Of a stretch of DNA of 64,000 bases, positions 1 to 64,000 are shown in pieces. The stretch is from assembly GCA_016874755.1 (NCBI GenBank), contig VGTH01000003.1, positions 62,001 through 126,000 on the forward strand, given 5' to 3'. Numbering within the stretch: the first letter of the stretch is position 1; every line of letters begins with the position of its first letter. The position numbers were made by a program, and so were the translations under genes. This DNA is from Deltaproteobacteria bacterium (lineage in GTDB: Bacteria; Desulfobacterota; Binatia; UBA9968). The notes beneath the pieces were generated by a model. It worked only from the letters and a program-made list of their open reading frames with translations, was not told the origin of the DNA and did not search any database.

Positions 1-158
1 AAGGCTTCACCACGGCGGGCACGCCGAAGCAGTGCATCGAAGAGCTCAAAGCCTACTTTGCCGCCGGCATCGAGCATATTACGCTGCGCATGACGTCGTG
101 GGATCAGACCGGCCAACTGAAACGTTTTCTCGAAGAAGTGGCGCCGGCATTCGTTTAA
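1..158 (+). CDS. LLM-class flavin-dependent oxidoreductase, C-terminal end only
   Basis: The reading frame is open from the window edge (codons begin at base 3) to TAA at 156-158, giving about 51 residues. The piece GTPKQCIEELKAYFAAGIEH followed by a helix ending RFLEEVAPAFV is the usual last beta-alpha unit of luciferase-like (bacterial luciferase fold) monooxygenases. It aligns by eye with the end of the full-length homologue at 7340-8323 (GTPAECRSQLESFVKGGLDL). The start and catalytic part lie outside the window, so substrate and cofactor (FMN or F420) cannot be judged. Confidence 0.7.
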   Translation, partial: GFTTAGTPKQCIEELKAYFAAGIEHITLRMTSWDQTGQLKRFLEEVAPAFV

Positions 159-178
159 GAAGGGGGAGTGGATAGAGT

Positions 179-246
179 GATGGAATACTGGAGTAATGGG
201 TTCAAGAATTTGTCCCAACACTCCAATGCTCCAGCACTCCATCATT
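179..246. repeat. Imperfect inverted repeat between genes
   Basis: The arm near 179-200 (gatggaatactggagtaatg) is matched in inverse orientation by the arm near 219-246 (cactccaatgctccagcact). It fills the gap before the glyoxalase-like gene. A half copy is recognisable at 10464-10500. No coding potential is seen. Confidence 0.55.
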
Positions 247-256
247 CTAAACATTC

Positions 257-1030
257 GTGATTCTCGGCATCGATCATCTGGTCATCGTCGTCAAAGACCT
301 CGCCCAAGCGACCAATGACTTCAAGCAGTTGGGCTTCACCGTGGTGCCGGGCGGCCAGCACCCAGTGGGCAGTCATAACTCGCTGATCTCGTTTGCCGAC
401 GGTTCCTATCTCGAGATCATCGCTTTTTATCGCGAAGCGGTCGACCATCGCTGGTGGGACCCGTTGGAAAAGGGCGAGCGCCTAGTCGACTATTGCCTAC
501 AGACCGACGACCTGCGCCGCGATACCACCACGCTGCGCCAAGCCGGCGTCGCCATCAACGACCCGGTGCCGTGGTCGCGCAAACGGCCCGATGGATTCGA
601 ATTGAAATGGCTCCTCTCCCTGGCAACCGGCAGTCATCGGGGGGTGGCGCCGTTTCTGATCGAAGACGTGACACCGCGCAACGAGCGCATTCCGCAAGAG
701 TTCAATCACAAAAATGGCGCCGCCGGCATCGGCACGCTGACCGTCGCCGTCGGCGAGTTGTCCAAGGTCGAGCAGTGGTATCATACGCTCTTAGGCTTCG
801 ACGGCGTGCCCTTCGACGACGACATGCTCGGCGCCAAAGGGGTACAGTTCACGGTCGGCACGCATCATCTTGAATTTGTCATGCCCGTGGACCCGGCAAG
901 TCCGTTGGTGCATTGGATGCGGGAGTATGGGCCGTCGCCCTACTCCGCCACGTTTCTAAGCGATGGCTCTCAAGCCGGCCTGTTCGATCTTGCGCTGACC
1001 CACGGCGCAAATCTGAGTTTTGGAACCTGA
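257..1030 (+). CDS. VOC/glyoxalase-like domain protein
   Basis: A 257-residue protein starting with GTG. It opens with the typical vicinal-oxygen-chelate strand MILGIDHLVIVVKDLAQATN followed by LGFTVVPGGQH and SYLEIIAF, which is the pattern of the Glyoxalase_3 type. His7 is in the place of the usual first metal ligand. A second half (residues about 155-250, with TLTVAVGELSKVEQWYHTLL and HHLEFVMP) is a second VOC module, so the chain has the two-module layout of extradiol dioxygenases and glyoxalases. There is no clear Shine-Dalgarno before the GTG, but the fold starts right there. The substrate is unknown. The gene is followed closely by a small exported protein and an aldolase on the same strand. 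Confidence 0.8.
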   Translation: MILGIDHLVIVVKDLAQATNDFKQLGFTVVPGGQHPVGSHNSLISFADGSYLEIIAFYREAVDHRWWDPLEKGERLVDYCLQTDDLRRDTTTLRQAGVAINDPVPWSRKRPDGFELKWLLSLATGSHRGVAPFLIEDVTPRNERIPQEFNHKNGAAGIGTLTVAVGELSKVEQWYHTLLGFDGVPFDDDMLGAKGVQFTVGTHHLEFVMPVDPASPLVHWMREYGPSPYSATFLSDGSQAGLFDLALTHGANLSFGT

Positions 1031-1058
1031 GTCGAAAGTTGTAGCTGCGGAGGAGAAG

Positions 1059-1370
1059 ATGAGACGATTTTTGTTGAAGTGCGGTTCTGGGCTGGTGGCA
1101 TTGCTGCTCGCGCTGGGATTGAGCGCCGGCGGCGGCATGGCTGTAACCAAGCGGCAGATGAAAGCGGAGATTCAATCCTTTCACGCATTCTTGCGCGATC
1201 ATCCGAGAGTGTCGACCGAGCTTCAGGCCAATCCCCGCCTGGCGGGCAATCGCAAATATCTCGACAAACACGAAGACTTGAAGAAATTTTTGAGGCGCCA
1301 TCCGGCGGTGCAACACGAAGTGATCAACCACCCGCGCAACGTCTTCGGCAGCAACAAGCGCCGCCGGTGA
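1059..1370 (+). CDS. Small exported hypothetical protein
   Basis: A 103-residue product. The ATG at 1059 is preferred because GGAGGAGAAG lies directly upstream; an earlier in-frame ATG at 1020 would overlap the previous gene. Residues 1-30 form a signal peptide (MRRFLLKCGSGLVALLLALG). The mature part carries repeated short units of the form DHPRVSTELQANP, KYLDKHEDLKKFLRRHPAVQ and NHPRNVF, which are amphipathic helices rich in His-Pro. Similar small secreted proteins with HP-x-V repeats occur widely in Proteobacteria without a known role. It sits 13 bases before the aldolase gene and may be co-transcribed with it. Confidence 0.65.
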   Translation: MRRFLLKCGSGLVALLLALGLSAGGGMAVTKRQMKAEIQSFHAFLRDHPRVSTELQANPRLAGNRKYLDKHEDLKKFLRRHPAVQHEVINHPRNVFGSNKRRR

Positions 1371-1383
1371 GATATCTTAAGCG

Positions 1384-2082
1384 ATGGCTATGACCGTCAA
1401 AGAAAAACTCGCGCTCGCCTGCCGTATCCTGGCCATGCAAGGCCACAACGACATGATCTACGGTCATGCCTCGGCGCTCACCGACAAGCCTAACGAATAT
1501 TGGATCAAGGGCTCCGGTATCGGCCTGGAAGAATGCACCGAAGAAGATCTCGTGCTGATCGACTACGACGGCAAGACCCTGGCCGGCAAGCGCAAGCGCC
1601 ACAACGAGTTTCCCATTCACAGCGAAATCTACCGCGCTAATCCGCAAGTTCGCTGCGTGATCCACACCCATCCGACCTATTCGACGTTGATCGCGTCGTC
1701 GGAAATGACGCTGTTGCCGATTACCAATTTAAGCTGTGCCTTCTACCCGCCGCCGATTCAAAAATACGAAGAGTCTTCGGACCTGATCGTCAGCGAAGAC
1801 CAAGGCAAAGCGGTGGCAAAACTGCTCGGCCAGCACAACATCGTTCTTTTGCGCAATCACGGCATCGTCATCGGTGGCCCGTCGGTGGAAGAGGCCTGCA
1901 TCTACGGCGTGTTGCTCGAACATAGCGCACAGACGCAAGTAAAAGCGGCGTCGATGGGCGGCTTTACCTGGGCGACAGACGCCGATGCCCTGCTCAAGCG
2001 CAAACGGGTTTTTCGCCCCGATGCGATGTTTAATTTGTGGGAATACTATTTGAGAATGCTGCGCAAGCACGAAGCGCGATAA
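1384..2082 (+). CDS. Class II aldolase/adducin family protein
   Basis: A 232-residue cytoplasmic enzyme of the FucA/AraD fold. The expected residues are all visible: the Glu of SEIY (Glu81) as proton donor, zinc ligands His94 and His96 in VIHTHPTYS, and His159 in LLRNHGIVIGG. Spacing agrees with L-fuculose-phosphate aldolase. Family members cleave sugar-phosphate aldols or decarboxylate related hydroxy acids. The substrate cannot be read from the sequence. It ends 26 bases before the convergent M20-like gene. Confidence 0.85.
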   Translation: MAMTVKEKLALACRILAMQGHNDMIYGHASALTDKPNEYWIKGSGIGLEECTEEDLVLIDYDGKTLAGKRKRHNEFPIHSEIYRANPQVRCVIHTHPTYSTLIASSEMTLLPITNLSCAFYPPPIQKYEESSDLIVSEDQGKAVAKLLGQHNIVLLRNHGIVIGGPSVEEACIYGVLLEHSAQTQVKAASMGGFTWATDADALLKRKRVFRPDAMFNLWEYYLRMLRKHEAR

Positions 2083-2108
2083 CTTCTGCGCTCTCTCGGC
2101 TTAGCCGT

Positions 2109-3296
2109 TTATCTGTGCAGCGCCATAAACGCGAACACCTTCGCCGCATCGAAGACTTTATTCATTGAGACCAGATCGTGGTCGGTGTGCTGAAAGCGGA
2201 TGTCGCGCGCGCCGTAGTTGATCGCCTGAATTCCCCTAAAATTAAATAGCCCGGTATCGTTGGCCGCGGTCGAAAAACTCATCTGCGGCTGTTGCCCGAG
2301 CATGGTCCGTATCCCCTGCTCTAGCGCCTGCACGACTTCGGCGTCTTTGCTGACTTCGCTGGGGTACATGAAATCGCGCGGCTGGACTTTAATCTCATAG
2401 GGCTCGATCTGGCCGATGGCATCGACCATTTGCTGAATCGCTTTTTTCGGATCGTCGCCGGGCAGCAGCCGGCGATCGAACATGATGCGGCACTCGCTTT
2501 GAATCGTGTGGGTCGCTTTCGGGAAGCTTTCGATGGCGTTGGTGGTGAGACTGACTTTGCCGAGATCGGCATGGGCCTTGGTTTCCGGAAAGGGCATCAA
2601 CGGTTTCAGCTTCTCTAACACTTTCATCGCCCCTTCGATGGCATTGACGCCTTCCCAGGGCCGGCTGCTATGTGCTTGTTTGCCTTTAACGACCACCAAC
2701 ACATCGACGCGCCCTTTGTTGCCCAGCTGAATCTCCGGCGGGCCGTCGATGATGCACCAGTCGGCTTCGACGTTGCCGTGATCGAGCACATAGGCGAGCG
2801 AATCGTGCTTGCCGGTCTCCCCCGCCGTGCTGACGACGAAATACAGATCGCTCGGCAGTTCGGCTTTGACTGAGCCGATCATTTTGATCGCCGCCATCAT
2901 CGCCGCGAGACTGCCTTTCTGCTCGCAGGTGCCGCGGCCCCAGACGCATTCGCCGTCCAACTTGTACGGCGCGCCATCGACAATCTCGCCGGAATAGGGA
3001 TTTTTCATCGTGCTCGGTGCCGCGTTCATGGCGTAGCCAACGAGCATCAAGCGGTCGCGCTTCTCGCGTCCTTTGAGATGCAAAACTAAATTGCCCATCG
3101 CGTCGACGGCCGGATGAAAACCCGACTGTTCCAACTCGGGCTTGACCAGATCGCGAATCAACGCCAACACCTGCGGCTCGGCTTCGAGCAGCGCAGTCTG
3201 CGGGCTGGCGAATTGCGCCAACCTGACGAGTATCCGCTTCACCTCATCGTAAGAAAGGTTCAGATCTATTAATTTCTTGACTGTTGCCGCTTCCAT
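2109..3296 (-). CDS. M20/ArgE-DapE-like hydrolase with atypical metal site
   Basis: A 395-residue protein with the architecture of M20 metallohydrolases: catalytic domain, a dimerisation domain (about residues 190-300, KGKQAHSSRPWEGVNAIEGA) and a return to the catalytic domain ending FQHTDHDLVSMNKVF. Family members hydrolyse amide bonds with two zincs. Several canonical ligands look altered. The HxD motif is replaced at residues 87-92 by GYAMNA. The bridging Asp before KG is Glu125 (CEQKG). The usual Glu-Glu pair is GETG (Glu160). It is therefore uncertain that it binds two metals. It lies 52 bases downstream of the permease gene on the same strand and may be the last gene of that run. Confidence 0.75.
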   Translation of the reverse strand: MEAATVKKLIDLNLSYDEVKRILVRLAQFASPQTALLEAEPQVLALIRDLVKPELEQSGFHPAVDAMGNLVLHLKGREKRDRLMLVGYAMNAAPSTMKNPYSGEIVDGAPYKLDGECVWGRGTCEQKGSLAAMMAAIKMIGSVKAELPSDLYFVVSTAGETGKHDSLAYVLDHGNVEADWCIIDGPPEIQLGNKGRVDVLVVVKGKQAHSSRPWEGVNAIEGAMKVLEKLKPLMPFPETKAHADLGKVSLTTNAIESFPKATHTIQSECRIMFDRRLLPGDDPKKAIQQMVDAIGQIEPYEIKVQPRDFMYPSEVSKDAEVVQALEQGIRTMLGQQPQMSFSTAANDTGLFNFRGIQAINYGARDIRFQHTDHDLVSMNKVFDAAKVFAFMALHR

Positions 3297-3348
3297 AACT
3301 CAAGCCTCGAAACTCTTCTGACTGTTGCCTGTTGCCCCTTGCCTGTCT

Positions 3349-5064
3349 CTAGTGTCCGCCAAATTCATCGACTTTGCCAATCTTGCGCGCTGCCAAAATC
3401 AGCGCAATGCAAACCAAGCTCACCAAAAGCGCCAGCGCGCACATCGGCCCCAGGTTGCCGTCGACGTAGAAGTGATAGAGCAAAGGTCCCAACGGCTCGG
3501 CGCCCGGCGAGTAGAGAAATATCGAGGTGCTAAACTCGCGCAGGTAGATGGTCGCCAGCAATATCCAACCGGCGATAAACCCCGGCCGCAGGAGCGGCAG
3601 CAAAATCCGCCGGAACGTAGTCATGAAGTTGGCCCCGCAGGCGTTTGAGGCTTCTTGCAAGTCGTTGTGAATCTGCACCGTCGTGCTCGTCATCGTGCGC
3701 AGGCCATAGGGAAGAAAGCGTGTGATGTAGCCGATCAACAGAATCCAGATGGTGCCGTAGATCGGCAGCGGCACATAGACGTAGGTCCAAAGCAGGCCGA
3801 TCGCCAGCGCTGTGCCGGGAAATGCCCATGGTATGAAGGTCAGCGCTTCGATCAGGCCGCGGGCGGCGGACCGAGACTTGGTCGTAATCCAAGCCGTCAA
3901 CGACGCCAGCAACATGCATAGGGTCGCTCCAACAATCGCCAGAAACAGGCTGTTCTGCAGTGCGCGATAGGTGCGGCCATCGCCCAGGTTGGCGCGATAA
4001 TGGTCCAGGGTCAAAAGCTCCAGTGTCTTGGCGCCCGGCACATGGAGATAGCTGACAAACGACGCGTAGATCAAAACCAAGAACGGCAAGACAACGATCA
4101 GGACCAGAATGATCCCCGCCACCGCGCTGGCCGCGTAGCGCCACGGGCCAAGATCGATGATACTCGGCCGATAACCCCGCCCCGTCACCGTGACATAGCG
4201 CTCCGAACGCTTGGTCATCTGCCGATAGATAAAGACAAACGCCATGGTGATGAGCAACAGCGACACACCGTAGGTGGCGGCGAGATTTTGGTTCGGCGGA
4301 AAAGCGCCGACCGCTTCGCGGTAGATCTTGGTGGTAAACACTTCGATGCGCGCCGGCAAGGCGATGATCGCCGGCGTGTCGAAGCTTTCGATGGCGCGCA
4401 CGAAGTTCAACGTCGCCGAGGCCAGCAAGGCCGGACGGACGATCGGCAGGGTAATCCGCCAAGCAACTTGAAAGTTGCTTGAGCCGGCGGTGCGCGCCGA
4501 CTCCTCCAGCGATGGGTCCATGGAGTAGAGCGAGGCAGAAACCATCAGAAACGCCAGCGGCGTGGTGATCAACGCCTCGACGTAAATCATGCCCCACATC
4601 GAATAGACGTCGAGCGGCGCTGCGCTCAGATTGAATACCTCCATCAAGAAACGGTTGATCAGCCCGGTGCGCGGACTCAGGAGAATCGTCCAAGACACCG
4701 CCAGCATCACCGGCGGGAAAATATTCGGCACGATCGCCGTCAGCTCGAAGAGTTTTCTAAACGGCGCATTGGTGCGGATCGAGATCCATGCCAAGGTCGC
4801 AGCCAGCGCGGTCGCCAACAGCGCCGAGCCGGCGGCAAAAATGAAAGAATTCCATAGGAGCCGATAGGTGAGCGGGTCCGTGTAGGCACTAATGTAGTGT
4901 GCCAGCGTAAACTCGCCGGCCACGCCGAGGGGCTTGCTGCGAAAGCTGCCGTAAAACAGCATCAGCGTGGGCGACAAACTCAAGTAGGCGATGATCACGC
5001 CGACGACGACCACCACCGCCAATAGCGGGTCGCGTTTAAACGCACCGAAAACCCGAGTCATCAC
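3349..5064 (-). CDS. Fe(3+)-type ABC transporter permease, two fused permease domains
   Basis: A 571-residue integral inner-membrane protein with about twelve hydrophobic helices and two binding-protein-dependent permease domains in one chain (about residues 60-270 and 330-550), as in FbpB, SfuB and ThiP. The EAA-like loops are seen as EESARTAGSSNFQVAWRITL and LQEASNACGANFMTTFRRI. It should form the channel of an importer with the binding proteins encoded directly upstream (5177-6199 and 6278-7285). No ATPase gene is found next to it or anywhere in the window. Known members import ferric iron, thiamine or other small solutes. The start (GTG or the adjoining ATG) is not certain. Confidence 0.88.
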   Translation of the reverse strand: MMTRVFGAFKRDPLLAVVVVVGVIIAYLSLSPTLMLFYGSFRSKPLGVAGEFTLAHYISAYTDPLTYRLLWNSFIFAAGSALLATALAATLAWISIRTNAPFRKLFELTAIVPNIFPPVMLAVSWTILLSPRTGLINRFLMEVFNLSAAPLDVYSMWGMIYVEALITTPLAFLMVSASLYSMDPSLEESARTAGSSNFQVAWRITLPIVRPALLASATLNFVRAIESFDTPAIIALPARIEVFTTKIYREAVGAFPPNQNLAATYGVSLLLITMAFVFIYRQMTKRSERYVTVTGRGYRPSIIDLGPWRYAASAVAGIILVLIVVLPFLVLIYASFVSYLHVPGAKTLELLTLDHYRANLGDGRTYRALQNSLFLAIVGATLCMLLASLTAWITTKSRSAARGLIEALTFIPWAFPGTALAIGLLWTYVYVPLPIYGTIWILLIGYITRFLPYGLRTMTSTTVQIHNDLQEASNACGANFMTTFRRILLPLLRPGFIAGWILLATIYLREFSTSIFLYSPGAEPLGPLLYHFYVDGNLGPMCALALLVSLVCIALILAARKIGKVDEFGGH

Positions 5065-5176
5065 GGCTCCGTGCTCCTGTTCTTCAGCAATGTTTCACCC
5101 GCCACAAATGCGCCGAGGGCTAGCCATTGGCCAGCCCTCTTTGCACGCGCGCCCTTGCTGGAGAAATCACAAACCG

Positions 5177-6199
5177 CTACTTGGCGAAGAAGATCTCGCG
5201 GAAGGTCACCGTCTGCAGCTTCTTAAACTCATCGGCCGTCGGGTTGTCCATCACAATGATATTGGGCTGGACTTTATCGGCATCCTTGATCGGCGGCAGC
5301 ACACCGGGGGCGAAAACGAATTCGCCGTCCTCAGCGATGTGCTTTTGCCCTTCCACCGAAGTCGCGTACTCAGCGTAGAGGCGCGCCGCATTGGGATGAT
5401 TGGCCTTGGCGCCAATGCTGATGTAGTTCGGATCGGCAAGATGCTTATCCATCAGCACATAGTGCACCGGTCCTTTGTACTGTTTAACGTACTTGACGTA
5501 GGTGATACCGAGATGGGCTTCGCCCTGAATGACCTTGTTGGTGACCGGCGCCAGCGATTCGACGAAGATCGGCTTTTGCTTGGCTAGGGCTTTGACGTAG
5601 TCGAGCCATTTGTCTTTCTTGAAAGTATCGAGATTCCAAAGAAACTGCGCCGTGGTGGTGTGGCGCGTCGGATCGGGCATGCAAATCTTGCCCATCCATT
5701 TGGGATGCAGCAGGTCGTCCCAGGTCTTTGGCAGATCCGCGGGCTTCACCAACTCGGTATTGTAGAGGATGCTGATCGGCAGCACGCGCCAGGGCGTGAT
5801 CAGGCCATCTTTCTCGCGCACGGCGGCAGGGAATTTCTCCGACGACGGCGGGATATTTTTAGCGAACAATCCTTCGGATTTCATGATCAATTGCACGCCG
5901 CGGTTGGCTTCGACCACGTCGAAACCTGGCCGGCCGGCGCGCCACTCGGCCAGCGCCCGCTCGGAAACCTTGGTGGAGTCGCCGCGCCAGTACTCGACAT
6001 CGATGCCGTACTTGGCCTTGAAGCCCTTGTGCAGATCGTCCATCGCCTGGGGCACCACCGAGCCATAGACGATGACTTTACCCTCTTTTTTTGCGGCATC
6101 GATGTTGACCGCCTGGGCGAACAACGGCGCCGCGGGCGCGATCAACATGGCCACGGCGAGCGCCAGGACTATCCAACCAACCCGCAATCTTTCTTTCAC
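5177..6199 (-). CDS. Periplasmic solute-binding protein, Fe(3+)/AfuA type
   Basis: A 340-residue protein. The GTG at 6199 is chosen because AAGGAGGAG lies seven bases upstream; a longer ATG start at 6256 would add residues before the signal peptide. Residues 1-28 are a signal peptide ending LFAQA. The mature start VNIDAAKKEGKVIVYGSVVP and the middle VLYNTEL-like and DLLHPKWMGKI segments are hallmarks of the extracellular binding proteins of the FbpA/AfuA/PotD group (SBP_bac_1/6). It is a close paralogue of the next upstream gene (6278-7285). Together with the permease at 3349-5064 it forms an importer lacking its ATPase. The ligand is unknown, and there is no obvious iron-binding Tyr pair to assign. 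Confidence 0.85.
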   Translation of the reverse strand: MKERLRVGWIVLALAVAMLIAPAAPLFAQAVNIDAAKKEGKVIVYGSVVPQAMDDLHKGFKAKYGIDVEYWRGDSTKVSERALAEWRAGRPGFDVVEANRGVQLIMKSEGLFAKNIPPSSEKFPAAVREKDGLITPWRVLPISILYNTELVKPADLPKTWDDLLHPKWMGKICMPDPTRHTTTAQFLWNLDTFKKDKWLDYVKALAKQKPIFVESLAPVTNKVIQGEAHLGITYVKYVKQYKGPVHYVLMDKHLADPNYISIGAKANHPNAARLYAEYATSVEGQKHIAEDGEFVFAPGVLPPIKDADKVQPNIIVMDNPTADEFKKLQTVTFREIFFAK

Positions 6200-6277
6200 A
6201 ATACTCCTCCTTAACGACCTGCTGGTAAAAAAGCTATAGAAAGCCCAACCGGTCAAGTCAAGATGCTTTTTACAATA

Positions 6278-7285
6278 CTATTTGGCGACAAAAAGCTGGC
6301 GGAAGTCGCTCTGCAACTTTTGCAACTGCTCTGCCGAAGGGTCTTCGAGCAAGCGAATGTTGGCCATGATGCGATCGGCGCCCGCGATATTGGGGTAGAC
6401 ACCGGGAGCCAGAACAAACTCGTGGGTCTCGGCAACCTTCTTCTGCCCTTCCGCCGAACAGAGATAGTCCATCAAGAAGCGCGCGGCATTGGGGTTGGCC
6501 GCCTTGGCACTGAGGGCACTATCGCTCGGGTCGGCTAAGATTTGGTTGATTGGCGCAAAGCCAATCGGCCCTTTGGTTTGCGGCACGTACTGTATGTAGC
6601 TGATCCCGAGTGCGGCTTCGCCGCGGACAACTTGATTCGGCACGCTCGAATAGGACTCAACGAGCAGCGGCTTCTGCTTTGCCAAAGCGCGCACAAAATC
6701 CATCCATTTGTCACCCTTGAATTGCGACATGTTCCACAAATAAGTCGCCGTGCTCGCGTGGCGCGACGGGTCGGGCATGGAAATCTTACCCTGCCATTTG
6801 GGATCCAACAGATCGTCGAGCGACTTCGGCACGTCGGCGGCTTTCACTAGCTCAGTGTTGTAAAGAATCCCCACCGGCGTAACGCGCCACGCCGTCAGCT
6901 GGCCGTCTTTATCTTTGAACTTGGCGGGAAACTTCTCCGCGCTCGCGGGAATAAACTTGGCATAAACTCCATCGGCCTTACCCAGTGACAACGGCCCACG
7001 CGCGCCGATGACCATGTCAAAGCCCGGCTTGCCAGCGCGCCACTCGCTGAGAACCCGATCAATGACCTTGGTGGCATCGCCGCGCCAGTATTCGATGTTG
7101 ACGCCGTACTTGGCTTCGAAGCCGGCCGCGATCAGCTTCATCACCTGCGGCACGATGGTGCCGTAGACAAAGACTTTGCCTTCTTTTTTGGCGGCGTCGA
7201 GGCTGACTTGCTGGGCTCCAACAGACTGAAGCGACAAAAGTGACACCGCAACCGCAACCCCAAAAGTCAGCTTATGATTCACCAT
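6278..7285 (-). CDS. Periplasmic solute-binding protein, Fe(3+)/AfuA type (paralogue)
   Basis: A 335-residue protein with signal peptide residues 1-24 (ending SVGAQQ). The ATG is preceded by GGGGGAG. The mature part (VSLDAAKKEGKVFVYGTIVP, IEYWRGDATKVIDRVLSEW, DLLDPKWQGKISMPDPSRH) matches the 5177-6199 protein along its whole length, so the two are a tandem duplication. It is the first of the three transport genes in the leftward run. A repeat half-copy (tttttgcgtgttttgcg) lies just upstream, between it and the flavin oxidoreductase gene. The ligand is unknown. Confidence 0.85.
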   Translation of the reverse strand: MVNHKLTFGVAVAVSLLSLQSVGAQQVSLDAAKKEGKVFVYGTIVPQVMKLIAAGFEAKYGVNIEYWRGDATKVIDRVLSEWRAGKPGFDMVIGARGPLSLGKADGVYAKFIPASAEKFPAKFKDKDGQLTAWRVTPVGILYNTELVKAADVPKSLDDLLDPKWQGKISMPDPSRHASTATYLWNMSQFKGDKWMDFVRALAKQKPLLVESYSSVPNQVVRGEAALGISYIQYVPQTKGPIGFAPINQILADPSDSALSAKAANPNAARFLMDYLCSAEGQKKVAETHEFVLAPGVYPNIAGADRIMANIRLLEDPSAEQLQKLQSDFRQLFVAK

Positions 7286-7339
7286 AGACTCCCCCTATAA
7301 ATTTTTGCGTGTTTTGCGTTTTTTGCGGCCATTCTTCAC

Positions 7340-8323
7340 TTATGACACCAGTTCCCGCGCCATGCGCACCACTTGCTTGCGCGCCTCCTGCGTCCCCGTC
7401 GGCAGTAGCACCGGCAGATCGAGGCCGCCTTTGACGAAGGACTCCAACTGCGACCGACATTCCGCCGGCGTGCCGGCGATCGCATGGGCAAAGACAATCT
7501 CGTCGGTGATGAACTTTTTTGCCGCCTCCCAGTCGCGCTTCCCCACCGCCGCCGCCAGCGCCGGCTGGTCGATCTGGTTGCCGCCGAGGCGAATATTTTG
7601 CAAATGATGCACGTTGCGAAAAATATAGGCGAGAAACATCTTGCTCGCCTCGATGGCTTCGCGCTGGTTGTCGCTCACCGACGCCGTGACGAAGCCGGCG
7701 ACGTCGACATCTTCCAACGACTTGCCGGCTTTCTTCGCGCCCTTGTCAATTTCACCCGCGCAATTCTTGATATAACCCGGAGCACAGCCGGCCGAGAGCA
7801 GCACGCCGTCGCCGATCTCGCCGCCCAGACGCAGCATCAAGGGCCGCACCGCGGTCAGATACATCTTGATCGGCGCCGCCGGAAAGAAGCCCATCTTGGC
7901 GCCGTTGATCTTGAACGTCTCGCCCTGAAAGTTGACGGTTTCGCCCTTTAAATAGCGGCGCAGAATATCGACATACTCGCGCATGGTCTTCAACGGATGG
8001 GGCGACTCCATGCCGGCTTCCTTGAGGGCCGCGGCGTTGCCAGTGCCGGGGCTGCCAATGACGCGACCGGGGGCGAACTCGTCCATGGTCGCAATCGACA
8101 TCGCGGTGATAATCGGATTACGCGAGTAAGGACTAGCCGGGGCGGCGGCGACTTTGATCTTCTTGGTCGATGCCAAGAGCGCCATGGCCGTGGTCAGCGA
8201 GTCGCGGAAGCACAGGTGATCCGACATCCAGATCGACTCCATGCCGACGTCGTCGCCGAGCTTGGCGAGCTCGATCATTTCTTGAATCGAATAGAACCCG
8301 TCAAAACACAGACCCACTCGCAT
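7340..8323 (-). CDS. LLM-class flavin-dependent oxidoreductase
   Basis: A 327-residue TIM-barrel protein of the bacterial luciferase family: MRVGLCFDGFYSIQEMIELA at the start, then SIWMSDHLCFRDSL, the phosphate-binding loop region FAPGRVIGSPGTGNA and MREYVDILRRYLKGETVNFQG, and the usual C-terminal helix pair. Known relatives are F420- or FMN-dependent oxidoreductases and monooxygenases. The sequence alone does not decide which. Its ribosome-binding site GGGAGGG lies inside the end of the preceding opine-dehydrogenase-like gene, with only two bases between the genes, so the two are translationally linked and probably act on the same substrate line. Confidence 0.85.
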   Translation of the reverse strand: MRVGLCFDGFYSIQEMIELAKLGDDVGMESIWMSDHLCFRDSLTTAMALLASTKKIKVAAAPASPYSRNPIITAMSIATMDEFAPGRVIGSPGTGNAAALKEAGMESPHPLKTMREYVDILRRYLKGETVNFQGETFKINGAKMGFFPAAPIKMYLTAVRPLMLRLGGEIGDGVLLSAGCAPGYIKNCAGEIDKGAKKAGKSLEDVDVAGFVTASVSDNQREAIEASKMFLAYIFRNVHHLQNIRLGGNQIDQPALAAAVGKRDWEAAKKFITDEIVFAHAIAGTPAECRSQLESFVKGGLDLPVLLPTGTQEARKQVVRMARELVS

Positions 8324-8325
8324 GA

Positions 8326-9432
8326 TTAGAAACCCTCCCGCATGACCTTGCCCAAATCGCGCGGCCGCACGGTCGAGAGACCCATTTTCTTGAGCGTCAA
8401 CCCCTCGCTGCGATAGTCGATGCCGTGCATCACCGACGCCAGCGTAATCAAAGCGTCGATCAACGGCGTTTTGACGCCGAGCGACCGGCCGATCTCAGCC
8501 ATGGGCACCAATCCGTAGCCGACGTCTTCCTTGATGTAGCGATGGTCCAGCGACGGCGGCGCTTTGATCGTGCGGTTGGGCTCGCTCTCGTGAATCGCCC
8601 GGTAGACCGAACCGCTGGCGCGCGCCTCTTCGGTGGTCAGCCCAGACTGAAAGAAGATATCGACGAAGCGCACGGGGTCGAGCACCAGCCGTTTGACGAT
8701 GTCCAAACGCTCTTGGTCGATTTTCTCAATCCAGGCGGCGACTGCCGGCGTGATTCCGTCACGGTAGTAGAGAAAATCGCCCTTGGTTTTCTCAATCCAG
8801 CCGGCGTTACCGAGCATGCCGGCGGGATGCATGATCGCATTGATATTAGCGAAGCCCGTCTCCAGGACGTCCTGAGCCCGGACAATGTTCGGATAAATTT
8901 CCTGGATTTCCGGCATGAGCGAGAACCCATCCGAGCCCGGAAACGCAGCACAGCGCAAATGGGTCGTGCGCCGGTAAATCTCCACCCGCGCCGGCCGCGG
9001 CATGCGGCAAATGTAGGTCAGCGTCACGGTCTCGCAAAGTTTAACCTTAGCTCGCAGGCCGCTGTGACGCAGGGTGTTGGCAAAATGCAGCGAGCCGCCG
9101 GTGTGGCCCGGGTTGAGCATGATCCGCTGGCCATCTTGCAGATAGCGCGCTAACCCGTTGGCGAGATACTCGTGCGCCACTGCCGGCGCACAAACAATGA
9201 TCAGATCGACGCCGTCAATCACCGGCGGCAGATGCGGGCTGACGAAAAACGGCGAAGCGAATTTTTCTTCGCCGTTCTCCACCAACGTGATGCCGTCTTT
9301 CTTGCGGATTGGGTTGAGAGTTTCTTCCGTGCGCGAAAACAACCGCACTTCATAGCCGCGCAGCGTCAAATCGGCGGCAGCAGCGCAACCGCCGTTGCCC
9401 GCGCCCAATACTGCAATTTTCTTGATCGCCAT
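8326..9432 (-). CDS. NAD/NADP octopine/nopaline dehydrogenase family protein
   Basis: A 368-residue cytoplasmic protein. The Rossmann nucleotide site is clear at residues 5-20 (IAVLGAGNGGCAAAADLTLR), followed by GYEVRLFSRTEE. The central part NPGHTGGSLHFANTL and the C-terminal helical domain (EDVGYGLVPMAEIGRSLGVK) are those of opine dehydrogenases and related 2-keto or imino acid reductases. The His of HPAGMLGN is in the usual catalytic position of octopine dehydrogenase-type enzymes. The family makes or breaks N-(carboxyalkyl) amino acids. Here it is transcribed with a flavin oxidoreductase and downstream of a binding protein, which hints at an amino-acid-derived substrate (inference). Confidence 0.8.
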   Translation of the reverse strand: MAIKKIAVLGAGNGGCAAAADLTLRGYEVRLFSRTEETLNPIRKKDGITLVENGEEKFASPFFVSPHLPPVIDGVDLIIVCAPAVAHEYLANGLARYLQDGQRIMLNPGHTGGSLHFANTLRHSGLRAKVKLCETVTLTYICRMPRPARVEIYRRTTHLRCAAFPGSDGFSLMPEIQEIYPNIVRAQDVLETGFANINAIMHPAGMLGNAGWIEKTKGDFLYYRDGITPAVAAWIEKIDQERLDIVKRLVLDPVRFVDIFFQSGLTTEEARASGSVYRAIHESEPNRTIKAPPSLDHRYIKEDVGYGLVPMAEIGRSLGVKTPLIDALITLASVMHGIDYRSEGLTLKKMGLSTVRPRDLGKVMREGF

Positions 9433-9458
9433 GGATGAAATCGATTAACAGCAAGCGG

Positions 9459-10463
9459 TTATGGTTTTAGCCGTCCTTCGCCGCGCAGCTCCTGCTGCGC
9501 CAACTTCAAGATACGGTCATTGAGGACGCGGTCCAAGGTGAAGCTTTTGTCGACCAGCCCGGTGCGGATATCTTCGTCAAGCATTTGTTGCATACCTGGC
9601 ACCGCCAGCGACAGATCACCCTGCAGGCCGGGCGAGTAGAGGTCCCAAGCCGCGCTGACGATATCGGGATCGCCCTGCAGCCCAGCTTCGTAGCCGGCCT
9701 TGATCGCTTCGCGCTTGTTGAACTTGGCGATCTGCATGCCCTGAATATACGCCTTGAGCATGCGCTTACTGGTCTCGGGATATTTCTCCAGCATCTCGTT
9801 GCGCGTCACTAGAATATTTTGCGGAATGCCGAGCGAATCGTTCATGTTGCTGATCACCGAATAGCCCGAGCGAATCAGCCGCACCGCATCTTCGGTGGGA
9901 AACGGCGCGGCAGCGATGATGCCCTTCTCGATCGCCGCGGCCCGCAGCACGGTGCCGCCAATTGCGCGCAGAATCACTTCTTTGTCGGGGGTTATGTTGT
10001 GCTTTCTCAAAAAAGCCTTGACGGCAAACTCGGAATAGCTGCCGGCGCCGGTGATGCCGATCGGCTTGCCCTTGAGATCCTCCACCGTGCGCGTCTGCTT
10101 GTTGCCAAGCATGATGTAATTGGTCGTGCCGGAGATGCAGCCGATGATCGACAAATCGAGGCCGCGCGCCTTGGCGCGAAAGATCGCCTGTGCACCGCCG
10201 ATGCTGGCGAAATCGACTTCACCGGCGACCAACGCTGAGATCGCCGCCGGCCCGCCACGAATCAAAATCGGCTCGACGGTCAACCCCTGCTGCTTGAAAA
10301 ACCCTCGCGCCATGGCGACCCGAAAAGGAATTTCACTATTCCAAGCCAGGCTTACGAAGACCATCCGAAAGGCCTTCTTCTCCTGCGCCAACGAATGCGC
10401 TGGCGCCACCAGCAACACCATCAAGCCTATCGTCAGTTGAATCGCTGTTTGAATCCCCATCAC
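9459..10463 (-). CDS. NMT1/SsuA-type ABC substrate-binding protein
   Basis: A 334-residue exported protein with a signal peptide ending AHSLAQ (about residue 27). The mature protein shows the class: RVAMARGFFKQQGLTVEPI, then ISALVAGEVDFASIGGAQA, then VEDLKGKPIGITGAGSYSEF and a C-terminal lobe with TSKRMLKAYIQGMQIAKFNK. Such proteins bind taurine, sulfonates, nitrate, pyrimidines and many aromatic or organic acids. It heads the leftward run of opine dehydrogenase, flavin oxidoreductase and Fe-type transporter genes. No permease or ATPase of the SsuBC type accompanies it. Confidence 0.83.
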   Translation of the reverse strand: MMGIQTAIQLTIGLMVLLVAPAHSLAQEKKAFRMVFVSLAWNSEIPFRVAMARGFFKQQGLTVEPILIRGGPAAISALVAGEVDFASIGGAQAIFRAKARGLDLSIIGCISGTTNYIMLGNKQTRTVEDLKGKPIGITGAGSYSEFAVKAFLRKHNITPDKEVILRAIGGTVLRAAAIEKGIIAAAPFPTEDAVRLIRSGYSVISNMNDSLGIPQNILVTRNEMLEKYPETSKRMLKAYIQGMQIAKFNKREAIKAGYEAGLQGDPDIVSAAWDLYSPGLQGDLSLAVPGMQQMLDEDIRTGLVDKSFTLDRVLNDRILKLAQQELRGEGRLKP

Positions 10464-10545
10464 TCCATTACTACGCTACTCCAATACCGTAATCTCCCAC
10501 TCGCGCCTCAGACCTTATCTGTCTTGCCTATTGCCCAATGCCTGT

Positions 10546-11007
10546 TCATCTCTTCGCATACACCGTCGTCTTGCCATCCTTGTCAAACGTCATCACGTTG
10601 TAAGGCTCCGGCTTACCGGCCTCCATCCCCGGCGAGCCGATCGGCATACCCGGCACAGCTAGCCCCAACACCGCCGGCTTCTCCTTGAGCAGTTTGTCGA
10701 TGAGATCGGCCGGGACATGCCCCTCGATGATGTAGCCGTCAATCAGCCCCGTATGACACGACTGCAGTTTTTCCGGGATACGCTGCTTTTCCTTGAAATT
10801 GAGCAGGTCCCGCGCCGACAAAAACTTTCGATCGACCTGGAAGCCGTTGTTACGCAGGTGGACCACCCACGCCGAACAACATCCTCAGCCAGGGTCCTGA
10901 TAGACGGTAATGGCCTTGGCGGCGGCCTTGGCCTGGGCCAGCAGACTCACCGGTAGCAACAGAAAAAACACCAACGCGGCGTATCGCCCAATTGTTCCGA
11001 TCTTCAC
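10546..11007 (-). CDS. DUF411 metal-binding protein, probable selenoprotein (TGA = Sec41)
   Basis: Read through an in-frame TGA at 10885-10887, this is a complete 153-residue DUF411 protein. The GTG start at 11007 follows TAAGGAG. Residues 1-32 are a signal peptide (YAALVFFLLLPVSLLAQA). The next residues read AITVYQDPG, then TGA, then GCCSAWVVHLRNNGFQV. Family members have Cys at exactly this place (the C-G-C-C motif after VYK-x-P). The rest of the family is intact: SCHTGLIDGYIIEGHVPADL, LGLAVPGMPIGSPGME and a YNVMTFDKDGKT ending. A strong hairpin lies just after the TGA (see 10846-10880). DUF411 proteins are periplasmic and are linked to copper and other metals. The alternative is a nonsense mutation or sequencing error; the hairpin, intact downstream part and second TGA gene at 25285 argue against it. 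Confidence 0.8.
10846..10880 (-). promoter_or_regulatory. Predicted bacterial SECIS hairpin in the DUF411 gene
   Basis: In the mRNA, nucleotides 5-39 after the UGA fold into one long hairpin. The outer stem is GUUGUU with AACAAC (six perfect pairs). A two-base bulge (CG) follows, then an inner stem of eight or nine pairs including three G-U wobbles. The apical loop contains GGUC. The loop G-U falls about 22 bases after the UGA, close to its place in the E. coli fdhF SECIS, whose loop also reads GGUC. This is the form and distance expected for SelB binding. Folding was done by eye; no energy was calculated. Confidence 0.75.
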
Positions 11008-11100
11008 GGTGCTCCTTAGACGATGCAAATCTACAGATTCATTGACAGAAAAGCGAGCACTGCGATATCGATCATAGAGTTCGCCCGAGGAGGGACCGCC
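11008..11100. promoter_or_regulatory. Divergent intergenic region between DUF411 and amidohydrolase genes
   Basis: The 93 bases between the divergent starts at 11007 and 11101 must hold both promoters. They also contain the ribosome-binding sites TAAGGAG (minus) and CGAGGAGGGA (plus). No clear -35/-10 pair or operator palindrome could be picked out. Confidence 0.4.
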
Positions 11101-12234
11101 ATGACAAAGAATGGGATGAAGGTGCTCGACAGCGATATGCACTTGATGGAGCCGGTGGACCTGTGGGACCGCTACATTGACGACAAATTCAAGGCCATTG
11201 CGCCGCGCGGGCTCTCCAGCGAAAACGTCCGCGATCTGCGCATGGCCCATCCCGACGGCCGCCCGTGGGGCGTGTATCGATCCAACGGCGTGCGCAGCGG
11301 CGCCCCCAACCGTGGCCGCAACTTCAATCGCAACCAAGGCATCTATCGCGATCACTCGGAGCGTGGTTGGACGGCCGAAGTGCAGCTCGAAGCGATGGAC
11401 GTCGAAGGCATCGACGTTGCCGTGCTCTATCCCACGCGCGGGTTAAACGTCCTTAGCGAACCCCAGATGGACGCCGATTTCGCCGCCGCTCTGGCGCGCG
11501 CCTATAACAACTGGCTCTACGACTTTTGCGAAAAGGATCCGCTGCGCCTGCTCGGCGCCGGCATGATCTCCACGTTTGACATCGACGACGCCGTCAAAGA
11601 AGCGCACCGCTGCGTAACAGAGCTGGGTTTTCGCGCCGTCTTCATGCGCTCGAATATCTTGAACGAACGCAACTGGCACGATCCCTATTACGAGCCACTC
11701 TGGTCCGCCCTCGAAGAGTTGGCGGTGCCCGTGGGCTTTCATGAGTCGTCGTCTTCCGCCGGGCGTCAGACCGGCGACTGGTTCGAGCCCAACTTCATGC
11801 TGCGCCGCGCCGTCGCCCAGCCCATGGAGCAGATGTTAGGGTTGGTCGCCATTTGCGCCGGCGGTGTCTTGGCGCGCCATCCCAATTTGCGCGTCGCTTT
11901 TCTCGAAGCCAACTGCACTTGGCTGCCGTGGCTCCTCTGGCGCCTCGACGAAGGTTGGGAGCGCGAGGGCGATATCTGGGCGCCGGAAATGACGATGAAA
12001 CCGAGCGATTACTTCAAGCGCCAGGTGTTCGTATCCGTGGAACCCGATGAAGCCGGCGTAAAGTATGTTATCGATTACATCGGCACCGAGCGTCTGGTTT
12101 TCTCGACGGATTACCCGCATGGCGATTCCAAATATCCCCATGCAGTGGAGAATTTCTTGGAGCTCAAAATCGGCGACCTCGACAAACGGAAAATTCTCTG
12201 GGACAACTGTGCTGAGTTTTACAAAGTCACTTAG
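11101..12234 (+). CDS. Amidohydrolase (amidohydrolase_2 family)
   Basis: A 377-residue TIM-barrel metal-dependent hydrolase. The ATG at 11101 has GAGGAGGG upstream; an earlier ATG at 11023 has none. The metal-binding start is VLDSDMHLMEPVDLW. GFHESSS (a His in the barrel), LEANCTWLPWLLW and FSTDYPHGDSKYPH (the catalytic Asp) follow in order. This family includes decarboxylases such as ACMSD and gamma-resorcylate decarboxylase as well as hydrolases. The DxDMHxMEP subgroup is typical of uncharacterised members in soil bacteria. A close paralogue is encoded at 20731-21852. The gene is divergent from the DUF411 gene and upstream of a Gfo/Idh/MocA oxidoreductase. Confidence 0.85.
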   Translation: MTKNGMKVLDSDMHLMEPVDLWDRYIDDKFKAIAPRGLSSENVRDLRMAHPDGRPWGVYRSNGVRSGAPNRGRNFNRNQGIYRDHSERGWTAEVQLEAMDVEGIDVAVLYPTRGLNVLSEPQMDADFAAALARAYNNWLYDFCEKDPLRLLGAGMISTFDIDDAVKEAHRCVTELGFRAVFMRSNILNERNWHDPYYEPLWSALEELAVPVGFHESSSSAGRQTGDWFEPNFMLRRAVAQPMEQMLGLVAICAGGVLARHPNLRVAFLEANCTWLPWLLWRLDEGWEREGDIWAPEMTMKPSDYFKRQVFVSVEPDEAGVKYVIDYIGTERLVFSTDYPHGDSKYPHAVENFLELKIGDLDKRKILWDNCAEFYKVT

Positions 12235-12257
12235 TTATAGTCTTCGTCACGCGATCC

Positions 12258-12362
12258 GACGCCCCCCCCCTTTTGACAAAGGGGGTCAAGGGGGGATTTT
12301 CCTAATGCGCTGCGTTCAAATCCCCATCTATCCCGCTTTTCCAAAGGGGGAAGTCGGAATTT
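12258..12362. repeat. C/G-tract inverted repeat between genes
   Basis: The arms (cccccttttgacaaaggggg near 12265-12285, then aaggggggatttt, and ttttccaaagggggaa near 12340-12355) are the widespread 'C-tract/aaag/G-tract' intergenic repeat. A second copy lies at 31330-31410. It can form hairpins and may stop transcription leaving the amidohydrolase gene. Confidence 0.55.
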
Positions 12363-12425
12363 GGCTTGCGCGTAAACCGCTCCCCTGCTAACAAGAGAAA
12401 CCTTCCAACCGAAAGAAGCAATCCC

Positions 12426-13631
12426 ATGGCAACTCCCAATCGAAGACTGAGACTCGGCATCGTCGGCCTCGGCGTCGGCGCCTCAGAAATTTTGCCGGCG
12501 ATGGAACAGATTCCGGAATTTGAGCTGGTTGCGGCGGCGGACGTCAATCCGCGCGTGATGGCGACATTCCAACAACGGTATGGCGCCAAGACCTACGACA
12601 GCATCGACAAGCTCTGCGCCGACCCCGACGTCGAGGCGGTCTGGGTGTCGACGCCCAATCGCTTTCATGCGCCGCACACGATCATCGCCGCCAACGCCGG
12701 CAAACATGTCGTCGTCGAGAAACCGATGGCGATCTCACTGCAAGAGGCCGAGCAGATGGTCGAGGCATCGATCAAAAACAAGATCAAACTGCTGTGCGGT
12801 CATACCCAGAGCTTTGGGCCGCATATTCGCACGATGCGTAGAATCATCCGCTCCGGCGAGCTGGGCCGCCTCTGCGCGCTGCACGTTTGGGCTTACACGG
12901 ATTGGATGCTGCGGCCGCGCACAGCGGACGAATTGGACATCAATCAAGGCGGCGGCGTGCCCTACCGCCAGGGGCCGCACCAGATCGATACCCTGCGGCT
13001 CCTCGGCGGCGGTCTGGTGCGCAGCGTGCGCGGCGCCACCGGAGGCTGGTTCAAAGGCCGGCCGATCCCCGGCTACTATTCGGGATTCATGGAATTCGAA
13101 GACGGCACACCGGCAACTTTGATGCACAACGGCTACGGCTATTTTCTCGCGTCGGAATTGGTTCCCTGGGGTGGCCAGAATAGCCGCTACAGCGAAGCCG
13201 AGCGCGCCAAGATTCGCAAATCTTTGCTCGACGGCACGCGCAACGAAAACGCCGACAAAGACGCCATGCGCATCGGCGGCGCCAACGAGGGTGAAATTCG
13301 CGATCGCAGCAAAGCCAAGCCGTGGCAGCCCAACGACCTCGGCATTCTCGTTGCCACCTGCGAAAAAGGCGACATCCGTCAATCGCAATACGGCTTGTTC
13401 GTCCACAGCGACGAAGGCACCAAAGACGTGCCGCTGGTCGGCGGCGGCGGTCCGTCGCGCCGCGCCGAGTTGATGGAGCTCTACAACGCCGTGGTGCTCG
13501 ACAAACCGATCCGCCACACCGGCCCCTGGGGCATGGCGACCTTGGAAGTTTGTTTGGCGCTGATGCAATCGTCGAAGGAAAGAAAAGAAATTTACTTGAA
13601 GCATCAAGTGCCGGCGCCCGAGCAAGATTAA
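12426..13631 (+). CDS. Gfo/Idh/MocA family oxidoreductase
   Basis: A 401-residue NAD(P)-dependent enzyme. The Rossmann motif GIVGLGVGAS is at residues 11-20, and the family EKP motif is at residues 98-100 (VVVEKPMAIS). The C-terminal domain carries GGGVPYRQGPHQIDTLRLLG, whose His is the usual catalytic His region. The family oxidises or reduces sugars, inositols and related compounds, and some members act on aromatic or amide substrates. The ATG at 12426 begins the recognised fold; its ribosome-binding site (gaaagaag) is weak. It lies between two amidohydrolase genes on the same strand, so it probably works in the same pathway. Confidence 0.85.
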   Translation: MATPNRRLRLGIVGLGVGASEILPAMEQIPEFELVAAADVNPRVMATFQQRYGAKTYDSIDKLCADPDVEAVWVSTPNRFHAPHTIIAANAGKHVVVEKPMAISLQEAEQMVEASIKNKIKLLCGHTQSFGPHIRTMRRIIRSGELGRLCALHVWAYTDWMLRPRTADELDINQGGGVPYRQGPHQIDTLRLLGGGLVRSVRGATGGWFKGRPIPGYYSGFMEFEDGTPATLMHNGYGYFLASELVPWGGQNSRYSEAERAKIRKSLLDGTRNENADKDAMRIGGANEGEIRDRSKAKPWQPNDLGILVATCEKGDIRQSQYGLFVHSDEGTKDVPLVGGGGPSRRAELMELYNAVVLDKPIRHTGPWGMATLEVCLALMQSSKERKEIYLKHQVPAPEQD

Positions 13632-13661
13632 GAGTCGGAGATATCATCTCAAGGAGGCAAA

Positions 13662-14642
13662 ATGTACAACGGACAAAAAACAGTCGACGTGCACGGTCAC
13701 ATGACCACCCCGGCGGTGTTCCGCCAATTCTTAGCCGAATGCGTCTCGCAGAATACGCCCAATCGCAAGCTCGACATGAGCGATGAGCAGCTCGAAGCAG
13801 CGCAGCAGCGTCATCTGAAATTCATGGACGACCGCGGCATCGACGTGCAGTTGATCGGCCCGCGCCCGATCGCCATGTGGCACTGGATGCGGCCGTTCTT
13901 GCAAGAGTTCTGGGCCAGGACGACCAACGACGTGATCGCGCGCATCGTCAAACTCCACCCCGACCGCTTCCGCGGCATGGCGCAGCTGCCGCAGTGCCGC
14001 GACAAAGACACGCGCAACTGCTTGCCCGAGTTCGAACGCTGCATCAAGGAACTTAACTTTGTCGGGGCCTACTTAAATCCCGACCCGGCGGGCGACAAGC
14101 AGACGCCCGGCGTGCATGAAGAATATTGGCATCCGCTCTATGATAAAGCCGTGCAGTTGGACGTGCCGCTGATGGTCCATCCGTCAATCACCTACGACCG
14201 ACGGCTGGAGGTGATTCCTGCCAACTATCAGATGAACAATTATCTGGAAGAGTTCGTCGCGATGAATCTCTACATGCACAGCAAGGTTTTTCAGACGTTC
14301 CCGAAACTGAAGATCGTGATCTGCCACTGCGGCGGCGGGCTCCATCGCTTCATCCCCAACGACCACCACGTCGGTCAGGGCGATTCCAGTAATAATTTAT
14401 ATTACGACTCCTGCGTCTACGACGAAAATTATCTAGAGGCGGCGATCAAACAGCGCGGCGTCGACCAGGTGCTGTTCGGCACCGAGTCCCCCGGCTCCGG
14501 CGGCGCCGTGCGCAAGGATACCGGCAAACCGTCTGACGACATGATCCCGGTGATCGACAAACTGGCGTTCTTGAGCGCGGAAGATAAGATGAAAATCTTC
14601 CAGAAAAACCCGCTGAAGGTTTTTACAAAAGTGAAGATATAA
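13662..14642 (+). CDS. ACMSD-like amidohydrolase/decarboxylase family protein
   Basis: A 326-residue TIM-barrel protein with AAGGAGG before the ATG. The metal site starts with VDVHGHMTTP (His11, His13) and continues with His173 (LMVHPS) and His222 (ICHCGGGLHRF). This is the layout of 2-amino-3-carboxymuconate-6-semialdehyde decarboxylase and gamma-resorcylate decarboxylase. The last canonical ligand, normally Asp in a GTDxP motif, appears as Glu275 in FGTESPGSG. The C-terminal DKLAFLSAEDKMKIFQKNPL is the usual family ending. It likely acts on a carboxylated (possibly aromatic) substrate. A bicupin ring-cleavage-like gene lies convergent just downstream. Confidence 0.82.
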   Translation: MYNGQKTVDVHGHMTTPAVFRQFLAECVSQNTPNRKLDMSDEQLEAAQQRHLKFMDDRGIDVQLIGPRPIAMWHWMRPFLQEFWARTTNDVIARIVKLHPDRFRGMAQLPQCRDKDTRNCLPEFERCIKELNFVGAYLNPDPAGDKQTPGVHEEYWHPLYDKAVQLDVPLMVHPSITYDRRLEVIPANYQMNNYLEEFVAMNLYMHSKVFQTFPKLKIVICHCGGGLHRFIPNDHHVGQGDSSNNLYYDSCVYDENYLEAAIKQRGVDQVLFGTESPGSGGAVRKDTGKPSDDMIPVIDKLAFLSAEDKMKIFQKNPLKVFTKVKI

Positions 14643-14649
14643 GGAGAGC

Positions 14650-14722
14650 CTCGCGCAAAGGCGCCAAGGACGCAAAGTTCAAACACGTATTTTTCTTTGC
14701 GGCCTTTGCGTCTTTGCGCGAG
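14650..14722. repeat. 73-bp inverted-repeat element (gcgcaaag family)
   Basis: Arms at 14650-14677 and 14695-14722 are inverted copies of each other (ctcgcgcaaag ... ctttgcgcgag) with few mismatches, around a short A/T spacer. Related copies are at 30140-30213 and 44750-44827, with half copies near 7300, 20600, 24150 and 43590. The element lies between convergent genes. Confidence 0.65.
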
Positions 14723-14728
14723 AAAACC

Positions 14729-15784
14729 TTAAGCTTCTTCGCGGTACAATCTGAGCGCCTCGAATAGCGGCCGGTCGCTCACGGAAAAAAGAATCGCAGG
14801 ATCTTTTGACGAGTTATTCTTGAAACGGTGCCAATAGTTCGTTGGCACGTTAAAGCAGTCACGCTCCGCCCAATCGAGCCCATTCCCGTCCGTCCTGCTC
14901 TTACCGATCTTCGTTACGCCCGCGCCGCGCGCAACGTGATAAACAGTATTGCAGCTGTGGCGATGGCTTTCGGTTTCTTCGCTGGGGCGGAGCATCTGAA
15001 TCCGGCAGTGGAGCGACGCCGTGGTAAATCCGCCGGTTTGCGGATCGACGTAGTCGGCAATTACGCCATCATAGGGATCGCTTTCACCTGCCGCGTTGAG
15101 TTCCTCTAGTAGTGCCAACGATTCCTGCCAACGATAGCGCACCGGATACGGACCCGGGTTATCAATCACACCTTTCGCCCGCAGCGCGCCTAAACGCTTC
15201 TTGTAGTAACCGTCGGGCTTCGTCACCGGCTGTGAAAAGCTGTCAGGGAAGCGTTCGTTTTGCCAGACATCGAGCAGCTGCATCAAGGTCGAGTCCATCG
15301 CCGTAAACCAGATCGCCGGATCTTTGCCCGTGTTGGTTGTGCCGTGCCAAGTCCAACTGGGCTGGGTCAGCAAATCGCCCGGCTCCATGAACTGCTGCTC
15401 ACCTTCGGCCGTCGTATAGAGGCCGCCGCCTTGGATCATGAAGTAGACCGAGGTCGCAGTGTGACGGTGCGAGTCGGTGACTTCTCCCCCGTTCACATGC
15501 TGCAACATCGCCGCAAACGTCCGCGTCGCGCCGAGCGGAATCGTGTCGGTGGAATTGGTCATGTGCAGCGTGCGCATGCGCATGACGTCATCGAGCGGCG
15601 CCAGCTCGCCGGCTTCGGTTAGCAGCGGCGCCATATCGCTCCAACGCCACACGGCCGGCAAAATCTCATCGGGCCGCGCCGGCCCGCGCCCGCGCTCCCA
15701 GGCGCCGCGCAGGGAGTGGGCCTGCACGCTTGCGTTCAGCGATGCAATTCGCTCCTGAAGGTCGCTGGCATTACTCTTAGACAT
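14729..15784 (-). CDS. Bicupin protein, gentisate 1,2-dioxygenase-like
   Basis: A 351-residue protein with two cupin barrels. The first has HxH at residues 106-108 (DSHRHTATSVYFMIQGGG) and His147 (WTWHGTTN). The second has ETESHRHSCNTVYHVARGAG and NYWHRFKN. Both therefore keep the Fe(II) ligand pattern. This is the architecture of gentisate and related ring-cleaving 1,2-dioxygenases, which open dihydroxylated aromatic acids with O2. It lies between two amidohydrolase genes (13662 and 15877), a pairing repeated twice more in the window. The exact substrate is not predictable. Confidence 0.82.
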   Translation of the reverse strand: MSKSNASDLQERIASLNASVQAHSLRGAWERGRGPARPDEILPAVWRWSDMAPLLTEAGELAPLDDVMRMRTLHMTNSTDTIPLGATRTFAAMLQHVNGGEVTDSHRHTATSVYFMIQGGGLYTTAEGEQQFMEPGDLLTQPSWTWHGTTNTGKDPAIWFTAMDSTLMQLLDVWQNERFPDSFSQPVTKPDGYYKKRLGALRAKGVIDNPGPYPVRYRWQESLALLEELNAAGESDPYDGVIADYVDPQTGGFTTASLHCRIQMLRPSEETESHRHSCNTVYHVARGAGVTKIGKSRTDGNGLDWAERDCFNVPTNYWHRFKNNSSKDPAILFSVSDRPLFEALRLYREEA

Positions 15785-15794
15785 AAGAAGTTTT

Positions 15795-15868
15795 CACCAC
15801 GAAGGCCACGAAGGGGGAGCAAAGAAAAATCTTCTCCGAACTTCGTGTCCTTCGTGTGCTTCGTGGTG
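15795..15868. repeat. 74-bp inverted-repeat element (caccacgaagg family)
   Basis: Arms caccacgaaggccacgaag (from 15795) and an inverted partner ending ttcgtggtg at 15868 flank a short A-rich spacer. The ends match those of the GxxExxY-remnant element at 56910-57213. It lies in the gap between the bicupin and amidohydrolase genes. Confidence 0.7.
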
Positions 15869-15876
15869 AGTAAATC

Positions 15877-17022
15877 CTAATTCAAATGAAAGAAATTCAC
15901 CGTGTTATCGACCAGCATCTTCTGCTTCTCATCCTCTGGCACCCCCGAGAACATATCGGCAATCACTTTCCGCGAGTTCGGCCAATCGCCGGCCGAGTGC
16001 GGGAAATCGTTGCCCCACATGACTTTGTCGATGCCAATGTCATAGCGCAGCCGAATACCAAGCCGATCATAGATGAAGCCCCAATAGAAATGTTCCCGGA
16101 AGTATTCGCTCGGTTGCCGCTCCAGTGGTTTCAAATCGAAGTAACGCTGCATCCAGTACTTGCTCCGCTTATAAACGTCATCGAGTTGGTCATAGTAATA
16201 CGGCAACCAGCCCATTTGCGTTTCCGCCCAATAGATCTTCAGCTTCGGCAGGCGATCCAAAACGCCCGACAGCAGCAACTGCACCGCGTTTAGACCACTG
16301 TTGCCGCCGAAACGGGTCAAGACACGGATTGGGTCGCCGCCAAAAGCAACTTCACCCGGATCTTTCTCATACTTGAACAAGGGTCCGTCGGGCAGCTGCA
16401 TCGACACATGCACGGAGAGCGGCATCTTGAGATCGATGGCCGTCTGGTAAAAGCGGTCGTCCTCAAGCGTTGGATGCGACTTGCCGCTGGGAAAGGTGTT
16501 GAGCATCATCCCCTTCAACCCAGCTTTGGCGCAGTACTCCAGCTCCTTGATAGCAGCATCGACTGAATGGCTCGGCAGCGCACCAAGCGCAATCAAGCGC
16601 TCACGATTTGCGGCGCAGTATTCTTCGGCGAGAAATTCGTTGTAAGCGCGAATCACCGACAGATAGGCGTCGTCGTTCTTAATACCGCGCCAAAAAGTCA
16701 GATTGGTCGCCGACGTGTAAAGAATCTCGCCGTCGACGCCGTCTTTTTCCTGCTCCATCAAGCGCTGCTCCGGCGCCCCCGCACCCTCCGAGCCCTCGTA
16801 GCTAACCCCGCGCAGCTCGTGTCGCTCGTAGGGCTTGCCAGCGATCGCCAACCCAACAACATACATCGGCCGCCCTTCGATGATGATGCCATCGCCGCCA
16901 TTGGCAAGCTTTACCAAGCGCGGCGCCCGATCGCGATACTTGGCAGGGACTCGATTGGTCCAGCGCTCAGGAGAAATTTCTAGATGCGAATCCCCGGAAA
17001 AAAGACGATACTTATTTGCCAT
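15877..17022 (-). CDS. Amidohydrolase (amidohydrolase_2 family)
   Basis: A 381-residue TIM-barrel metal-dependent hydrolase. It begins FSGDSHLEISPERWTNRVP, where Asp-x-His is the first metal pair. SVHVSMQLP (barrel His), YWAETQMGWLPYYYDQLD and VMWGNDFPHSAGDWPNS, which holds the catalytic Asp, follow. It belongs to the same large family as the genes at 11101, 20731, 31417 and 36872 but is a distinct branch, nearest in layout to 31417-32550. It is read in the same direction as, and just upstream of, the bicupin at 14729, separated by a 74-bp repeat element. Confidence 0.84.
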   Translation of the reverse strand: MANKYRLFSGDSHLEISPERWTNRVPAKYRDRAPRLVKLANGGDGIIIEGRPMYVVGLAIAGKPYERHELRGVSYEGSEGAGAPEQRLMEQEKDGVDGEILYTSATNLTFWRGIKNDDAYLSVIRAYNEFLAEEYCAANRERLIALGALPSHSVDAAIKELEYCAKAGLKGMMLNTFPSGKSHPTLEDDRFYQTAIDLKMPLSVHVSMQLPDGPLFKYEKDPGEVAFGGDPIRVLTRFGGNSGLNAVQLLLSGVLDRLPKLKIYWAETQMGWLPYYYDQLDDVYKRSKYWMQRYFDLKPLERQPSEYFREHFYWGFIYDRLGIRLRYDIGIDKVMWGNDFPHSAGDWPNSRKVIADMFSGVPEDEKQKMLVDNTVNFFHLN

Positions 17023-17080
17023 TACTCAAGCCTCCGAATCACTATCCCTTGAATTCTTTAACTCGAAACCGCTTCAGGCC

Positions 17081-18268
17081 TCACCGCGGCGTCTGCAACC
17101 ATTTCTCCGGCTCCAGCCCCGGCCGGTCTTTGTATTTCTCAGCGATCGCCCGCACCTTCGGATGATCAGCGGTCGTAATCCTGCCATCTTTGTAAACGTA
17201 CTTGTCGCCGATCTTCAAATCGCCGCCGCGCAGCTCTGCCGAGATGTGCATCAGATAGGGAAACGTCTTGCTGCGCCGGCTATTGCCCATGTGGAAATGA
17301 AAGCTGCTCCAGTGGTGATGTTCGATGAAATGTCGATACGGCGCATTTGGGCACTGGTGCGGTTCCAAGATCGCCGAGGGATGCACGCCGCCGTGGAAGC
17401 CGCGCACTTCGTAGGCGGCGTCGCCCAAATATTTTGAGATGAATTGGTAGAAGCGCGTCAGCGTTTCCGCTTCAGCGCCGCCTTCGAATTTTTTGATCTG
17501 ACCCTTTTCGATGAATACTTTGACCGGCTGCTTGAACGGACACGGCACGCCGATATGGCGCGCCCAGATCACGCCGATCTCGTTGATGATGCCGACGCCC
17601 TCGGCGTCACGCGCCCGTATCGACGACCAGACGCCCTCGGGAAACGGGCAGTAAACACCGATGTCGCGATAGTGCGCGTAATCGTCCATGTCTTGCGGCT
17701 TTACGACGTAGCCTTCGATGTGCGAGCCGTTCGCATGGGTCATCACCCATTTCTCGCCGGGAACGGCCAGCGCGCAGGCTTGCTTGCGAATCTCGGAAAC
17801 CAACTCGTAGGGCGTCAATCCCCAGTTGCTGGTCAGCAGCGAACCCGTCGTCGCCATATTTCGCGCGTAATTTATGTTGTTCTCTTCGAGGATGTCGGCC
17901 GTCTCACGCAGCTCTTCTTCAAACGTCAGATCCACCGAGTTGCTAATGATACAGTCCGCCGACTTCATCGCGCCGGCGACGATCGGCGGCACACGCCAGG
18001 CTTTGCCCGGATCGGCGCCGGCGCCCCAATACACCATCGGCCGATAGGGAATATCGCACCAGACCACCGTCGCATCGGCACCGCGCTGGACAATGGCCGA
18101 GTGCAGCCACGAGATGACTTCAGAGTCGACGATATTCACGCCGCCGTAAACGCCGTCATTGGCTGCGACCAACAACACGTTCATGCCGGGCTTTACTTTG
18201 GCGCAGTTGTCGACCAAGTCGGCGACGGCGACAGCCGCTTGCTTGGGAATTAATGGAACAGACCCCAC
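17081..18268 (-). CDS. M29 aminopeptidase/NicX-like metalloenzyme
   Basis: A 395-residue protein. The GTG at 18268 has GGGAGG six bases upstream; an ATG at 18322 would put repeat sequence into the protein. The N-terminal half (ADLVDNCAKVKPGMNVLLVA, SEVISWLHSAIVQRGADATV) and the C-terminal half with many His residues (GVHPSAILEPHQCP, HFIEHHHWSSFHFHMGN) resemble the fold of M29 aminopeptidases. That fold includes 2,5-dihydroxypyridine 5,6-dioxygenase (NicX). A ring-cleavage role would suit the neighbouring bicupin and amidohydrolases, but this is inference. The family call is moderate because similarity was judged by eye. Confidence 0.5.
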   Translation of the reverse strand: MGSVPLIPKQAAVAVADLVDNCAKVKPGMNVLLVAANDGVYGGVNIVDSEVISWLHSAIVQRGADATVVWCDIPYRPMVYWGAGADPGKAWRVPPIVAGAMKSADCIISNSVDLTFEEELRETADILEENNINYARNMATTGSLLTSNWGLTPYELVSEIRKQACALAVPGEKWVMTHANGSHIEGYVVKPQDMDDYAHYRDIGVYCPFPEGVWSSIRARDAEGVGIINEIGVIWARHIGVPCPFKQPVKVFIEKGQIKKFEGGAEAETLTRFYQFISKYLGDAAYEVRGFHGGVHPSAILEPHQCPNAPYRHFIEHHHWSSFHFHMGNSRRSKTFPYLMHISAELRGGDLKIGDKYVYKDGRITTADHPKVRAIAEKYKDRPGLEPEKWLQTPR

Positions 18269-18289
18269 GCTAACCTCCCATCCGGAACG

Positions 18290-18351
18290 TTTCGTGTTTC
18301 GAGTTCCGAGTTTCGGGTTCAAACTCGAAACGCAAAACCCGAAACTCGAAA
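18290..18351. repeat. Inverted repeat (cgaaacccgaaac family)
   Basis: tttcgtgtttcgagttccga (from 18290) is followed by its inverse from about 18321 (aaactcgaaacgcaaaaccc). The same family is found at 21863-21930 and as a fragment at 26745-26765. The element fills the gap between two minus-strand genes. Confidence 0.6.
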
Positions 18352-18358
18352 GAGATTC

Positions 18359-19330
18359 TTACGCCACCTTGGCTTTGGTTCTCGCCGCCTCCACCAACGG
18401 CCGATACTTTGCGCACAAAGCCTTCCACCCCTCAGCCTTCTGTTTCGCGCGCTCGATGGCCGTGTCCGAGAACTTCACGATCGGCGTGCGCGCCGGACCT
18501 GGGTTCACGTAGCCGGCAAATTCGATCGGCAGTTTCGCCGTCGCACCTTCGTTGCCACCGGGCCGTTCGCCGCCGGCCGCAGCCATGATTTCAGCAATGA
18601 CGCCGATGGCTTCTTGATCCTTACCGTCGCGGCACAGATTTCGCAGATGCAGCACTGGCCATGGCCCCATCCACGAGTCGATCGACCAGCAGCCTGCCGA
18701 ACCCATGCGATAGAACGGCACGAACTGCGCCTGGTTTGTCATAACGCTGATCTTACCGCGGATGATGTCCATGAGGCGAATAAACTCGCGGGTGTCGCGG
18801 TGGCTATCTTTCATGCCGACGATGTTCGGCCGCTTTACGAGCTGAGGGAAAACCGATACCGGAATTTTGACCTTGTGGTTGACCGGATTGTGGTAGATCA
18901 AAAAAGCCAGCTTGGGAAACATCTCACTGATCTGCGTGTACCAATCGGCCATGTATTCCGGCGACTGCGCGTCGTAGTACGGCACACCGAGCAGTGTGCC
19001 ATCGCCGCCGATGTCCTGGACGAACTTCAGCCGCTCGACCACTTCACGGGCGTTGGGGCTGGTGGCACCGATGAACAGCGGCACGCGCTTTTTCACCGCG
19101 TCGACCGCAGCCGCGGCGAGGGTTTTATATTCATCCCAGCTCAGGTTGTAGCACTCGCCGAAACTCCCGGTGGTCGTGATCACGTCGATGCCGTCGTTGA
19201 TCATCTTGTCGACGCCGGCTTTGAGACTGTCGACATCGATCGTATTTTTTGAAGTCAGCGCGGCCGCATCTTTGGTCGAGAACGATGGCATCATCGCCAT
19301 CACGCCCTGAACGTCTTTCGCTGTTACCAT
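18359..19330 (-). CDS. Dihydrodipicolinate synthase (DapA) family aldolase
   Basis: A 323-residue TIM-barrel lyase. The ATG at 19330 follows TTAGGAGG; a longer start at 19363 lacks one. Motifs are in order: VITTTGSFGECYNLSWDEY (the G-T-T-G-E type substrate loop), IGATSPNAREVVERLKFVQD, the catalytic Tyr in FLIYHNPVNHKV, and the Schiff-base Lys in NIVGMKDSHRDTREF. Such enzymes make or cleave 2-keto-acid aldols (dihydrodipicolinate, N-acetylneuraminate, 2-keto-3-deoxy acids, or pyruvate-yielding hydratase-aldolases of aromatic pathways). Context favours a catabolic pyruvate-yielding aldolase (inference). A housekeeping DapA role is not supported by the neighbours. Confidence 0.85.
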   Translation of the reverse strand: MVTAKDVQGVMAMMPSFSTKDAAALTSKNTIDVDSLKAGVDKMINDGIDVITTTGSFGECYNLSWDEYKTLAAAAVDAVKKRVPLFIGATSPNAREVVERLKFVQDIGGDGTLLGVPYYDAQSPEYMADWYTQISEMFPKLAFLIYHNPVNHKVKIPVSVFPQLVKRPNIVGMKDSHRDTREFIRLMDIIRGKISVMTNQAQFVPFYRMGSAGCWSIDSWMGPWPVLHLRNLCRDGKDQEAIGVIAEIMAAAGGERPGGNEGATAKLPIEFAGYVNPGPARTPIVKFSDTAIERAKQKAEGWKALCAKYRPLVEAARTKAKVA

Positions 19331-19456
19331 AAGTGGCCTCCTAAAATTGGAGATATTTCTCATGTCATAGCTGGAAACCCTTCTGCTTGTAAAGCAGTCC
19401 TAAGTCTGTTTGCGATGAGTTCTAGTGTTTTGGTACAACCAAAGAAAATTCACGGA

Positions 19457-19478
19457 GGGACAGGTCGCGACCTGTCCC
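19457..19478. repeat. 22-bp perfect palindrome upstream of bicupin gene
   Basis: gggacaggtcg and its exact inverse cgacctgtccc form a perfect palindrome ending 19 bases before the ATG at 19498, immediately before the ribosome-binding site GGAGG. It could fold in the 5' leader or serve as a binding site. Similar REP-like palindromes occur widely in genomes, so function is uncertain. Confidence 0.6.
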
Positions 19479-19497
19479 TACCGCGACGGAGGTCGCC

Positions 19498-20520
19498 ATG
19501 GCGAAACCTGCTGTTAATGAACCCAAAGACCGCACCGAACTACACCGAAAATTCGCCGAGCTAGGCTTACGCGGCTACTGGCAAGCCGACCGCAATCACG
19601 AACGCATGGAGCCCAAACTGTGGCGCTGGAAAGACGTTTACCCGGCCTTGCTCGAAGCCGCCGATGTGATTCGCATTGGGCCTGATTCGTTTCGTCGCAA
19701 CGTCGGTTTGCAAACCGGCAGTAAAACCCTCGCCATGGGTTTTCAAATCGTCCTTCCCGGCGAGGCTGCAGCGGCGCACCGTCACACCAACACGGCGCTG
19801 CGCTTCGTCGTCAAAGGCGGCGGCGCGTATACGACTTCCAATGGCGAGCCCATGGTGATGGAGCCTGGCGATTTGCTGATCCAACCGAACTGGGTGTGGC
19901 ACGACCACGTCAACAATTCTAAAGAACCGATCATCTGGATCGACGCTCTCGACGCCGGTCTGGTGAATTTTCTCGACGCCCACATTTTTCGCGAAGAGTG
20001 GGCCGAAGGAAAGCAGCAGCCGCTGACACGCGGCCACGGCGCCGCACGCCGCCTGTTCGGCACCGCGCGCAAACCGCAGGTCGACTACGAAGGCGCCGCC
20101 GGCGTCCCCTACCACTACAAATGGGCGGAAGCGTTGGAAGCGATGAAAGAATTAGCCGAGCAAGGCCAGAACGACCCCTACGACGGCCTCTACATCGAGT
20201 ACAAAAACCCGGTCGACGGCGGCCACACGTTTCTCACCATGACTTGCTATTTGCAGATGCTCCAACCCGGCCAAGAGACCAAGTTCCATCGCCACACCGG
20301 CACCTACATGTACCACTGCGTCCAGGGTAAAGGCGTCACGATGGTCGACAAAACCAACGCGGCCGAAATGCAATGGGACGAGCACGATAGCTACACCGTC
20401 CCCTCCTGGCGCTGGCACGCGCACAAGAACTTGTCGAAGACCGAGCCGGCCATATTGTTCTCGTTCACCGATCGCCCGCTGCTGCAAATGACCGGGCTGG
20501 ATCGCGAAGAGGTTTCTTAG
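19498..20520 (+). CDS. Bicupin protein, gentisate 1,2-dioxygenase-like
   Basis: A 340-residue protein with GGAGG before the ATG. Two cupin modules are present. The first has His94 and His96 (AAHRHTNTALRFVVKGGG) and His135/His137 (WVWHDHVNN). The second has KFHRHTGTYMYHCVQGKG and WRWHAHKN. All metal ligands expected for Fe(II) dioxygenases of the gentisate/salicylate group are there. The start segment LGLRGYWQADRNHERMEPKL matches the 14729 paralogue (SLRGAWERGRGPARPDEILP), so the two are related. It is followed by an amidohydrolase on the same strand and then, convergently, by a binding protein. Confidence 0.83.
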   Translation: MAKPAVNEPKDRTELHRKFAELGLRGYWQADRNHERMEPKLWRWKDVYPALLEAADVIRIGPDSFRRNVGLQTGSKTLAMGFQIVLPGEAAAAHRHTNTALRFVVKGGGAYTTSNGEPMVMEPGDLLIQPNWVWHDHVNNSKEPIIWIDALDAGLVNFLDAHIFREEWAEGKQQPLTRGHGAARRLFGTARKPQVDYEGAAGVPYHYKWAEALEAMKELAEQGQNDPYDGLYIEYKNPVDGGHTFLTMTCYLQMLQPGQETKFHRHTGTYMYHCVQGKGVTMVDKTNAAEMQWDEHDSYTVPSWRWHAHKNLSKTEPAILFSFTDRPLLQMTGLDREEVS

Positions 20521-20730
20521 ATTGGCAGCTGATGAAATTGATTCAGCGTGTCGCAGCGGACGTTTGGGGCGGATCAAGAGAATTTCCGAATCCTGTGAGC
20601 TTTGCGCCCCTTCGTCTTTGCTCAGGACAGGCTTTGCGCGAGACAACTCATAGTCCTCAATCAAATTGACACCCGCTCACCCCTTTGTTATTCGATGAGC
20701 TGACGCATTGATTTCCCCAGGAGAAAAACC
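20521..20730. repeat. Intergenic stretch with repeat half-copies
   Basis: The 210 bases between bicupin and amidohydrolase genes contain tccgaatcctgtgagctttg and ggctttgcgcgagac, degenerate halves of the gcgcaaag-family element. The AGGAGAAAAACC ribosome-binding site ends the stretch. No gene is seen. Confidence 0.45.
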
Positions 20731-21852
20731 ATGAAAAACGGTTTCAAAGCGATGGATTCGGATATGCATGTTATGGAGCCCTGCGATCTGTGGCAGAGGT
20801 ATATTGACAAGAAATATCTCGACCGCGCGCCCATCGGTTTGAACCGACACAAGCGCGATCTCGGCGTGCAGGTGGACGGCAAGATCATGCCGAAGCCAAC
20901 GCCGCGACCCAATCCCGAACTGCGGCCTTTGCGCGAAAAGATTCTCAACACCCGCTATCAGGAAGAAGAAGCGCGCGACTTCGACAACGTCGCGCAGGTT
21001 CGCGCCATGGACAAAGAAGGGCTCGACATCGCGATTCTCTACCCGAGCCGCGGTCTGTTCGTCCTTGCCGTCGATGGGCTCGACCCCGACCTCGCTGCGG
21101 CCATCGCCAAAGCGTACAACGATTGGATGTTCGACTTCTGCAAAGTCGCGCCGGACCGCATGTTCGGCGCCGGCATCATTGCGCCGCATGACGTTTCAAG
21201 CGCCGTGGAAGAGACTCGGCGGTGCGTCAAGGAACTAGGCTTCAAGAGCGTGCTGGTGCGGCCGAACCACGTCAACGGCAAGATGTGGAGCGACCCCTAC
21301 TACGATCCGCTTTGGGAAGAATGTCAGAAGCTCAACATCCCCATCGGTTTCCACGAAGCTGGCCGGGTCTATCTGCCGCAACCCGCGATCTCGGAATTGA
21401 TACCCAGCTTCGCCATGTTCAACACCCTGTCGTTCCCGATGGCCAATATGTTTACCTGCGCGGACATGATCTACGGCGGCGTCATGGAACGTTTTCCGAA
21501 ATTGAAAGTTGCCTATCTCGAAGGCAACTGTTCGTGGCTGCCGTGGCTGCTCTGGCGTATGGAAGAATACGGCGAGTTGACCGGCGTCGCCGAGCACCCG
21601 CAGATGAAGCTAACGCCCTTGGAATATTTCCAGCGCCAGTGCTGGGGTGCCGTGGAGTGCGACGAGCATGTCGCCAAGTTCATCCCAGAATTCGGCCTCG
21701 AAGATAATATCGTCTTCTCAACCGACTACCCGCATCTGGACGTGAAATACCCCCACGCCGTCGAAAGCCTGCTAAAGCAGCCCTTCAGCGATCAGATGAA
21801 GCGGAAATTTCTGTGGGATAATTGCGCGAGACTATACGGGTTCGGGTATTAA
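20731..21852 (+). CDS. Amidohydrolase (amidohydrolase_2 family)
   Basis: A 373-residue TIM-barrel hydrolase with CAGGAG upstream of the ATG. AMDSDMHVMEPCDLWQRYID, ILYPSRGLFVLAVDG, IGFHEAGRVYLP, EGNCSWLPWLLWRMEE and FSTDYPHLDVKYPHAVES match the protein at 11101-12234 motif for motif, so the two are paralogues of one subgroup. The metal ligands (Asp-x-His, barrel His, Asp of STDYPH) are present. It is probably co-transcribed with the bicupin at 19498. The activity may be decarboxylation or hydrolysis of an aromatic acid, by analogy with ACMSD-type relatives. Confidence 0.85.
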   Translation: MKNGFKAMDSDMHVMEPCDLWQRYIDKKYLDRAPIGLNRHKRDLGVQVDGKIMPKPTPRPNPELRPLREKILNTRYQEEEARDFDNVAQVRAMDKEGLDIAILYPSRGLFVLAVDGLDPDLAAAIAKAYNDWMFDFCKVAPDRMFGAGIIAPHDVSSAVEETRRCVKELGFKSVLVRPNHVNGKMWSDPYYDPLWEECQKLNIPIGFHEAGRVYLPQPAISELIPSFAMFNTLSFPMANMFTCADMIYGGVMERFPKLKVAYLEGNCSWLPWLLWRMEEYGELTGVAEHPQMKLTPLEYFQRQCWGAVECDEHVAKFIPEFGLEDNIVFSTDYPHLDVKYPHAVESLLKQPFSDQMKRKFLWDNCARLYGFGY

Positions 21853-21862
21853 AATAGTTTCG

Positions 21863-21930
21863 GGTTACGAGTTCGGGGTTTCGAGTTCTCTGGGCGACAA
21901 CCCGAAACTCGGAACCCGAAACCCGTAACC
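21863..21930. repeat. Inverted repeat (cgaaacccgaaac family)
   Basis: ggttacgagttcggggtttc near 21863 is repeated in inverse at about 21905-21930 (gaaacccgtaacc). It is the same family as 18290-18351. It lies between convergent genes and could act as a terminator hairpin. Confidence 0.6.
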
Positions 21931-21933
21931 GAT

Positions 21934-22899
21934 CTATCGCCCCTTCACGGCGTTGATAAACTGCGCATCGTAATACGCCGCCAGCTTGTCGCCCTTGTTC
22001 AGCTTGAAGCCAAACAGGTTGCGCAGGTCGAGGACGGTTTGCAGGCCCTTCAAATTCAAATCACCGGTGGCCGATATTTCATTGACGGCATCTTCGGCTT
22101 GTTTGGGATTCAATTTCAAACGTTCGCCGACGATCTTGATCGCTTCGGCGCGATTTGCCGGCTCCCTCACCCAGGCCGCCGACTTGAGCCATGCGCGCAA
22201 GAAAGCGTGGATGGCCGCCTGATTGTTCTCAGCCCAAGCGCGATTGACGGCAAAGACCGTGTTCGGGTAGTCAGGCAAAACCGCTTTTGAATCGCCGATG
22301 CGGCGCATGCCGGCGGCGAGGGCCTTGGCATCCACGGGAGGATTCAACACCGCCGCAAAGGTTTCACCCTTGATCATCGAGTCGAGACGCGCGCCGGTGG
22401 CGCCGGCGGCAACCAGCTCGTAGTCGCCCTTGGTCAGGTCCAAACCATTGGCCAAGAGCACCCGCCGCAACGCCAAGGCGAAAGCGGTGTCCACAGCATC
22501 CGCCGCCAACTTCTTGCCCTTCAAATTGCTCCAGCTCTTGATCTCGGGGCGGACAAAAATCGGCAGCACGGTGTAATCCGAGATCTGCCCCACCGCGACA
22601 AGCTCCGCGCCCTCTCGTCCCGACCAGGCAAGCACGTTGTCGAAGGCGGTGGAAACCATTTCGTAGTTTCGCTGGCTCAGCCCGCGCATCTGCGCGGTCG
22701 AGTTGGGCGTAACCGAAGCATCGATCGTAAGTTTCTCTTCGGCAAAGACATCCTTGGCCTGGCCGACCACCGTCGCCGCATCGACGCGAAAAACGTTCAA
22801 GCGAATAGTCTGCGGCTCAGTCAATTTCATAGGGGTCCCCGAGGCGCAGCCTACGAATGCAAGCGCAGCCAACAGCATGAGCAACCAGTTCCGTTTCAT
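21934..22899 (-). CDS. NMT1/SsuA-type ABC substrate-binding lipoprotein
   Basis: A 321-residue protein. The ATG at 22899 follows TTAGGAGG; an upstream start at 22983 has no such site. The leader MKRNWLLMLLAALAFVGC ends in a Cys that could be lipidated (lipobox FVGC, not perfect). The mature part shows TIRLNVFRVDAATVVGQAKD, YTVLPIFVRPEIKSWSNLKG (hinge strand), and DLTKGDYELVAAGATGARLD. Relatives bind sulfonates, nitrate-like or aromatic solutes. It has no permease partner nearby. A second binding protein (23018-23998) lies directly upstream in the same direction, separated by a long palindrome. Confidence 0.8.
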   Translation of the reverse strand: MKRNWLLMLLAALAFVGCASGTPMKLTEPQTIRLNVFRVDAATVVGQAKDVFAEEKLTIDASVTPNSTAQMRGLSQRNYEMVSTAFDNVLAWSGREGAELVAVGQISDYTVLPIFVRPEIKSWSNLKGKKLAADAVDTAFALALRRVLLANGLDLTKGDYELVAAGATGARLDSMIKGETFAAVLNPPVDAKALAAGMRRIGDSKAVLPDYPNTVFAVNRAWAENNQAAIHAFLRAWLKSAAWVREPANRAEAIKIVGERLKLNPKQAEDAVNEISATGDLNLKGLQTVLDLRNLFGFKLNKGDKLAAYYDAQFINAVKGR

Positions 22900-22962
22900 C
22901 AAATTGCCTCCTAATGTCCCCATGAACACTATTCTCTTGGAATCACTCCGAATCGTCAATTC

Positions 22963-23015
22963 CGTAGGGTGCGCCGTGCGCACTATCTGAACCGGTGCGC
23001 ACGGCGCACCCTACG
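22963..23015. repeat. 21-bp perfect inverted repeat between two binding-protein genes
   Basis: The 21 bases from 22963 (cgtagggtgcgccgtgcgca...) are exactly inverted at 22995-23015 around an 11-base loop. The strong hairpin sits immediately after the stop of the 23018-23998 gene, so it may attenuate transcription into the next gene. The sequence type (gtagggtgcgcc...) is a common dispersed repeat. Confidence 0.65.
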
Positions 23016-23017
23016 CG

Positions 23018-23998
23018 CTATCTCTGGCCAAGCTTTTTGAAGAACCCTTCCTTTTCCAACTCCGCAACAAAGCGCATGTCGGCCACGTCTTCGTATTTCA
23101 ACGCGCGAATCTTAGGGTCCTTCTCGCCGAGACTCGCAATCAAAGTGTTGATCCCGCCACGGCTCACGTAAGGAATAAAGTCGAAAGCAGCACTGTATTG
23201 ATTGTAGGCGTCTTCGAGCACCTCGATGTCAGTGAGCCGCGAATATTTCTGGAGCGCGCGAATGCCGGCAGTCTTGTTGGTCTTAAAGACGTGCAGCCCC
23301 TCCCCCAATGCGCGCACCATGCGCTTGGTGTTGTCCGGATTGGCCTTGACGTAAGCCCGAGTGCTGGCCATGACCGTCGATGGATACTCAGGCCCATCGG
23401 TGCCGAGGTTGAGCAACTCGACCAGGCCTGCCTTCTTCGCCCGGCTGCTGGTCGGCGGCGACAACGCGCCGGCGTCGATCTGACCGGCGAGTAAGGTCGT
23501 CAAAATATTCGGCACCTCACTCAACTGTAAAAAGGAATATTCATTGGCAGCCAAACCGGCTCGATTGACGGCAAACAACGCGGCCGTATGCGTCGATGAA
23601 CCGATGCGCGTGATGCCGATCTTTCTGCCTTTCAGATCGGCGAGCCGTTTCAGCTCCGGCTTCGCCATGATCGAGAACACAAAACGATTGATACCTTTGC
23701 AGAACATCACCAAGTCTGCGCCGGCGCCGACCGCCTGTATGCTATTCAGCGCATCTGCCGTCGTATAGTGAATCTCGCCAGCGAGCATGGCTTGAATGGC
23801 TTTGGACGTCGACGCGATGTGAATAAATTCGATGTCGAGGCCGTGTTTTTTGTACAGGCCCTCTTCCTGCGCCGTCCAGATCGCCCCCATCACACCGCTG
23901 ATGGCGCCCCAGTTGAGGCGGACTTTGTTTTGCGCGCCGGCCAAGGAAGCCGCGAGCAACTGGCTAAAAAGGATCGCACCAACAATGAATCGCTTCAT
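23018..23998 (-). CDS. NMT1/SsuA-type ABC substrate-binding protein
   Basis: A 326-residue exported protein with signal peptide ending AASLAGAQ (about residue 22). The fold is shown by WTAQEEGLYKKHGLDIEFIH, KAIQAMLAGEIHYTTADALN, RLADLKGRKIGITRIGSSTH and AGQIDAGALSPPTSSRAKKA. The C-terminal end DMRFVAELEKEGFFKKLGQR is typical of the many paralogues of this family in soil Deltaproteobacteria-like genomes. The solute is unknown. It is separated from the BNR-repeat gene upstream by about 180 bases of repeats. Confidence 0.83.
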   Translation of the reverse strand: MKRFIVGAILFSQLLAASLAGAQNKVRLNWGAISGVMGAIWTAQEEGLYKKHGLDIEFIHIASTSKAIQAMLAGEIHYTTADALNSIQAVGAGADLVMFCKGINRFVFSIMAKPELKRLADLKGRKIGITRIGSSTHTAALFAVNRAGLAANEYSFLQLSEVPNILTTLLAGQIDAGALSPPTSSRAKKAGLVELLNLGTDGPEYPSTVMASTRAYVKANPDNTKRMVRALGEGLHVFKTNKTAGIRALQKYSRLTDIEVLEDAYNQYSAAFDFIPYVSRGGINTLIASLGEKDPKIRALKYEDVADMRFVAELEKEGFFKKLGQR

Positions 23999-24180
23999 GC
24001 CTCAGCCTTGTGCTACATACAAAGAGGGGCCGACCAGCCGGTCGCCCCTACAAATCTTTTTTGCGTTCTCTGCGTTCTTTCCGGTTGATCAAGCCCGATT
24101 TCCGAAACCCGGGCTTTTTGCGGTTACCTATTCCGAACCTCTAAGCCCACCGCGCCTCTGCGCGAGATATTCCGAATTCT
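23999..24180. repeat. Repeat-filled intergenic stretch with REP-like palindrome
   Basis: A palindrome at 24023-24050 (aggggccgaccagccggtcg...) has its loop at ccag. It is followed by half copies of the gcgcaaag-family element (cgcgcctctgcgcgagat near 24150-24168). No coding potential is seen. Confidence 0.5.
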
Positions 24181-25251
24181 TCAATTCGCCGCGACCCACG
24201 CGGTCAAAACCGACGGCGTATCCTGCAGCACCGGCTCCCACGACTCGCCGCGGTCGCGCGTCACATACAGCCCGCCTTTGCCCGTGATGCGCGCGTCGAA
24301 GCCGTAGCCGCGCGCGCCATCGCCCATGCCGCAGAAAAGCGAATTCTTGTCGGTCGGATGGTGCACCAGCACCCACGGCATCCAGGGATTCTCTTTTTCC
24401 AATCCCTTGGTCGTGATGCGCCAGCTCTCGCCATAGTCATCGCTCAAGAGAATATGTCCCAGTGGCGTATGCTTGTCGCGCCGCCAAACACCCGGAGAGC
24501 CTTTGCCGCCGCATAAAACCATGCGACCGCCGGGCATGAAGTGCCACTCGTGGGAATAGCTGTGCAACTCGGTGAATGCCCAGGGCATGCCGGTCTCGGC
24601 GCGCCGCCAGTGCTCGCCGCAATTGTCGGTGCGGAAAAAGCCGCGCGCCGACGAAACGAAATAGCGTTCTTTGCTGCCCGGCAGATTTTCGATGTAGTGC
24701 ATATCGACGTAGTCGATGCCAATGCTGCGGTCATACCAGGTTTTGCCGCGATCGCGGCTGAGCAGCACGCCGCCATGCTCCAACAAAACCCAGATTAAAT
24801 TCTGATCGTCGGGATGCACAAAGATATGGCGCACGTGGGGAAACTCGATGCCCTTCAACTGCGCCGGCACGCCCCATTGGCTTGTCACCTCTTCGCCGAA
24901 ATCGAGCATGCTGTCGAGCGGCTCGAATTTCTTGCCGCCGTCTTCGCTGCGAAATAGTCGGATCGGCCCGATGCCCATGTAGACCACGCGCTCGTCGTGC
25001 GGATCGATGGTGAACGTGCGCACGTCGCCGTCCATGATTTTTGTCCAGCTCTTGCCGCCGTCTTCCGAGCGGTAGCCGGCATCGAAGGCGACGGCTGCGA
25101 AGAGCAGCTCCGGCCGCTTCACGCCGCCGATGATATGTTCCAGCGTCTTGCCCTGGAAAAACTCGCCGACGGTGTTGAAGCTACCGCCGCGGTTTTCCAT
25201 GACTTTAAGTCCGCCATTGTGAGCGATGTAGTAGCGCAGCGAATCAGCCAT
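24181..25251 (-). CDS. BNR/sialidase-type beta-propeller protein
   Basis: A 356-residue protein with TAGGAGG upstream of the ATG. It contains at least five repeats of the Asp-box/BNR type, S-x-D-G-G-x-x-W, seen as SEDGGKSWTKI, SEDGGKKFEPL, SRDRGKTWYDR, TDNCGEHWRRA, SDDYGESWRIT and TRDRGESWEPV. The whole chain should therefore be a propeller. No signal peptide is visible, so it may be cytoplasmic. BNR repeats occur in sialidases, VPS10 and YCF48-like assembly factors. Sialidase activity is not implied. It lies just downstream of the UGSC selenoprotein gene in the same direction. Confidence 0.75.
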   Translation of the reverse strand: MADSLRYYIAHNGGLKVMENRGGSFNTVGEFFQGKTLEHIIGGVKRPELLFAAVAFDAGYRSEDGGKSWTKIMDGDVRTFTIDPHDERVVYMGIGPIRLFRSEDGGKKFEPLDSMLDFGEEVTSQWGVPAQLKGIEFPHVRHIFVHPDDQNLIWVLLEHGGVLLSRDRGKTWYDRSIGIDYVDMHYIENLPGSKERYFVSSARGFFRTDNCGEHWRRAETGMPWAFTELHSYSHEWHFMPGGRMVLCGGKGSPGVWRRDKHTPLGHILLSDDYGESWRITTKGLEKENPWMPWVLVHHPTDKNSLFCGMGDGARGYGFDARITGKGGLYVTRDRGESWEPVLQDTPSVLTAWVAAN

Positions 25252-25284
25252 ATCTGCCTCCTATAGCAACGCTAACGTTTGCCG

Positions 25285-25845
25285 CTATCCAACCTTTGCC
25301 TGTTTGACGGGCCCAGCCAATGTCAGTCGCTCAAACACCAAACCAATCGCCCCTTCGGCGTCCGCTTTGTGCTCACCGGCCCGCGCGCCGCCGCTCGGAT
25401 GGTGCGGGATCTCGATCAACGGCAGATCCGGCAAACCGAAAAACTTCGCCTCGGTGCGCCCCAGTTCCATGAAGATCGACTGGCATAGCGTCACCGTCGG
25501 CTTTCCTTTCTTTTGTAGTTCGATGGCGTCGTGGACACTCCACGACGTGCACGACCCTCAAGCGCCCAAGCCGGTGATGACGGCATCACAACGGCTTACG
25601 AAATCCTCCATGATCGGCTTCGGTGCGCCCTGCATGTGGCTCGGCTTGGTTTTAAAGAAGACTTCTTTGGTGGCGTACTTGGCTTGAATCAACTTGGCCA
25701 ACTCTTGAAACATCGCCGTCGAGTTGGACTGGCCATTGTCAATGATGCCGATGACCTTGCCTTCCAACGTGTCCAATCCGGGCACTAGCGGGCGGCTTTT
25801 CGTGTTCACCGCCGCGCGCGGGTCGAGAAATTGCAATTTTGCCAT
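25285..25845 (-). CDS. UGSC-family selenoprotein (TGA = Sec96)
   Basis: Read through an in-frame TGA at 25558-25560, this is a 186-residue protein with TCAGGAGG before the ATG at 25845. The chain runs GKVIGIIDNGQSNSTAMFQE, PIMEDFVSRCDAVITGLGA, then TGA, then GSCTSWSVHDAIELQKKGKP, and on to LPLIEIPHHPSGGARAGEHK. The motif Sec-G-S-C after a beta strand is precisely what gave the UGSC (seleno)protein family its name. A UxxC arrangement suggests a redox or metal role, which is not established. The reading frame is intact on both sides and a perfect hairpin follows the TGA (25527-25547). If TGA were a stop, only a 95-residue fragment would result. Confidence 0.88.
25527..25547 (-). promoter_or_regulatory. 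Predicted bacterial SECIS hairpin in the UGSC gene
   Basis: In the mRNA, bases 11-31 after the UGA form a perfect nine-pair stem (CGUCGUGGA with UCCACGACG) capped by the three-base loop GUG. The loop G-U falls 20-21 bases after the UGA, nearly the same as in the DUF411 hairpin and as in E. coli fdhF. Read by eye; no folding energy computed. Confidence 0.75.
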
Positions 25846-25969
25846 TGAAAACCTCCTGAACCCTTCGTTTAAAAATGCGGATCCGTCGTTCTATATAGGC
25901 AAACTCAAGCCACCGCTGCAACCATTTGCAATTGACAGAGTGCATGGTTTGTTTTACGGCTAGACTGCG

Positions 25970-26655
25970 ATGGGTCCGACTATTCTTGTTTCCGCTTTCC
26001 TCGTTTCCGCTTTCCTAATTTCATGCGCCGCGCCATGCGCGGCGCAGGTCGCCACGGTCCGCGTCGGCACCAACTCGCCGGCTAGCGCGGAATCGGTGCT
26101 GTTCACCATCGCCCGCGACGCCGGCGTCCTCAGACAGAACCAGCTCGACGTCGAAGTTATTTTTATCGGCGGCGGAACTTTATCAATGCAGGCGTTAGTC
26201 GGCCGCAGCTTGGACCCCTCGGCCTGGTGCGGATCGGCCAGAGAAGCGGTTTGAACTTGCTGCTCGATTTCATCGAAAAAGATATCGAGTATCAGCAGGT
26301 CGCGATCATCACTCGCGAAGAGAGGCTCAAGAGCCGCGCCGACGTCGTGCGCCGCTTCATGAAGAGCTACCTCGACAGCGTACGCTTTTGCAAAACGCAA
26401 AAACAAGTCGCCATCCGCGAAACCATGAAGCGGCTGCGCACCCACGACCGCTCCATCGCAGAATTCGACTACAACCAGCGGGCTCGGGCTTTGCCCGACG
26501 ACGGCAAACCGAGTATTAAAGGAAAGCAGCTCGCATTGGACGACATCGCCAAAGATAATCCAAAGGCGAAGAATTTGACCGTGCAGCAATTGATTGATCT
26601 GAGCTTTTTGCCATGGGAAGAATTGACCACGAAGGCACGAAGATCACGAAGATAG
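25970..26655 (+). pseudogene. NMT1/SsuA-type binding protein, internal deletion and frameshift
   Basis: The first part (25970-26254) encodes a signal peptide (VSAFLISCAAPCAAQ) and the N-terminal lobe up to GTLSMQALVGRSLDP. The next frame (from about 26222) resumes with RSGLNLLLDFIEKDIEYQQV, ADVVRRFMKSYLDSVRFCKT and ends DLSFLPWEEL. Compared with intact paralogues such as 42579-43559, about 100 residues are missing between the two parts and the frame shifts. The last ten codons (LTTKARRSRR) and the stop come from the repeat element at 26625-26703. The protein is therefore not functional. Confidence 0.8.
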
Positions 26656-26703
26656 GAGAAGAAAATCTTTTCCGAACTTCGCGTCCTTCGTGCCTTCGCG
26701 GTG
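26625..26703. repeat. 79-bp inverted-repeat element (caccacgaagg family)
   Basis: The left arm begins gaccacgaaggcacgaagat at 26625 and the right arm ends ccttcgcggtg at 26703; the arms are inverted copies. The element runs into the 3' end of the broken binding-protein gene and supplies its stop codon. Confidence 0.65.
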
Positions 26704-26784
26704 AACTCGTATTTTCTCATTAGCCAAACTTGTCGCCAACCCAGTAGGAAAACGCGAAACCCGAAACAGTTCTTTCGAATCTAA

Positions 26785-28182
26785 CGGCAAGCGAGACTCG
26801 CTCTGTCGCGCAATACCCACTCACCGCTGCTTGCGTATCCGGTCGTCGTCGCCTGTCTGAGCGCGCACCTAGGCTCGCTCGACAGCGCCATCAATATTAG
26901 TTTCCCGTCGATCACCGCGGCATTTTCCTTGCCCGTCACGGCGATTCAATGGGTCGTCATCGGTTATGTTTTGACCCACGGAAGTTTGCTGCTCGGCTGC
27001 GGCGGGCTGGCCGATCGCTGGGGCCACAGTAGACTACTCACCTGGGGATTATTGATCAGCGCCGTCGCTTTCGCCGGCTGCGGCTTGGCGACGCACTACA
27101 GCTGGCTCGTCGCCTGTCGCATCGTCCAGGGTCTGGGCGCTGCGCTGATCTTCGGCAGCGCACCGGCGCTGGTGACCCTCGCTGTGCCGGGCGAGCAACG
27201 CGGCCGCGCCTTGGGCATTTATCAAATGAGCACTGCGGTCGGCTACGCCGTCGGTCCACTGCTGGGCGGTATGCTCGTCGATGGCTTCAATTGGCGGGCG
27301 ACGTTTCTGTTTCGCTTGCCGCCGGCGCTGCTGCTGGCCTGGTTGGCAGCGACAAAATGTCCCGCTCCTACCAAGCCCCAAGAAGCGCAACGGTTCGACT
27401 TTCTCGGCGCGCTGACACTCGCCGCCAGCGTCGCCGGTTGTCTACTCGCTTTGAGCCGGAGCCGCGCGCTCGGATGGTCGGCGCCCCTGGTTGTAACTCT
27501 GAGCTGCGGCGCGGTTGCCTGCTTCATCGGTTTTCTAGTCATCGAGAAGCGCAGCCCCGCGCCGGTGATCGACCTGCGGCTGTTTCGCAACATCGGTTTC
27601 GTCATCGCCAACCTGCTTTCGGTGATGGCCAATTGCGCCCGTTTCGCCATCGGCCTGCTGCTCCCCTACTATCTCATCAACGTGTTGCACTATCCCGCGA
27701 CCGTCGGCGGCTCATTGATGCTGGCAACCTATGTGCTCACCATCGCCGCCGCACCGCTGGCGGGAAAATGGTCCGACCGCATCGGCACGGCGCTCTTGGC
27801 ATCGCTCGGCCTCGCGGTGGAGGGAGTCGGACTCTGGCTGCTTGGGCAACTCGACGCGCAAGCAGGCTACATTCCACTGGCAATGACTCTCGTGGTCGTC
27901 GGCTTGGGGCTCGGCATCTTCGAGGCGCCCAACATGAGCTTTGTCATGGGCTCGATCCCGCGCAATCGACAAGGCGTCGCCGGCAGCATCGCCAGCATGA
28001 TGCGCCCGCTCGGCATCGTCGCCGGCGCCAGCGGCTGGAGCATGCTGTTCGATTGGCGGCGCGCCGCCAACCCAGCCCAAGCCGCAGGCGCTTCGCCATT
28101 CCAAGACGTCTTCGTCGGCGCCGCTGGGTTGTGCGCTGTGGCTTGTTTCTTGTCGCTATTCCGCAGCGAGAAAAAAACCTAA
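26785..28182 (+). CDS. MFS transporter (DHA2-like), start codon unclear
   Basis: An integral membrane transporter with about fourteen hydrophobic helices. Helix 1 (PVVVACLSAHLGSLDSAINI) carries the LDSAIN signature of drug:H+ antiporter-2 type MFS proteins, and GGLADRWGHSRLL is the loop 2-3 motif. The frame is open from 26785 but has no ATG, GTG or TTG before TTG 26929, which would remove helix 1. Codons CTG at 26803, 26827 and 26857 are the only alternatives. A repeat fragment (cgaaacccgaaac) lies just upstream. Either a CTG start is used or the 5' end was lost by repeat insertion. The exported substrate is unknown. The feature covers the open frame. Confidence 0.7.
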   Translation, partial: RQARLALSRNTHSPLLAYPVVVACLSAHLGSLDSAINISFPSITAAFSLPVTAIQWVVIGYVLTHGSLLLGCGGLADRWGHSRLLTWGLLISAVAFAGCGLATHYSWLVACRIVQGLGAALIFGSAPALVTLAVPGEQRGRALGIYQMSTAVGYAVGPLLGGMLVDGFNWRATFLFRLPPALLLAWLAATKCPAPTKPQEAQRFDFLGALTLAASVAGCLLALSRSRALGWSAPLVVTLSCGAVACFIGFLVIEKRSPAPVIDLRLFRNIGFVIANLLSVMANCARFAIGLLLPYYLINVLHYPATVGGSLMLATYVLTIAAAPLAGKWSDRIGTALLASLGLAVEGVGLWLLGQLDAQAGYIPLAMTLVVVGLGLGIFEAPNMSFVMGSIPRNRQGVAGSIASMMRPLGIVAGASGWSMLFDWRRAANPAQAAGASPFQDVFVGAAGLCAVACFLSLFRSEKKT

Positions 28183-28314
28183 ACAATTTCAACTTCGCAT
28201 CCGTTCGTCCTGGGCTTGTCGATGGCATCCTCTGAAGGTGTTAACGGAAGTCGCAATCCTGCCGGTGAGCTATTTTCGACAGTCGGTCGGCAGTGTAATA
28301 TCGCTTGCAACCCC

Positions 28315-28809
28315 ATGGACAAAATCGAGGAAACATTTTACGAGATCGCCGCCGGCGAGATCGCCTCGCGCACACCGCGCCCCGGCGTCATGGCGAAAGC
28401 GTTGGTCGAAACCAAGGGCGATCAGAAGCAGGCCATACTTCGCTATATCGAGCTGCGCGTCGCACAGCTTCAGGAAGAAGCCCAAACCAAACAGCAACCT
28501 AACCCAACCGGTGACACCGAGCTTCAGCGCAGAGATATGTATTGTCAATGCGAGCTTGTCGAATGGGGTCTGTTTCGCGACTATGAGTGGCAAGCAGAAA
28601 TCAAAGATGACGTGCTCACCCTGCATTGCACAAAGACCGACGATGAGCTCAAAATCCCCTGCGATACAGAGGAATATGAACTGGACTTTGGCTGGTTCTC
28701 CAAGAGTCGCGTCGTCATTCGCTCGGGTGAGCGTGAGCTTAAACTACACGGTGAATCAGAAGATATCGCCGCAATCCGTGCTTGGTGGGAGGCTGGAGAG
28801 TCATCCTAG
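28315..28809 (+). CDS. Hypothetical protein
   Basis: A 164-residue protein if the ATG at 28315 is used (MDKIEETFYEIAAGEIASRT); an earlier frame start at 28216 would add low-quality sequence. The first 70 residues are helical with many charges (KALVETKGDQKQAILRYIEL). The rest is rich in beta strands with Cys at CQCELVEWGLF, TLHCTKTDDEL and KIPCDTEEYEL. There is no signal peptide or membrane helix. I do not recognise a family. Codon usage and composition are a little less GC-rich than the neighbours. Confidence 0.55.
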   Translation: MDKIEETFYEIAAGEIASRTPRPGVMAKALVETKGDQKQAILRYIELRVAQLQEEAQTKQQPNPTGDTELQRRDMYCQCELVEWGLFRDYEWQAEIKDDVLTLHCTKTDDELKIPCDTEEYELDFGWFSKSRVVIRSGERELKLHGESEDIAAIRAWWEAGESS

Positions 28810-28867
28810 CAACGCGGTGTTTGCCGCAACTTACGGCAACCGCGGCTTAATTCAACGTCCGAACAGC

Positions 28868-29075
28868 TGGAAGCCTGGAGGAGCGCAGGCATCAGCGCAA
28901 ATCGTTCGGTTTAATTCGCCGATGCTTGGCATCTCTTCGACCTTTTCACTGCGATTCGCAGAGCAGGGCGACCGCCGGTCGCCCCTACAAGGCGGCGTCG
29001 AAGCGGATATCTGTTGCCTTCGCTCCGGAACGGTTTCACTTCGATCGCGCCGCAGCGATGAATAATCCGGGCTAG
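28868..29075. repeat. 208-bp dispersed repeat, copy A
   Basis: Matches 39548-39756 in inverse orientation. Shared blocks include cctggagg near 28874, aggcatcagcgcaaa near 28888, the palindrome gggcgaccgccggtcgccc near 28978, and cttcgct, ggtttcac and gggctag at the end. The right end overlaps the stop codon of the gene at 29072. Length is about the same in both copies. No protein is conserved between the copies. Confidence 0.7.
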
Positions 29076-30106
29076 GTATCCCGCACCACCGGGAAAAATA
29101 GCTCGTCGATGTTCGCCGGCTTTTTGGTTAAGCCCTGCTCAACGGAACAGCGCGCCAGCAGTTCGAGCATTTTGCGATTGGCTTTCAATCCCAGTGGATA
29201 CGGATCGGCGCCATAGATCTCGCTTTGCTTTTTCAAATCTTCGCCGTCGAACATCAGATGGGCCTTGCTCATTTCCGCGGCCCATTCGTAGGAAAGCTCT
29301 TTGCTGCGTTGAAAGGTTTTGAAAAGTTCCAGCGCGATCCACGGGTGCTTCTCCAAGATCGCGCTCTTGACGATGACCATGTGGTTGGACGGCATGACGC
29401 CGGTCTTGCGGAAATAGTCCAAGGTAATTTGCCGGCCGCCGTCCTTTAGCAGCGGGCGAATGCGCGGGTTGCCGTCGATCTGCGTGCCGCCGTTGCGATC
29501 GATCGGTTTCATGCCGGAGGACTCTTTGCGCGTCACCGCGCGTATGCCATAGGCAGCATCGATCTCGCCGCGGTCGAGCATTTGATCCATGGTCTGCGAT
29601 TCGTTCAACCAGTTGAGCGTGATCCCCGCCGGCGGTTCCTTGTCGAAGCCGAACACGCCGCTGTGGCTAAAGTCTTTCGTCCGGCCGTTGTACCAGGTGA
29701 TTTCATTGGTGTTGATGCCGTAGAGCTCTTTGAAAAAAGAGCGCATCCACACCGCCGCGGTCATCGGATAGTCCGGCACCGCGACCCGTTTGCCGCGCAA
29801 GTCGGCGAGGGTTTCAATGCCGCTGTTGGTGTTGGCCGACAGCGTGTACCAGAGAAACGCCTTGGAGAGAAACACCGGCAGGCCGCTCCACTGCCATTTC
29901 GACCCGTCGCGCCGCTCGCGGGTGATCAAAAAATCGGAGATCGACATCTCGGAAACGTCGAACTCGTCGTAGCGCAGATTGCGATAAAAAAGATCGCCCG
30001 GCGGGCAGTAGACAAATTCCAGATTAATATGCTGCGGCTTGACCGCCCCCTGAAACAGCGGCTCCAGGCGCGGATTGCGCGAAAACCCCACGGTCAGTGT
30101 GATCAT
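29072..30106 (-). CDS. 4,5-dihydroxyphthalate decarboxylase/NMT1-like protein, no signal peptide
   Basis: A 344-residue protein with GAGGAG upstream of the ATG. It starts directly with a strand (MITLTVGFSRNPRLEPLFQG) and lacks a leader, so it is predicted to be cytoplasmic. The fold is that of periplasmic binding proteins: YDEFDVSEMSISDFLITRER, LADLRGKRVAVPDYPMTAAV, DRGEIDAAYGIRAVTRKESS. It agrees with the 4,5-dihydroxyphthalate decarboxylase (Pht5-like) group, in which the binding-protein fold has become an enzyme. A decarboxylase of an aromatic di-acid would suit the adjoining bicupin and amidohydrolase. A scavenger role without export is the alternative. Confidence 0.7.
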   Translation of the reverse strand: MITLTVGFSRNPRLEPLFQGAVKPQHINLEFVYCPPGDLFYRNLRYDEFDVSEMSISDFLITRERRDGSKWQWSGLPVFLSKAFLWYTLSANTNSGIETLADLRGKRVAVPDYPMTAAVWMRSFFKELYGINTNEITWYNGRTKDFSHSGVFGFDKEPPAGITLNWLNESQTMDQMLDRGEIDAAYGIRAVTRKESSGMKPIDRNGGTQIDGNPRIRPLLKDGGRQITLDYFRKTGVMPSNHMVIVKSAILEKHPWIALELFKTFQRSKELSYEWAAEMSKAHLMFDGEDLKKQSEIYGADPYPLGLKANRKMLELLARCSVEQGLTKKPANIDELFFPVVRDT

Positions 30107-30139
30107 GTATGTGCTTCTCCTCGATTGTCGAAAGATGAT

Positions 30140-30213
30140 CTCGCGCAGAGGCGCAGAGGGCGCAGAGAAAAATTTGGTTTCCGAACCCTGCGGCCTCCGC
30201 GCCTCTGCGCGAG
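30140..30213. repeat. 74-bp inverted-repeat element (gcgcaaag family)
   Basis: Arms ctcgcgcagaggcgcagagg (from 30140) and its inverse ending gcctctgcgcgag at 30213 flank a short A/T spacer. It lies between the decarboxylase-like gene and the bicupin gene. Confidence 0.65.
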
Positions 30214-30237
30214 AATATTTCTTGAGTCACCCTCTCG

Positions 30238-31293
30238 CTAAAATCGCAGCGTGACTGCCGTCCCTCGCTTGGCGCACTCTTTCTTGAACTCTTCGTGAAT
30301 CGCCGGGTCCTGGTCTTTGTATTCGATCTGCGTGCCGCCAACGCGGATATCCTGATCGGTCTTGGATAAATCTTCGACCTTGTAGGTAAATCCCCAGGGT
30401 TTCAGCGCCAGGTAGCGCACCGGTTTGTTATCCGGATTGAAATGTTGATGAAACCAATTCGCCGGCGGCACCAGCAAACTTCCCGGTCGCCAATCGATGC
30501 GGATGCGCGGCCGCCCTTCCTCCCAGAGATAGGAATAACCTTCCCCCGAGAGAATAATCAGATGCGCGCCGGGACCGTGGCGGTGGCCGCGCGGATACGC
30601 GCCCGATGGATATTGCTCCAGATGCGCGCTCATGGTGTTCGCCGCCAGGTGCAAGCGAATCCCGGTTGCCCCCTTGCCGCGCGCGCTGCGATCGCGCAAT
30701 CCGAAATCGCGCACGTCGGGAACGAAATTCGACTCCCATGTACGATATTCGACAATCTCTTTGCCTTTGCCGTTGTAATAACTGTCGTCGCCGCTGAAGC
30801 GGTCCATGAACGAAAATGCATTGCCCAGCACAAAGTCGAGATTGCGAAAGCGATTGATCATCGGCGGCGCATCGGTCAAAGCGACAAAGCGCGCCGGCTC
30901 GCTGCCCTGGGCATTGAAGTGCTGATGCCAAGTATTTAACGGCGGCGAAAACAAGCTGCCTTCCTGCCACTCAAAGCTCTGCTTTTTCGTGCCGTCGTTC
31001 CACACCGTCGTCGCGCCGCGCCCTTTGACGACGTAGATCAGTTGCTCAAATAGATAGCGTTGCGGCTGGGTCTCGCCCTTGGGCGGAATCTCGCAGACGT
31101 AGGAACCGCAGCTACGCCCCGAACCGACGAGATTGATAAACGTGCCACGCACACCCAAGCGCTGCCACGGCGCGACGGCGATTGTCGTTAAATCTTCGAC
31201 GCAGTGGCCGCGCAGGATCGGTATTTGTTCCTGCTCTTGCCAGAGGTCATAGGGAGTTTTGTCTGAATAGGCCGCGGTTTTGGTTAGGTCCAT
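30238..31293 (-). CDS. Bicupin domain protein, first metal site degenerate
   Basis: A 351-residue protein with two cupin barrels. The second barrel has GAYPRGHRHGPGAHLIILSG and WFHQHFN, consistent with a metal site. The first barrel reads GETQPQRYLFEQLIYVVKGR and TWHQHFN, where the usual HxH is missing. The overall layout agrees with the other two bicupins in the window (14729 and 19498), but it is a distinct branch. It is read together with the amidohydrolase (31417) and binding protein (32570) upstream and the decarboxylase-like gene downstream. It may be an Fe(II) dioxygenase with one active site. Confidence 0.75.
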   Translation of the reverse strand: MDLTKTAAYSDKTPYDLWQEQEQIPILRGHCVEDLTTIAVAPWQRLGVRGTFINLVGSGRSCGSYVCEIPPKGETQPQRYLFEQLIYVVKGRGATTVWNDGTKKQSFEWQEGSLFSPPLNTWHQHFNAQGSEPARFVALTDAPPMINRFRNLDFVLGNAFSFMDRFSGDDSYYNGKGKEIVEYRTWESNFVPDVRDFGLRDRSARGKGATGIRLHLAANTMSAHLEQYPSGAYPRGHRHGPGAHLIILSGEGYSYLWEEGRPRIRIDWRPGSLLVPPANWFHQHFNPDNKPVRYLALKPWGFTYKVEDLSKTDQDIRVGGTQIEYKDQDPAIHEEFKKECAKRGTAVTLRF

Positions 31294-31329
31294 TTTGCTT
31301 TTCCACGACGCGGTAACGAGTGGATTTTT

Positions 31330-31410
31330 GCTTCCTGCTTTGGAAAAGAGGGACTGAGGGGGATTTGTCCTTGCGCGTCGAAAATCCCCCCTTTTTCAAA
31401 GGGGGGATGC
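31330..31410. repeat. C/G-tract inverted repeat between genes
   Basis: The stretch has ctttggaaaagagggactga, then ggggga and aaatccccccttttttcaaa-type arms ending aggggggatgcc. It is the same family as 12258-12362. No coding potential is seen. Confidence 0.5.
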
Positions 31411-31416
31411 CAAGAA

Positions 31417-32550
31417 TCAATCCAAAGAAAACCCATACAGCTTCGCTGCGTTCTCCGACAGCATCTTGCGCTTCTCTTCGTCGCTCACACCGGCGAAATC
31501 TTTTTCGATCTTCTCGCGCGAGTGCGGCCAAAAGGTCGCGCTGTGCGGGAAGTCCGACGACCACATAATATTTCCCACGCCAATCTCATGGCGATGCGCG
31601 ATGCCGTAGTCATCGTTGATAAATGTCGCGTAGAGCTGACGCTTAAAATACTCCCGCGGCGACATCGTCAGCCGGGTTTCAAACGCGCTGCCGTGCACGC
31701 GCAGCGCGCGGGTCGCGGCGTGACCGTCGATGCGATGGAGGAAGTAGGCGAGCCAGCCGCAGTTCAATTCCGCCGCGACGACTTTCAAACCCGGGTATCG
31801 TTCCAAGACGCCGGAGAGAATCAGAGTCGCAAAGGTCGCCTCCGCTTCGTGCGAGTTGATCGCGCCGGCGATGAAGCGCTTCTGCGCGTTGGAGTCCCAA
31901 TCGACCCAGCGCAGCCCGGCGAATTCGTGAATCGACAAAGGCATGCGCAAGTCCTGCGCCGCCGCCCAGAAATCATCATAAATTTCCGCGTAAAAAGGCA
32001 TGCCGTCCGGCGGCGACGCCCAGATCATGGCGCCGGCCAGGCCGTTCTTGGCGCACTCCTGCAAATCCTTCGCGGCCTGCTTCGGGTCGTGCAGCGAAAT
32101 TAGCGCCAACCCTTTGTATCGCTTCGGGGCATGGGCGCAGAACTCGGCGAGCCAATCGTTGTAGACCGAAAAACAGGCGCGCTGGAACGCCGCGTCTCTG
32201 ATCCAGAACATGCGAAAGCCCAGCGTTGTATACAGCACGTCGCCGGCCACGCCGTCCTGGTCCATATCTTTCAAGCGCTGTACCGGATCCCAGCCGCCCT
32301 TGTGCGCGCCGGCGTAGGAAAAGTTGTTCAATAATTCTTTGATCTGATCGACGCTTTTGTTGCCGCCAAAGCCGAGGATGACGTTGTGCGGCTGGCGATC
32401 TTTCTCGATCCACCACCAGGCGCCTGGTTTGCCTTCGTATTCAGTATGCATCTGCGGCGCGATGTCGCGATACTTCACCGGCAAACGTTCTTTCCAAAGG
32501 TTCAACGGTTCGCTGACATGGGAGTCGGCGTCGAGCAGTGGATAGCTCAT
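31417..32550 (-). CDS. Amidohydrolase (amidohydrolase_2 family)
   Basis: A 377-residue TIM-barrel metal-dependent protein. LLDADSHVSEPLNLWKERLP has the Asp-x-Asp-x-His first ligands. LSIHEFAGLRWVDW gives the barrel His. LKVVAAELNCGWLAYFLHRI and NIMWSSDFPHSATFWPHSRE (catalytic Asp) complete the family pattern. The chain ends NAAKLYGFSLD. The gene stands between the bicupin and an NMT1-type binding protein in the same direction, forming the third bicupin-amidohydrolase pair in the window. GAGGCGATT before the ATG is a fair ribosome-binding site. Confidence 0.85.
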   Translation of the reverse strand: MSYPLLDADSHVSEPLNLWKERLPVKYRDIAPQMHTEYEGKPGAWWWIEKDRQPHNVILGFGGNKSVDQIKELLNNFSYAGAHKGGWDPVQRLKDMDQDGVAGDVLYTTLGFRMFWIRDAAFQRACFSVYNDWLAEFCAHAPKRYKGLALISLHDPKQAAKDLQECAKNGLAGAMIWASPPDGMPFYAEIYDDFWAAAQDLRMPLSIHEFAGLRWVDWDSNAQKRFIAGAINSHEAEATFATLILSGVLERYPGLKVVAAELNCGWLAYFLHRIDGHAATRALRVHGSAFETRLTMSPREYFKRQLYATFINDDYGIAHRHEIGVGNIMWSSDFPHSATFWPHSREKIEKDFAGVSDEEKRKMLSENAAKLYGFSLD

Positions 32551-32569
32551 AATCGCCTCGCTGGGTTTA

Positions 32570-33553
32570 CTACTGTATCCCCAATTCCTTTTGCGCCTGG
32601 CGCAGGTAACTCAAGTCGATATATTTCTCCGGCGGCGGCACCGTGCCTTTGATAATGCCATCCTGCACCTGCACGTCGATATTCGCTTTCAAACCGGTCA
32701 GGGTCACATCACCGTTGTAAGGATAGACCTTGTTCTTGGTGTAGTACTCGATGCCGCGCCGCGCGTAGACGGCTTGCAAGCCAAATTCTTTGTTCAAGAA
32801 ATCCGCGCCTTCCGCCGGGTTATCGTGCAGCCAGCGCAGGGCTTGTATATGTGCCTTGATAAACTTCACGACCGCGGCGCGATTTTTCTCGGCCCAGCCG
32901 GGATTGATGTTGATGTTGTTGAATTGGTACTGCGAAATGATTTCGCTGGTGTCGCCCAGCTTGGTAAAGCCTTTGTCCACCGCGATGTCGGAAAACGGCA
33001 GCACCAGCACGGCGCCCGCCACCGACCCGCTCTCCAGGGCGCTCAAGCGTGCCGGCGTGCCGCCGGCGATCACCGACATGGAATAGTCGCGCGGGTGCGT
33101 CAGCCCTTTGCTTCTCAGATAGGCGACCAAGATCGACGTCGCGCCGCCGCTCAGGCTGTTGACACCAATGCGTTGTCCTTTCAAATCTTCGACGCGCTTG
33201 ATGTTCTTGGCACCGATCAATAAATACGGTGCGGCGTTGCTCGAACCGGCGGCAACTTTCAAGTTACCATTGGTGCGCTCGTTCCAGATGATGATGTTGT
33301 CCGCGTTGATGTTGGCGAAATGCAGCTCGCCGGCCACCATGGCTTGCAGCTGAATGTCGCTGCGGCCGATGTTCACCAGGTCGACCGCGATGCCTTCTTT
33401 AGCGTGAAAGCCTTTTTTCTGGGCGATAAAGAAAGGCAGGTAGTTCAAATCTTTGGAGATATAGCCGGCGGTAAGCCGCTGTGCGCCGACGATTTGTGGC
33501 GCAAGCACGAAACCGAGCACGAGCGCAAAGGACAAGAAGCATTGGGTCATCAT
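32570..33553 (-). CDS. NMT1/SsuA-type ABC substrate-binding protein
   Basis: A 327-residue exported protein. The ATG at 33553 follows GAAGGAG; a longer start at 33610 lacks a site. The signal peptide (CFLSFALVLGFVLAPQIVGA) is followed by RLTAGYISKDLNYLPFFIAQ, LVNIGRSDIQLQAMVAGELH, IKRVEDLKGQRIGVNSLSGG and LSALESGSVAGAVLVLPFSD. The class is clear, but the solute is not. It is the upstream member of the binding protein, amidohydrolase, bicupin, decarboxylase-like run. This suggests that it collects the substrate of these enzymes (inference). No cognate permease is nearby. Confidence 0.83.
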   Translation of the reverse strand: MMTQCFLSFALVLGFVLAPQIVGAQRLTAGYISKDLNYLPFFIAQKKGFHAKEGIAVDLVNIGRSDIQLQAMVAGELHFANINADNIIIWNERTNGNLKVAAGSSNAAPYLLIGAKNIKRVEDLKGQRIGVNSLSGGATSILVAYLRSKGLTHPRDYSMSVIAGGTPARLSALESGSVAGAVLVLPFSDIAVDKGFTKLGDTSEIISQYQFNNININPGWAEKNRAAVVKFIKAHIQALRWLHDNPAEGADFLNKEFGLQAVYARRGIEYYTKNKVYPYNGDVTLTGLKANIDVQVQDGIIKGTVPPPEKYIDLSYLRQAQKELGIQ

Positions 33554-33629
33554 CGTTTCGCTCCTTCGGAAATCAACGCAATCTAGCCATAAATCGCAGC
33601 AGAACTGCAACCGTTACCCATGAGCGCAA

Positions 33630-33715
33630 GCGCGCGGCCTCCGAACCGTTCGCCCTGAGCTCAGTCGCAGGGCTCCGAAGAGCTTCAGCCCTGTAGGGCG
33701 AAATCGACACCCAGG
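33630..33715. repeat. Intergenic stretch with ctgagc/cgccctgag repeat fragments
   Basis: Contains ccgttcgccctgagctcagt and ctccgaagagcttcagccct, pieces of the common 'ttcgcc-ctgagc' dispersed repeat also seen at 36590-36690. No gene is seen. Confidence 0.4.
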
Positions 33716-33735
33716 GCCAACCCAACTCGGCCTGC

Positions 33736-34566
33736 TTACTGCTTTACGTAACGGTGGGTAAAACGATCGCTTTCGCCAATGGCTTGATACTTGGCCTTAT
33801 CTTTATCGCCCAAGCGAAAACTCGGCGGCAGCGTCCAAACACCGTCAGGGTAGTCTTTGGTGTCCTTCGGGTTGGCGTTGACCTCCGACTTACCGGTGAG
33901 TTTGAAGCCAAACTTCTCGATCAGGTTGATAGCGTAGTCTTCGCGCACATAACCCGATGTCATCTGCGCTTCTTGAGGGATACTTGTCCGGCCACGGTGG
34001 TCGACCACACCCAAGACGCCGCCCGGCTTCAGCGCTTTGTGAAACGCCCGCAGAGCACCGTCGACTTCGTTGCGCTCGACCCAGTTGTGCAGGTTGCGAA
34101 ACGTCAGGACAAAGTCGGCGCTGCCGGGCTTGGCGATCTCGTGCATGTCGGCGTTGAATTTGGTGACCTGCACTTTGTCGAACAGCGGCGGATCTTCTTT
34201 CAGACGCGCCAGGAATTTTTGATGATCTTCCAGATAACGGGGCGCCGCCAGCTCGTCACGATTGGCCGCGATGTAAAGCCCACGCGCCCTTAAATACGGC
34301 GCCAGGATTTCCAGATAGTATCCGCGGCTGCCCGGCAGAATCTCGACCACCGTGCTGGTTTCTTTGACGCCGAAAAAAGCCAGCGTTTCCACCGGATGGC
34401 GATAGCCATCGCGCACCACGTTGGCCTTGGTGCGATGCGGCGCGGTAAGCCAATGGGCGATGAGGTTGTCGTTTGCCCATGCGACAGCGTTGCCCAATAG
34501 CCCCATTGCCAACAGGCACATCGACATTGACGTTTTTCGCATAACGAGCTCAAAAACACTCCGCAT
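33736..34566 (-). CDS. Exported class I SAM-dependent methyltransferase-like protein
   Basis: A 276-residue protein with AGGAGG before the ATG. Residues 1-32 form a signal peptide (MSMCLLAMGLLGNAVAWA). The mature part is a methyltransferase fold of the COG4798 type: LAFFGVKETSTVVEILPGSR (motif I, here E-I-L-P-G-S-R-G), LYIAANRDELAA, DMHEIAKPGSADFVLTFRNL and LKPGGVLGVVDHRGR (motif post I). Methyl transfer using SAM outside the cytoplasm is puzzling. The protein may use the fold for something else or receive SAM in an unknown way. It is located between binding-protein genes, and its relation to them is unclear. Confidence 0.75.
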   Translation of the reverse strand: MRSVFELVMRKTSMSMCLLAMGLLGNAVAWANDNLIAHWLTAPHRTKANVVRDGYRHPVETLAFFGVKETSTVVEILPGSRGYYLEILAPYLRARGLYIAANRDELAAPRYLEDHQKFLARLKEDPPLFDKVQVTKFNADMHEIAKPGSADFVLTFRNLHNWVERNEVDGALRAFHKALKPGGVLGVVDHRGRTSIPQEAQMTSGYVREDYAINLIEKFGFKLTGKSEVNANPKDTKDYPDGVWTLPPSFRLGDKDKAKYQAIGESDRFTHRYVKQ

Positions 34567-34603
34567 AAATCCTCCTGGCTATTTCCGTGTCACTAGCTTC
34601 TAC

Positions 34604-35557
34604 TTATCGTTTGGCAATCTCATCGAGCAGCGAGAAATCATAGATCTGGTCCATCTTGGGCGGTTCTTTCAGCCCCATGTCGCGCTGCGTCAGCTCGAAA
34701 TCAAGTTTGTTGGCGGCTGCCGAAGGTTTGCCGTCGACGGCCCATGACTTGGACACGTTGTCATACAACCAGCCCGCTTCTTCGCTGTTTAGCGCAAACT
34801 GTTTCATGTAGACTGGCATCACTTTGTCTCTTTGAGTGGCCGCAATGCGCAGCCCTTCCAAAGCGGCTTGCACCGCCGAACGCATGACATCGCGCTTGTT
34901 TTGCAAACTGGCGATGGCGGTGCCCAATCCGCCCGACGATAATTCAATGTCATCGGACGCGCGCGCCAGCACGCGGAACCCCTGGCGGCTAAGACGCGCA
35001 GCTTCCACCGCCGTCAGCACGGCCGCCGGAATTTGCCCGGCCAGCAGCGCCGAGGCACGGTTGGTGCCGATGTTGAGGATTGTGTAGTCATCGGGCTTGA
35101 GCCCTTTGCGCCGCAGCATTTCGATCAGCACGATATTGGCTGACGCCTGCGCGGTGTAGCCGCCAAAGGTTCTACCACGCAGCTGCTCGATGGAAGTAAA
35201 CTCTTTGGCGGCAACGACACATTGGTCCGAGCGATTCATCGCCACCATCACGACCCGCACCGGCACGTTGCGCAACGCGGCTCGACCGGTGGTTCCCGCC
35301 GCGGTGTAGAAATCCAGATCACCGGTCAACAACGCCGCCAGCGCCGCGCGCGGCTCGAGCACGAGGATTTGCGGCTCGAAACCATAGCTCTCAAAAATGC
35401 CCAGGCTCCTTGCGAGGTAAACCGGCGAGGAGCTGACCGAATGACTGGGCAAGGCAATCCGCAGCGGCCGCAGCTTGGCCTTTGGCTGCGCATCGCCCGA
35501 CGAAACCTGGATGATCAGGAAAGCCACCGCTCCCAGGAAAAACATCAGAGCTTTCAT
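34604..35557 (-). CDS. NMT1/SsuA-type ABC substrate-binding protein (tandem pair, second)
   Basis: A 317-residue exported protein with TTAGGAG upstream of the ATG and a signal peptide (MKALMFFLGAVAFLIIQVSS). LRPLRIALPSHSVSSSPVYL and RSLGIFESYGFEPQILVLEP, then AALAALLTGDLDFYTAAGTT and IEQLRGRTFGGYTAQASANI mark the family. The C-terminal end LKEPPKMDQIYDFSLLDEIA equals that of the 35596-36552 protein, so the two are a recent tandem duplication. The ligand is unknown. Confidence 0.84.
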   Translation of the reverse strand: MKALMFFLGAVAFLIIQVSSGDAQPKAKLRPLRIALPSHSVSSSPVYLARSLGIFESYGFEPQILVLEPRAALAALLTGDLDFYTAAGTTGRAALRNVPVRVVMVAMNRSDQCVVAAKEFTSIEQLRGRTFGGYTAQASANIVLIEMLRRKGLKPDDYTILNIGTNRASALLAGQIPAAVLTAVEAARLSRQGFRVLARASDDIELSSGGLGTAIASLQNKRDVMRSAVQAALEGLRIAATQRDKVMPVYMKQFALNSEEAGWLYDNVSKSWAVDGKPSAAANKLDFELTQRDMGLKEPPKMDQIYDFSLLDEIAKR

Positions 35558-35595
35558 TGTGCGCTCCTAACGCGATAACCGCAGATTTCGGCGCC

Positions 35596-36552
35596 TTATT
35601 TCCTGCCGATTTCATCCAACAGCGAAAAATCGTAGGTCTGCTCCGGCCGCGGCAATTCCTTCAAACCCATGTCGCGGGCCGACAACTCGGCGTCGAGTTT
35701 CAGCGAACCCGGCGTCGGCCGGCCGTCCAATGCCCAGCCCGGCTTGATCGCGTCGTAGACGAAGTTAGCCTCGTCTTGCGTCAAAGACAATTGCTTCATC
35801 AGCACACCTGTCGTCTTGTCTTTTTGATTGACGACCACGCGAATCGCGTCGAGCACGGCTTGCACGCCGGGACGCAAGAACTCGCGCTTACTTTGGATCG
35901 AGGCGATGCCCATGCCCAGGCCGCTCTGCGGCATTTCCAATTCGTCGGCGGCGCGCGCCAAAACATGAAAGCCCTGCTTCACCAGTTTGACCGTTTCCAC
36001 GCTATTGACCAGCGCCACCGGCACGTTGCCGCTCATCAGCGCCGCCGCGCGCGCGGTGCCCGAGTTGATGATTTTGTAATCTTCGTTGCGCAGCCCCTTG
36101 CGCCGCAGCATCTCGGCGAGAATCACGTTCACCGTGCCCTGGGGCGTGTAGCCGCCGACGAATTTGCCTTTGATCTGTTCAATGGATTGAATCTCTTTGT
36201 TGGCCACCAGCATGAAATCCGAACGGTTGAGCGCCACCAAGCCGACCCGCACCGGCACGCCGCGCAGCGCCGCCCGCGCCGTCGAGCCGATGGCAGTGTA
36301 AAAATCCAACTCGCCCGCCAAAAGCGCCGCGATGCCGGCGCGCGGTTCGAGCACGAGCACGCGGGCGTCGTAGCCATAGTGTTCGAAGATGCCGAGATGC
36401 TTGGCGACATAGATCGCCGTCATGCTGACCGAATTGTTCGCCAGCGCGATGTGAAGCGGCCGAAGCTTGGGCTTCTGCTGTGCCATCGCCGCAGCGGTCC
36501 CGATGAGAAAGCCAGCGGCGATGGTGAGAGCTATGAGTTTCGTCCGTGACAT
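35596..36552 (-). CDS. NMT1/SsuA-type ABC substrate-binding protein (tandem pair, first)
   Basis: A 318-residue exported protein. TAGGAG lies properly before the ATG at 36552; the ATG at 36558 would overlap the site. The signal peptide ends AAAMAQ. Segments LRPLHIALANNSVSMTAIYV, AKHLGIFEHYGYDARVLVLE, AGIAALLAGELDFYTAIGST and IEQIKGKFVGGYTPQGTVNV run parallel to the 34604-35557 protein. Together these two form one of the two tandem binding-protein duplications in the window (the other is 5177/6278). There is no transporter gene beside them. Confidence 0.84.
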   Translation of the reverse strand: MSRTKLIALTIAAGFLIGTAAAMAQQKPKLRPLHIALANNSVSMTAIYVAKHLGIFEHYGYDARVLVLEPRAGIAALLAGELDFYTAIGSTARAALRGVPVRVGLVALNRSDFMLVANKEIQSIEQIKGKFVGGYTPQGTVNVILAEMLRRKGLRNEDYKIINSGTARAAALMSGNVPVALVNSVETVKLVKQGFHVLARAADELEMPQSGLGMGIASIQSKREFLRPGVQAVLDAIRVVVNQKDKTTGVLMKQLSLTQDEANFVYDAIKPGWALDGRPTPGSLKLDAELSARDMGLKELPRPEQTYDFSLLDEIGRK

Positions 36553-36574
36553 GAGCATCTCCTAGACTAGCAGG

Positions 36575-36720
36575 TTGCTAAAAAAAAACTCTTCGGAGCC
36601 CTTCGACTAAGCTCAGGGCGAACGGATCGGAGCTTGAGATCGTTGCGAACAACCCGTTCATGCTGAGCCTGCCGAAGCATTCTTACGAGTTTTTCACCAG
36701 CCGCTAGCGCAGGCCAGCAT
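36575..36720. repeat. Inverted repeat with ctgagc/ttcgac arms
   Basis: ggttgctaaaaaaaaactct is followed by cttcgactaagctcagggcg, then by the inverted-like cctgccgaagcattcttacg and tttttcaccagccgc. It is a member of the widespread dispersed 'cttcgac-ctcagggcgaacgg' repeats and probably not a gene. Confidence 0.5.
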
Positions 36721-36730
36721 CCGGCACGCG

Positions 36731-36871
36731 CTATTTCTTATACAGCCTGTCGAAGTAACCGCTATCGGCGAGCATGTTGAAGCCGCGCATCTGCGCCTGG
36801 TACATGGCCGGCGGCGCCAGCACGGTGGCTTGCACGCGCTTGGTTTCCATCGCCGCCAACCGTTCGGTCAA
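36731..36871 (-). pseudogene. Remnant of an NMT1-type binding protein
   Basis: In the frame that continues past the amidohydrolase stop codon, the 46 codons read RLAAMETKRVQATVLAPPAM, YQAQMRGFNMLADSGYF and DRLYKK before TAG. The ATVLAPPAMYQAQ-type strand and the short ending DSGYFDRLYKK resemble the C-terminal lobe and last helix of binding proteins such as 42579-43559 (ELDRSGYIDGLYR). The N-terminal two thirds are missing. The join suggests that a deletion brought this tail next to the amidohydrolase gene. Confidence 0.5.
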
Positions 36872-37948
36872 TCAGTGTATGCCGTAAAACCGCGCCGGAT
36901 TGTCGTCGAGAATTTTCTTGGCCAGCTCTGGCCGCACCTTGCCATTTTTCTCCAAGGTGCGCAGCGCGTCGATCTCCACCGACATGTCGACATGGCCGTA
37001 GTCGGTGCCGGTCATCAAGACGTTTTCAGTCGAGTACTGGGCGATGTATTCGATGTCGTCGGTGCTGCTGTAGCAGGAGACGTAGAGACGATAGGTCTCG
37101 AAAAAATTATCCGGCAGCTTGCGCCCTTCGGCGCGCCGCTTGATGTCTTTGAAGACCCAGGGAATCCACTGCGCCGACGCTTCGATGAAGCCGAAGCGCA
37201 GCTTGGGGAACAGTTCGGGGAGCTTGCTCGTGATCACCGCGTGGCAGGCGCCGGCCGTGTTGGTCGACATGCTCCAAAAACCGGCGCCGTAGCCAACCCG
37301 CTGCCGCGTCGTGTCGGTGATATCGGGGTTGGCATTGCCGATATGCATGCCCACCGCCAGATCGAGCTTGGTCATCGCTTCGTAGAGCGGATAGAAATAG
37401 GGGTCTTGAATCAGGCGGTCGCCCTCGAAGGGCCGCATCAGCACCGCCACCGCGCCGTTCTCTTTGCACCAGGGCAGCATGTCGATGGCGTCTTGCAGGC
37501 TCAGCAGCGGCGGCACGCAAACCCAGCGCAGCCGGCCGTTGCCCTGCTTCCAAACATCCGCCATCCAGCGGTTGTAGGCTTTGCAGATCGGCACTTCGAA
37601 CTCCGGCTTGTCGGTCACCTGCTGGATGAAAATCGTCGGGTACATCACCTGAATGTCGATGCCCATCTCGTCCATGTGACGGATGCGCGCCTGAACGTCT
37701 TCGAGATGCTGCGCCTCCGGCGGCACGACCATATCGCGGCCGCTGGCCGCGGCCAGCGCCTGGAAATCTTTGGGCTTGATCACGTGGCGCACATGGCCGC
37801 GGATCTTACCGTCGATCAGCCAGAACTGCCGGTCGGCGCCCGCGCCAGGATCGACCAGCACCGGCATGAACTTGCGCTCCGACGGGTCGCAATATTCCCA
37901 GGTCCGCGGTCCTTCCATTACATGGGCATCGCCGTCAATCGTGGCCAT
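36872..37948 (-). CDS. Amidohydrolase (amidohydrolase_2 family)
   Basis: A 358-residue TIM-barrel protein with GAGGAGG before the ATG. TIDGDAHVMEGPRTWEYCDP gives the metal pair (Asp-x-His). AVGMHIGNANPDITD holds the barrel His. LRFGFIEASAQWIPWVFKDI and LMTGTDYGHVDMSVEIDALR (catalytic Asp) follow, and the chain ends at PARFYGIH. It is the most diverged of the amidohydrolases here, with an H-V-M-E-G start. It stands alone, divergent from the radical SAM gene at 38125 across a 176-base gap with a notable inverted repeat. Confidence 0.84.
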   Translation of the reverse strand: MATIDGDAHVMEGPRTWEYCDPSERKFMPVLVDPGAGADRQFWLIDGKIRGHVRHVIKPKDFQALAAASGRDMVVPPEAQHLEDVQARIRHMDEMGIDIQVMYPTIFIQQVTDKPEFEVPICKAYNRWMADVWKQGNGRLRWVCVPPLLSLQDAIDMLPWCKENGAVAVLMRPFEGDRLIQDPYFYPLYEAMTKLDLAVGMHIGNANPDITDTTRQRVGYGAGFWSMSTNTAGACHAVITSKLPELFPKLRFGFIEASAQWIPWVFKDIKRRAEGRKLPDNFFETYRLYVSCYSSTDDIEYIAQYSTENVLMTGTDYGHVDMSVEIDALRTLEKNGKVRPELAKKILDDNPARFYGIH

Positions 37949-38000
37949 CGCAAAAACCTCCTCTAAATCGACCGGATAACAAGAATGAACTGATCTTTTC

Positions 38001-38040
38001 GTTGACAGGGGTCTAACATTGCACTAGAGAAGTTGTCAAC
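38001..38040. promoter_or_regulatory. Inverted repeat with TTGACA arms in a divergent promoter region
   Basis: gttgaca at 38001-38007 and its exact inverse tgtcaac at 38034-38040 are 26 bases apart, between the divergent genes 36872-37948 and 38125-39519. Each arm contains a consensus -35 box (TTGACA) for one direction. On the plus strand a weak -10 (tagaga, 38025-38030) is 17 bases away. It may be a pair of overlapping promoters or an operator. This is prediction only. Confidence 0.4.
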
Positions 38041-38124
38041 GAGATATCGCGCTGCCTTAAGCCCGATTGGCCTGAATCAACAAGCTCATTGCCATCAAAA
38101 TGAGCCAGCGAAAGGAACCCGCCC

Positions 38125-39519
38125 ATGGAAGCAGTCGCCGAAGCGTTGAACGCCCGCAAGATCGACGAGATCGAGAACTACTTCCGCGGCTATAGCCACC
38201 TGCCGCGCGAGATCATTTTGAAGCACGATCTTTTGCGCGTCGGCCACTGGTTCACCGACGCCGCGTTGGAGTTGGCGTCCCAAGCGCTAGTGAAGTCCTA
38301 CCGTTTGTTTTCCTACGACCTGATGGCGATGAAGGACATGAAGCGCAAGGAGCATCGCAAGACACCGGAGTGGTTTACCATTCGCGGCGGTATGTACGGG
38401 CTGCGCCCGGTCAGCATTCAGACGACCCTCGATGCCAGCTCGCCCTACGTCATCGACATCATCGACGGTCAGCCCAAGCTGCTCTTGAACGGCAAAGAAC
38501 TCTGCTCGGTGTCGTTTCCCAAACCGCTCAAATATTACACGCGCAAATTCGACGACGGCACCGCCTATCACGAGATCATCGCCTTCGGCTACTTCGTCAC
38601 GGTCTTTCGCAACTGCCAATATTGGGGCCCGGACGAAGAGTGCCGCTTCTGCGATATCAACATCAACGCGCGCCAGATGAAGGAGTCGCACGACTTTACT
38701 TTCAACGCGCCGGTGAAACCGGTGAAGTATATGGAAGAAGTGGCGCGCTCGATCCAAGAGGACGCGACGGACGAGGTCGGCTTCACCCCGCCCATCGACT
38801 TTCTCATCACTGGCGGGACGATCTTAAAAACCCTGCACGGCAAGAACGAGCTCGATTTCTATTCCGAATACGTCTCGGCGCTCAAATGGGGCGGGCCGCG
38901 CCGCTACGTCAATTTGCAAAGTAACGCCCAAGACAAAGAGACCATGAAAAAATATCGCGCCGCCGGCGTCGACTGCCATCATTCCAACATGGAGGTCTGG
39001 GAAAAACGCTTATTCGAATGGATTAATCCGGGTAAAAACCGCCGCGTCGGCTGGGACGGTTGGGTGAAGAGTTTGTTCGACGAAGTCGACGTTTTCGGCG
39101 AAGGCAACGTGCGGCCCAATTTCGTCGGCGGCGTCGAGATGGCCAAGCCCTACGGCTTCGAAACCGTCGACGCAGCGGTCAAGTCGACTTCGGACGGCGT
39201 CGATTACATGATGAAACATGGCGTCATCCCGCGCTTCAACCAATGGCGCCGCGAGCCGGGGTCCAACTTAGGCTCGCAGTGGGACCAGCCGCCGATCCCG
39301 CTGGAATACTACCTGAAATTAATGGGCAACTATTACGAGAGCTGGAAGAAGTACAATCTACCGATGCCGCGCCGCGAGTGCGTTCACCCAGAACGCCGCA
39401 TCGGCTCCGGCCACGGCACCTATGACGACATCCTGTTGCTGAACGAACTGCCCGACTACGAACAACAATGGGACCGCGGCATGAACGAAGGGTTGAAGGG
39501 GTGCGTGACTAGGAATTAG
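38125..39519 (+). CDS. Radical SAM protein with CX8CX2C cluster motif
   Basis: A 464-residue protein preceded by AAAGGAA. The [4Fe-4S] Cys residues are most probably Cys164, Cys173 and Cys176 (NCQYWGPDEECRFCDINI), a CX8CX2C spacing instead of the usual CX3CX2C. The next segment PPIDFLITGGTILKTLHG contains the GGT/GGE-like SAM motif, and GADCHHSN-type residues (DCHHSNMEVWEKRL) lie on a later barrel strand. The N-terminal about 150 residues (for example REIILKHDLLRVGHWFTDAA) form an extra domain. The reaction is unknown. It is followed by a MmgE/PrpD gene on the same strand, after a 208-bp repeat. Confidence 0.78.
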   Translation: MEAVAEALNARKIDEIENYFRGYSHLPREIILKHDLLRVGHWFTDAALELASQALVKSYRLFSYDLMAMKDMKRKEHRKTPEWFTIRGGMYGLRPVSIQTTLDASSPYVIDIIDGQPKLLLNGKELCSVSFPKPLKYYTRKFDDGTAYHEIIAFGYFVTVFRNCQYWGPDEECRFCDININARQMKESHDFTFNAPVKPVKYMEEVARSIQEDATDEVGFTPPIDFLITGGTILKTLHGKNELDFYSEYVSALKWGGPRRYVNLQSNAQDKETMKKYRAAGVDCHHSNMEVWEKRLFEWINPGKNRRVGWDGWVKSLFDEVDVFGEGNVRPNFVGGVEMAKPYGFETVDAAVKSTSDGVDYMMKHGVIPRFNQWRREPGSNLGSQWDQPPIPLEYYLKLMGNYYESWKKYNLPMPRRECVHPERRIGSGHGTYDDILLLNELPDYEQQWDRGMNEGLKGCVTRN

Positions 39520-39547
39520 CGAATTGAACATGTTCCAATCGAAAGGT

Positions 39548-39756
39548 CTAGCCCGAACTATTCACGGTGTGAAGTCGATCGAGGTGAAACCCTTCCGCAG
39601 CGAAGCCAACAGGGCATCGCTTTCACGCCGCGATATAAGGGCGACCGGCGGTCGCCCGCTTTTTGCGACTGGCGATGCAAGGGTCGCAGTTAAATTCAAG
39701 CAGTGGCAAACAAAACGAAAGCTTTGCGCTGATGCCTTCGCGCCTCCAGGGTTCCA
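39548..39756. repeat. 208-bp dispersed repeat, copy B (inverted)
   Basis: The inverse of the copy at 28868-29075: ctagcccgaacta at the left, gtgaaacccttccgcagcga, the palindrome gggcgaccggcggtcgccc near 39641, gcgctgatgccttcgcgcct, and tccagggttcca at the right. It fills most of the gap between the radical SAM and MmgE/PrpD genes. Confidence 0.7.
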
Positions 39757-39817
39757 CCCCGATCGACAGTATCGTTGGTGTTTCAAGAGCATAAATAATT
39801 CGGTCTAGAGGTTTATC

Positions 39818-41221
39818 ATGATCGGCACCGGCACATTGACCAAACAGATCGCGGCATATCTGGCGCGCACAGACTATTCGGCGCTCGACGCCGACGCGCT
39901 GCGCGCGACCAAAGAACATATCCTCTATACCCTGGGAACCATTCTCGCCGGTTCGAGCGCGCCGGGAGCCAAGCAAGCTCTCGCCGGCGCCAAAGCGCTG
40001 CACGGCGACAACGGCCAATCCAGCGTGCTCGTCACCGGCGACAAACTGCCCGCCGCCGGCGCGGCGTTGGTCAACGCCACCATGGGGCACAGCCGCGAGC
40101 TCGACATCAACGACGACCGCATCGCTTATAAGTCGAGTGTCACAGTCGTGCCCTCAGCCCTCGCCCTCGCTGAGAGCGTCGGCACAGTTTCCGGAAAAGA
40201 CTTCATCGCCGCGGTTTGCCTTGGCGTCGATCTCGGCATTCGCCTCGGCTTGGCAACCAACCCCAAGCCGGTGCATTCGCGCGCCATCGCCTTGGGGCCG
40301 TTCGCCTCGGCGGCGGCTTGCGGCAAGATTCTCGGCTTGAATGCCGCAGCCATGCACGACGCGCTCGGCATTGCCTTTTGCCGCTCCACCACTGCCGGCA
40401 ATAGCACCGTGGCGCCAAGCTTGAGCAAACGGCTCGGCGTGGGCTTTGCCTGCCAAAGCGGCGTCGTCGCCGCTCTGCTCGCCCGCGCCGGTTATCCGGC
40501 GAGCGGCGAAGTGTTGCAAGGCAGCGCGGGATTTTTCCAAAACTTCTATCAGCAGGAAGGCGACTACGACGCGCTGCTCGATCAATTGGGCAGCCGCTTT
40601 GAGATCGTCGAAGTCGGCCCCAAGCCGTTTCCTTCCTGCCGCTACACCCACTGTGCCGTGACTGCCTGCCTGGAGCTGCTGCGCAAACACAAGATCAAAC
40701 CGGACGACATCAAAGAGGTCCTGGTGCAGATCGGCGAGCGCGACATGCGCTCGGTGGGCGGCTGGACCGAAGATGAGAAAAGAAAAAAGCACAAGCCCGA
40801 AGGTGTCGTCGACGCCCAGTTCAGCATTCCTTACACGGTCGCCGCGACCTTACTGAGCGGCGGGTTGTCGCTGGAGAACTTTACCGAGGCGCAGCTCCGC
40901 GACCGCGCGGTTCTCGATTTGGCGGCGCGCGTGAAAACCATTTTGACCCCGGAGTTCGACAAAGGGCCGATGGACGTCAAGCCGCAAACTGTCGGGATTG
41001 TGCTGCACGACGGCCGAGTTTTGAGCGAGAAAATCATTCATCCCAAAGGCAATCCCAAGAACCCCGTGACATCGGAAGAATTGGTCAAAGCTTTTCGCGG
41101 CATGGCGACCTATGCAGCGAAACCCTTGGGCGCGGAGAAGATTGATCGGGCCGTCGAAGTTGCGCTGCATCTGGAAGAGGCGCCGGATGTGGCGGTGTTG
41201 GCGAAATTGTTGACCTCGTGA
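39818..41221 (+). CDS. MmgE/PrpD family protein
   Basis: A 467-residue protein, the usual length for the family, with AGAGG upstream of the ATG. Typical segments are LRATKEHILYTLGTILAGSS, ALVNATMGHSRELDINDDRI (the active-site H-x-x-E-x-D-D type loop), VDLGIRLGLATNPKPVHSRA and KPFPSCRYTHCAVTACLELL. Known members are 2-methylcitrate dehydratase, cis-aconitate decarboxylase and iminodisuccinate epimerase, all acting on di- or tricarboxylic acids. A role in breakdown of carboxylic acids agrees with the tricarboxylate-type binding protein downstream. The exact reaction is open. Confidence 0.86.
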   Translation: MIGTGTLTKQIAAYLARTDYSALDADALRATKEHILYTLGTILAGSSAPGAKQALAGAKALHGDNGQSSVLVTGDKLPAAGAALVNATMGHSRELDINDDRIAYKSSVTVVPSALALAESVGTVSGKDFIAAVCLGVDLGIRLGLATNPKPVHSRAIALGPFASAAACGKILGLNAAAMHDALGIAFCRSTTAGNSTVAPSLSKRLGVGFACQSGVVAALLARAGYPASGEVLQGSAGFFQNFYQQEGDYDALLDQLGSRFEIVEVGPKPFPSCRYTHCAVTACLELLRKHKIKPDDIKEVLVQIGERDMRSVGGWTEDEKRKKHKPEGVVDAQFSIPYTVAATLLSGGLSLENFTEAQLRDRAVLDLAARVKTILTPEFDKGPMDVKPQTVGIVLHDGRVLSEKIIHPKGNPKNPVTSEELVKAFRGMATYAAKPLGAEKIDRAVEVALHLEEAPDVAVLAKLLTS

Positions 41222-41502
41222 GGGAGCCAGCCCGTCTTGCTTCCTCGCCCTCTGGAGACTGTGTCGTAATGCGCAAAATTGCCGGGTTTGTCATCCTGAG
41301 CGCAAGCGAAGGATCTGCTTTTTCGCGCTGTTGCATGGAGCAGATTCTGCGCCTTCGGCTGAGAATGACAATTGCGACACAGTCTGCTGGGAGAGGATAG
41401 AGGTGAGGGCGCGTTGTCGCACGATCCTGTCATGCTTCGAACAGCCCTCACCCTAGCCCTCTCCCAAAGGGCGAGGGAACTCGGAGATAGAGGAAGAGAA
41501 CA
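41222..41502. repeat. Intergenic stretch with nested inverted repeats
   Basis: gactgtgtcgtaatgcgcaa near 41257 is partly inverted at about 41371-41384 (attgcgacacagtc). Inside lies gtcatcctgagcgcaagcga, a common dispersed repeat. It is followed by cctcaccctagccctctccc near 41448, another common repeat. No gene is seen. The ribosome-binding site for the next gene (agaggaagag) closes the stretch. Confidence 0.5.
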
Positions 41503-42576
41503 TTGCTAAAACGCGTCATCTTATTTTCCTTCGCGACCCTAGTCTTATCTGTTAATTTCGGCCACACCGCCGAGCCCTTCTACCAAGGCAAAACTCTCCG
41601 CGTCATCGTCGCCTCCGCCGCCGGCGGCGGCAGCGACATCGTCGCGCGCCTAATGATGCGCCACATGCCGCGCCACATTGCCGGGCAGCCCACCATCGTC
41701 GTCGAAAACATGCCCGGCGCCGGCGAGATCATCGGCGCCAACTTCGTCTACGGCAAAGCCAAACCGGACGGGCTCACTGTGTTATTCGCCACCGGCACGC
41801 CGATCAGCCAATTGATCGAGCTGCCCGGCATCGAGTTCGACATGACCAAGATGCCGCTCGTCGGCGGCAGCTCGGAGTCGGTCGCCGCGTTTGTGCGCAG
41901 CGACAAAACCGGCGTGAAGTCGCTGCGCGATCTATTGAATCCCAAATCGCCCATCGTCATCGGCGGCTCCGGCTACGGCTCGATCAAAGATGTCTCGATG
42001 TTGGCGGCGATGAATCTACTGGGCGTGAAGAATCCCAATTACGTCACCGGCTACGGCGGCGCCGGCCCGATCCGCCTCGCCTACGAGCGCGGCGAGGTCA
42101 ACTTCACCCAGGAAACTGCCGTCGGCATTTCGCGCGCGGTGCTGCCCTGGGTGCGCGAAGGTTGGACGACGATGCTCTATCAAAACGGCTTTCTCGACAG
42201 CAGCGGCGGCATCGTCAAAGACCCGGTTTGGAAAGAGCTTGGCGTCGATGTGCCGTCCATCGCGGAAGCTTATCGCATGCTCCACGGCCGGGAGCCCTCG
42301 GGACCGGCGTGGCAGGCGGAGAAGGCGTTGATCGGCGGCTATTCGCTGACGCGCATGATCGCCGTTGCGCCAAGGACGCCCACCGCGCTCGTCGCCGACC
42401 TGCGGCAAGCGTTTCAAGCGCTGGGCAAGGATCAAACCTTTCTCACCGAGTGGAACAAAAGCCAGGGAGCGGCGCCGCGCTTAGTGCCGGGAGACGAAGC
42501 GGCAACCATCGTGGCGTCGATTCTGAAAGCGCCAAGAGAAGCGGTAAATATTCTCAAAAAACTTGCTGCGCCGTAA
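41503..42576 (+). CDS. Tripartite tricarboxylate transporter-type (Bug/TctC) binding protein
   Basis: A 357-residue exported protein; the start is a TTG preceded by AGAGGAAGAG. The signal peptide ends FGHTAE (about residue 23). The Bug-family pattern is clear: FYQGKTLRVIVASAAGGGSD, VVENMPGAGEIIGANFVYGK, GLTVLFATGTPISQLIE and RTPTALVADLRQAFQALGKD. Members bind carboxylates and hand them to TctAB-type membrane proteins, which are not encoded in this window. The next gene, an NMT1-type binding protein, begins two bases after the stop, so both are made from one message. Confidence 0.85.
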   Translation: MLKRVILFSFATLVLSVNFGHTAEPFYQGKTLRVIVASAAGGGSDIVARLMMRHMPRHIAGQPTIVVENMPGAGEIIGANFVYGKAKPDGLTVLFATGTPISQLIELPGIEFDMTKMPLVGGSSESVAAFVRSDKTGVKSLRDLLNPKSPIVIGGSGYGSIKDVSMLAAMNLLGVKNPNYVTGYGGAGPIRLAYERGEVNFTQETAVGISRAVLPWVREGWTTMLYQNGFLDSSGGIVKDPVWKELGVDVPSIAEAYRMLHGREPSGPAWQAEKALIGGYSLTRMIAVAPRTPTALVADLRQAFQALGKDQTFLTEWNKSQGAAPRLVPGDEAATIVASILKAPREAVNILKKLAAP

Positions 42577-42578
42577 AC

Positions 42579-43559
42579 ATGCATAAACCATTCGCGCTGT
42601 CCCTCCTATTGTTCCTGTTCGTCGCGGCTCTGCCGCCAAGCTTCGCCGCCGACAAACTGCGCATCGGCTACGGCGCGCCGTCGGTGGCCATGTCGGTGTT
42701 GTGGATCACCAAGGAAGGCAAGCTCTTCGAGAAAAACGGCCTCGACGTCGAGGTGCTCTATCTCGAAAGCGCGCTGGTGCAGCGCGCCCTGATCGCCGGC
42801 AACATCGCCTTCGGCCAGATGACCGGGTCATTGATGTCTGCGCCCAAGCTGCAAGGCGCCGATGTGGTGATGGTTGCGGGCTTTCTCAACAAGCTCTTGT
42901 ATCGTCTGATTACCCGGCCCGAGATCGGCTCGGCAGCCGATCTCAAAAACAAACGAGTCGGCGTGTCGCGCTTCGGCGCCGGCGCCGATCGCGCGACCCG
43001 CTTACTACTAGCAAGGCTCGGCTTGAATCCGGAAAAGGACCTCACGCTGATCCAAGTCGGCGGCGCGCCGACGCGCATAGCGGCCTTAATCGCCAACACC
43101 ATCGACGCCACCATCGTCGAACCGCCGGACCACAAAAGAGCCCAAGACTCTGGCATGCGTTTGCTCGCCAACATGGAAGAGATGAACATCCCCTTCCAGC
43201 ACACCGGCCTGGTAACGACCCGTGCCCAGTTAGCCAAATCGCCGGATATCGCGCGCAGAGTCGTAAAATCGCTGGTCGAAGGAATTCATCTTGCCCACAC
43301 CCATACCGAGATTTCCAAGCAGGCGTTTCGCCGCTACATCCGCCTGCAACAGGATCGCGAACAAGAAGAAGCCGTGCAAGTGCTGCGCAGCTTCCTGCCG
43401 CGCAAGCCCTACCCGTCCATCGAAGGATTCAAAGCGGTGTTCGCCGAACTAGCGGATCAGATTCCCGCGGCCAAAACCGCCGACCCAAAAGATTTTATCG
43501 ACACCAGATTTTTGGAAGAGCTCGACCGCAGCGGTTACATCGACGGGTTGTACCGTTAG
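42579..43559 (+). CDS. NMT1/SsuA-type ABC substrate-binding protein
   Basis: A 326-residue exported protein. The ATG at 42579 starts the signal peptide MHKPFALSLLLFLFVAALPP; the frame is also open into the preceding gene but without function there. DKLRIGYGAPSVAMSVLWIT, VLYLESALVQRALIAGNIAF, SAADLKNKRVGVSRFGAGAD and IAALIANTIDATIVEPPDHK mark the NMT1 fold. The end is FLEELDRSGYIDGLYR. It is separated by two bases from a Bug-type binding protein gene, which puts proteins of two different transporter types in one operon. Confidence 0.85.
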   Translation: MHKPFALSLLLFLFVAALPPSFAADKLRIGYGAPSVAMSVLWITKEGKLFEKNGLDVEVLYLESALVQRALIAGNIAFGQMTGSLMSAPKLQGADVVMVAGFLNKLLYRLITRPEIGSAADLKNKRVGVSRFGAGADRATRLLLARLGLNPEKDLTLIQVGGAPTRIAALIANTIDATIVEPPDHKRAQDSGMRLLANMEEMNIPFQHTGLVTTRAQLAKSPDIARRVVKSLVEGIHLAHTHTEISKQAFRRYIRLQQDREQEEAVQVLRSFLPRKPYPSIEGFKAVFAELADQIPAAKTADPKDFIDTRFLEELDRSGYIDGLYR

Positions 43560-43638
43560 CCCTGGTGTCTCCGAACTTTGCTAAGTCTTCCGCGCCTCTG
43601 CGCGAGACATTCCAAATCCGCCGATCCGGAGAAATAAA
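43560..43638. repeat. Half copy of the gcgcaaag-family repeat
   Basis: tccgaactttgctaagtctt followed by ccgcgcctctgcgcgagaca is one arm of the repeat seen complete at 30140-30213. The ribosome-binding site ccggag of the next gene follows. Confidence 0.45.
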
Positions 43639-44733
43639 ATGATCTACCTCAGCAACTCTGACATCGCCAAGCTCATCACCGCGCAAGACTGCATCGACGC
43701 ACTCGACGAAACGTTCCACGCCCTGGCGCGCGGCGCTGCGGTTTCGCGGCCGCGGACCGATGTCTGGGTGCCCTGCGGCCGCGACGACGGCTACTACCGC
43801 TGGGGCAGCATGGAGGGCCCCATCGAGCCCTGGGGTGTTTTCTGCACCCGCATGAAGTCCGACATCATCACCTGGACGCCACAGGGAACCGACGAATTGC
43901 ACTGCGTTGAGCCGGGCACGTTTAGTGGGTTTTTGATGCTCTTCAGCACGCGCAACGGTGAGCCGTTAGCGATGATGAACGACGGCATCTTACATCACCT
44001 GCGCGTCGCTGCCGGAGCGGCGTTGGGCGTGCGCTACTTGGCCCGCGAAGATGCCAGTGTCATTGGCCTGCTCGGCTCTGGCGGCATGGCCCACGCTTAC
44101 CTGCCGGCGTTCTGCGCGGTGCGAAATATCAAGAAAGTCAAAGTCTACAGTCCGACGAAAGAACATCGAGAGGCATTCGCAGCCGCAATGACGCGGGAAC
44201 TGGGCATTCCCGTCGAGCCCTATGACAGCGCCGAACCGGTGGTGCGCGGCTCCGACATTGTCACCACTTGCACCGACTCCAACAAACTCGTGGTCACCGA
44301 CACTGGCTGGATCGAAAAAGGCATGCACCTGGCCAATTGCAGCTCAAAAGAATTTAGCTGGGACATCGTCAAACTTTGCGACATCGTCATTCAGGTCGGC
44401 ACCGAAACTTTCGGGGCCAAGGGCGGCATGGCGGAGTCCGAGCGGCAGCACGGCTGGGCGTCGTGGGTGGTCGGCACTCCCGAGCAGCAAGCGCGCACCC
44501 CGAAGCGGTCGGTGAGCAATCTCGACTTCGTGAACTACCCAGACCTGTGCGATCTGCTGAACGACCCCTCGAAGCGGCGCGCATCACGGGAGCAAATTAC
44601 CTTCTTTCACAATCTGGGATTGCTCGGTTTTCAGTTCGCCGCCGTCGCCGCGAAAGCCTACGAGAAAGCCAAGGAGAAAGGCGTGGGATTAAAAATGTCG
44701 ACCGATCCGTTCCTGCAGGACATTCGCGACTGA
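43639..44733 (+). CDS. Ornithine cyclodeaminase/mu-crystallin family protein
   Basis: A 364-residue NAD(P)-dependent enzyme. It begins IYLSNSDIAKLITAQDCIDA, the usual first helix-strand of the family. The Rossmann site is VIGLLGSGGMAHAYLPAFCA (G-x-G-x-x-A), followed by VKVYSPTKEHREAFAAAMTR, and DIVTTCTDSNKLVVTDTGWI. Relatives deaminate ornithine or reduce cyclic ketimines, or act as alanine and other opine-type dehydrogenases. The catalytic residue layout was not checked. It may work with the opine dehydrogenase-like protein at 8326 on amino-acid-like compounds (inference). CCGGAG lies before the ATG. Confidence 0.82.
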   Translation: MIYLSNSDIAKLITAQDCIDALDETFHALARGAAVSRPRTDVWVPCGRDDGYYRWGSMEGPIEPWGVFCTRMKSDIITWTPQGTDELHCVEPGTFSGFLMLFSTRNGEPLAMMNDGILHHLRVAAGAALGVRYLAREDASVIGLLGSGGMAHAYLPAFCAVRNIKKVKVYSPTKEHREAFAAAMTRELGIPVEPYDSAEPVVRGSDIVTTCTDSNKLVVTDTGWIEKGMHLANCSSKEFSWDIVKLCDIVIQVGTETFGAKGGMAESERQHGWASWVVGTPEQQARTPKRSVSNLDFVNYPDLCDLLNDPSKRRASREQITFFHNLGLLGFQFAAVAAKAYEKAKEKGVGLKMSTDPFLQDIRD

Positions 44734-44749
44734 GGAATCGGATATTTCC

Positions 44750-44827
44750 CGCGCAAAGAGGCAAAGCACGCAAACGTTGGGACGAACACTCGGTAATCCA
44801 TTGCGGCCTTTGGGCACTTGGCGCGAG
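44750..44827. repeat. Degenerate inverted-repeat element (gcgcaaag family)
   Basis: The left arm is cgcgcaaagaggcaaagcac and the right arm is the inverse ttgcggcctttgggcacttg ending gcgcgag at 44827. There are more mismatches than in 14650-14722. It lies between two plus-strand genes. Confidence 0.5.
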
Positions 44828-44899
44828 GCATTCCGAATCTCAATTGCGCCGCTCGCGGCTTTCTGTTGTAATGCGGCACTACAGTGAAGGAGTAACGCC

Positions 44900-45661
44900 A
44901 TGAGCTATCTAAATATTCTCGCCGAACGCAAAGGCAAAGTCGCCGTCGTCACTCTCAACCGCCCCGAAAAGCTCAACGCCATGAGCTACGAGCTCGCCTG
45001 CGATCTCGACGAAGAATTAAAAGTCATCGAAGCCGACGACAACGTAGCTGTCGTAATTCTCACGGGAGCCGGCCCGCGGGCTTTTTCCGCCGGCGGCGAT
45101 ATTCATCAAATGATCAAGTCAACACCCGAAGAGATGGCCGCGCGCACGGACCTGCGCCGCGAGATGAACTGGCACCTGGCGACGTTTCAAAAGCCGATCA
45201 TCGGCGCCATCAACGGCATCGCCTACGGCGCCGGCGCGCAATTAACCACCATGCTCGACATCCGCATCGGCTGCGAGAACACCGAGATCCAATTTCTTGC
45301 CGCAAAATATGGCCGCGCCAACTCGACCTGGTCCCTGCCGCTGGTGGTCGGCATGCCGAAAGCTAAAGAATTGCTTTACACCGGCCGCCCCGTGCGCGCC
45401 GAAGAAGCGGAGAAGATAGGCTTGCTAAATCAAGTCGTGCCGTCGGCAAAGCTCGCGGAGACCGCCTTGGAGTTGGCCAATCTGATCGCCGCCAACGACG
45501 CGCGCATGGTTCAAGGCATCAAAAAACTCGTCGACGACGACGTCGGCATGGCTTGGCGTGAGATGTTCGATGCCGAACACAACGCGCGCAAGAGCAAGTT
45601 GAAGGCAAATTCGCCGCGCGAAGGATTTAAAGCTTTTCTTGAACGGAAAGGAATTCGGTAA
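44900..45661 (+). CDS. Enoyl-CoA hydratase/isomerase family protein
   Basis: A 253-residue crotonase-fold protein with GAAGGAG before the ATG. VVTLNRPEKLNAMSYELACD, VVILTGAGPRAFSAGGDIHQ (first oxyanion-hole strand) and INGIAYGAGAQLTTMLDIRI (second oxyanion-hole glycines) are clear. The usual catalytic Glu region reads FLAAKYGRANSTWSLPLVVG, without the typical P-E pair, so the classic hydratase mechanism is not certain. The C-terminal end NSPREGFKAFLERKGIR is typical. It probably acts in beta-oxidation-like breakdown of an acyl-CoA. A CoA transferase gene lies convergent downstream. Confidence 0.84.
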   Translation: MSYLNILAERKGKVAVVTLNRPEKLNAMSYELACDLDEELKVIEADDNVAVVILTGAGPRAFSAGGDIHQMIKSTPEEMAARTDLRREMNWHLATFQKPIIGAINGIAYGAGAQLTTMLDIRIGCENTEIQFLAAKYGRANSTWSLPLVVGMPKAKELLYTGRPVRAEEAEKIGLLNQVVPSAKLAETALELANLIAANDARMVQGIKKLVDDDVGMAWREMFDAEHNARKSKLKANSPREGFKAFLERKGIR

Positions 45662-45679
45662 GACAAAGAAAAAAACATT

Positions 45680-45765
45680 CACCACGAAGGCACCACGATC
45701 AAGAAGGCAAGAAAAGAAATTTCAATTCTCTCTCCGACCTGCGTGGACTTCGTGTCTTCGTGGTG
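45680..45765. repeat. 86-bp inverted-repeat element (caccacgaagg family)
   Basis: caccacgaaggcaccacgat (from 45680) is inverted at the right arm ending gtcttcgtggtg at 45765. The spacer is A-rich. It lies between convergent genes and could stop transcription from both sides. Confidence 0.65.
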
Positions 45766-45774
45766 GGTAAACTC

Positions 45775-47019
45775 CTAAACGATGCCTGCTTGCGTGAGAT
45801 CTTTCAGCTTTTCTTTCGACATCCCCAACTCACCGCAGTAAATCGCCTCATTATCTTCACCGAGCTTCCGCCCGAGGAAATCCACCGAACCCGGGGTGCC
45901 GGACATTTTCGGCACGACGTTTTGCACGATCGCTTCACCGAGATCGGGGTCGGGCACGCGCACCATCGCTTCGCGGGCGCGGTATTGGAGATCACGGAAG
46001 GCGTCTTCCATGTCGAAAACGGCCGAGTAGGCGACGCCGAACTTGTCGAAGTGTTCGATTACTTCGTCGCGGGTTTTCTGTTCGATCCAGGCGCCGACCA
46101 GACCGTTGCACTCGATGGAATTTTCCACGCGCGCGGGGTTGTCGATGAATTTCGGGTTGGTGATCAAGTCTTTGCGGCCGATCGCTTCCGCCAGCCGCTC
46201 CCAGACGTTCTGGGTGCTCGCCGCCAGCGTGAGGTATTTGCCGTCCTTGGTTTTGAACATGGAGCTGGGCGCGACGTAGGCGACCCGGTTGCCGGTGCGC
46301 ATGTGGACGGTTTTCATCTGATCGTATTGGATCGGGTCGAAGTCCAAGAAACGAAACACCGCTTCGTAAAGCGCCAGGTCGATCACCTGCCCTTCGCCGC
46401 CGCGGGCGTCGCGGTGATAAAGCGCCATCATCACCGAGAGGGAACCGAAAATGCCGGCGATCAAGTCGCCCAAGGGATAGCCCGGCGACATCGGCGGACC
46501 GTCGGGCTCGCCGATTAGATTAGTCAAGCCGCTCATCGCTTCAGCAACCCGGCCGAAGCCGGCGCGGTTCTTATAGGGCCCAGTTTGGCCGAAGCCGGAG
46601 ATGCGCAGGAAGATTATTTTCGGGACAATGGCTCGCAGTGCGTCGTAGCCAATGCCCCATTTCTCAAAAGTACCCGGGCGGTAATTCTCAACAACGACGT
46701 CCTGCCCTTTGACCAGCTCTTTGAAGATCGCCGCCCCTTCGGGCTTGCCCAAATCGAGCGTAATACAGCGTTTGTTGCGCGCCACCGATTTCCACCACAG
46801 GGGGATGCCGTTCATAATCGGCTCGAGCTTGCGCTGGCCGTCGCCATATTTAGGGTGCTCGATCTTAATCACCTCGGCGCCGAAATCGGCCAACAGGACG
46901 GTTGCAAACGGCGCTGCCACCATGTTGCCGGCGTCGATCACACGCACACCCTGGAGCGGCTTATGTTCGCTCTTTTTGGTTAGCGGAAAGTCGTAGTGTT
47001 CTTTAATGTAGTCGGCCAT
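45775..47019 (-). CDS. CaiB/BaiF family (class III) CoA transferase
   Basis: A 414-residue protein from the ATG at 47019, where the family N-terminus begins (LTKKSEHKPLQGVRVIDAGN). An earlier frame start at 47094 would add unusual sequence. The fold is shown by AAPFATVLLADFGAEVIKIE, RNKRCITLDLGKPEGAAIFK and VVENYRPGTFEKWGIGYDAL. The catalytic Asp position is kept (YPLGDLIAGIFGSLSVMMAL). These enzymes move CoA between carboxylic acids through an acyl-Asp intermediate. The substrate is unknown. It is convergent with an enoyl-CoA hydratase gene. Confidence 0.87.
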   Translation of the reverse strand: MADYIKEHYDFPLTKKSEHKPLQGVRVIDAGNMVAAPFATVLLADFGAEVIKIEHPKYGDGQRKLEPIMNGIPLWWKSVARNKRCITLDLGKPEGAAIFKELVKGQDVVVENYRPGTFEKWGIGYDALRAIVPKIIFLRISGFGQTGPYKNRAGFGRVAEAMSGLTNLIGEPDGPPMSPGYPLGDLIAGIFGSLSVMMALYHRDARGGEGQVIDLALYEAVFRFLDFDPIQYDQMKTVHMRTGNRVAYVAPSSMFKTKDGKYLTLAASTQNVWERLAEAIGRKDLITNPKFIDNPARVENSIECNGLVGAWIEQKTRDEVIEHFDKFGVAYSAVFDMEDAFRDLQYRAREAMVRVPDPDLGEAIVQNVVPKMSGTPGSVDFLGRKLGEDNEAIYCGELGMSKEKLKDLTQAGIV

Positions 47020-47100
47020 CAGGGATCGATTCCTATCTTCCAGTGGGTTCTCCATATTACCGAAAAACCCACGGAAATAAACCAAGCCGCACAAAAGGTG

Positions 47101-48048
47101 CTACTTGGGGCCGGGCGTGAAAAAGGTGTCCAGCAAACGTCGTTTGAGCGCCGCTTCACCGCCAGGCAGGCGATCAAACTTGGTGGTGCGGTCGATTCTG
47201 GCGAGGATGCGCCGGCCAGCATCTTCGTCGGCCATGCCGAGGAGTATCTCTTCGATACGGTTTGCTAGTTTCACATCGAGATCGGCGCGCACCGACACCA
47301 GATGGCGCGGCAGCCTTTCGGTCTGCGCCAGCACGACGAGCTCTGCCTTCACCGCGTCGCTCAAGCCGGCGTAGTCATCGTCGCTGAAAGCACCAGCCTG
47401 CGCTTCTCCACGGCGCACCAGGTCGACCAGTTTGTCTTGGGCATAAGCGAAGACATAGCCGACCACTGCAGGCGCGCCGTTCGGATCGTAACCGCGTTTT
47501 TCCACGAGCTTGAAACCCTGCTTTTGCAAAAACAGTTTCGGCAACAAATAGCCCGAGGTGGAACCGGAGTCTTCAAAAACAATGGTCTTGCCACGCAGGT
47601 CGTCAAGTCTTTTGATCGGCCCATTGCGATGCGCGAAGATCAAGCTCTGATATTCCGCTTGGCCGCTTTTGTGCCGGCGCAGAACGGTCTTGCCGACGTT
47701 GTGCACATAATTGATCGTGTAAGTCGGATAGACGCTTTCGAGATAAAAGTCGACGCGCCGTTGTTCCAATAGTTTGGCGAGCCCAAAGGGAGTCGGCGCG
47801 ACCGTCACCCTGCCACGGCTGTTTCCCGCTTCGGGATAGAGGCGTTTCGCGACGTGGGCGACGAACTCAGCGAAGTGTTCCTTAATTTCCGACTGATTGA
47901 TCTCCGAGACCATCCCAAGCACCAGCCGGCGCGAATCAGGCGAGCTCGTGGCTTGCCCCGTCCAAAGCGAGCTGGCCAAAACGACGGCCAACCCAACGCC
48001 TAGGCAGGCGCGACGGAGACATTTCAACATCAACCGCAATGGGCTCAT
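47101..48048 (-). CDS. PhnD-like phosphonate/phosphite-type binding protein
   Basis: A 315-residue exported protein with a signal peptide (GVGLAVVLASSLWTGQATS). GAGG lies before the ATG. The mature protein resembles the PhnD/PtxB group: RLVLGMVSEINQSEIKEHFA, VAPTPFGLAKLLEQRRVDFY, RLDDLRGKTIVFEDSGSTSG and YLLPKLFLQKQGFKLVE. Members bind phosphonates, phosphite or other small anions. No phn permease or ATPase genes are near. It begins ten bases after the stop of the MutL/GlmL gene on the same strand, so the two are co-transcribed. Confidence 0.78.
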   Translation of the reverse strand: MSPLRLMLKCLRRACLGVGLAVVLASSLWTGQATSSPDSRRLVLGMVSEINQSEIKEHFAEFVAHVAKRLYPEAGNSRGRVTVAPTPFGLAKLLEQRRVDFYLESVYPTYTINYVHNVGKTVLRRHKSGQAEYQSLIFAHRNGPIKRLDDLRGKTIVFEDSGSTSGYLLPKLFLQKQGFKLVEKRGYDPNGAPAVVGYVFAYAQDKLVDLVRRGEAQAGAFSDDDYAGLSDAVKAELVVLAQTERLPRHLVSVRADLDVKLANRIEEILLGMADEDAGRRILARIDRTTKFDRLPGGEAALKRRLLDTFFTPGPK

Positions 48049-48057
48049 CGGTGAACC

Positions 48058-49500
48058 TCAACTAGACTTGATCGGCGTAATGTAGCGCTTGAACAAAGGT
48101 AAAGCCACATCGGGCCGGCTTTCCGACAACAGCCCCACGGCATAGAGGAGGTACGATGCGTCGAGATAGGCCGCAGGATTTCGCGGTTGCAGGGTCTGCA
48201 CCCGATCGTCCGCCTGCTCGCGCGGCGACAAGATATACGCCGCGTTGGGATTGTGCACGAAAATACCGCCGATGCCGATGAGTGTGCGCGTTTCACGCAA
48301 ATCTTTACCGTAGTGCACCCACGCTTCACCTTCGCGCGCGACGATGCGCTCGCGCCGCCCGACGTGGCGCGCAATCGCCAGCGCAACCGCGTTGCGCGCC
48401 AGCACCGCATCGGCAGCAGCGTGCCAATCTCGCTGCGGCACCGTGGCCGTCTTGCGGCCGATCTGCTCGATATAAGAGCTTAACGCACTGCTATCGATCC
48501 GAAGCTTAAAATTTGCCCGCAGCTCGTCGCTCAACTTCTCCAAACCGATGCGCTCGACAATAGTCGCGGCATTGAACCGAATGCCCAGATCGCCTTCCAC
48601 CGTGCGTTTGGCATAGGGCTCGGCCAATCCTTGCACGATCGCGCTCTCGCCGCCCGGCAAACCGTAGCCAATCGAGTGGACGTCGGTCGTCGCGCCGCCG
48701 ACGTCGACCACCAACATGTCACCCCAGCCGGGTTCGACGCCTGTGCCGTCGGCGCCCAGGCGCACGCCGCGTAAGACCGCCATCGGTGTCGGCAGCACCA
48801 CCGGAACCGTCCCCGCTAAAGCATCGAGTCCCTTGGCATGGGTGATGCGCTCCATGAACAGCTTGCGAATCTCTTCGCGTGCCCCTTCCACGGCCACTGT
48901 GCTCGTTCGCGGCATGACGTTTTCAGCGAGGCGCACTTCCTTGCCGCGCCCTTGCAGCAGGGCAGCCACGGCTGCCGACGCGGCACGATTGCCGGCCACT
49001 ACGATCGGCACGGCCAATCGCATCGCCGCCGCCAGCATGCCGGCGTTGTGCAAGATCGTCGCCTCGTCGCCACCGTCGGTGCCGCCGGTGAGTAAAATCA
49101 TATCGGGCGCGAGGGCTTCGACTTCGCGCAGCTTCGCATCGGACAATTTGAACGCCGTCGAACCGATGAGCTTGGCGCCGGCGCCCAACGCCGCTTGATT
49201 CGCCGCTTCCACCGTCAGGCCGGGAACATTACCGACCACGACGATTTTCAAGCCGCCGGCAGCGCTGCTCGAGGCCAGCACCGTGGCATTTTCGAGGATC
49301 GTCAAATCGCGCGGCGCGCTGGCAAAAATGCCATGGCGTTCGTGCAGAGAGCACAGAGCCTGCAACAAACCGTCGCGCACGTCGGTCAAAACCGATGACG
49401 GCGCTTGGCTGCGGCCGATGACTTCGGCGCGATCGAGGTCGACGGCGATGACTTTGGTGTAGGTGCTGCCGAAGTCGATGAGAATGGCTAGAGAATTCAA
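48058..49500 (-). CDS. glmL: Glutamate mutase MutL/GlmL family protein
   Basis: A 480-residue ASKHA-fold protein. The phosphate-binding start is AILIDFGSTYTKVIAVDLDR, and the second conserved site is DMLVVDVGGATTDVHSIGYG. VDVRDGLLQAL-type and MILLTGGTDGGDEATILHNA segments also fit the MutL family encoded beside adenosylcobalamin-dependent glutamate and lysine mutases. It is thought to act as a reactivase-like partner. Here no mutase subunit is present; the neighbour is a PhnD-like gene. The start is probably the TTG at 49500, lying inside an A/T-rich repeat, and there is no clear ribosome-binding site, so the exact start is uncertain. Confidence 0.8.
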   Translation of the reverse strand: MNSLAILIDFGSTYTKVIAVDLDRAEVIGRSQAPSSVLTDVRDGLLQALCSLHERHGIFASAPRDLTILENATVLASSSAAGGLKIVVVGNVPGLTVEAANQAALGAGAKLIGSTAFKLSDAKLREVEALAPDMILLTGGTDGGDEATILHNAGMLAAAMRLAVPIVVAGNRAASAAVAALLQGRGKEVRLAENVMPRTSTVAVEGAREEIRKLFMERITHAKGLDALAGTVPVVLPTPMAVLRGVRLGADGTGVEPGWGDMLVVDVGGATTDVHSIGYGLPGGESAIVQGLAEPYAKRTVEGDLGIRFNAATIVERIGLEKLSDELRANFKLRIDSSALSSYIEQIGRKTATVPQRDWHAAADAVLARNAVALAIARHVGRRERIVAREGEAWVHYGKDLRETRTLIGIGGIFVHNPNAAYILSPREQADDRVQTLQPRNPAAYLDASYLLYAVGLLSESRPDVALPLFKRYITPIKSS

Positions 49501-49596
49501 AATAAAAAAATTAGAAATTAAAAAAACCGCCCCATCACGCGCAGCAACCGTCGCTGACAGCGATCCGCAGATTGTTTAATTTTGAACTTTCAATTT
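49497..49596. repeat. A/T-rich inverted repeat (aaattaaaa/ttttaattt family)
   Basis: caaaataaaaaaattagaaa is followed after about 60 bases by an inverse-like ttgaactttcaatttttaat. A similar element lies at 58447-58528. It fills the gap between GlmL and a Bug-type binding protein and could form a weak hairpin. Confidence 0.5.
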
Positions 49597-50640
49597 TTAA
49601 TTGGTTGACGTGATTTTCTTATAGAGCTCCATCAAGCGCTTGTCGCGAATCGTCGCTTCGACGTCGCGATTCATCTCCTCGCCGCGGATCAGGCCGATTT
49701 CCAAGCCCAGCTTGTCGGCTTCTTTTTGGAATTGTTCGTCTTTGGTCATCGCCGCGAAGGCATCGCGCATTTGCTTCAAGCGATCGGCCGGCATGCCGGG
49801 CGGCAACACGATCGAGCGCGCCAGGTTTTGCGCCGCGTGCAGCGCGCCGAGCAAACTCTTGCTGCCCACCGGCGCCAGCTCTTCGATACTGGGCACATCG
49901 GGCAGCCGTTTGTCGCGCGCCTTGCTCGACGTGACCAGCAGTTTGACAAAGCCCGACTTGACCCAGTCGCGCTTCGTCACCAGCAAAGATCCCGTCCCTT
50001 GGGCGCGGCCATCGAGCGCGCCGCGCTCGATCTCCAACAGAATTTGCGGCGTGCCGGGATAGCCGGGTATGACCTGAAATTCCAAGCCGAGAATTTGCCC
50101 GATCACCTTGGGCACCACGTTGCTAGTGTGATCGATCGCCTGCGCGCCGAGCTTGGGCAGTTTGCCTTCCTTGTTGGCTTTGCGAATCGCGTCCAGCGAA
50201 GTGAAAGGCCCCGCCGAGCGCATGTAGAGCATCTGCGCGTCGTCGAATGCCTGGCCCAGCCATTGGAACTTCTGCAGCTCGAACTTGATCGCCTCGTTGC
50301 CCACCGCGGTGGCAAACAGCGCGCCGGTGTTGAGCGTGCTCATGGTCAAACCGTCGGGCTTCTTCAAATTGTAAAGCTCGTTGATCGCGATCAAACCGCC
50401 GGCGCCGGGTTTGTTGATGATATCAATGCGCGGTTTGCCCGGCAGGTAGCGCTCCAAATGGCGCGCGATCAGCCGCGCCGTGATGTCCGTCCCGCCGCCG
50501 GCCGACGAACCGACCAGCAAAGAAATCGTCTTGCCCTCAAAACAGTTCTTGTTGGCTTGAGCAAAAAGCGGATTGCTAGCACGCAACAATAACGCGACGG
50601 CAAAAACACAGACCACGATCGCGGGATAACGCATACGCAA
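49597..50640 (-). CDS. Tripartite tricarboxylate transporter-type (Bug/TctC) binding protein
   Basis: A 347-residue exported protein with signal peptide (AIVVCVFAVALLLRASNPLF). The start may be the TTG at 50640, well spaced after GGAGG, or the ATG two codons later. The family pattern is present: FEGKTISLLVGSSAGGGTDI, IINKPGAGGLIAINELYNLK, RDKRLPDVPSIEELAPVGSK and PPGMPADRLKQMRDAFAAMT. It is homologous to 41503-42576 but belongs to another subgroup. The TctA/TctB membrane parts are not in the window. Confidence 0.84.
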   Translation of the reverse strand: MRMRYPAIVVCVFAVALLLRASNPLFAQANKNCFEGKTISLLVGSSAGGGTDITARLIARHLERYLPGKPRIDIINKPGAGGLIAINELYNLKKPDGLTMSTLNTGALFATAVGNEAIKFELQKFQWLGQAFDDAQMLYMRSAGPFTSLDAIRKANKEGKLPKLGAQAIDHTSNVVPKVIGQILGLEFQVIPGYPGTPQILLEIERGALDGRAQGTGSLLVTKRDWVKSGFVKLLVTSSKARDKRLPDVPSIEELAPVGSKSLLGALHAAQNLARSIVLPPGMPADRLKQMRDAFAAMTKDEQFQKEADKLGLEIGLIRGEEMNRDVEATIRDKRLMELYKKITSTN

Positions 50641-50653
50641 CGTCTTTACCTCC

Positions 50654-50702
50654 GACGGTTTGAACCGTTTGAACCGTTCGAACCGCTTGAACGGTTAGAA
50701 CC
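50654..50702. repeat. Tandem gaaccgttt-type repeat
   Basis: ggtttgaaccgtttgaaccg and ttcgaaccgcttgaacggtt repeat a nine-base unit about four times, with local palindromes. It sits immediately before the ribosome-binding site of the Bug-type gene. Function is unknown. Confidence 0.55.
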
Positions 50703-50712
50703 AGGCGAAGCC

Positions 50713-51753
50713 CTAATATCCCCAGCGCGCTTCGGCTTTCTTCAAGCGCTGAAACTCATCATCTAACTCCTTGCGTCCGCGCAGCTCTTTGAACGCTTCG
50801 TCAACCAGATCCTGGGCCACCACTTCCGAGATCTTTGGCACGTTGTAGTTCAACTCACCCAGACGCTCTTCTTCTTTGAGCATGTCTTCGAAACCGGTGG
50901 CCCGGCCATCGAGCGGAAAGGGCATCGCTTCGAGATCACGCACGGAGCGCGCTTTGTGAATGATGCGTTCTTCCGGGTCGGGGCTGGTGAGGCGAATGCG
51001 CTTTTCCAAGTTGGTGATGTACTCGTAGTTCTTCGGCATATCGCGGACAAACCAATAGGAGCGCACCAACCCGCGCAGAAAAGCTTTCACCATGTCGGGC
51101 TTTTCTTCCAGGATGCGCCCCGTGGCAGCAACAATCCGCTCGGGGCGGCCGTCGGGATATTGATCGGCCGGCGAAACCAGCGCATTGCAGCCTTCCGCAA
51201 GCAAATCTTCGGCATACCAGGGCGGCACCGGCGCGCACTCGACGCGGCCTGAGCGTATCGCGTCTTTGTGCAGCTGCGAATTGACGCCGATGCGCACCCA
51301 TTCGACGTCTTTTTCGAGATCGAGGCCGGCCTTCTTGAGTTGAATCTGGATTGCCCAATGGCGAATGCTGTTAAAATCGCTGATGCCGACACGTTTTCCT
51401 TTCAAGTCTTGCAGCGACTTGATATGCGGCGGCCCGACCCAAACGTTGGTGTGCTGGTTGCGCCAACCGGCGATAATGTAAAGATCGGCGCCCCGCGCGC
51501 GCTGATAAAAAACCGTGCGCGACTGCACGTCCAGTGCAATGTCCACCGATTTTTCTTTCATGGCTTGCGAGATGCCGAGCTTTTCTAAACCAAAGGGCAC
51601 CATCGAGTCGGTGAGCAGCTCATAGGACAGGCCGCCGTCGGCGGTCTTGAGGCCCTCGTCGTAAAAAAAGTTCATCTCATGGGCCGCCCGCACCGGTACC
51701 TGGTGCAGCATGTGATAACAGGTCGGCGCGATTCGGAGTTTTCCATCGAGCAT
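50713..51753 (-). CDS. NMT1-type binding-protein fold, predicted cytoplasmic
   Basis: A 346-residue protein with CAGGAA upstream of the ATG. It has no signal peptide; it begins MLDGKLRIAPTCYHMLHQVP. The fold is that of NMT1/THI5-like proteins: FLRGLVRSYWFVRDMPKNYE, KSLQDLKGKRVGISDFNSIR, HKDAIRSGRVECAPVPPWYA, and LLTDSMVPFGLEKLGISQAM. It is longer at the C terminus than exported paralogues, ending ELRGRKELDDEFQRLKKAEA. It resembles 29072-30106 in lacking a leader, so both may be enzymes of the Pht5/THI5 kind and not transport proteins. The function is open. Confidence 0.68.
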   Translation of the reverse strand: MLDGKLRIAPTCYHMLHQVPVRAAHEMNFFYDEGLKTADGGLSYELLTDSMVPFGLEKLGISQAMKEKSVDIALDVQSRTVFYQRARGADLYIIAGWRNQHTNVWVGPPHIKSLQDLKGKRVGISDFNSIRHWAIQIQLKKAGLDLEKDVEWVRIGVNSQLHKDAIRSGRVECAPVPPWYAEDLLAEGCNALVSPADQYPDGRPERIVAATGRILEEKPDMVKAFLRGLVRSYWFVRDMPKNYEYITNLEKRIRLTSPDPEERIIHKARSVRDLEAMPFPLDGRATGFEDMLKEEERLGELNYNVPKISEVVAQDLVDEAFKELRGRKELDDEFQRLKKAEARWGY

Positions 51754-51801
51754 AGATTTTTCCTGCCTAAGAAAGTGAGATCAGCTGGTTGTAGGCACCC
51801 A

Positions 51802-52191
51802 TTACAGCAATAGCAACAGCGCCAGAGCGGCCAGCAGCGCACCGATGACGCTCAACGGGATAAAAGCCGAACTGCCGTGCCGCTGCGCGGCGGGCAGGAT
51901 TGCAACAGTGTCGGGTTGGGCAGGGTTTGCTCCGTTCGCTGGGCTCGGCGACGCGTCCTTAGACTGTAGACATTGCAGCGCTCGCTGCACATCTCGGCTT
52001 TCGACCTGAACTTTGACGGCGCCAAGCTGCCGGCGCGCCGACTGGCGAGTAGCGAAGCTTTTTTCCTCGACGAGAACACTTTCGATGCCCGCGGCGCTTA
52101 ATTTATCGGCGATGGCCGCCGCCTCTTTGCGCGAGCGCACGGTGGCAATTGAGATTTTCCGCAGCTCCGGTTGTGCTTTGGTGCTCGCCAC
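51802..52191 (-). CDS. DUF2007-type small protein with C-terminal membrane helix
   Basis: A 129-residue protein. The N-terminal part (RKISIATVRSRKEAAAIADK, LSAAGIESVLVEEKSFATRQ, VKVQVESRDVQRALQCLQSK) agrees with the DUF2007 'putative signal-transducing' fold. The last 22 residues are hydrophobic (FIPLSVIGALLAALALLLLL) and would anchor the protein in the membrane, with a Pro/Ala-rich linker between. The GTG start lies two bases after the stop of the binding-protein gene upstream, with no clear site of its own, so it is translationally coupled to that gene. Confidence 0.7.
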   Translation of the reverse strand: MASTKAQPELRKISIATVRSRKEAAAIADKLSAAGIESVLVEEKSFATRQSARRQLGAVKVQVESRDVQRALQCLQSKDASPSPANGANPAQPDTVAILPAAQRHGSSAFIPLSVIGALLAALALLLLL

Positions 52192-52193
52192 GA

Positions 52194-53228
52194 TTACTTG
52201 CCGAAATAGTTGCGAAAATCGTCGAGATGTTTCTTATAGCTCACCTGCAGCTCCTCCATCGGCAGCGGCAGGACCTTCTCGGCGTTGATTTCTTTGAGCG
52301 CCGGGTCGAGCGTCGCCACGTTGCTCCGCCCGGGCAAGCGCTGTTCCTTGGCCAAGAGCTCCGCCACTGGTTCAGACAACATGTAATCGATCAACAGCTT
52401 GGCCGAATTGGGATGCGGCGCTTGCTTGGCCAGCTGCACAGTGGCCGGCTGCACAACGAGCGGATCGGGATTTTTAATCCAGTCCACCGGCGCGCCCTTT
52501 TTCTTGAACATCTCGGCAACGTGGCCCCGGCCAATGTAGACGGAAAACTCGCCGGCCGCCAAGAGCGCGTTGCCGCGCCCGGAAGACTCCAGGCGAAAGT
52601 CTTGTTTCGATAGAGCTTGCAAGTATTGCCTGCCCTTCTCTTGACCGAAGCGCTTCAAGATACCCGCCAGCCAGGTAACTTGCTCGTGTTCGATTGCCAT
52701 CTTTCCCTTGTAGCGCGGGTGCAGCAAATCCTGCCATTCCTTGGGCCGCTCGTTGGGCGCCAGCATCTTGGTGTTATAGACGATGGTCATCGGATTGTAA
52801 TAGAGCGTCGTCCACATGCCTTTCGGGTCTTTAAACGCGGGCGCAAAATTCTTCGCTTCCGGGGAGAGATACGGACCGGCAACCCCCTGTTCAATCAGCA
52901 CCTGCGTGTGAAACGCACCGCCAAAGTTAAGCACGTCCACCAGATATTTCTTGGCGCGGTATTCGGTCGCCAGCCGCTGCATCATCTTGTCGCTGTCGGC
53001 CTTGTACTGCTTGACCTTCAGAAACGGATACTTCGCCTCGAACATCTTCCAAATCTGCTGCGCCGTGTCGGTGCGCAGGGTGACGTAGGCTTCGATCTCG
53101 CCGCCCTCTTTTTTGGCGGCCTCGATAATTTTCGGATCGCTGGTTTGCGCGCCGACGAGGCCGTCCCATCCCAGTGAGAATAACAATACAGCTAGAATAG
53201 TCACGCGCCGGAAATAACTATTTAACAT
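52194..53228 (-). CDS. Periplasmic solute-binding protein, Fe(3+)/AfuA type
   Basis: A 344-residue protein. The ATG at 53228 follows AAGGAGAGG; the frame is open further upstream but only through repeats. The signal peptide (VTILAVLLFSLGWDGLVGAQ) is followed by DPKIIEAAKKEGGEIEAYVT, LRTDTAQQIWKMFEAKYPFL and KMMQRLATEYRAKKYLVDVL, and by RPKEWQDLLHPRYKGKMAIE. This is the same class as 5177 and 6278. Downstream, a DUF2007 gene is coupled to it. A remnant of another member of the class lies just upstream at 53426. No permease or ATPase is beside it. Confidence 0.84.
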   Translation of the reverse strand: MLNSYFRRVTILAVLLFSLGWDGLVGAQTSDPKIIEAAKKEGGEIEAYVTLRTDTAQQIWKMFEAKYPFLKVKQYKADSDKMMQRLATEYRAKKYLVDVLNFGGAFHTQVLIEQGVAGPYLSPEAKNFAPAFKDPKGMWTTLYYNPMTIVYNTKMLAPNERPKEWQDLLHPRYKGKMAIEHEQVTWLAGILKRFGQEKGRQYLQALSKQDFRLESSGRGNALLAAGEFSVYIGRGHVAEMFKKKGAPVDWIKNPDPLVVQPATVQLAKQAPHPNSAKLLIDYMLSEPVAELLAKEQRLPGRSNVATLDPALKEINAEKVLPLPMEELQVSYKKHLDDFRNYFGK

Positions 53229-53258
53229 CAGAGACCTCTCCTTCGTGCGTTGTAAGAA

Positions 53259-53410
53259 TAACCAAAAACCGACAACTTTTTTTCGTGCATTTCGTGTTTT
53301 TTGTGGTCCATCCCCTTCTCCGACCTTCGTGCCCTTCGCGGTGAAAGTTTCTTCTCCGAATTTTGCGTCCTTTGCGTTCTTTGCGCTTGAATCTTCTTCT
53401 CCGACTCGGA
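53259..53410. repeat. Cluster of half copies of two repeat families
   Basis: ccgacaactttttttcgtgc, ttcgtgcccttcgcggtgaa, ttttgcgtcctttgcgttct and tttgcgcttgaatcttcttc are arms of the caccacgaagg and gcgcaaag families lying next to each other. They form the leader of the binding-protein gene at 52194-53228. No gene is seen. Confidence 0.5.
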
Positions 53411-53425
53411 CGCGCTGCGACAGAC

Positions 53426-53683
53426 TCAATACAAGTTCATCGTCTTGCGCCACGCTTGCTGATAGTGCTGCAGCTTTTCCAGATAAACCGGCCAATCGAT
53501 CTCGCCGCATTTCAACTTGCGCGGCCGCTGGTTGGCGAGCACCACGCCGGCGCGGCCGACGCTGACGCCGACCTCATTAGCATAATAATCCTGAACTTCT
53601 TTGGAGAGAATATGGTCGATCCATAATTTGCCGGCGTTGGGATGGGGCGCGCGGCGCGCTAACGTGATCAACAATCTCGCCAC
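53426..53683 (-). pseudogene. C-terminal remnant of an Fe(3+)-type binding protein
   Basis: About 85 codons remain: VARLLITLARRAPHPNAGKL, WIDHILSKEVQDYYANEVGV, SVGRAGVVLANQRPRKLKCG and WPVYLEKLQHYQQAWRKTMN before the stop. The APHPNAGKLWIDHILS segment matches APHPNSAKLLIDYMLS of the intact protein at 52194. The first three quarters of the gene are absent, and A/T-rich repeat sequence (aattatccattattttt) lies immediately upstream. It is a decayed neighbour or former duplicate of 52194-53228. Confidence 0.75.
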
Positions 53684-53728
53684 GGGACGCGCGCTCCTAT
53701 TCCGAAATTTTCCACTATCCATTTTCAA

Positions 53729-54589
53729 TTATCCATTATTTTTGAACGGCGCATCGCGCGCCGTGAAAAATGCTTTTAGTCCGCCCTGCTTCTTGGCCTC
53801 TTCCAAGCGCCGGCCAAACTCTTCTTCATTGGACAACTCGGCCATCGCAGTCAGCTCGGCGTTGAGATTCCACGCCTTCATCAAACCCATCATCTCCAAA
53901 CCGAGCGTCGCTTTTTGCAAGTTGATCTTGACCGTTTCCGGCGGCACCAGCGCGATACGTTTGACGATGGCGAAAGTTTCCTCCAGCAGCTTATCTTTGG
54001 CCACGACCTTATGCACCAACCGAATGCGCAGCGCCTCTTGAGCGTCGACTGAGTCGCCGGTCAGCGCATAGCGCAGCGCATTCTTGAATCCAGCCAGATG
54101 CACCCACATGAAATCGGTGCCCGCTCCATGGCGCACTTGCGGCTGGCCAAACAGCGCATCGTCGGCCGCGATTACCATGTGGCAAGTCAAAGCGAGCCAA
54201 GATGCGGCGCCGAGACAATAGCCGCTCACCGCGGCGATGATTGGCTTGGGAAACTCCCAGCGATAAAGCTGGCGCACGATCTGATCGCGCCGCGCCGCAT
54301 CGCGCCGGCGATCGTACTCGTCCGCCAGCGCCGTGTTCTCCGGAATCCCATAGGGCCAAGCAATGTCACGCTTGGTAATCTCACTGATATCCTCACCGGC
54401 AGAAAACACTCCGGCCGCACCGGTCAAAACCACCGCGCGAATCTCCGGATCCACCCGTGCCGCTGCCAACGCCGCATCCAACTCATCGCGCAAAGCGTCA
54501 TTCATCGCGTTGAGCACACCCGGCCGATTGAGCGTAATGAGCACGCCGTTGTCGCGCTTTTCGTAGAGCAAATTCTTAAAAATGGGCAT
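53729..54589 (-). CDS. Enoyl-CoA hydratase/isomerase family protein
   Basis: A 286-residue crotonase-fold protein. VLITLNRPGVLNAMNDALRD, AVVLTGAAGVFSAGEDISEI and VSGYCLGAASWLALTCHMVI mark the oxyanion-hole strands. ADDALFGQPQVRHGAGTDFM covers the catalytic region. It is a paralogue of 54666-55544, with the same unusual GxxSW and RHG-x-x-T-x-FMWxHLAGF residues, so the two arose by duplication and may form a heteromer or act in sequence. The pathway is acyl-CoA breakdown of unknown origin. The C-terminal end DAPFKNNG lies next to repeats. Confidence 0.83.
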   Translation of the reverse strand: MPIFKNLLYEKRDNGVLITLNRPGVLNAMNDALRDELDAALAAARVDPEIRAVVLTGAAGVFSAGEDISEITKRDIAWPYGIPENTALADEYDRRRDAARRDQIVRQLYRWEFPKPIIAAVSGYCLGAASWLALTCHMVIAADDALFGQPQVRHGAGTDFMWVHLAGFKNALRYALTGDSVDAQEALRIRLVHKVVAKDKLLEETFAIVKRIALVPPETVKINLQKATLGLEMMGLMKAWNLNAELTAMAELSNEEEFGRRLEEAKKQGGLKAFFTARDAPFKNNG

Positions 54590-54665
54590 TCCGGCGCCTA
54601 TCTCCTACTCGTGCCTCAAACGCGTACCCGTGCCTACTATCTTACTGTTGCCTATTGTTTACTGC
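54590..54665. repeat. gcctattgcc-type simple repeat in gap
   Basis: gttgcctattgtttactgcc and tattgcc copies of a nine- to ten-base unit lie in the 76-base gap. The same unit occurs at 3325-3350 and 10515-10545. It carries no gene. Confidence 0.5.
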
Positions 54666-55544
54666 CTATTGCCTTTTTTTAGAGCGCGGCCCAAACGGCT
54701 CCGGCTGAAACGGCCCGTCGCGCATCTGTAAATAGGCCTTGGTCCCTTCGTTGTTGCGCTTTTCATCCAACGGCCGGCGCCAATCCTCGCGCAGCAGAGT
54801 ATGCGCCGGCGCTGACAGTTGCTGGTCGAGCATGAGTGCGTCGCGCAAGCCCATCATTTGCAGACCGTTGATTGAGATGCCGAGATTGATCTTCACCGTC
54901 TCCGGCGGCACGAGCGCGATGCGCTCCACCAGGGAGAAACATTCATCGAGCAGTTGGTCGCGTGCGACGACTTTGTTGACGAGCCCGATCCGCAGGGCTT
55001 CCTGCGCATCGATATGATCGCCGGTAAGCGAGTAGCGCAACGCATTATTGAAACCAGCGAGATGGGTCCACATGAAGCCGGTATTCGATCCATGCCGCAC
55101 TTCCGGCTGGGCGAACACGGCATCTTCCGAAGCGTAGGTGATATGGGTAAACAACGCCGTCCACGAGCCAACACCCATGGCCCAGCCATTGACCGCGCCG
55201 ACCACCGGCTTGGTCAGCTCCCAAATTTTTAAGAAGATTTCCTGATGGCCGCGGTACGCATCGATGAATTGCCCGGCGTTCTCCCCTTCGCGCATGCCGT
55301 AGGGCCAAACCGTATCGCGCCGATGCGCCGCGCCGCCGCCCTGATCCATGCCCGCGGAAAAACCGCGCCCCGCCCCAGTCAAAACCACCGCGCGGATTTC
55401 CGGATCGGCTACGGCGTTATCCAGCGCATTGCTCAGCTCAGCGATCAACGGCCGGCTAAAGGCATTCATCGCCTCGGGCCGATTGAAGGTGATCAACACG
55501 CCCTTGCGCTGCTTCTCGTAAAGAATCTGCTTGTACTCGGCCAT
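54666..55544 (-). CDS. Enoyl-CoA hydratase/isomerase family protein
   Basis: A 292-residue crotonase-fold protein. It shows VLITFNRPEAMNAFSRPLIA, AVVLTGAGRGFSAGMDQGGG and VNGWAMGVGSWTALFTHITY (oxyanion-hole strands). AEDAVFAQPEVRHGSNTGFM-like residues follow (ASEDAVFAQPEVRHG), with a P-E pair in the catalytic region, and LTGDHIDAQEALRIGLVNKV. Residues 60-90 are longer than usual. It is the upstream partner of 53729-54589. A divergent CoA transferase gene starts 148 bases away, so one region may drive the whole acyl-CoA set. Confidence 0.84.
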   Translation of the reverse strand: MAEYKQILYEKQRKGVLITFNRPEAMNAFSRPLIAELSNALDNAVADPEIRAVVLTGAGRGFSAGMDQGGGAAHRRDTVWPYGMREGENAGQFIDAYRGHQEIFLKIWELTKPVVGAVNGWAMGVGSWTALFTHITYASEDAVFAQPEVRHGSNTGFMWTHLAGFNNALRYSLTGDHIDAQEALRIGLVNKVVARDQLLDECFSLVERIALVPPETVKINLGISINGLQMMGLRDALMLDQQLSAPAHTLLREDWRRPLDEKRNNEGTKAYLQMRDGPFQPEPFGPRSKKRQ

Positions 55545-55691
55545 GATGAGGTGAACTTACTAATCTTGCTGAACCTTGTAAATCGGAAAATTGCCCATGC
55601 GCTGCCTCGATGTGCGGCATAGGTTTGCTTGACACCATTCAACCATCCGCGTAAGAATCGCGACGAATCAAGCTTCACTGAGGGATTTTTC

Positions 55692-56897
55692 ATGGCCAAT
55701 CCATCCGGACCGCTAGTCGGTTATCGCGTGCTCGATCTCGGCGGGCCGCTGAGTTTACACTGCACAAAACTTTTGGCGGACATGGGCGCGGACGTGATCA
55801 AAGTCGAGTCGCCCAAGGGCGACGAGTCGCGGCGGGTGCCGCCGTTTAAAGACGACGTGCCGCACCCGGAGACGAGCCTCTATCATCTGCATTTCAACAC
55901 CAACAAGCGCAGCATCACGCTCGATATCGAAAAGCCTGACGGCCGGGCGATTTTGCTTGAGTTGTGCAGCAAAGCCGATGTCGTCATCGAGACTTTCCGG
56001 CCATCGCGCGCCAAAGAACTGCGCTTAACCTACGCCGACTTGAGCGCCGGCAACCCGAAACTGATCGTCGCTTCGATTACACCGTTTGGCCAGAACGGCC
56101 CGTGGAAGGAGTACAAGGCCAATGACATGGCCGGCATCGCACTGGGCAATTTGCTCTATCTGGCCGGCGAGCCGGGCGAGCCGCCGCTGCAGCCACCGGG
56201 TGAGATCGCCTACGGCATGGCGTCGACCTACGGCGCCTTCGGCATCGCCGTCGCCCTCTACCACCGACTGGACAGCGGCAAAGGACAACACATCGATGTC
56301 TCCATGCACGAATGCGGCGGCCACATCGCCGGCTACTTCATTCCCAACTATGGCTACACCGGCGACAAGCCCGCGCGCGCTTCGCGCAAGGGCGAAGAGA
56401 CCGATCTCTACGATCCATACAAAACCAAGAACGGCTACGCGCGCATTTTTATCATTCCCATCGAACAGTGGCGCCGCTTGGTCGAATGGATGGGCAAGCC
56501 GCCGTCGATCTCAGGTCCCGAGTTCGAAAAGATGGCTTTCCGGCGCAAGCACCCGGACATCGTCGTCGGCGCCATCGCCGAATTCTGCGCCAAGCATACA
56601 AAAGAAGAACTTTACGAAGAAGGCCAGAAACGCCGCATCGCAGTCACGCCTATCAACACCGCCGGCGAGTTTGTCGAAATGGAACAAACCAAAGCGCGCG
56701 GCCTGTTCGAAGAAGTAAAGCACCCATTGATCGGCACATATAAACAATTCGGCCCGGTGCCGCGCCTGATGGACAGCCCCGGCGGCATCTTCCGCCCCGC
56801 GCCGCTGCTCGGCGAGCACAACGCCGAGATTCATCGCGGCGAGCTGGGCTTGAACGGTGACGATCTCGCCGCGCTACGGGCTTCCGGAGTGATCTGA
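55692..56897 (+). CDS. CaiB/BaiF family CoA transferase homologue, catalytic Asp apparently absent
   Basis: A 401-residue protein starting at the ATG at 55692 (GPLVGYRVLDLGGPLSLHCT), preceded by a weak GAGGG. LLADMGADVIKVESPKGDES, KRSITLDIEKPDGRAILLEL and FRPSRAKELRLTYADLSAGN agree with class III CoA transferases. The nucleophilic Asp of the family should lie ten residues before the Gly of GAFGIAVALYHR, but the residue there is Tyr174 (PGEIAYGMASTYGAFG). A non-transferase role or a partner for the other transferase gene (57240) is possible. The alignment is by eye. It is on the same strand as 57240-58448 and 58542-59384. Confidence 0.8.
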   Translation: MANPSGPLVGYRVLDLGGPLSLHCTKLLADMGADVIKVESPKGDESRRVPPFKDDVPHPETSLYHLHFNTNKRSITLDIEKPDGRAILLELCSKADVVIETFRPSRAKELRLTYADLSAGNPKLIVASITPFGQNGPWKEYKANDMAGIALGNLLYLAGEPGEPPLQPPGEIAYGMASTYGAFGIAVALYHRLDSGKGQHIDVSMHECGGHIAGYFIPNYGYTGDKPARASRKGEETDLYDPYKTKNGYARIFIIPIEQWRRLVEWMGKPPSISGPEFEKMAFRRKHPDIVVGAIAEFCAKHTKEELYEEGQKRRIAVTPINTAGEFVEMEQTKARGLFEEVKHPLIGTYKQFGPVPRLMDSPGGIFRPAPLLGEHNAEIHRGELGLNGDDLAALRASGVI

Positions 56898-56909
56898 AGA
56901 GGATTGGCT

Positions 56910-57213
56910 CACCACGAAGGACACGAAGATCACGAAGGAAGAAAGTTAAGATAGTGGACTTCGATGGGTTGTCCAGCAAAGTGATCGGTTGTGCCTTGGA
57001 AGTCCACCGCGAACTTGGACCTGGACTATTAGAATCGATCTACGAGCAGGATCAGTTGATGAAGATTCACGAGGCACAGCTTCTGACTTATATGAAGCTC
57101 GCGAAACTGCAGGTTGGATGACTAATCAACTTCAATGCGATTACTTTGAAAAAGGGTATTAAGAGATTCGTTCTGTAATCCGGAACTTCGTGACCTTCGT
57201 GTCCTTCGTGGTG
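56910..57213. mobile_element. 304-bp element with 27-bp terminal inverted repeats and a GxxExxY remnant
   Basis: The left end (56910-56936, starting caccacgaaggacacgaaga) and the right end (57187-57213, ending cttcgtggtg) are inverted copies over 27 bases with one mismatch. Between them lies a degenerate GxxExxY gene. The same terminal sequences bound 74- to 86-bp elements without a gene at 15795, 26625 and 45680. The pattern looks like a small non-autonomous mobile or dispersed element. No transposase is seen. Confidence 0.6.
56954..57178 (+). pseudogene. GxxExxY protein remnant
   Basis: The frame reads LSSKVIGCALEVHRELGPGL, LESIYEQ, then DQLMKIHEAQLLTYMKLAKL and LINFNAITLKKGIKRFVL. The family signature (G-x-x-E-x-x-Y, here GLLESIY) is present. 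Compared with family members of about 120-130 residues, roughly 50 central residues are missing. A TGA at the place of a conserved Leu (VG-stop-LINFN) further breaks the frame. The function of the family is unknown. Confidence 0.75.
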
Positions 57214-57239
57214 AACAACTGATTTCAAAGGAAGCTCAT

Positions 57240-58448
57240 ATGTCACAACTACCCCTAGAAGGCATCCGCGTTATTGAACTAACCACCGGCGCGGCCGGGC
57301 CTACGGTGGCGCGGGTTTTGTGTGAGTTTGGCGCGGAGGTGATTCGCTGCGAGACCCGGCTGCGCGGCGACGGGCATCGCGGCGAAGATCCGAAGCTGTG
57401 GAACAAGAAGCCCGACTTTATGAAGCTGCAGCGTGGCAAAAAATCTTTCACGGTCAACATGCAGACCGCCAAGGGCCGCGAGCTGGTCAGAGAGCTGTGC
57501 AAAAAGTCCGACGTGCTGGTGGAAAATTTTGGCCTTGGCATATTGGAAAAATGGGGACTGCACTGGCCCGATCTGCAAAAGATCAATCCGAAGATGATTT
57601 TGATTCGCGTCAAGGGCATGGGTTGCACCGGGCCGCACGCTGCCGATCTCACCTATGGCCCTAACGTCGGCAACACGATGGCGACGACTTACTTGTGGAA
57701 CTATCCTGGCGCCGACACAGCCACCGCGGAGCCGCGCACCCAGCATCCCGACTTCATGGGCGGAGTGACCGGCGCCTTCGGCGTTGTCCTCGCATTAATG
57801 CAACGCAAGAAGACCGGCATGGGGCAATGGATCGACAGCGCTCAGCAGGAAATCGGCGCATCGTTGCTCGGCCCAAAGTATTTAGAATACACGCTCAACA
57901 AGCGCGAGCCCAAACCCGAGGGCAACCGCAGCGCCATCGCCGCGCCTTATGGGCCCTACCAATGCAAAGGCAACGATCGCTGGTGTGTGCTGGCGGTCTA
58001 TAATGACGAGGAGTGGGAACGCTTCGCCAGTCTAGTGGAAAAATCCGGCACCAAGCGAGATCCGAAGTTCGCCACCCACTTTCAGCGCGTGCGCAACAAA
58101 GAAGCGCTCGACAAATGGGTGACCGCGTGGACCGTGCAGCACGACCCCTATGAAATCATGGAATTGGTCCAAAGCGTCGATGTCTGCGCGGCTGTGGTGC
58201 AAGACGTTGAGGACCAGTTCAAAAACGACAAGCAATACGCCGCGACGGGCTTTCTGGTAAACCTGACCGAGCCCGAAGCCGGCCCGGTGGTCACCGAAAA
58301 CGTGCCGATGCGCATGTCGCTTACACCGGGCAAAGTGCGCGGCCTGGCGCCGCTCATGGGCGAACACACCCAAGAGATTGCGAAAAACTTGCTGGGCTTG
58401 AGCGAGGACGAGATCAAAAAGTTGGACGAGGAGAAAGTGCTCTATTAA
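57240..58448 (+). CDS. CaiB/BaiF family (class III) CoA transferase
   Basis: A 402-residue protein with AAAGGAAG before the ATG. PLEGIRVIELTTGAAGPTVA, LCEFGAEVIRCETRLRGDGH and LVENFGLGILEKWGLHWPDL show the family. The catalytic Asp is kept at the expected place (HPDFMGGVTGAFGVVLALMQ). It transfers CoA between acids by an Asp-linked intermediate. It is transcribed with an enoyl-CoA hydratase gene (58542) and follows the Asp-less homologue (55692) across the GxxExxY element. The acids are unknown. Confidence 0.87.
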   Translation: MSQLPLEGIRVIELTTGAAGPTVARVLCEFGAEVIRCETRLRGDGHRGEDPKLWNKKPDFMKLQRGKKSFTVNMQTAKGRELVRELCKKSDVLVENFGLGILEKWGLHWPDLQKINPKMILIRVKGMGCTGPHAADLTYGPNVGNTMATTYLWNYPGADTATAEPRTQHPDFMGGVTGAFGVVLALMQRKKTGMGQWIDSAQQEIGASLLGPKYLEYTLNKREPKPEGNRSAIAAPYGPYQCKGNDRWCVLAVYNDEEWERFASLVEKSGTKRDPKFATHFQRVRNKEALDKWVTAWTVQHDPYEIMELVQSVDVCAAVVQDVEDQFKNDKQYAATGFLVNLTEPEAGPVVTENVPMRMSLTPGKVRGLAPLMGEHTQEIAKNLLGLSEDEIKKLDEEKVLY

Positions 58449-58528
58449 TTAAAAAGTAGAAATTAAAAGTTCAAAAAAGAACCCTCCGAATCCGACTTTT
58501 GTAACTTTGAATTTTTAATTTGAATTAC
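58447..58528. repeat. A/T-rich inverted repeat (aaattaaaa/ttttaattt family)
   Basis: ttaattaaaaagtagaaatt is followed, after aaccctccgaatccga, by the inverse-like taactttgaatttttaattt. It lies in the 93-base gap between the CoA transferase and the hydratase genes. It is the same family as 49497-49596. Confidence 0.5.
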
Positions 58529-58541
58529 CCCGGGAGGAACG

Positions 58542-59384
58542 ATGGCAGAACCAGGACCCCTTTGTGTTTTCGAGAAGCGCGATCCCCATATCGCGATCAT
58601 TCGGCTCAACCGGCCGGAGAAGAAAAATTCCATCAGCCGCGACCTTTATTGGGCGCTCGATGAGTGTTGGCAAAAGGCCAAGAACGACGACGATGTTTGG
58701 AGTATCATTTTGACCGGCACCGCCGACTCGTTCTGCTCCGGCGGCGATTTGAAAGAAAACCTGGCCTTCGCCCGCGGCGAAATGAAAGGGCCGCGTTCGG
58801 GGCCACGGGGCTACTCCGATATCCGCAGCTTGAAAATGCACAAGCCGGTGATCGGCGCGATCAACGGCTACGCCGTCGGCGGTGGGTTCAGCCTGTCTTT
58901 GGCTTGCCACATCCGCTATTGCGTGCCGCAGTCCAAGTTCGGCTGCTCGGAAGTGCGCTGGTCGCATTTAGCCGCCTGGCCCCACTACCTCTGCCAACTC
59001 CCCACCGGCTGGGGCTACTGGTTCGCCCTCACCGGCCAGATGATCGACGCTGAAACCGCTTTTCGTCTCGGGTTAGTGCAGAAGATTTGCGAGCCCGACA
59101 AATTAATCGACGAGTGCGTCGCCTTGGCCACGACGATCAACAACAACGGCCGCTTGATCGCCCAACACACGATGGAATTCGTCGAAGACAAGTTATTCTA
59201 CGAGATCCAGGGCTGGGAAAAAGCCTTCCAGATCCACCGCGAGTTCTACGCCCACCTGCGCGACAGCAAAGCCTACGACGAAGGCTCCGCCGCGTTCGCG
59301 CAACGGCGTAAACCGCAATTCGACCAAGAATATTACGACGAGAAGACCCGGCCCGCGGGCGTAGCACCGGCGGCGAAGAAATAA
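58542..59384 (+). CDS. Enoyl-CoA hydratase/isomerase family protein
   Basis: A 280-residue crotonase-fold protein with GGGAGG before the ATG. IAIIRLNRPEKKNSISRDLY, SIILTGTADSFCSGGDLKEN and INGYAVGGGFSLSLACHIRY give the two oxyanion-hole elements. FGCSEVRWSHLAAWPHYLCQ has a catalytic-type Glu (SEV) position. FALTGQMIDAETAFRLGLVQ follows. It could hydrate an enoyl-CoA or act as a dienoyl-CoA or carboxyl-CoA processing enzyme. It is the last gene of the plus-strand CoA cluster. A strong terminator begins 26 bases after its stop. Confidence 0.86.
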   Translation: MAEPGPLCVFEKRDPHIAIIRLNRPEKKNSISRDLYWALDECWQKAKNDDDVWSIILTGTADSFCSGGDLKENLAFARGEMKGPRSGPRGYSDIRSLKMHKPVIGAINGYAVGGGFSLSLACHIRYCVPQSKFGCSEVRWSHLAAWPHYLCQLPTGWGYWFALTGQMIDAETAFRLGLVQKICEPDKLIDECVALATTINNNGRLIAQHTMEFVEDKLFYEIQGWEKAFQIHREFYAHLRDSKAYDEGSAAFAQRRKPQFDQEYYDEKTRPAGVAPAAKK

Positions 59385-59409
59385 CCTTACTGCTTGAGCG
59401 ATGAAAACA

Positions 59410-59450
59410 ACGGCGCGGCGAAGTTAACTTTGCCGCGCCGTTTCTTCTTA
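59410..59450 (+). terminator. Rho-independent terminator after the CoA gene cluster
   Basis: cggcgcggcgaag and its inverse ctttgccgcgccg form a stem of about 13 pairs (nine perfect G/C-rich pairs plus four more) around the loop ttaa, followed by tttcttctt. It lies just after the stop at 59384 and fits an intrinsic terminator for the plus-strand run. Confidence 0.85.
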
Positions 59451-59729
59451 GGCTGAAGGAACTCTTAAGAGCGCTTCTACAGGCTGCTGAGCATGAACGG
59501 ACTTCATTCTCCGCCGTTTAAGCCGCTGAGATTGCGGCTAGTGAATAGCTAAGCGACGTGTTACTCTTTGACTATGTCGCAACAAAGCCTAGAAACAGGC
59601 TTTCGACTCCTGCACTGCTTGAAGAATTGACGCTGGCAGAGCGCGCCCTTCTTGACCGATTACCGCGCTAAAATTCTTGGGGCACCGAGAGCACCTGACC
59701 AAGACTGGGTAAGAATCAACTGTGCCAGC

Positions 59730-59888
59730 TTATTCCCCAAGAATCTTCACGACCTCGACCGCCAGCTCGGCGACGCTACTCGACCTGATCACATCACCGC
59801 GCCGAAACGTTTCAACCTTCCGGTAAACACCATTGACAGGCTCCGAATGCTTCTCGATGGTTTCAGCGGGAAGGTTGGCACAACGAGA
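59730..59888 (-). pseudogene. Uma2 family endonuclease C-terminal remnant
   Basis: One minus-strand frame reads RCANLPAETIEKHSEPVNGV, YRKVETFRRGDVIRSSSVAE and LAVEVVKILGE before TAA. The Y-R-x-V-E-x-x-x-x-G-D-x-I-x-S pattern is the C-terminal part of Uma2-type PD-(D/E)XK proteins. An upstream in-frame stop (59889-59891) and the lack of the N-terminal two thirds show that it is a remnant. The identification rests on pattern only. Confidence 0.45.
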
Positions 59889-59967
59889 TCATACTAAGAC
59901 CGAGCAGCGCAGTCAAAACAACGATTCTCACGATTCTTAGGCGCCTGGGTCGTCGCAGCACCAATAA

Positions 59968-60006
59968 AAAGGGGCAGGCCGATCATCTCGGCTTGCCCCT
60001 TTCAGT
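59968..60006 (-). terminator. Terminator of the UbiD gene
   Basis: Read on the minus strand, gaaaggggcaagccgagatg and tcggcctgcccc form a stem of about 13 pairs (one mismatch) followed by tttttattgg. It begins 20 bases after the UbiD stop. Confidence 0.8.
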
Positions 60007-60025
60007 TGATGCTATTTTCTAACGA

Positions 60026-61462
60026 CTACTTCTTGCCGTTGCCAAACAACTCCGCACCCCACTTCTTCGCCGTGGCGTCGAGCACTTCGCGGCTCGACTC
60101 GGCGACCGGCGGGAAGTCCTTCATCCACTCGTAGGGACGGGTCGCATCGATAATGGCGCGCGAGTTGAAGCCCTTCTTGGTCGGATGGATGACCGGGTCG
60201 AGCGGGCCGCTCCAGCAGCGGCGCAGGATGTCGATGTCGGCCTCGGGTTCACAGCGGGAGGACATCGCCCAGATGACATCATCGGTGTTGGACGGATCGA
60301 TATCGTCGTCGACAACCACCACGAAGCGGCCTAAGTAAGCGCCGGCGTGGCATTGCGAGGCGATCACCGCGGCCTGCTTGGCATGGCCTGGATAGCGTTG
60401 TTTGATCGACACGATCATCATCAAGCGGCTGCCGCCGGAAACCGTGAGCCATACGCCTTTGACGTCCGGCACGCCGGCCTTTTCCATTTCATCCCAGATC
60501 AAAGCAGAGCGCATATAAGAGCGGTACCAGCCCAACTCCGCCGGCGGGCGCCCTGGAGGGGAGCCCAAGATAATCGGATCGTTGCGATGATACAGCGCTT
60601 TCACTTCGACCCAGGGCTCGGCGCGCTCCGCGCTGGCATAATAACCGGTCCATTCACCGAAGGGGCCTTCGGTGGTCGGGTGGTCGAAATGAACGTCGCC
60701 TTCGATAACGATTTCTGCGTTGGCGGGGATCGGCAAGCCTGAGTATGGGCCTTCGACCATTTCGAAGGGCTCATTGCGCATGCCGCCGATGAATTCGTAT
60801 TCGGGAATACCGTAGGGCACTTCGATGCTGCCCGCGAGAAATGTCAGCGGGTCATGGCCGAACGACATCGCCATTTTGAAGGGCTGGCCGCTGGCTTGAT
60901 ATTTTTCGCGCTGAATGCGGCCATGCTTGCCGGGCGAAATGTAGAAACCGACTTTGTTCTTGTCATGGATCATGACGCGGTAGGTGCCGTAGTTGACCCA
61001 GCCTTCATCCGGGTCGCGGGTGATGTCGACGCTGCCGGTGCCGATGTAGCGGCCGCCGTCTTTGTCGTGCCACTTAGGCGTCGGGAACTTGAACATGTCG
61101 ATATCGCCTTCTTTGTAGACGTTATCGAAGAGCGGGCTTTTCTTGACGAACTTGGCCGGCAGCGGTTTGATCTTTTTGTAGTGGTCCTTCCAGATTTTGA
61201 CGAAATCCATTTTGGTGTCGCCGGCCGGCAAGCCCAAAGTGAGAGCGAGGCGTTTACGCGAAGACAACGAATTGGACAGCACGCGGTAGCCCTTGGGATA
61301 GCCTTTGATATCTTCAAACAAAACCGCCGGGCCGTCTTCTTTGTGCGCGACGATTTCGGTGATCGCGCCGATTTCCAGATTCCAGTCGCAGCCTTTGAGG
61401 GTTTTTAACTCCCCCATTTCTTCGGCGATCTGGATCCAGTCTCTGAGATCCTGATATTCCAT
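60026..61462 (-). CDS. UbiD family decarboxylase
   Basis: A 478-residue protein, near the normal length for UbiD (about 480-500). The ATG at 61462 follows TAGGAGG. EYQDLRDWIQIAEEMGELKT is the usual start. PKWHDKDGGRYIGTGSVDIT, GKHGRIQREKYQASGQPFKM and GPFGEWTGYYASAERAEPWV hold the prenylated-FMN and catalytic Glu-Arg-Glu regions. RFVVVVDDDIDPSNTDDVIW is another conserved block. The family decarboxylates or carboxylates aromatic and unsaturated acids with prenyl-FMN made by UbiX. UbiX is not in this window. A catabolic decarboxylase is at least as likely as ubiquinone synthesis here. Confidence 0.9.
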   Translation of the reverse strand: MEYQDLRDWIQIAEEMGELKTLKGCDWNLEIGAITEIVAHKEDGPAVLFEDIKGYPKGYRVLSNSLSSRKRLALTLGLPAGDTKMDFVKIWKDHYKKIKPLPAKFVKKSPLFDNVYKEGDIDMFKFPTPKWHDKDGGRYIGTGSVDITRDPDEGWVNYGTYRVMIHDKNKVGFYISPGKHGRIQREKYQASGQPFKMAMSFGHDPLTFLAGSIEVPYGIPEYEFIGGMRNEPFEMVEGPYSGLPIPANAEIVIEGDVHFDHPTTEGPFGEWTGYYASAERAEPWVEVKALYHRNDPIILGSPPGRPPAELGWYRSYMRSALIWDEMEKAGVPDVKGVWLTVSGGSRLMMIVSIKQRYPGHAKQAAVIASQCHAGAYLGRFVVVVDDDIDPSNTDDVIWAMSSRCEPEADIDILRRCWSGPLDPVIHPTKKGFNSRAIIDATRPYEWMKDFPPVAESSREVLDATAKKWGAELFGNGKK

Positions 61463-61607
61463 CTTTCCTCCTAAATTTGTGGCGACAAACTGAGCTGAAA
61501 CAATGCCCGAACTTAGCCGATCTCGAAGTTACAATCAAGACGGCGAATTTCTCGAAGTCCGCGAAGTTTCAATTGAAAATCGCGCACCGTCATGTTACCC
61601 ATCGTCT

Positions 61608-62078
61608 GTGTCGGAGAAGTTGAAGCAAACCGACGAGCTGCGCGAAATCGTTAGGCAGGCGAAGCGAAACGGCCGCAAAGTTGTCTTTACCAACGGCTGC
61701 TTCGACATTCTGCACCGTGGTCACCTGGAAATCTTGCGCGGAGCGAAAAGTTACGGCGACATCCTAATCGTCGCCCTCAACACCGACCGTTCGGTGCGCA
61801 GCATCAAAGGGCCGTCACGCCCGGTGGTAGCGGAAAGCGACCGCGCCGAGTTGATCGCTGCGTTGGAGATGGTAGATTACGTGATTCTATTTGACGAATT
61901 GGAACCCACCGGCTTGATCGCCGAGCTTGAGCCGGACGTCTTGGTCAAGGGCGGCGATTACGGCATCGATCGAGTTGTCGGTGCCGACGTTGTGCGCCGC
62001 TACGGGGGCGAAGTTGCCGTGGTTCCGTTCGTGCAGGGTTTTTCGACCAGCGCTATTATCGAAAGGATAAGAGGTTAA
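61608..62078 (+). CDS. rfaE2: D-beta-D-heptose 1-phosphate adenylyltransferase (RfaE2/HldE C-domain type)
   Basis: A nucleotidyltransferase of about 156 residues. The family begins at about [20 protein letters not shown], and the catalytic HxGH is in [40 protein letters not shown] and [20 protein letters not shown] follow, ending [12 protein letters not shown]. It makes ADP-heptose for lipopolysaccharide core, a Gram-negative trait. The start is uncertain: GTG at 61608 gives the family length; an ATG at 61503 would add 35 residues not typical of the family. The stop is six bases before the L28 start, so the two genes are coupled. Confidence 0.85.
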
Positions 62079-62084
62079 AGAACA

Positions 62085-62276
62085 ATGGCGAGGATATGCA
62101 CTATTTGCGGCAAGGGCCGGTCGGTGGGTCACAACGTTAGCCATGCCAATAACAAAACCAAGCGCGTCTGGCAGCCCAATTTGAAAAGGGTCAAAGCGAA
62201 ATTTGGGCTCACCGTGCGCCGTGCCCTGGTGTGCACCGACTGCATTCATTCGGGGCGAGTCCAAAAGGTCGCGTGA
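62085..62276 (+). CDS. rpmB: 50S ribosomal protein L28
   Basis: A 63-residue protein. [40 protein letters not shown] and [19 protein letters not shown] show the whole L28 family. It has two CxxC pairs (CTIC and CTDC), which is the zinc-binding form of L28. It is directly downstream of rfaE2 and convergent with the RelA/SpoT gene. It marks a housekeeping region of the chromosome. Confidence 0.93.
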
Positions 62277-62331
62277 AGATGGATAGGCGGCCCAACGTTT
62301 TCCTCCTCCATCGTCTAGTGTCTTGGTTTGT

Positions 62332-64000
62332 TCAGTGCAGCTCTTCCTTGGCCCCTTCGCTTTCAACCTTCCCGCCGGTGCGGCCACGTCCGCGCACCGC
62401 TTTGTAGACACCCTTCACTTTGGAGACATTCCTGAGCACTTCTTTTAAGTGCTCAGAGTTTTTGATCATCACTTCGAAAGTATTGAGCGCTTTCTGGCCG
62501 GAAAAAGTATGAATCTGCGCCCGCGCGATGTTGGCGTCGGCGCTGGTGATCGCCGCGCTAATGGCGGCGAGCAAGCCCGGCTGATCGATGCAGGTGACCT
62601 CGATCTTGACCGGCCTCGGCTGCTGATTCTCCTCTTCCCAACTCACCTCGATCTTGCGATGGGGATCGCTCTCTAACACCGTCGGGCAGCCGATCGTATG
62701 GACTGTGACACCGCGCCCGCGAGTGATAAACCCGACGATGTTTTCGCCTGGCAGCGGATGGCAACATAACGCGAAACGGACCAGCACGTCCTCGACACCC
62801 TTGACGCGAATGCCCAGACTGCGGCGTTGCTTTGACACTAGTCGAAACAAATTCTGCAGCGCCCCGTCGGCTTTTTTGCTGCCGACTTCCAACTTATCCG
62901 GCGGCACCAGCTTGGCAAGCAGGCTGCGAGTCGTGATGCGACCGTAGCCGAGGGCCGAGAGCAGCGATTCCTCGTCGCTCAGGCCCAACTCTCGGGTCAG
63001 CCAATCGATCTTTCCTTGGCTCTTTAGCGTGGAAAAGTCGAGCTGATAATGATGCAGGTCGTGATCGAGAATCTCCCGGCCCAGCACCAAGCTGCGCTCG
63101 CGCTGCTGGGTCTTTAACCAGGCGCGGATTTTTGACTTGGCACGCGGCGTCTTGATCCACTTGAGCCAGTCGCGGCTCGGGGTTTGCTGCGGTGTCGTGA
63201 TGATTTCAACCGTATCGCCGCTACGCAAAAGATACTTGAGCGAGACCAGCTGCCCATTCACCCGCGCGCCCGAGCAATGATGGCCAACTTCGGAGTGAAT
63301 GCGGTAGGCAAAATCAACCACGGTGGAGCCTTTCGGGAAATTGAGCAGATCACCGTTGGGCGTAAACACGTACATCTGCGTGGCAAACAAGTCTTCCTTG
63401 AGGCTGTGCAAGAACTCCTGGGGATCCTGCAGGTTTTCCTGCCATTCGAGTAGTTGGCGCAGCCAGGAGTAGCGCCGAATATCGCTGACCGGAAACTCGT
63501 CGCCTTCCTTGTAGCGCCAGTGGGCGGCGATGCCTTCCTCCGCCACTCGGTGCATTTCATGGGTGCGAATTTGAATTTCGATGCGCTCACCGTAGGGACC
63601 GATCAAGGTGGTGTGCAGCGACTGATACATGTTGGGTTTAGGCAGTGCGATATAGTCCTTGAAGCGCCCCGGCACCGGGCGCCATTGGCCATGCACGACG
63701 CCAAGGGCTTCGTAGCACTCGCGCGGCGTGTCGACCAGAATGCGAAAGGCAACCAGGTCGTAGATTTGATCGTATAGGAGATTCTGGCTCTCCATCTTCT
63801 GGTAGATACTAAAAAAATGTTTAGGCCGCCCGGATATTTCGGCGTCGATGCCTTCGGCTTCCAGCTTGCGGCGCATCACCGAAATCACTTCTTCGATGTA
63901 TTTGTCTCGATCGGTTTTCTTTTTGGCAACATTGCGCTTCAACTGGTAGTAAATTTCCGGATGTAAATACTTGAGAGCCAGATCTTCGAGCTCGGTTTTG
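62332..64000 (-). CDS. RelA/SpoT family (p)ppGpp synthetase/hydrolase, N-terminal part outside window
   Basis: The frame is open through the window edge, so the start and the HD hydrolase domain are missing here. What is visible runs in order as follows. First is the synthetase domain (RPKHFFSIYQKMESQNLLYD, QIYDLVAFRILVD, RFKDYIALPKPNMYQSLHTT). Next is the TGS domain (MYVFTPNGDLLNFPKGSTVV, YRIHSEVGHHCSGARVNGQL). A helical region with a conserved Cys-His segment (RFALCCHPLPGENIVGFITR) follows. A C-terminal ACT domain (VTCIDQPGLLAAISAAITSA) ends the chain. It is the stringent-response enzyme that makes and probably degrades (p)ppGpp. The RFKDYIA and QSLHT synthetase motifs are intact. Confidence 0.92.
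   Translation of the reverse strand, partial: KTELEDLALKYLHPEIYYQLKRNVAKKKTDRDKYIEEVISVMRRKLEAEGIDAEISGRPKHFFSIYQKMESQNLLYDQIYDLVAFRILVDTPRECYEALGVVHGQWRPVPGRFKDYIALPKPNMYQSLHTTLIGPYGERIEIQIRTHEMHRVAEEGIAAHWRYKEGDEFPVSDIRRYSWLRQLLEWQENLQDPQEFLHSLKEDLFATQMYVFTPNGDLLNFPKGSTVVDFAYRIHSEVGHHCSGARVNGQLVSLKYLLRSGDTVEIITTPQQTPSRDWLKWIKTPRAKSKIRAWLKTQQRERSLVLGREILDHDLHHYQLDFSTLKSQGKIDWLTRELGLSDEESLLSALGYGRITTRSLLAKLVPPDKLEVGSKKADGALQNLFRLVSKQRRSLGIRVKGVEDVLVRFALCCHPLPGENIVGFITRGRGVTVHTIGCPTVLESDPHRKIEVSWEEENQQPRPVKIEVTCIDQPGLLAAISAAITSADANIARAQIHTFSGQKALNTFEVMIKNSEHLKEVLRNVSKVKGVYKAVRGRGRTGGKVESEGAKEELH

Follow-up and report, generated by a model that had tools for sequence, protein, structure and literature searches.

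The window, by which we mean the whole stretch of 64,000 nucleotides that was analysed, carries on its minus strand a gene that seems to be broken by a stop codon but is very probably intact. A plain ORF finder divides it into two pieces, one of them a 106-aa ORF (10546..10866) opened by a GTG just past an in-frame TGA, and genes of this kind are therefore easily annotated as shortened DUF411 proteins. Translation of the TGA as selenocysteine (Sec, U) yields one protein of the DUF411/CopG family, with a single in-frame TGA in the context QDPG-U-GCCSAW. The earlier note had placed the gene at 10546-11007 without naming a strand; the coordinates are correct, and the gene runs over 153 codons on the minus strand. 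Its features are as follows.

10546..11007, minus strand: putative Sec-DUF411/CopG gene, 153 codons plus stop (translation with TGA as U, Pfam, match to 6wis)
11007 and 10548-10546, minus strand: GTG start and true stop TGA, respectively (translation)
11012..11017, minus strand: AAGGAG, a likely ribosome-binding site just 5' of the GTG start (read from the letters themselves)
10933..11007, minus strand: signal peptide-like N-terminus of about 25 aa, for export (basic start and hydrophobic core, read by eye without a predictor)
10885..10887, minus strand: in-frame TGA, the predicted Sec, residue 41, at the first Cys of CGCC (translation, 6wis alignment, relatives)
10876..10881, minus strand: Cys43-Cys44 of the U-G-C-C motif (invariant in 42 aligned Sec proteins)
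10750..10761, minus strand: SCHT motif with Cys84 and His85 (both invariant in the 42)
10624..10650, minus strand: GMPIGSPGM motif with Met121 and Met128 (both invariant in the 42)
10842..10884, minus strand: predicted bacterial SECIS directly 3' of the Sec codon (window fold and group statistics)
10852..10872, minus strand: apical SECIS hairpin of 9 bp, loop GUC closed by G-C, 21 nt after the UGA, -10.9 kcal/mol (hairpin-rule search)

The family assignment was computed in several ways. Pfam DUF411 (PF04214) matches residues 81-128 (E 6.1e-27, 93.5 bits against a cut-off of 27), and a phmmer comparison of the window protein, with Cys written for Sec, to CopG of Pseudomonas aeruginosa (6wis; E=1.2e-29) sets the TGA on the first Cys of CGCC, which bears out the position proposed in the earlier note; the CxCC motif of the family is present as U-G-C-C. 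A profile search against solved structures recovered CopG at E 1.1e-42, and CopG (6wis/6wje) was the sole sequence relative found among them. No NCBIfam model matched the window protein at E<=1, and the gene is the only DUF411 match in the 5.56 Mb genome. An AlphaFold2 model with Cys in place of Sec has a mean pLDDT of 90.8 and a helix starting from residue 43. A Foldseek search with this model placed five CopG chains on top (TMt 0.88-0.91; best 6wis_A, TMt 0.91, rmsd 1.5), followed by weak glutaredoxin and thioredoxin matches, and the predicted model qualifies as a thioredoxin-like CopG fold. The gene had also been described as intact on both sides of the TGA, and this holds, with the signal peptide-like N-terminus before it, by our by-eye reading, and the full family core after it, by Pfam and the 6wis match.

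Another reading is that the locus is a pseudogene or holds a sequencing error, with the TGA either truly ending translation or being artefactual, and the two pieces reported by the ORF finder, with a GTG after the TGA that starts a 106-aa ORF, speak for it. In the window's order the gene occurs in 14 of 35 genomes, all within one family of 25 genomes, and the site codon at the first Cys of U-G-C-C is TGA in 14/14 of these carriers, which share 51-70% identity with the window; no Cys form was found among the 14. In one of them (L025, G013) the matched stretch carries additional stops ahead of the domain, possibly through faulty assembly, and two matches in another (L031 and L033, G033) look like one gene split by a frame change. 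A search of the phylum recovered the gene in the source genome only (1/395 genomes), a result that says little on its spread because only one other of the 21 genomes listed belonged to the carrier family. When the window was compared with two relatives, pN was 0.18-0.19 and pS 0.72-0.81 after the TGA, which shows purifying selection on the stretch after the TGA. The recurrence of the TGA in independent assemblies excludes sequencing error for practical purposes.

The same comparisons bear on the possibility that translation restarts at the GTG after the UGA and gives a truncated, cytoplasmic DUF411 fragment. The ORF at 10546..10866 with its GTG start does exist, but the fragment would lack the signal peptide, the first strand and the whole C-G-C-C motif, and conservation extends to the 30 nt before the TGA (pN 0.04 against the two relatives). 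In 42 Sec proteins chosen for alignment, G42, C43, C44, C84, H85, M121 and M128 are invariant beside Sec, and G42, C43 and C44 lie upstream of the restart. We regard reinitiation as highly improbable. Two weak second matches in the order, L032 and L034, were considered as DUF411 and rejected, as they belong to a different gene. This is a small glutaredoxin-like U-G-P-C (TGA) gene in order genomes G023 and G024 (L032 in the frame from about 422, L034 on the minus strand), likely a known Grx-type selenoprotein.

The TGA form extends far beyond this order. A TGA-specific pattern (with W..H), run across 84,980 species with a single genome for each, returned at least 119 stretches; among the matches listed, 83 of the 119 are DUF411 genes that carry TGA at the site in question and 36 are not, the latter including one (L077) that is cut by a contig end although its start resembles DUF411. 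Six of the 83 repeat, under other records, genes that the order search had already supplied, leaving 77 distinct records among the matches listed, and these fall in at least 13 named phyla: Pseudomonadota (25), Acidobacteriota (19), Gemmatimonadota (8), Rokuibacteriota (5), Chloroflexota (5), Thermodesulfobacteriota (4), Myxococcota (2), Campylobacterota (2) and five phyla with one each, with two records unranked. By the titles seen, nearly all 77 are MAGs, and single phylum placements may be binning errors. Strain records among the matches listed are those of Helicobacter brantae MIT 04-9366, H. cholecystus ATCC 700242 and Parendozoicomonas callyspongiae 2012CJ34-2. One stretch that passed a loose filter (L072) was judged a chance match and is not included in the counts of 91, 98 and 162, and the near-copies L038 and L103 were retained. 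DUF411 irrespective of Sec is common, with 3450 matching plasmid records.

Sec and Cys forms also occur side by side in related genomes. DUF411 was found in 32 of 119 genomes drawn from the family of H. brantae (5 containing an internal TGA, 27 uninterrupted by a stop), in 104 of 300 from Burkholderiales (6 with TGA) and in 34 of 347 from Acidobacteria (12 with TGA). Among the best matches, the site codon was TGA in 5, TGC in 2 and TGT in 23 of the 30 Helicobacter-family loci, and TGA in 15, TGC in 40 and TGT in 5 of the 60 Burkholderiales and Acidobacteria loci, with TAA or TAG at the site in none of these 90 survey loci. Random stop codons in homologues would have refuted the claim of a selenoprotein, and none were seen at this site in the 90. 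With the same TGA in every order carrier and at 83 of the 119 pattern loci among the matches listed, no TAA or TAG in the surveys and selection acting 3' of the TGA, we consider a pseudogene or sequencing error practically ruled out. In a quickly built tree, 94 Sec and 68 Cys proteins are separated by nine Sec/Cys changes, at least three of them forced by well-supported branches, so the switch has probably been repeated; the tree rests on few columns, 66 of its 159 inner branches are open, and the direction of change was not inferred. In this tree, the DUF411 of a record titled Acidimicrobiia (Actinomycetota; L145) groups among Acidobacteria, perhaps through a binning error or transfer.

The earlier note had asked for selA, selB, selC and selD in the same genome, and SelA, SelB, SelD and tRNA-Sec were all found. 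The tRNA-Sec scores 75.9 bits against a gathering score of 47, with an ARAGORN anticodon of tca, and SelB scores 411 bits against a cut-off of 242. The selA and selD genes adjoin selB in a selA-selB-selD cluster; both were identified from their translations and their place beside selB, not by family search. The selD gene (locus L010:380-1470, minus strand) has an in-frame TGA in SVKAAGUAAKLGP, which we take to be the usual Sec site of SelD. The SelD of the source genome is thus itself a probable selenoprotein. Together, the Sec machinery and the Sec-type selD give this genome an independent reason to read UGA as Sec.

Could the UGA instead be read as another amino acid, or passed by plain readthrough without selenium? 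Readthrough is possible in principle and nothing specific speaks for either, while a normal TGA terminates the gene itself, the full Sec machinery and a Sec-type selD are present in the genome, relatives without the TGA have Cys at the site, and SelB accompanies the TGA form across phyla. Of 50 pattern-scan genomes tested, SelB exceeded the cut-off in 28/30 with the Sec form and in 5/20 chance-match controls; it was not found over the cut-off in two Sec-form genomes (L067 and L104, the latter a record titled chromosome), which remains unexplained. We therefore see very little room for recoding without selenium. SelB is non-discriminating within the order, since it exceeds the cut-off in 17/21 genomes without the gene as well as in 12/14 carriers (none in G023, a partial match of 203 bits in G033), and likewise in the Helicobacter set, where it does so in 30/32 genomes, Cys forms included.

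The claim that a hairpin follows the TGA was right, but its description as a GGUC loop starting four bases on was inexact, as the apical loop is GUC and lies 21 nt after the TGA. The 61 nt around the window TGA fold at -26.2 kcal/mol (z -2.74; 0/200 shuffles as low), and the 45 nt after it give z -1.78 and p 0.055 against synonymous-codon shuffles. At that p value the window hairpin taken alone is suggestive, and it gains weight because relatives hold the same TGA. It meets the rules for a bacterial SECIS given in PMC13188914 (loop of 3-9 nt, G in the first two positions, 16-37 nt from the UGA, MFE <= -7.5). An Rfam scan of the window gave no match; Rfam is not known to include a family for the bacterial SECIS.

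Minimum free energy has little power when used by itself, so we added a rule-based hairpin test with Cys controls. At -5 kcal/mol or better, a rule hairpin was present in 66/98 Sec genes against 6/68 Cys homologues, and at -7.5 in 42/98 against 2/68; synonymous-codon shuffles passed at rates of 17% and 7%, respectively. Since the Cys set contains AT-rich Campylobacterota genes, the test at -5 kcal/mol was split by taxonomic group, giving 15/22 Sec against 2/25 Cys in Burkholderiales/Betaproteobacteria, 15/22 against 4/20 in Acidobacteria and 0/5 against 0/23 in Campylobacterota. In the window's order, 12/14 Sec genes passed. The spacing was 16-21 nt in 64/66 passing Sec hairpins and in 0/6 passing Cys ones. 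No rule hairpin at -5 kcal/mol or better was found in 32/98 Sec genes, including all five from Campylobacterota, which have weak 5-bp GGUC hairpins.

In terms of folding energy, the 45-nt stretch that follows the TGA had a mean z of -1.16 against synonymous shuffles over 91 genes, with 38% at p<=0.05, and the next stretch downstream gave -0.08 and 8% in the same test. In the small sample from the survey of Acidobacteria, folding was no better in Sec genes (n=3, z -0.04) than in Cys genes (n=20, z -0.77). Pairing in a shared helix stood at 68.2% of cells, compared to 64.6% with codons permuted within the same amino acid (0/500 as high), a figure that common ancestry may raise; the covariation counts are inflated by relatedness. 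The Helicobacter hairpin GCUUU-GGUC-AAAGC appears in a relative (L158) as GCUCU-GGUC-AGAGC, a two-sided, compensatory change. The exact Helicobacter hairpin is retained in a Cys (CSCC) DUF411 gene of another Helicobacter relative (L159), where it is a probable fossil SECIS of a Sec past.

For the function of the product, the nearest guide is CopG. According to the parts of PMC7558416 and PMC8456105 available to us, CopG-like proteins are periplasmic, serve in anaerobic copper resistance and hold a four-copper cluster through CxCC and two Met, and Cu(I) oxidation and copper transfer have been proposed for them. The window protein shares with CopG of P. aeruginosa (PF04214; 6wis/6wje) its family, predicted fold and CGCC/SCHT/GSPGM motifs, with 44% identity over the structural alignment; it differs in that CopG has Cys where the window protein has Sec, and in that copper genes are not adjacent in the window. 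The invariance of C43, C44, C84, H85, M121 and M128 beside Sec puts Sec in the copper-binding motif, and we infer that Met121 and Met128 correspond to the copper-binding Met of CopG. CutG of Rhodobacter capsulatus is likewise a CopG homologue, in a copper operon, but the accessible part of PMC8456105 describes it with Cys, and Cys and Met mutants there showed CutG to be dispensable for CutO maturation.

Gene neighbourhoods lend some support elsewhere and none at the window. We picked 141 neighbours of Sec forms by longest-ORF rules and scanned 131 of them and then the ten longest, with no control set of Cys forms. Among the 131, CusF was the commonest Pfam family (8), mostly at betaproteobacterial loci, alongside Copper-bind/cupredoxin (3) and multicopper oxidase (Cu-oxidase; 2); none of the ten longest belonged to a copper family. 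The 131 also include AIRS domains in two neighbours and methyltransferase domains in four; an AIRS domain is also present in SelD. At the window, no copper gene was found among the seven neighbours scanned, and positions 6278-14642 hold NMT1 and SBP_bac_6 substrate-binding proteins, two amidohydrolases, a luciferase-like monooxygenase and an octopine-dehydrogenase-like gene. The link to copper made in the earlier note thus has backing from the CopG family and from neighbours at other loci, and nothing from the window gene itself.

A selenoprotein with a role other than copper deserves tentative consideration, acting in the periplasm either as a general thiol/selenol oxidoreductase or by binding some other soft metal (Hg, As, Ag). 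It would suit the thioredoxin-like fold, the weak glutaredoxin and thioredoxin matches and the absence of a copper gene beside the window gene. However, CopG is by far the closest protein in both fold and sequence, CusF, Copper-bind and Cu-oxidase families lie near Sec forms elsewhere, and all 42 aligned proteins keep the motif Cys and both Met. A copper role for the Sec-DUF411 protein is therefore somewhat favoured, and we call it probable, with copper binding and redox activity both inferred.

The selenoprotein gene itself appears real in all but experimental proof. Its Sec insertion is inferred, without a protein or selenium measurement, and we nevertheless have little doubt that the window gene encodes a selenoprotein. 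In the mechanism we propose, SelB and Sec-tRNA-Sec would insert Sec at residue 41 under the direction of the hairpin that follows the UGA, and the product would be exported and adopt the thioredoxin-like CopG fold. Its selenol, together with Cys43, Cys44 and probably the conserved Met, would replace the CxCC copper-binding site, so that the protein may work in the periplasm as an oxidoreductase or chaperone for copper (Cu(I)/Cu(II)), and we infer that a copper-selenolate centre could offer faster or more oxidation-resistant chemistry. We hold this explanation as a whole, an intact, exported DUF411/CopG selenoprotein with Sec at residue 41 and a periplasmic copper oxidoreductase or chaperone role, to be very likely.

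Among known selenoproteins, the window protein resembles those with a thioredoxin-like fold (glutaredoxin UxxC, DsbA-like, thioredoxin-like Sec.1/Sec.2) in having Sec near the start of the first helix and a SECIS-like hairpin after the UGA, but those belong to other families, and its U-G-C-C motif is not in the 119-family selenoprotein table (Table 1) of PMC13188914, a review of May 2026. CopZ-like (2Fe-2S), SO_0444 Cu/Zn efflux transporter and MerT-like selenoproteins similarly have Sec beside metal-handling chemistry, but the same table gives them under domain IDs other than PF04214. Neither DUF411 nor PF04214 appears in that table, and the string UGCC is absent from the review. Term searches of PMC12013277, PMC9312934, PMC2398784, PMC1088965, PMC5330540 and PMC5029168, and of the Epsilonproteobacteria survey PMC4607533, each limited to the text available, did not find DUF411. 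No paper in the literature searched joins DUF411 with selenoprotein, as far as its accessible text goes; COG3019 and selenocysteine co-occur in one, once each. The suggestion that this would be a new type of selenoprotein stands within these limits, and the Sec-DUF411 family is likely, though not certainly, new to print, with RefSeq Sec annotations and two relevant papers outside the scope of the search. We give roughly even chances to the broader proposal of a widespread, unreported Sec family in which Sec replaces a Cys ligand of a multinuclear copper cluster, forming a copper-selenolate centre, with repeated Sec/Cys switching.

A Sec-DUF411 form in many bacterial phyla appears to have been overlooked. 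If this is true, it would add a selenoprotein family found in at least 13 named phyla to the published list of 119 families, and it would place selenium directly in bacterial copper handling. As natural Sec/Cys pairs exist in Helicobacter and its relatives, in Burkholderiales and in Acidobacteria, the question of why selenium is used at a copper site becomes testable.
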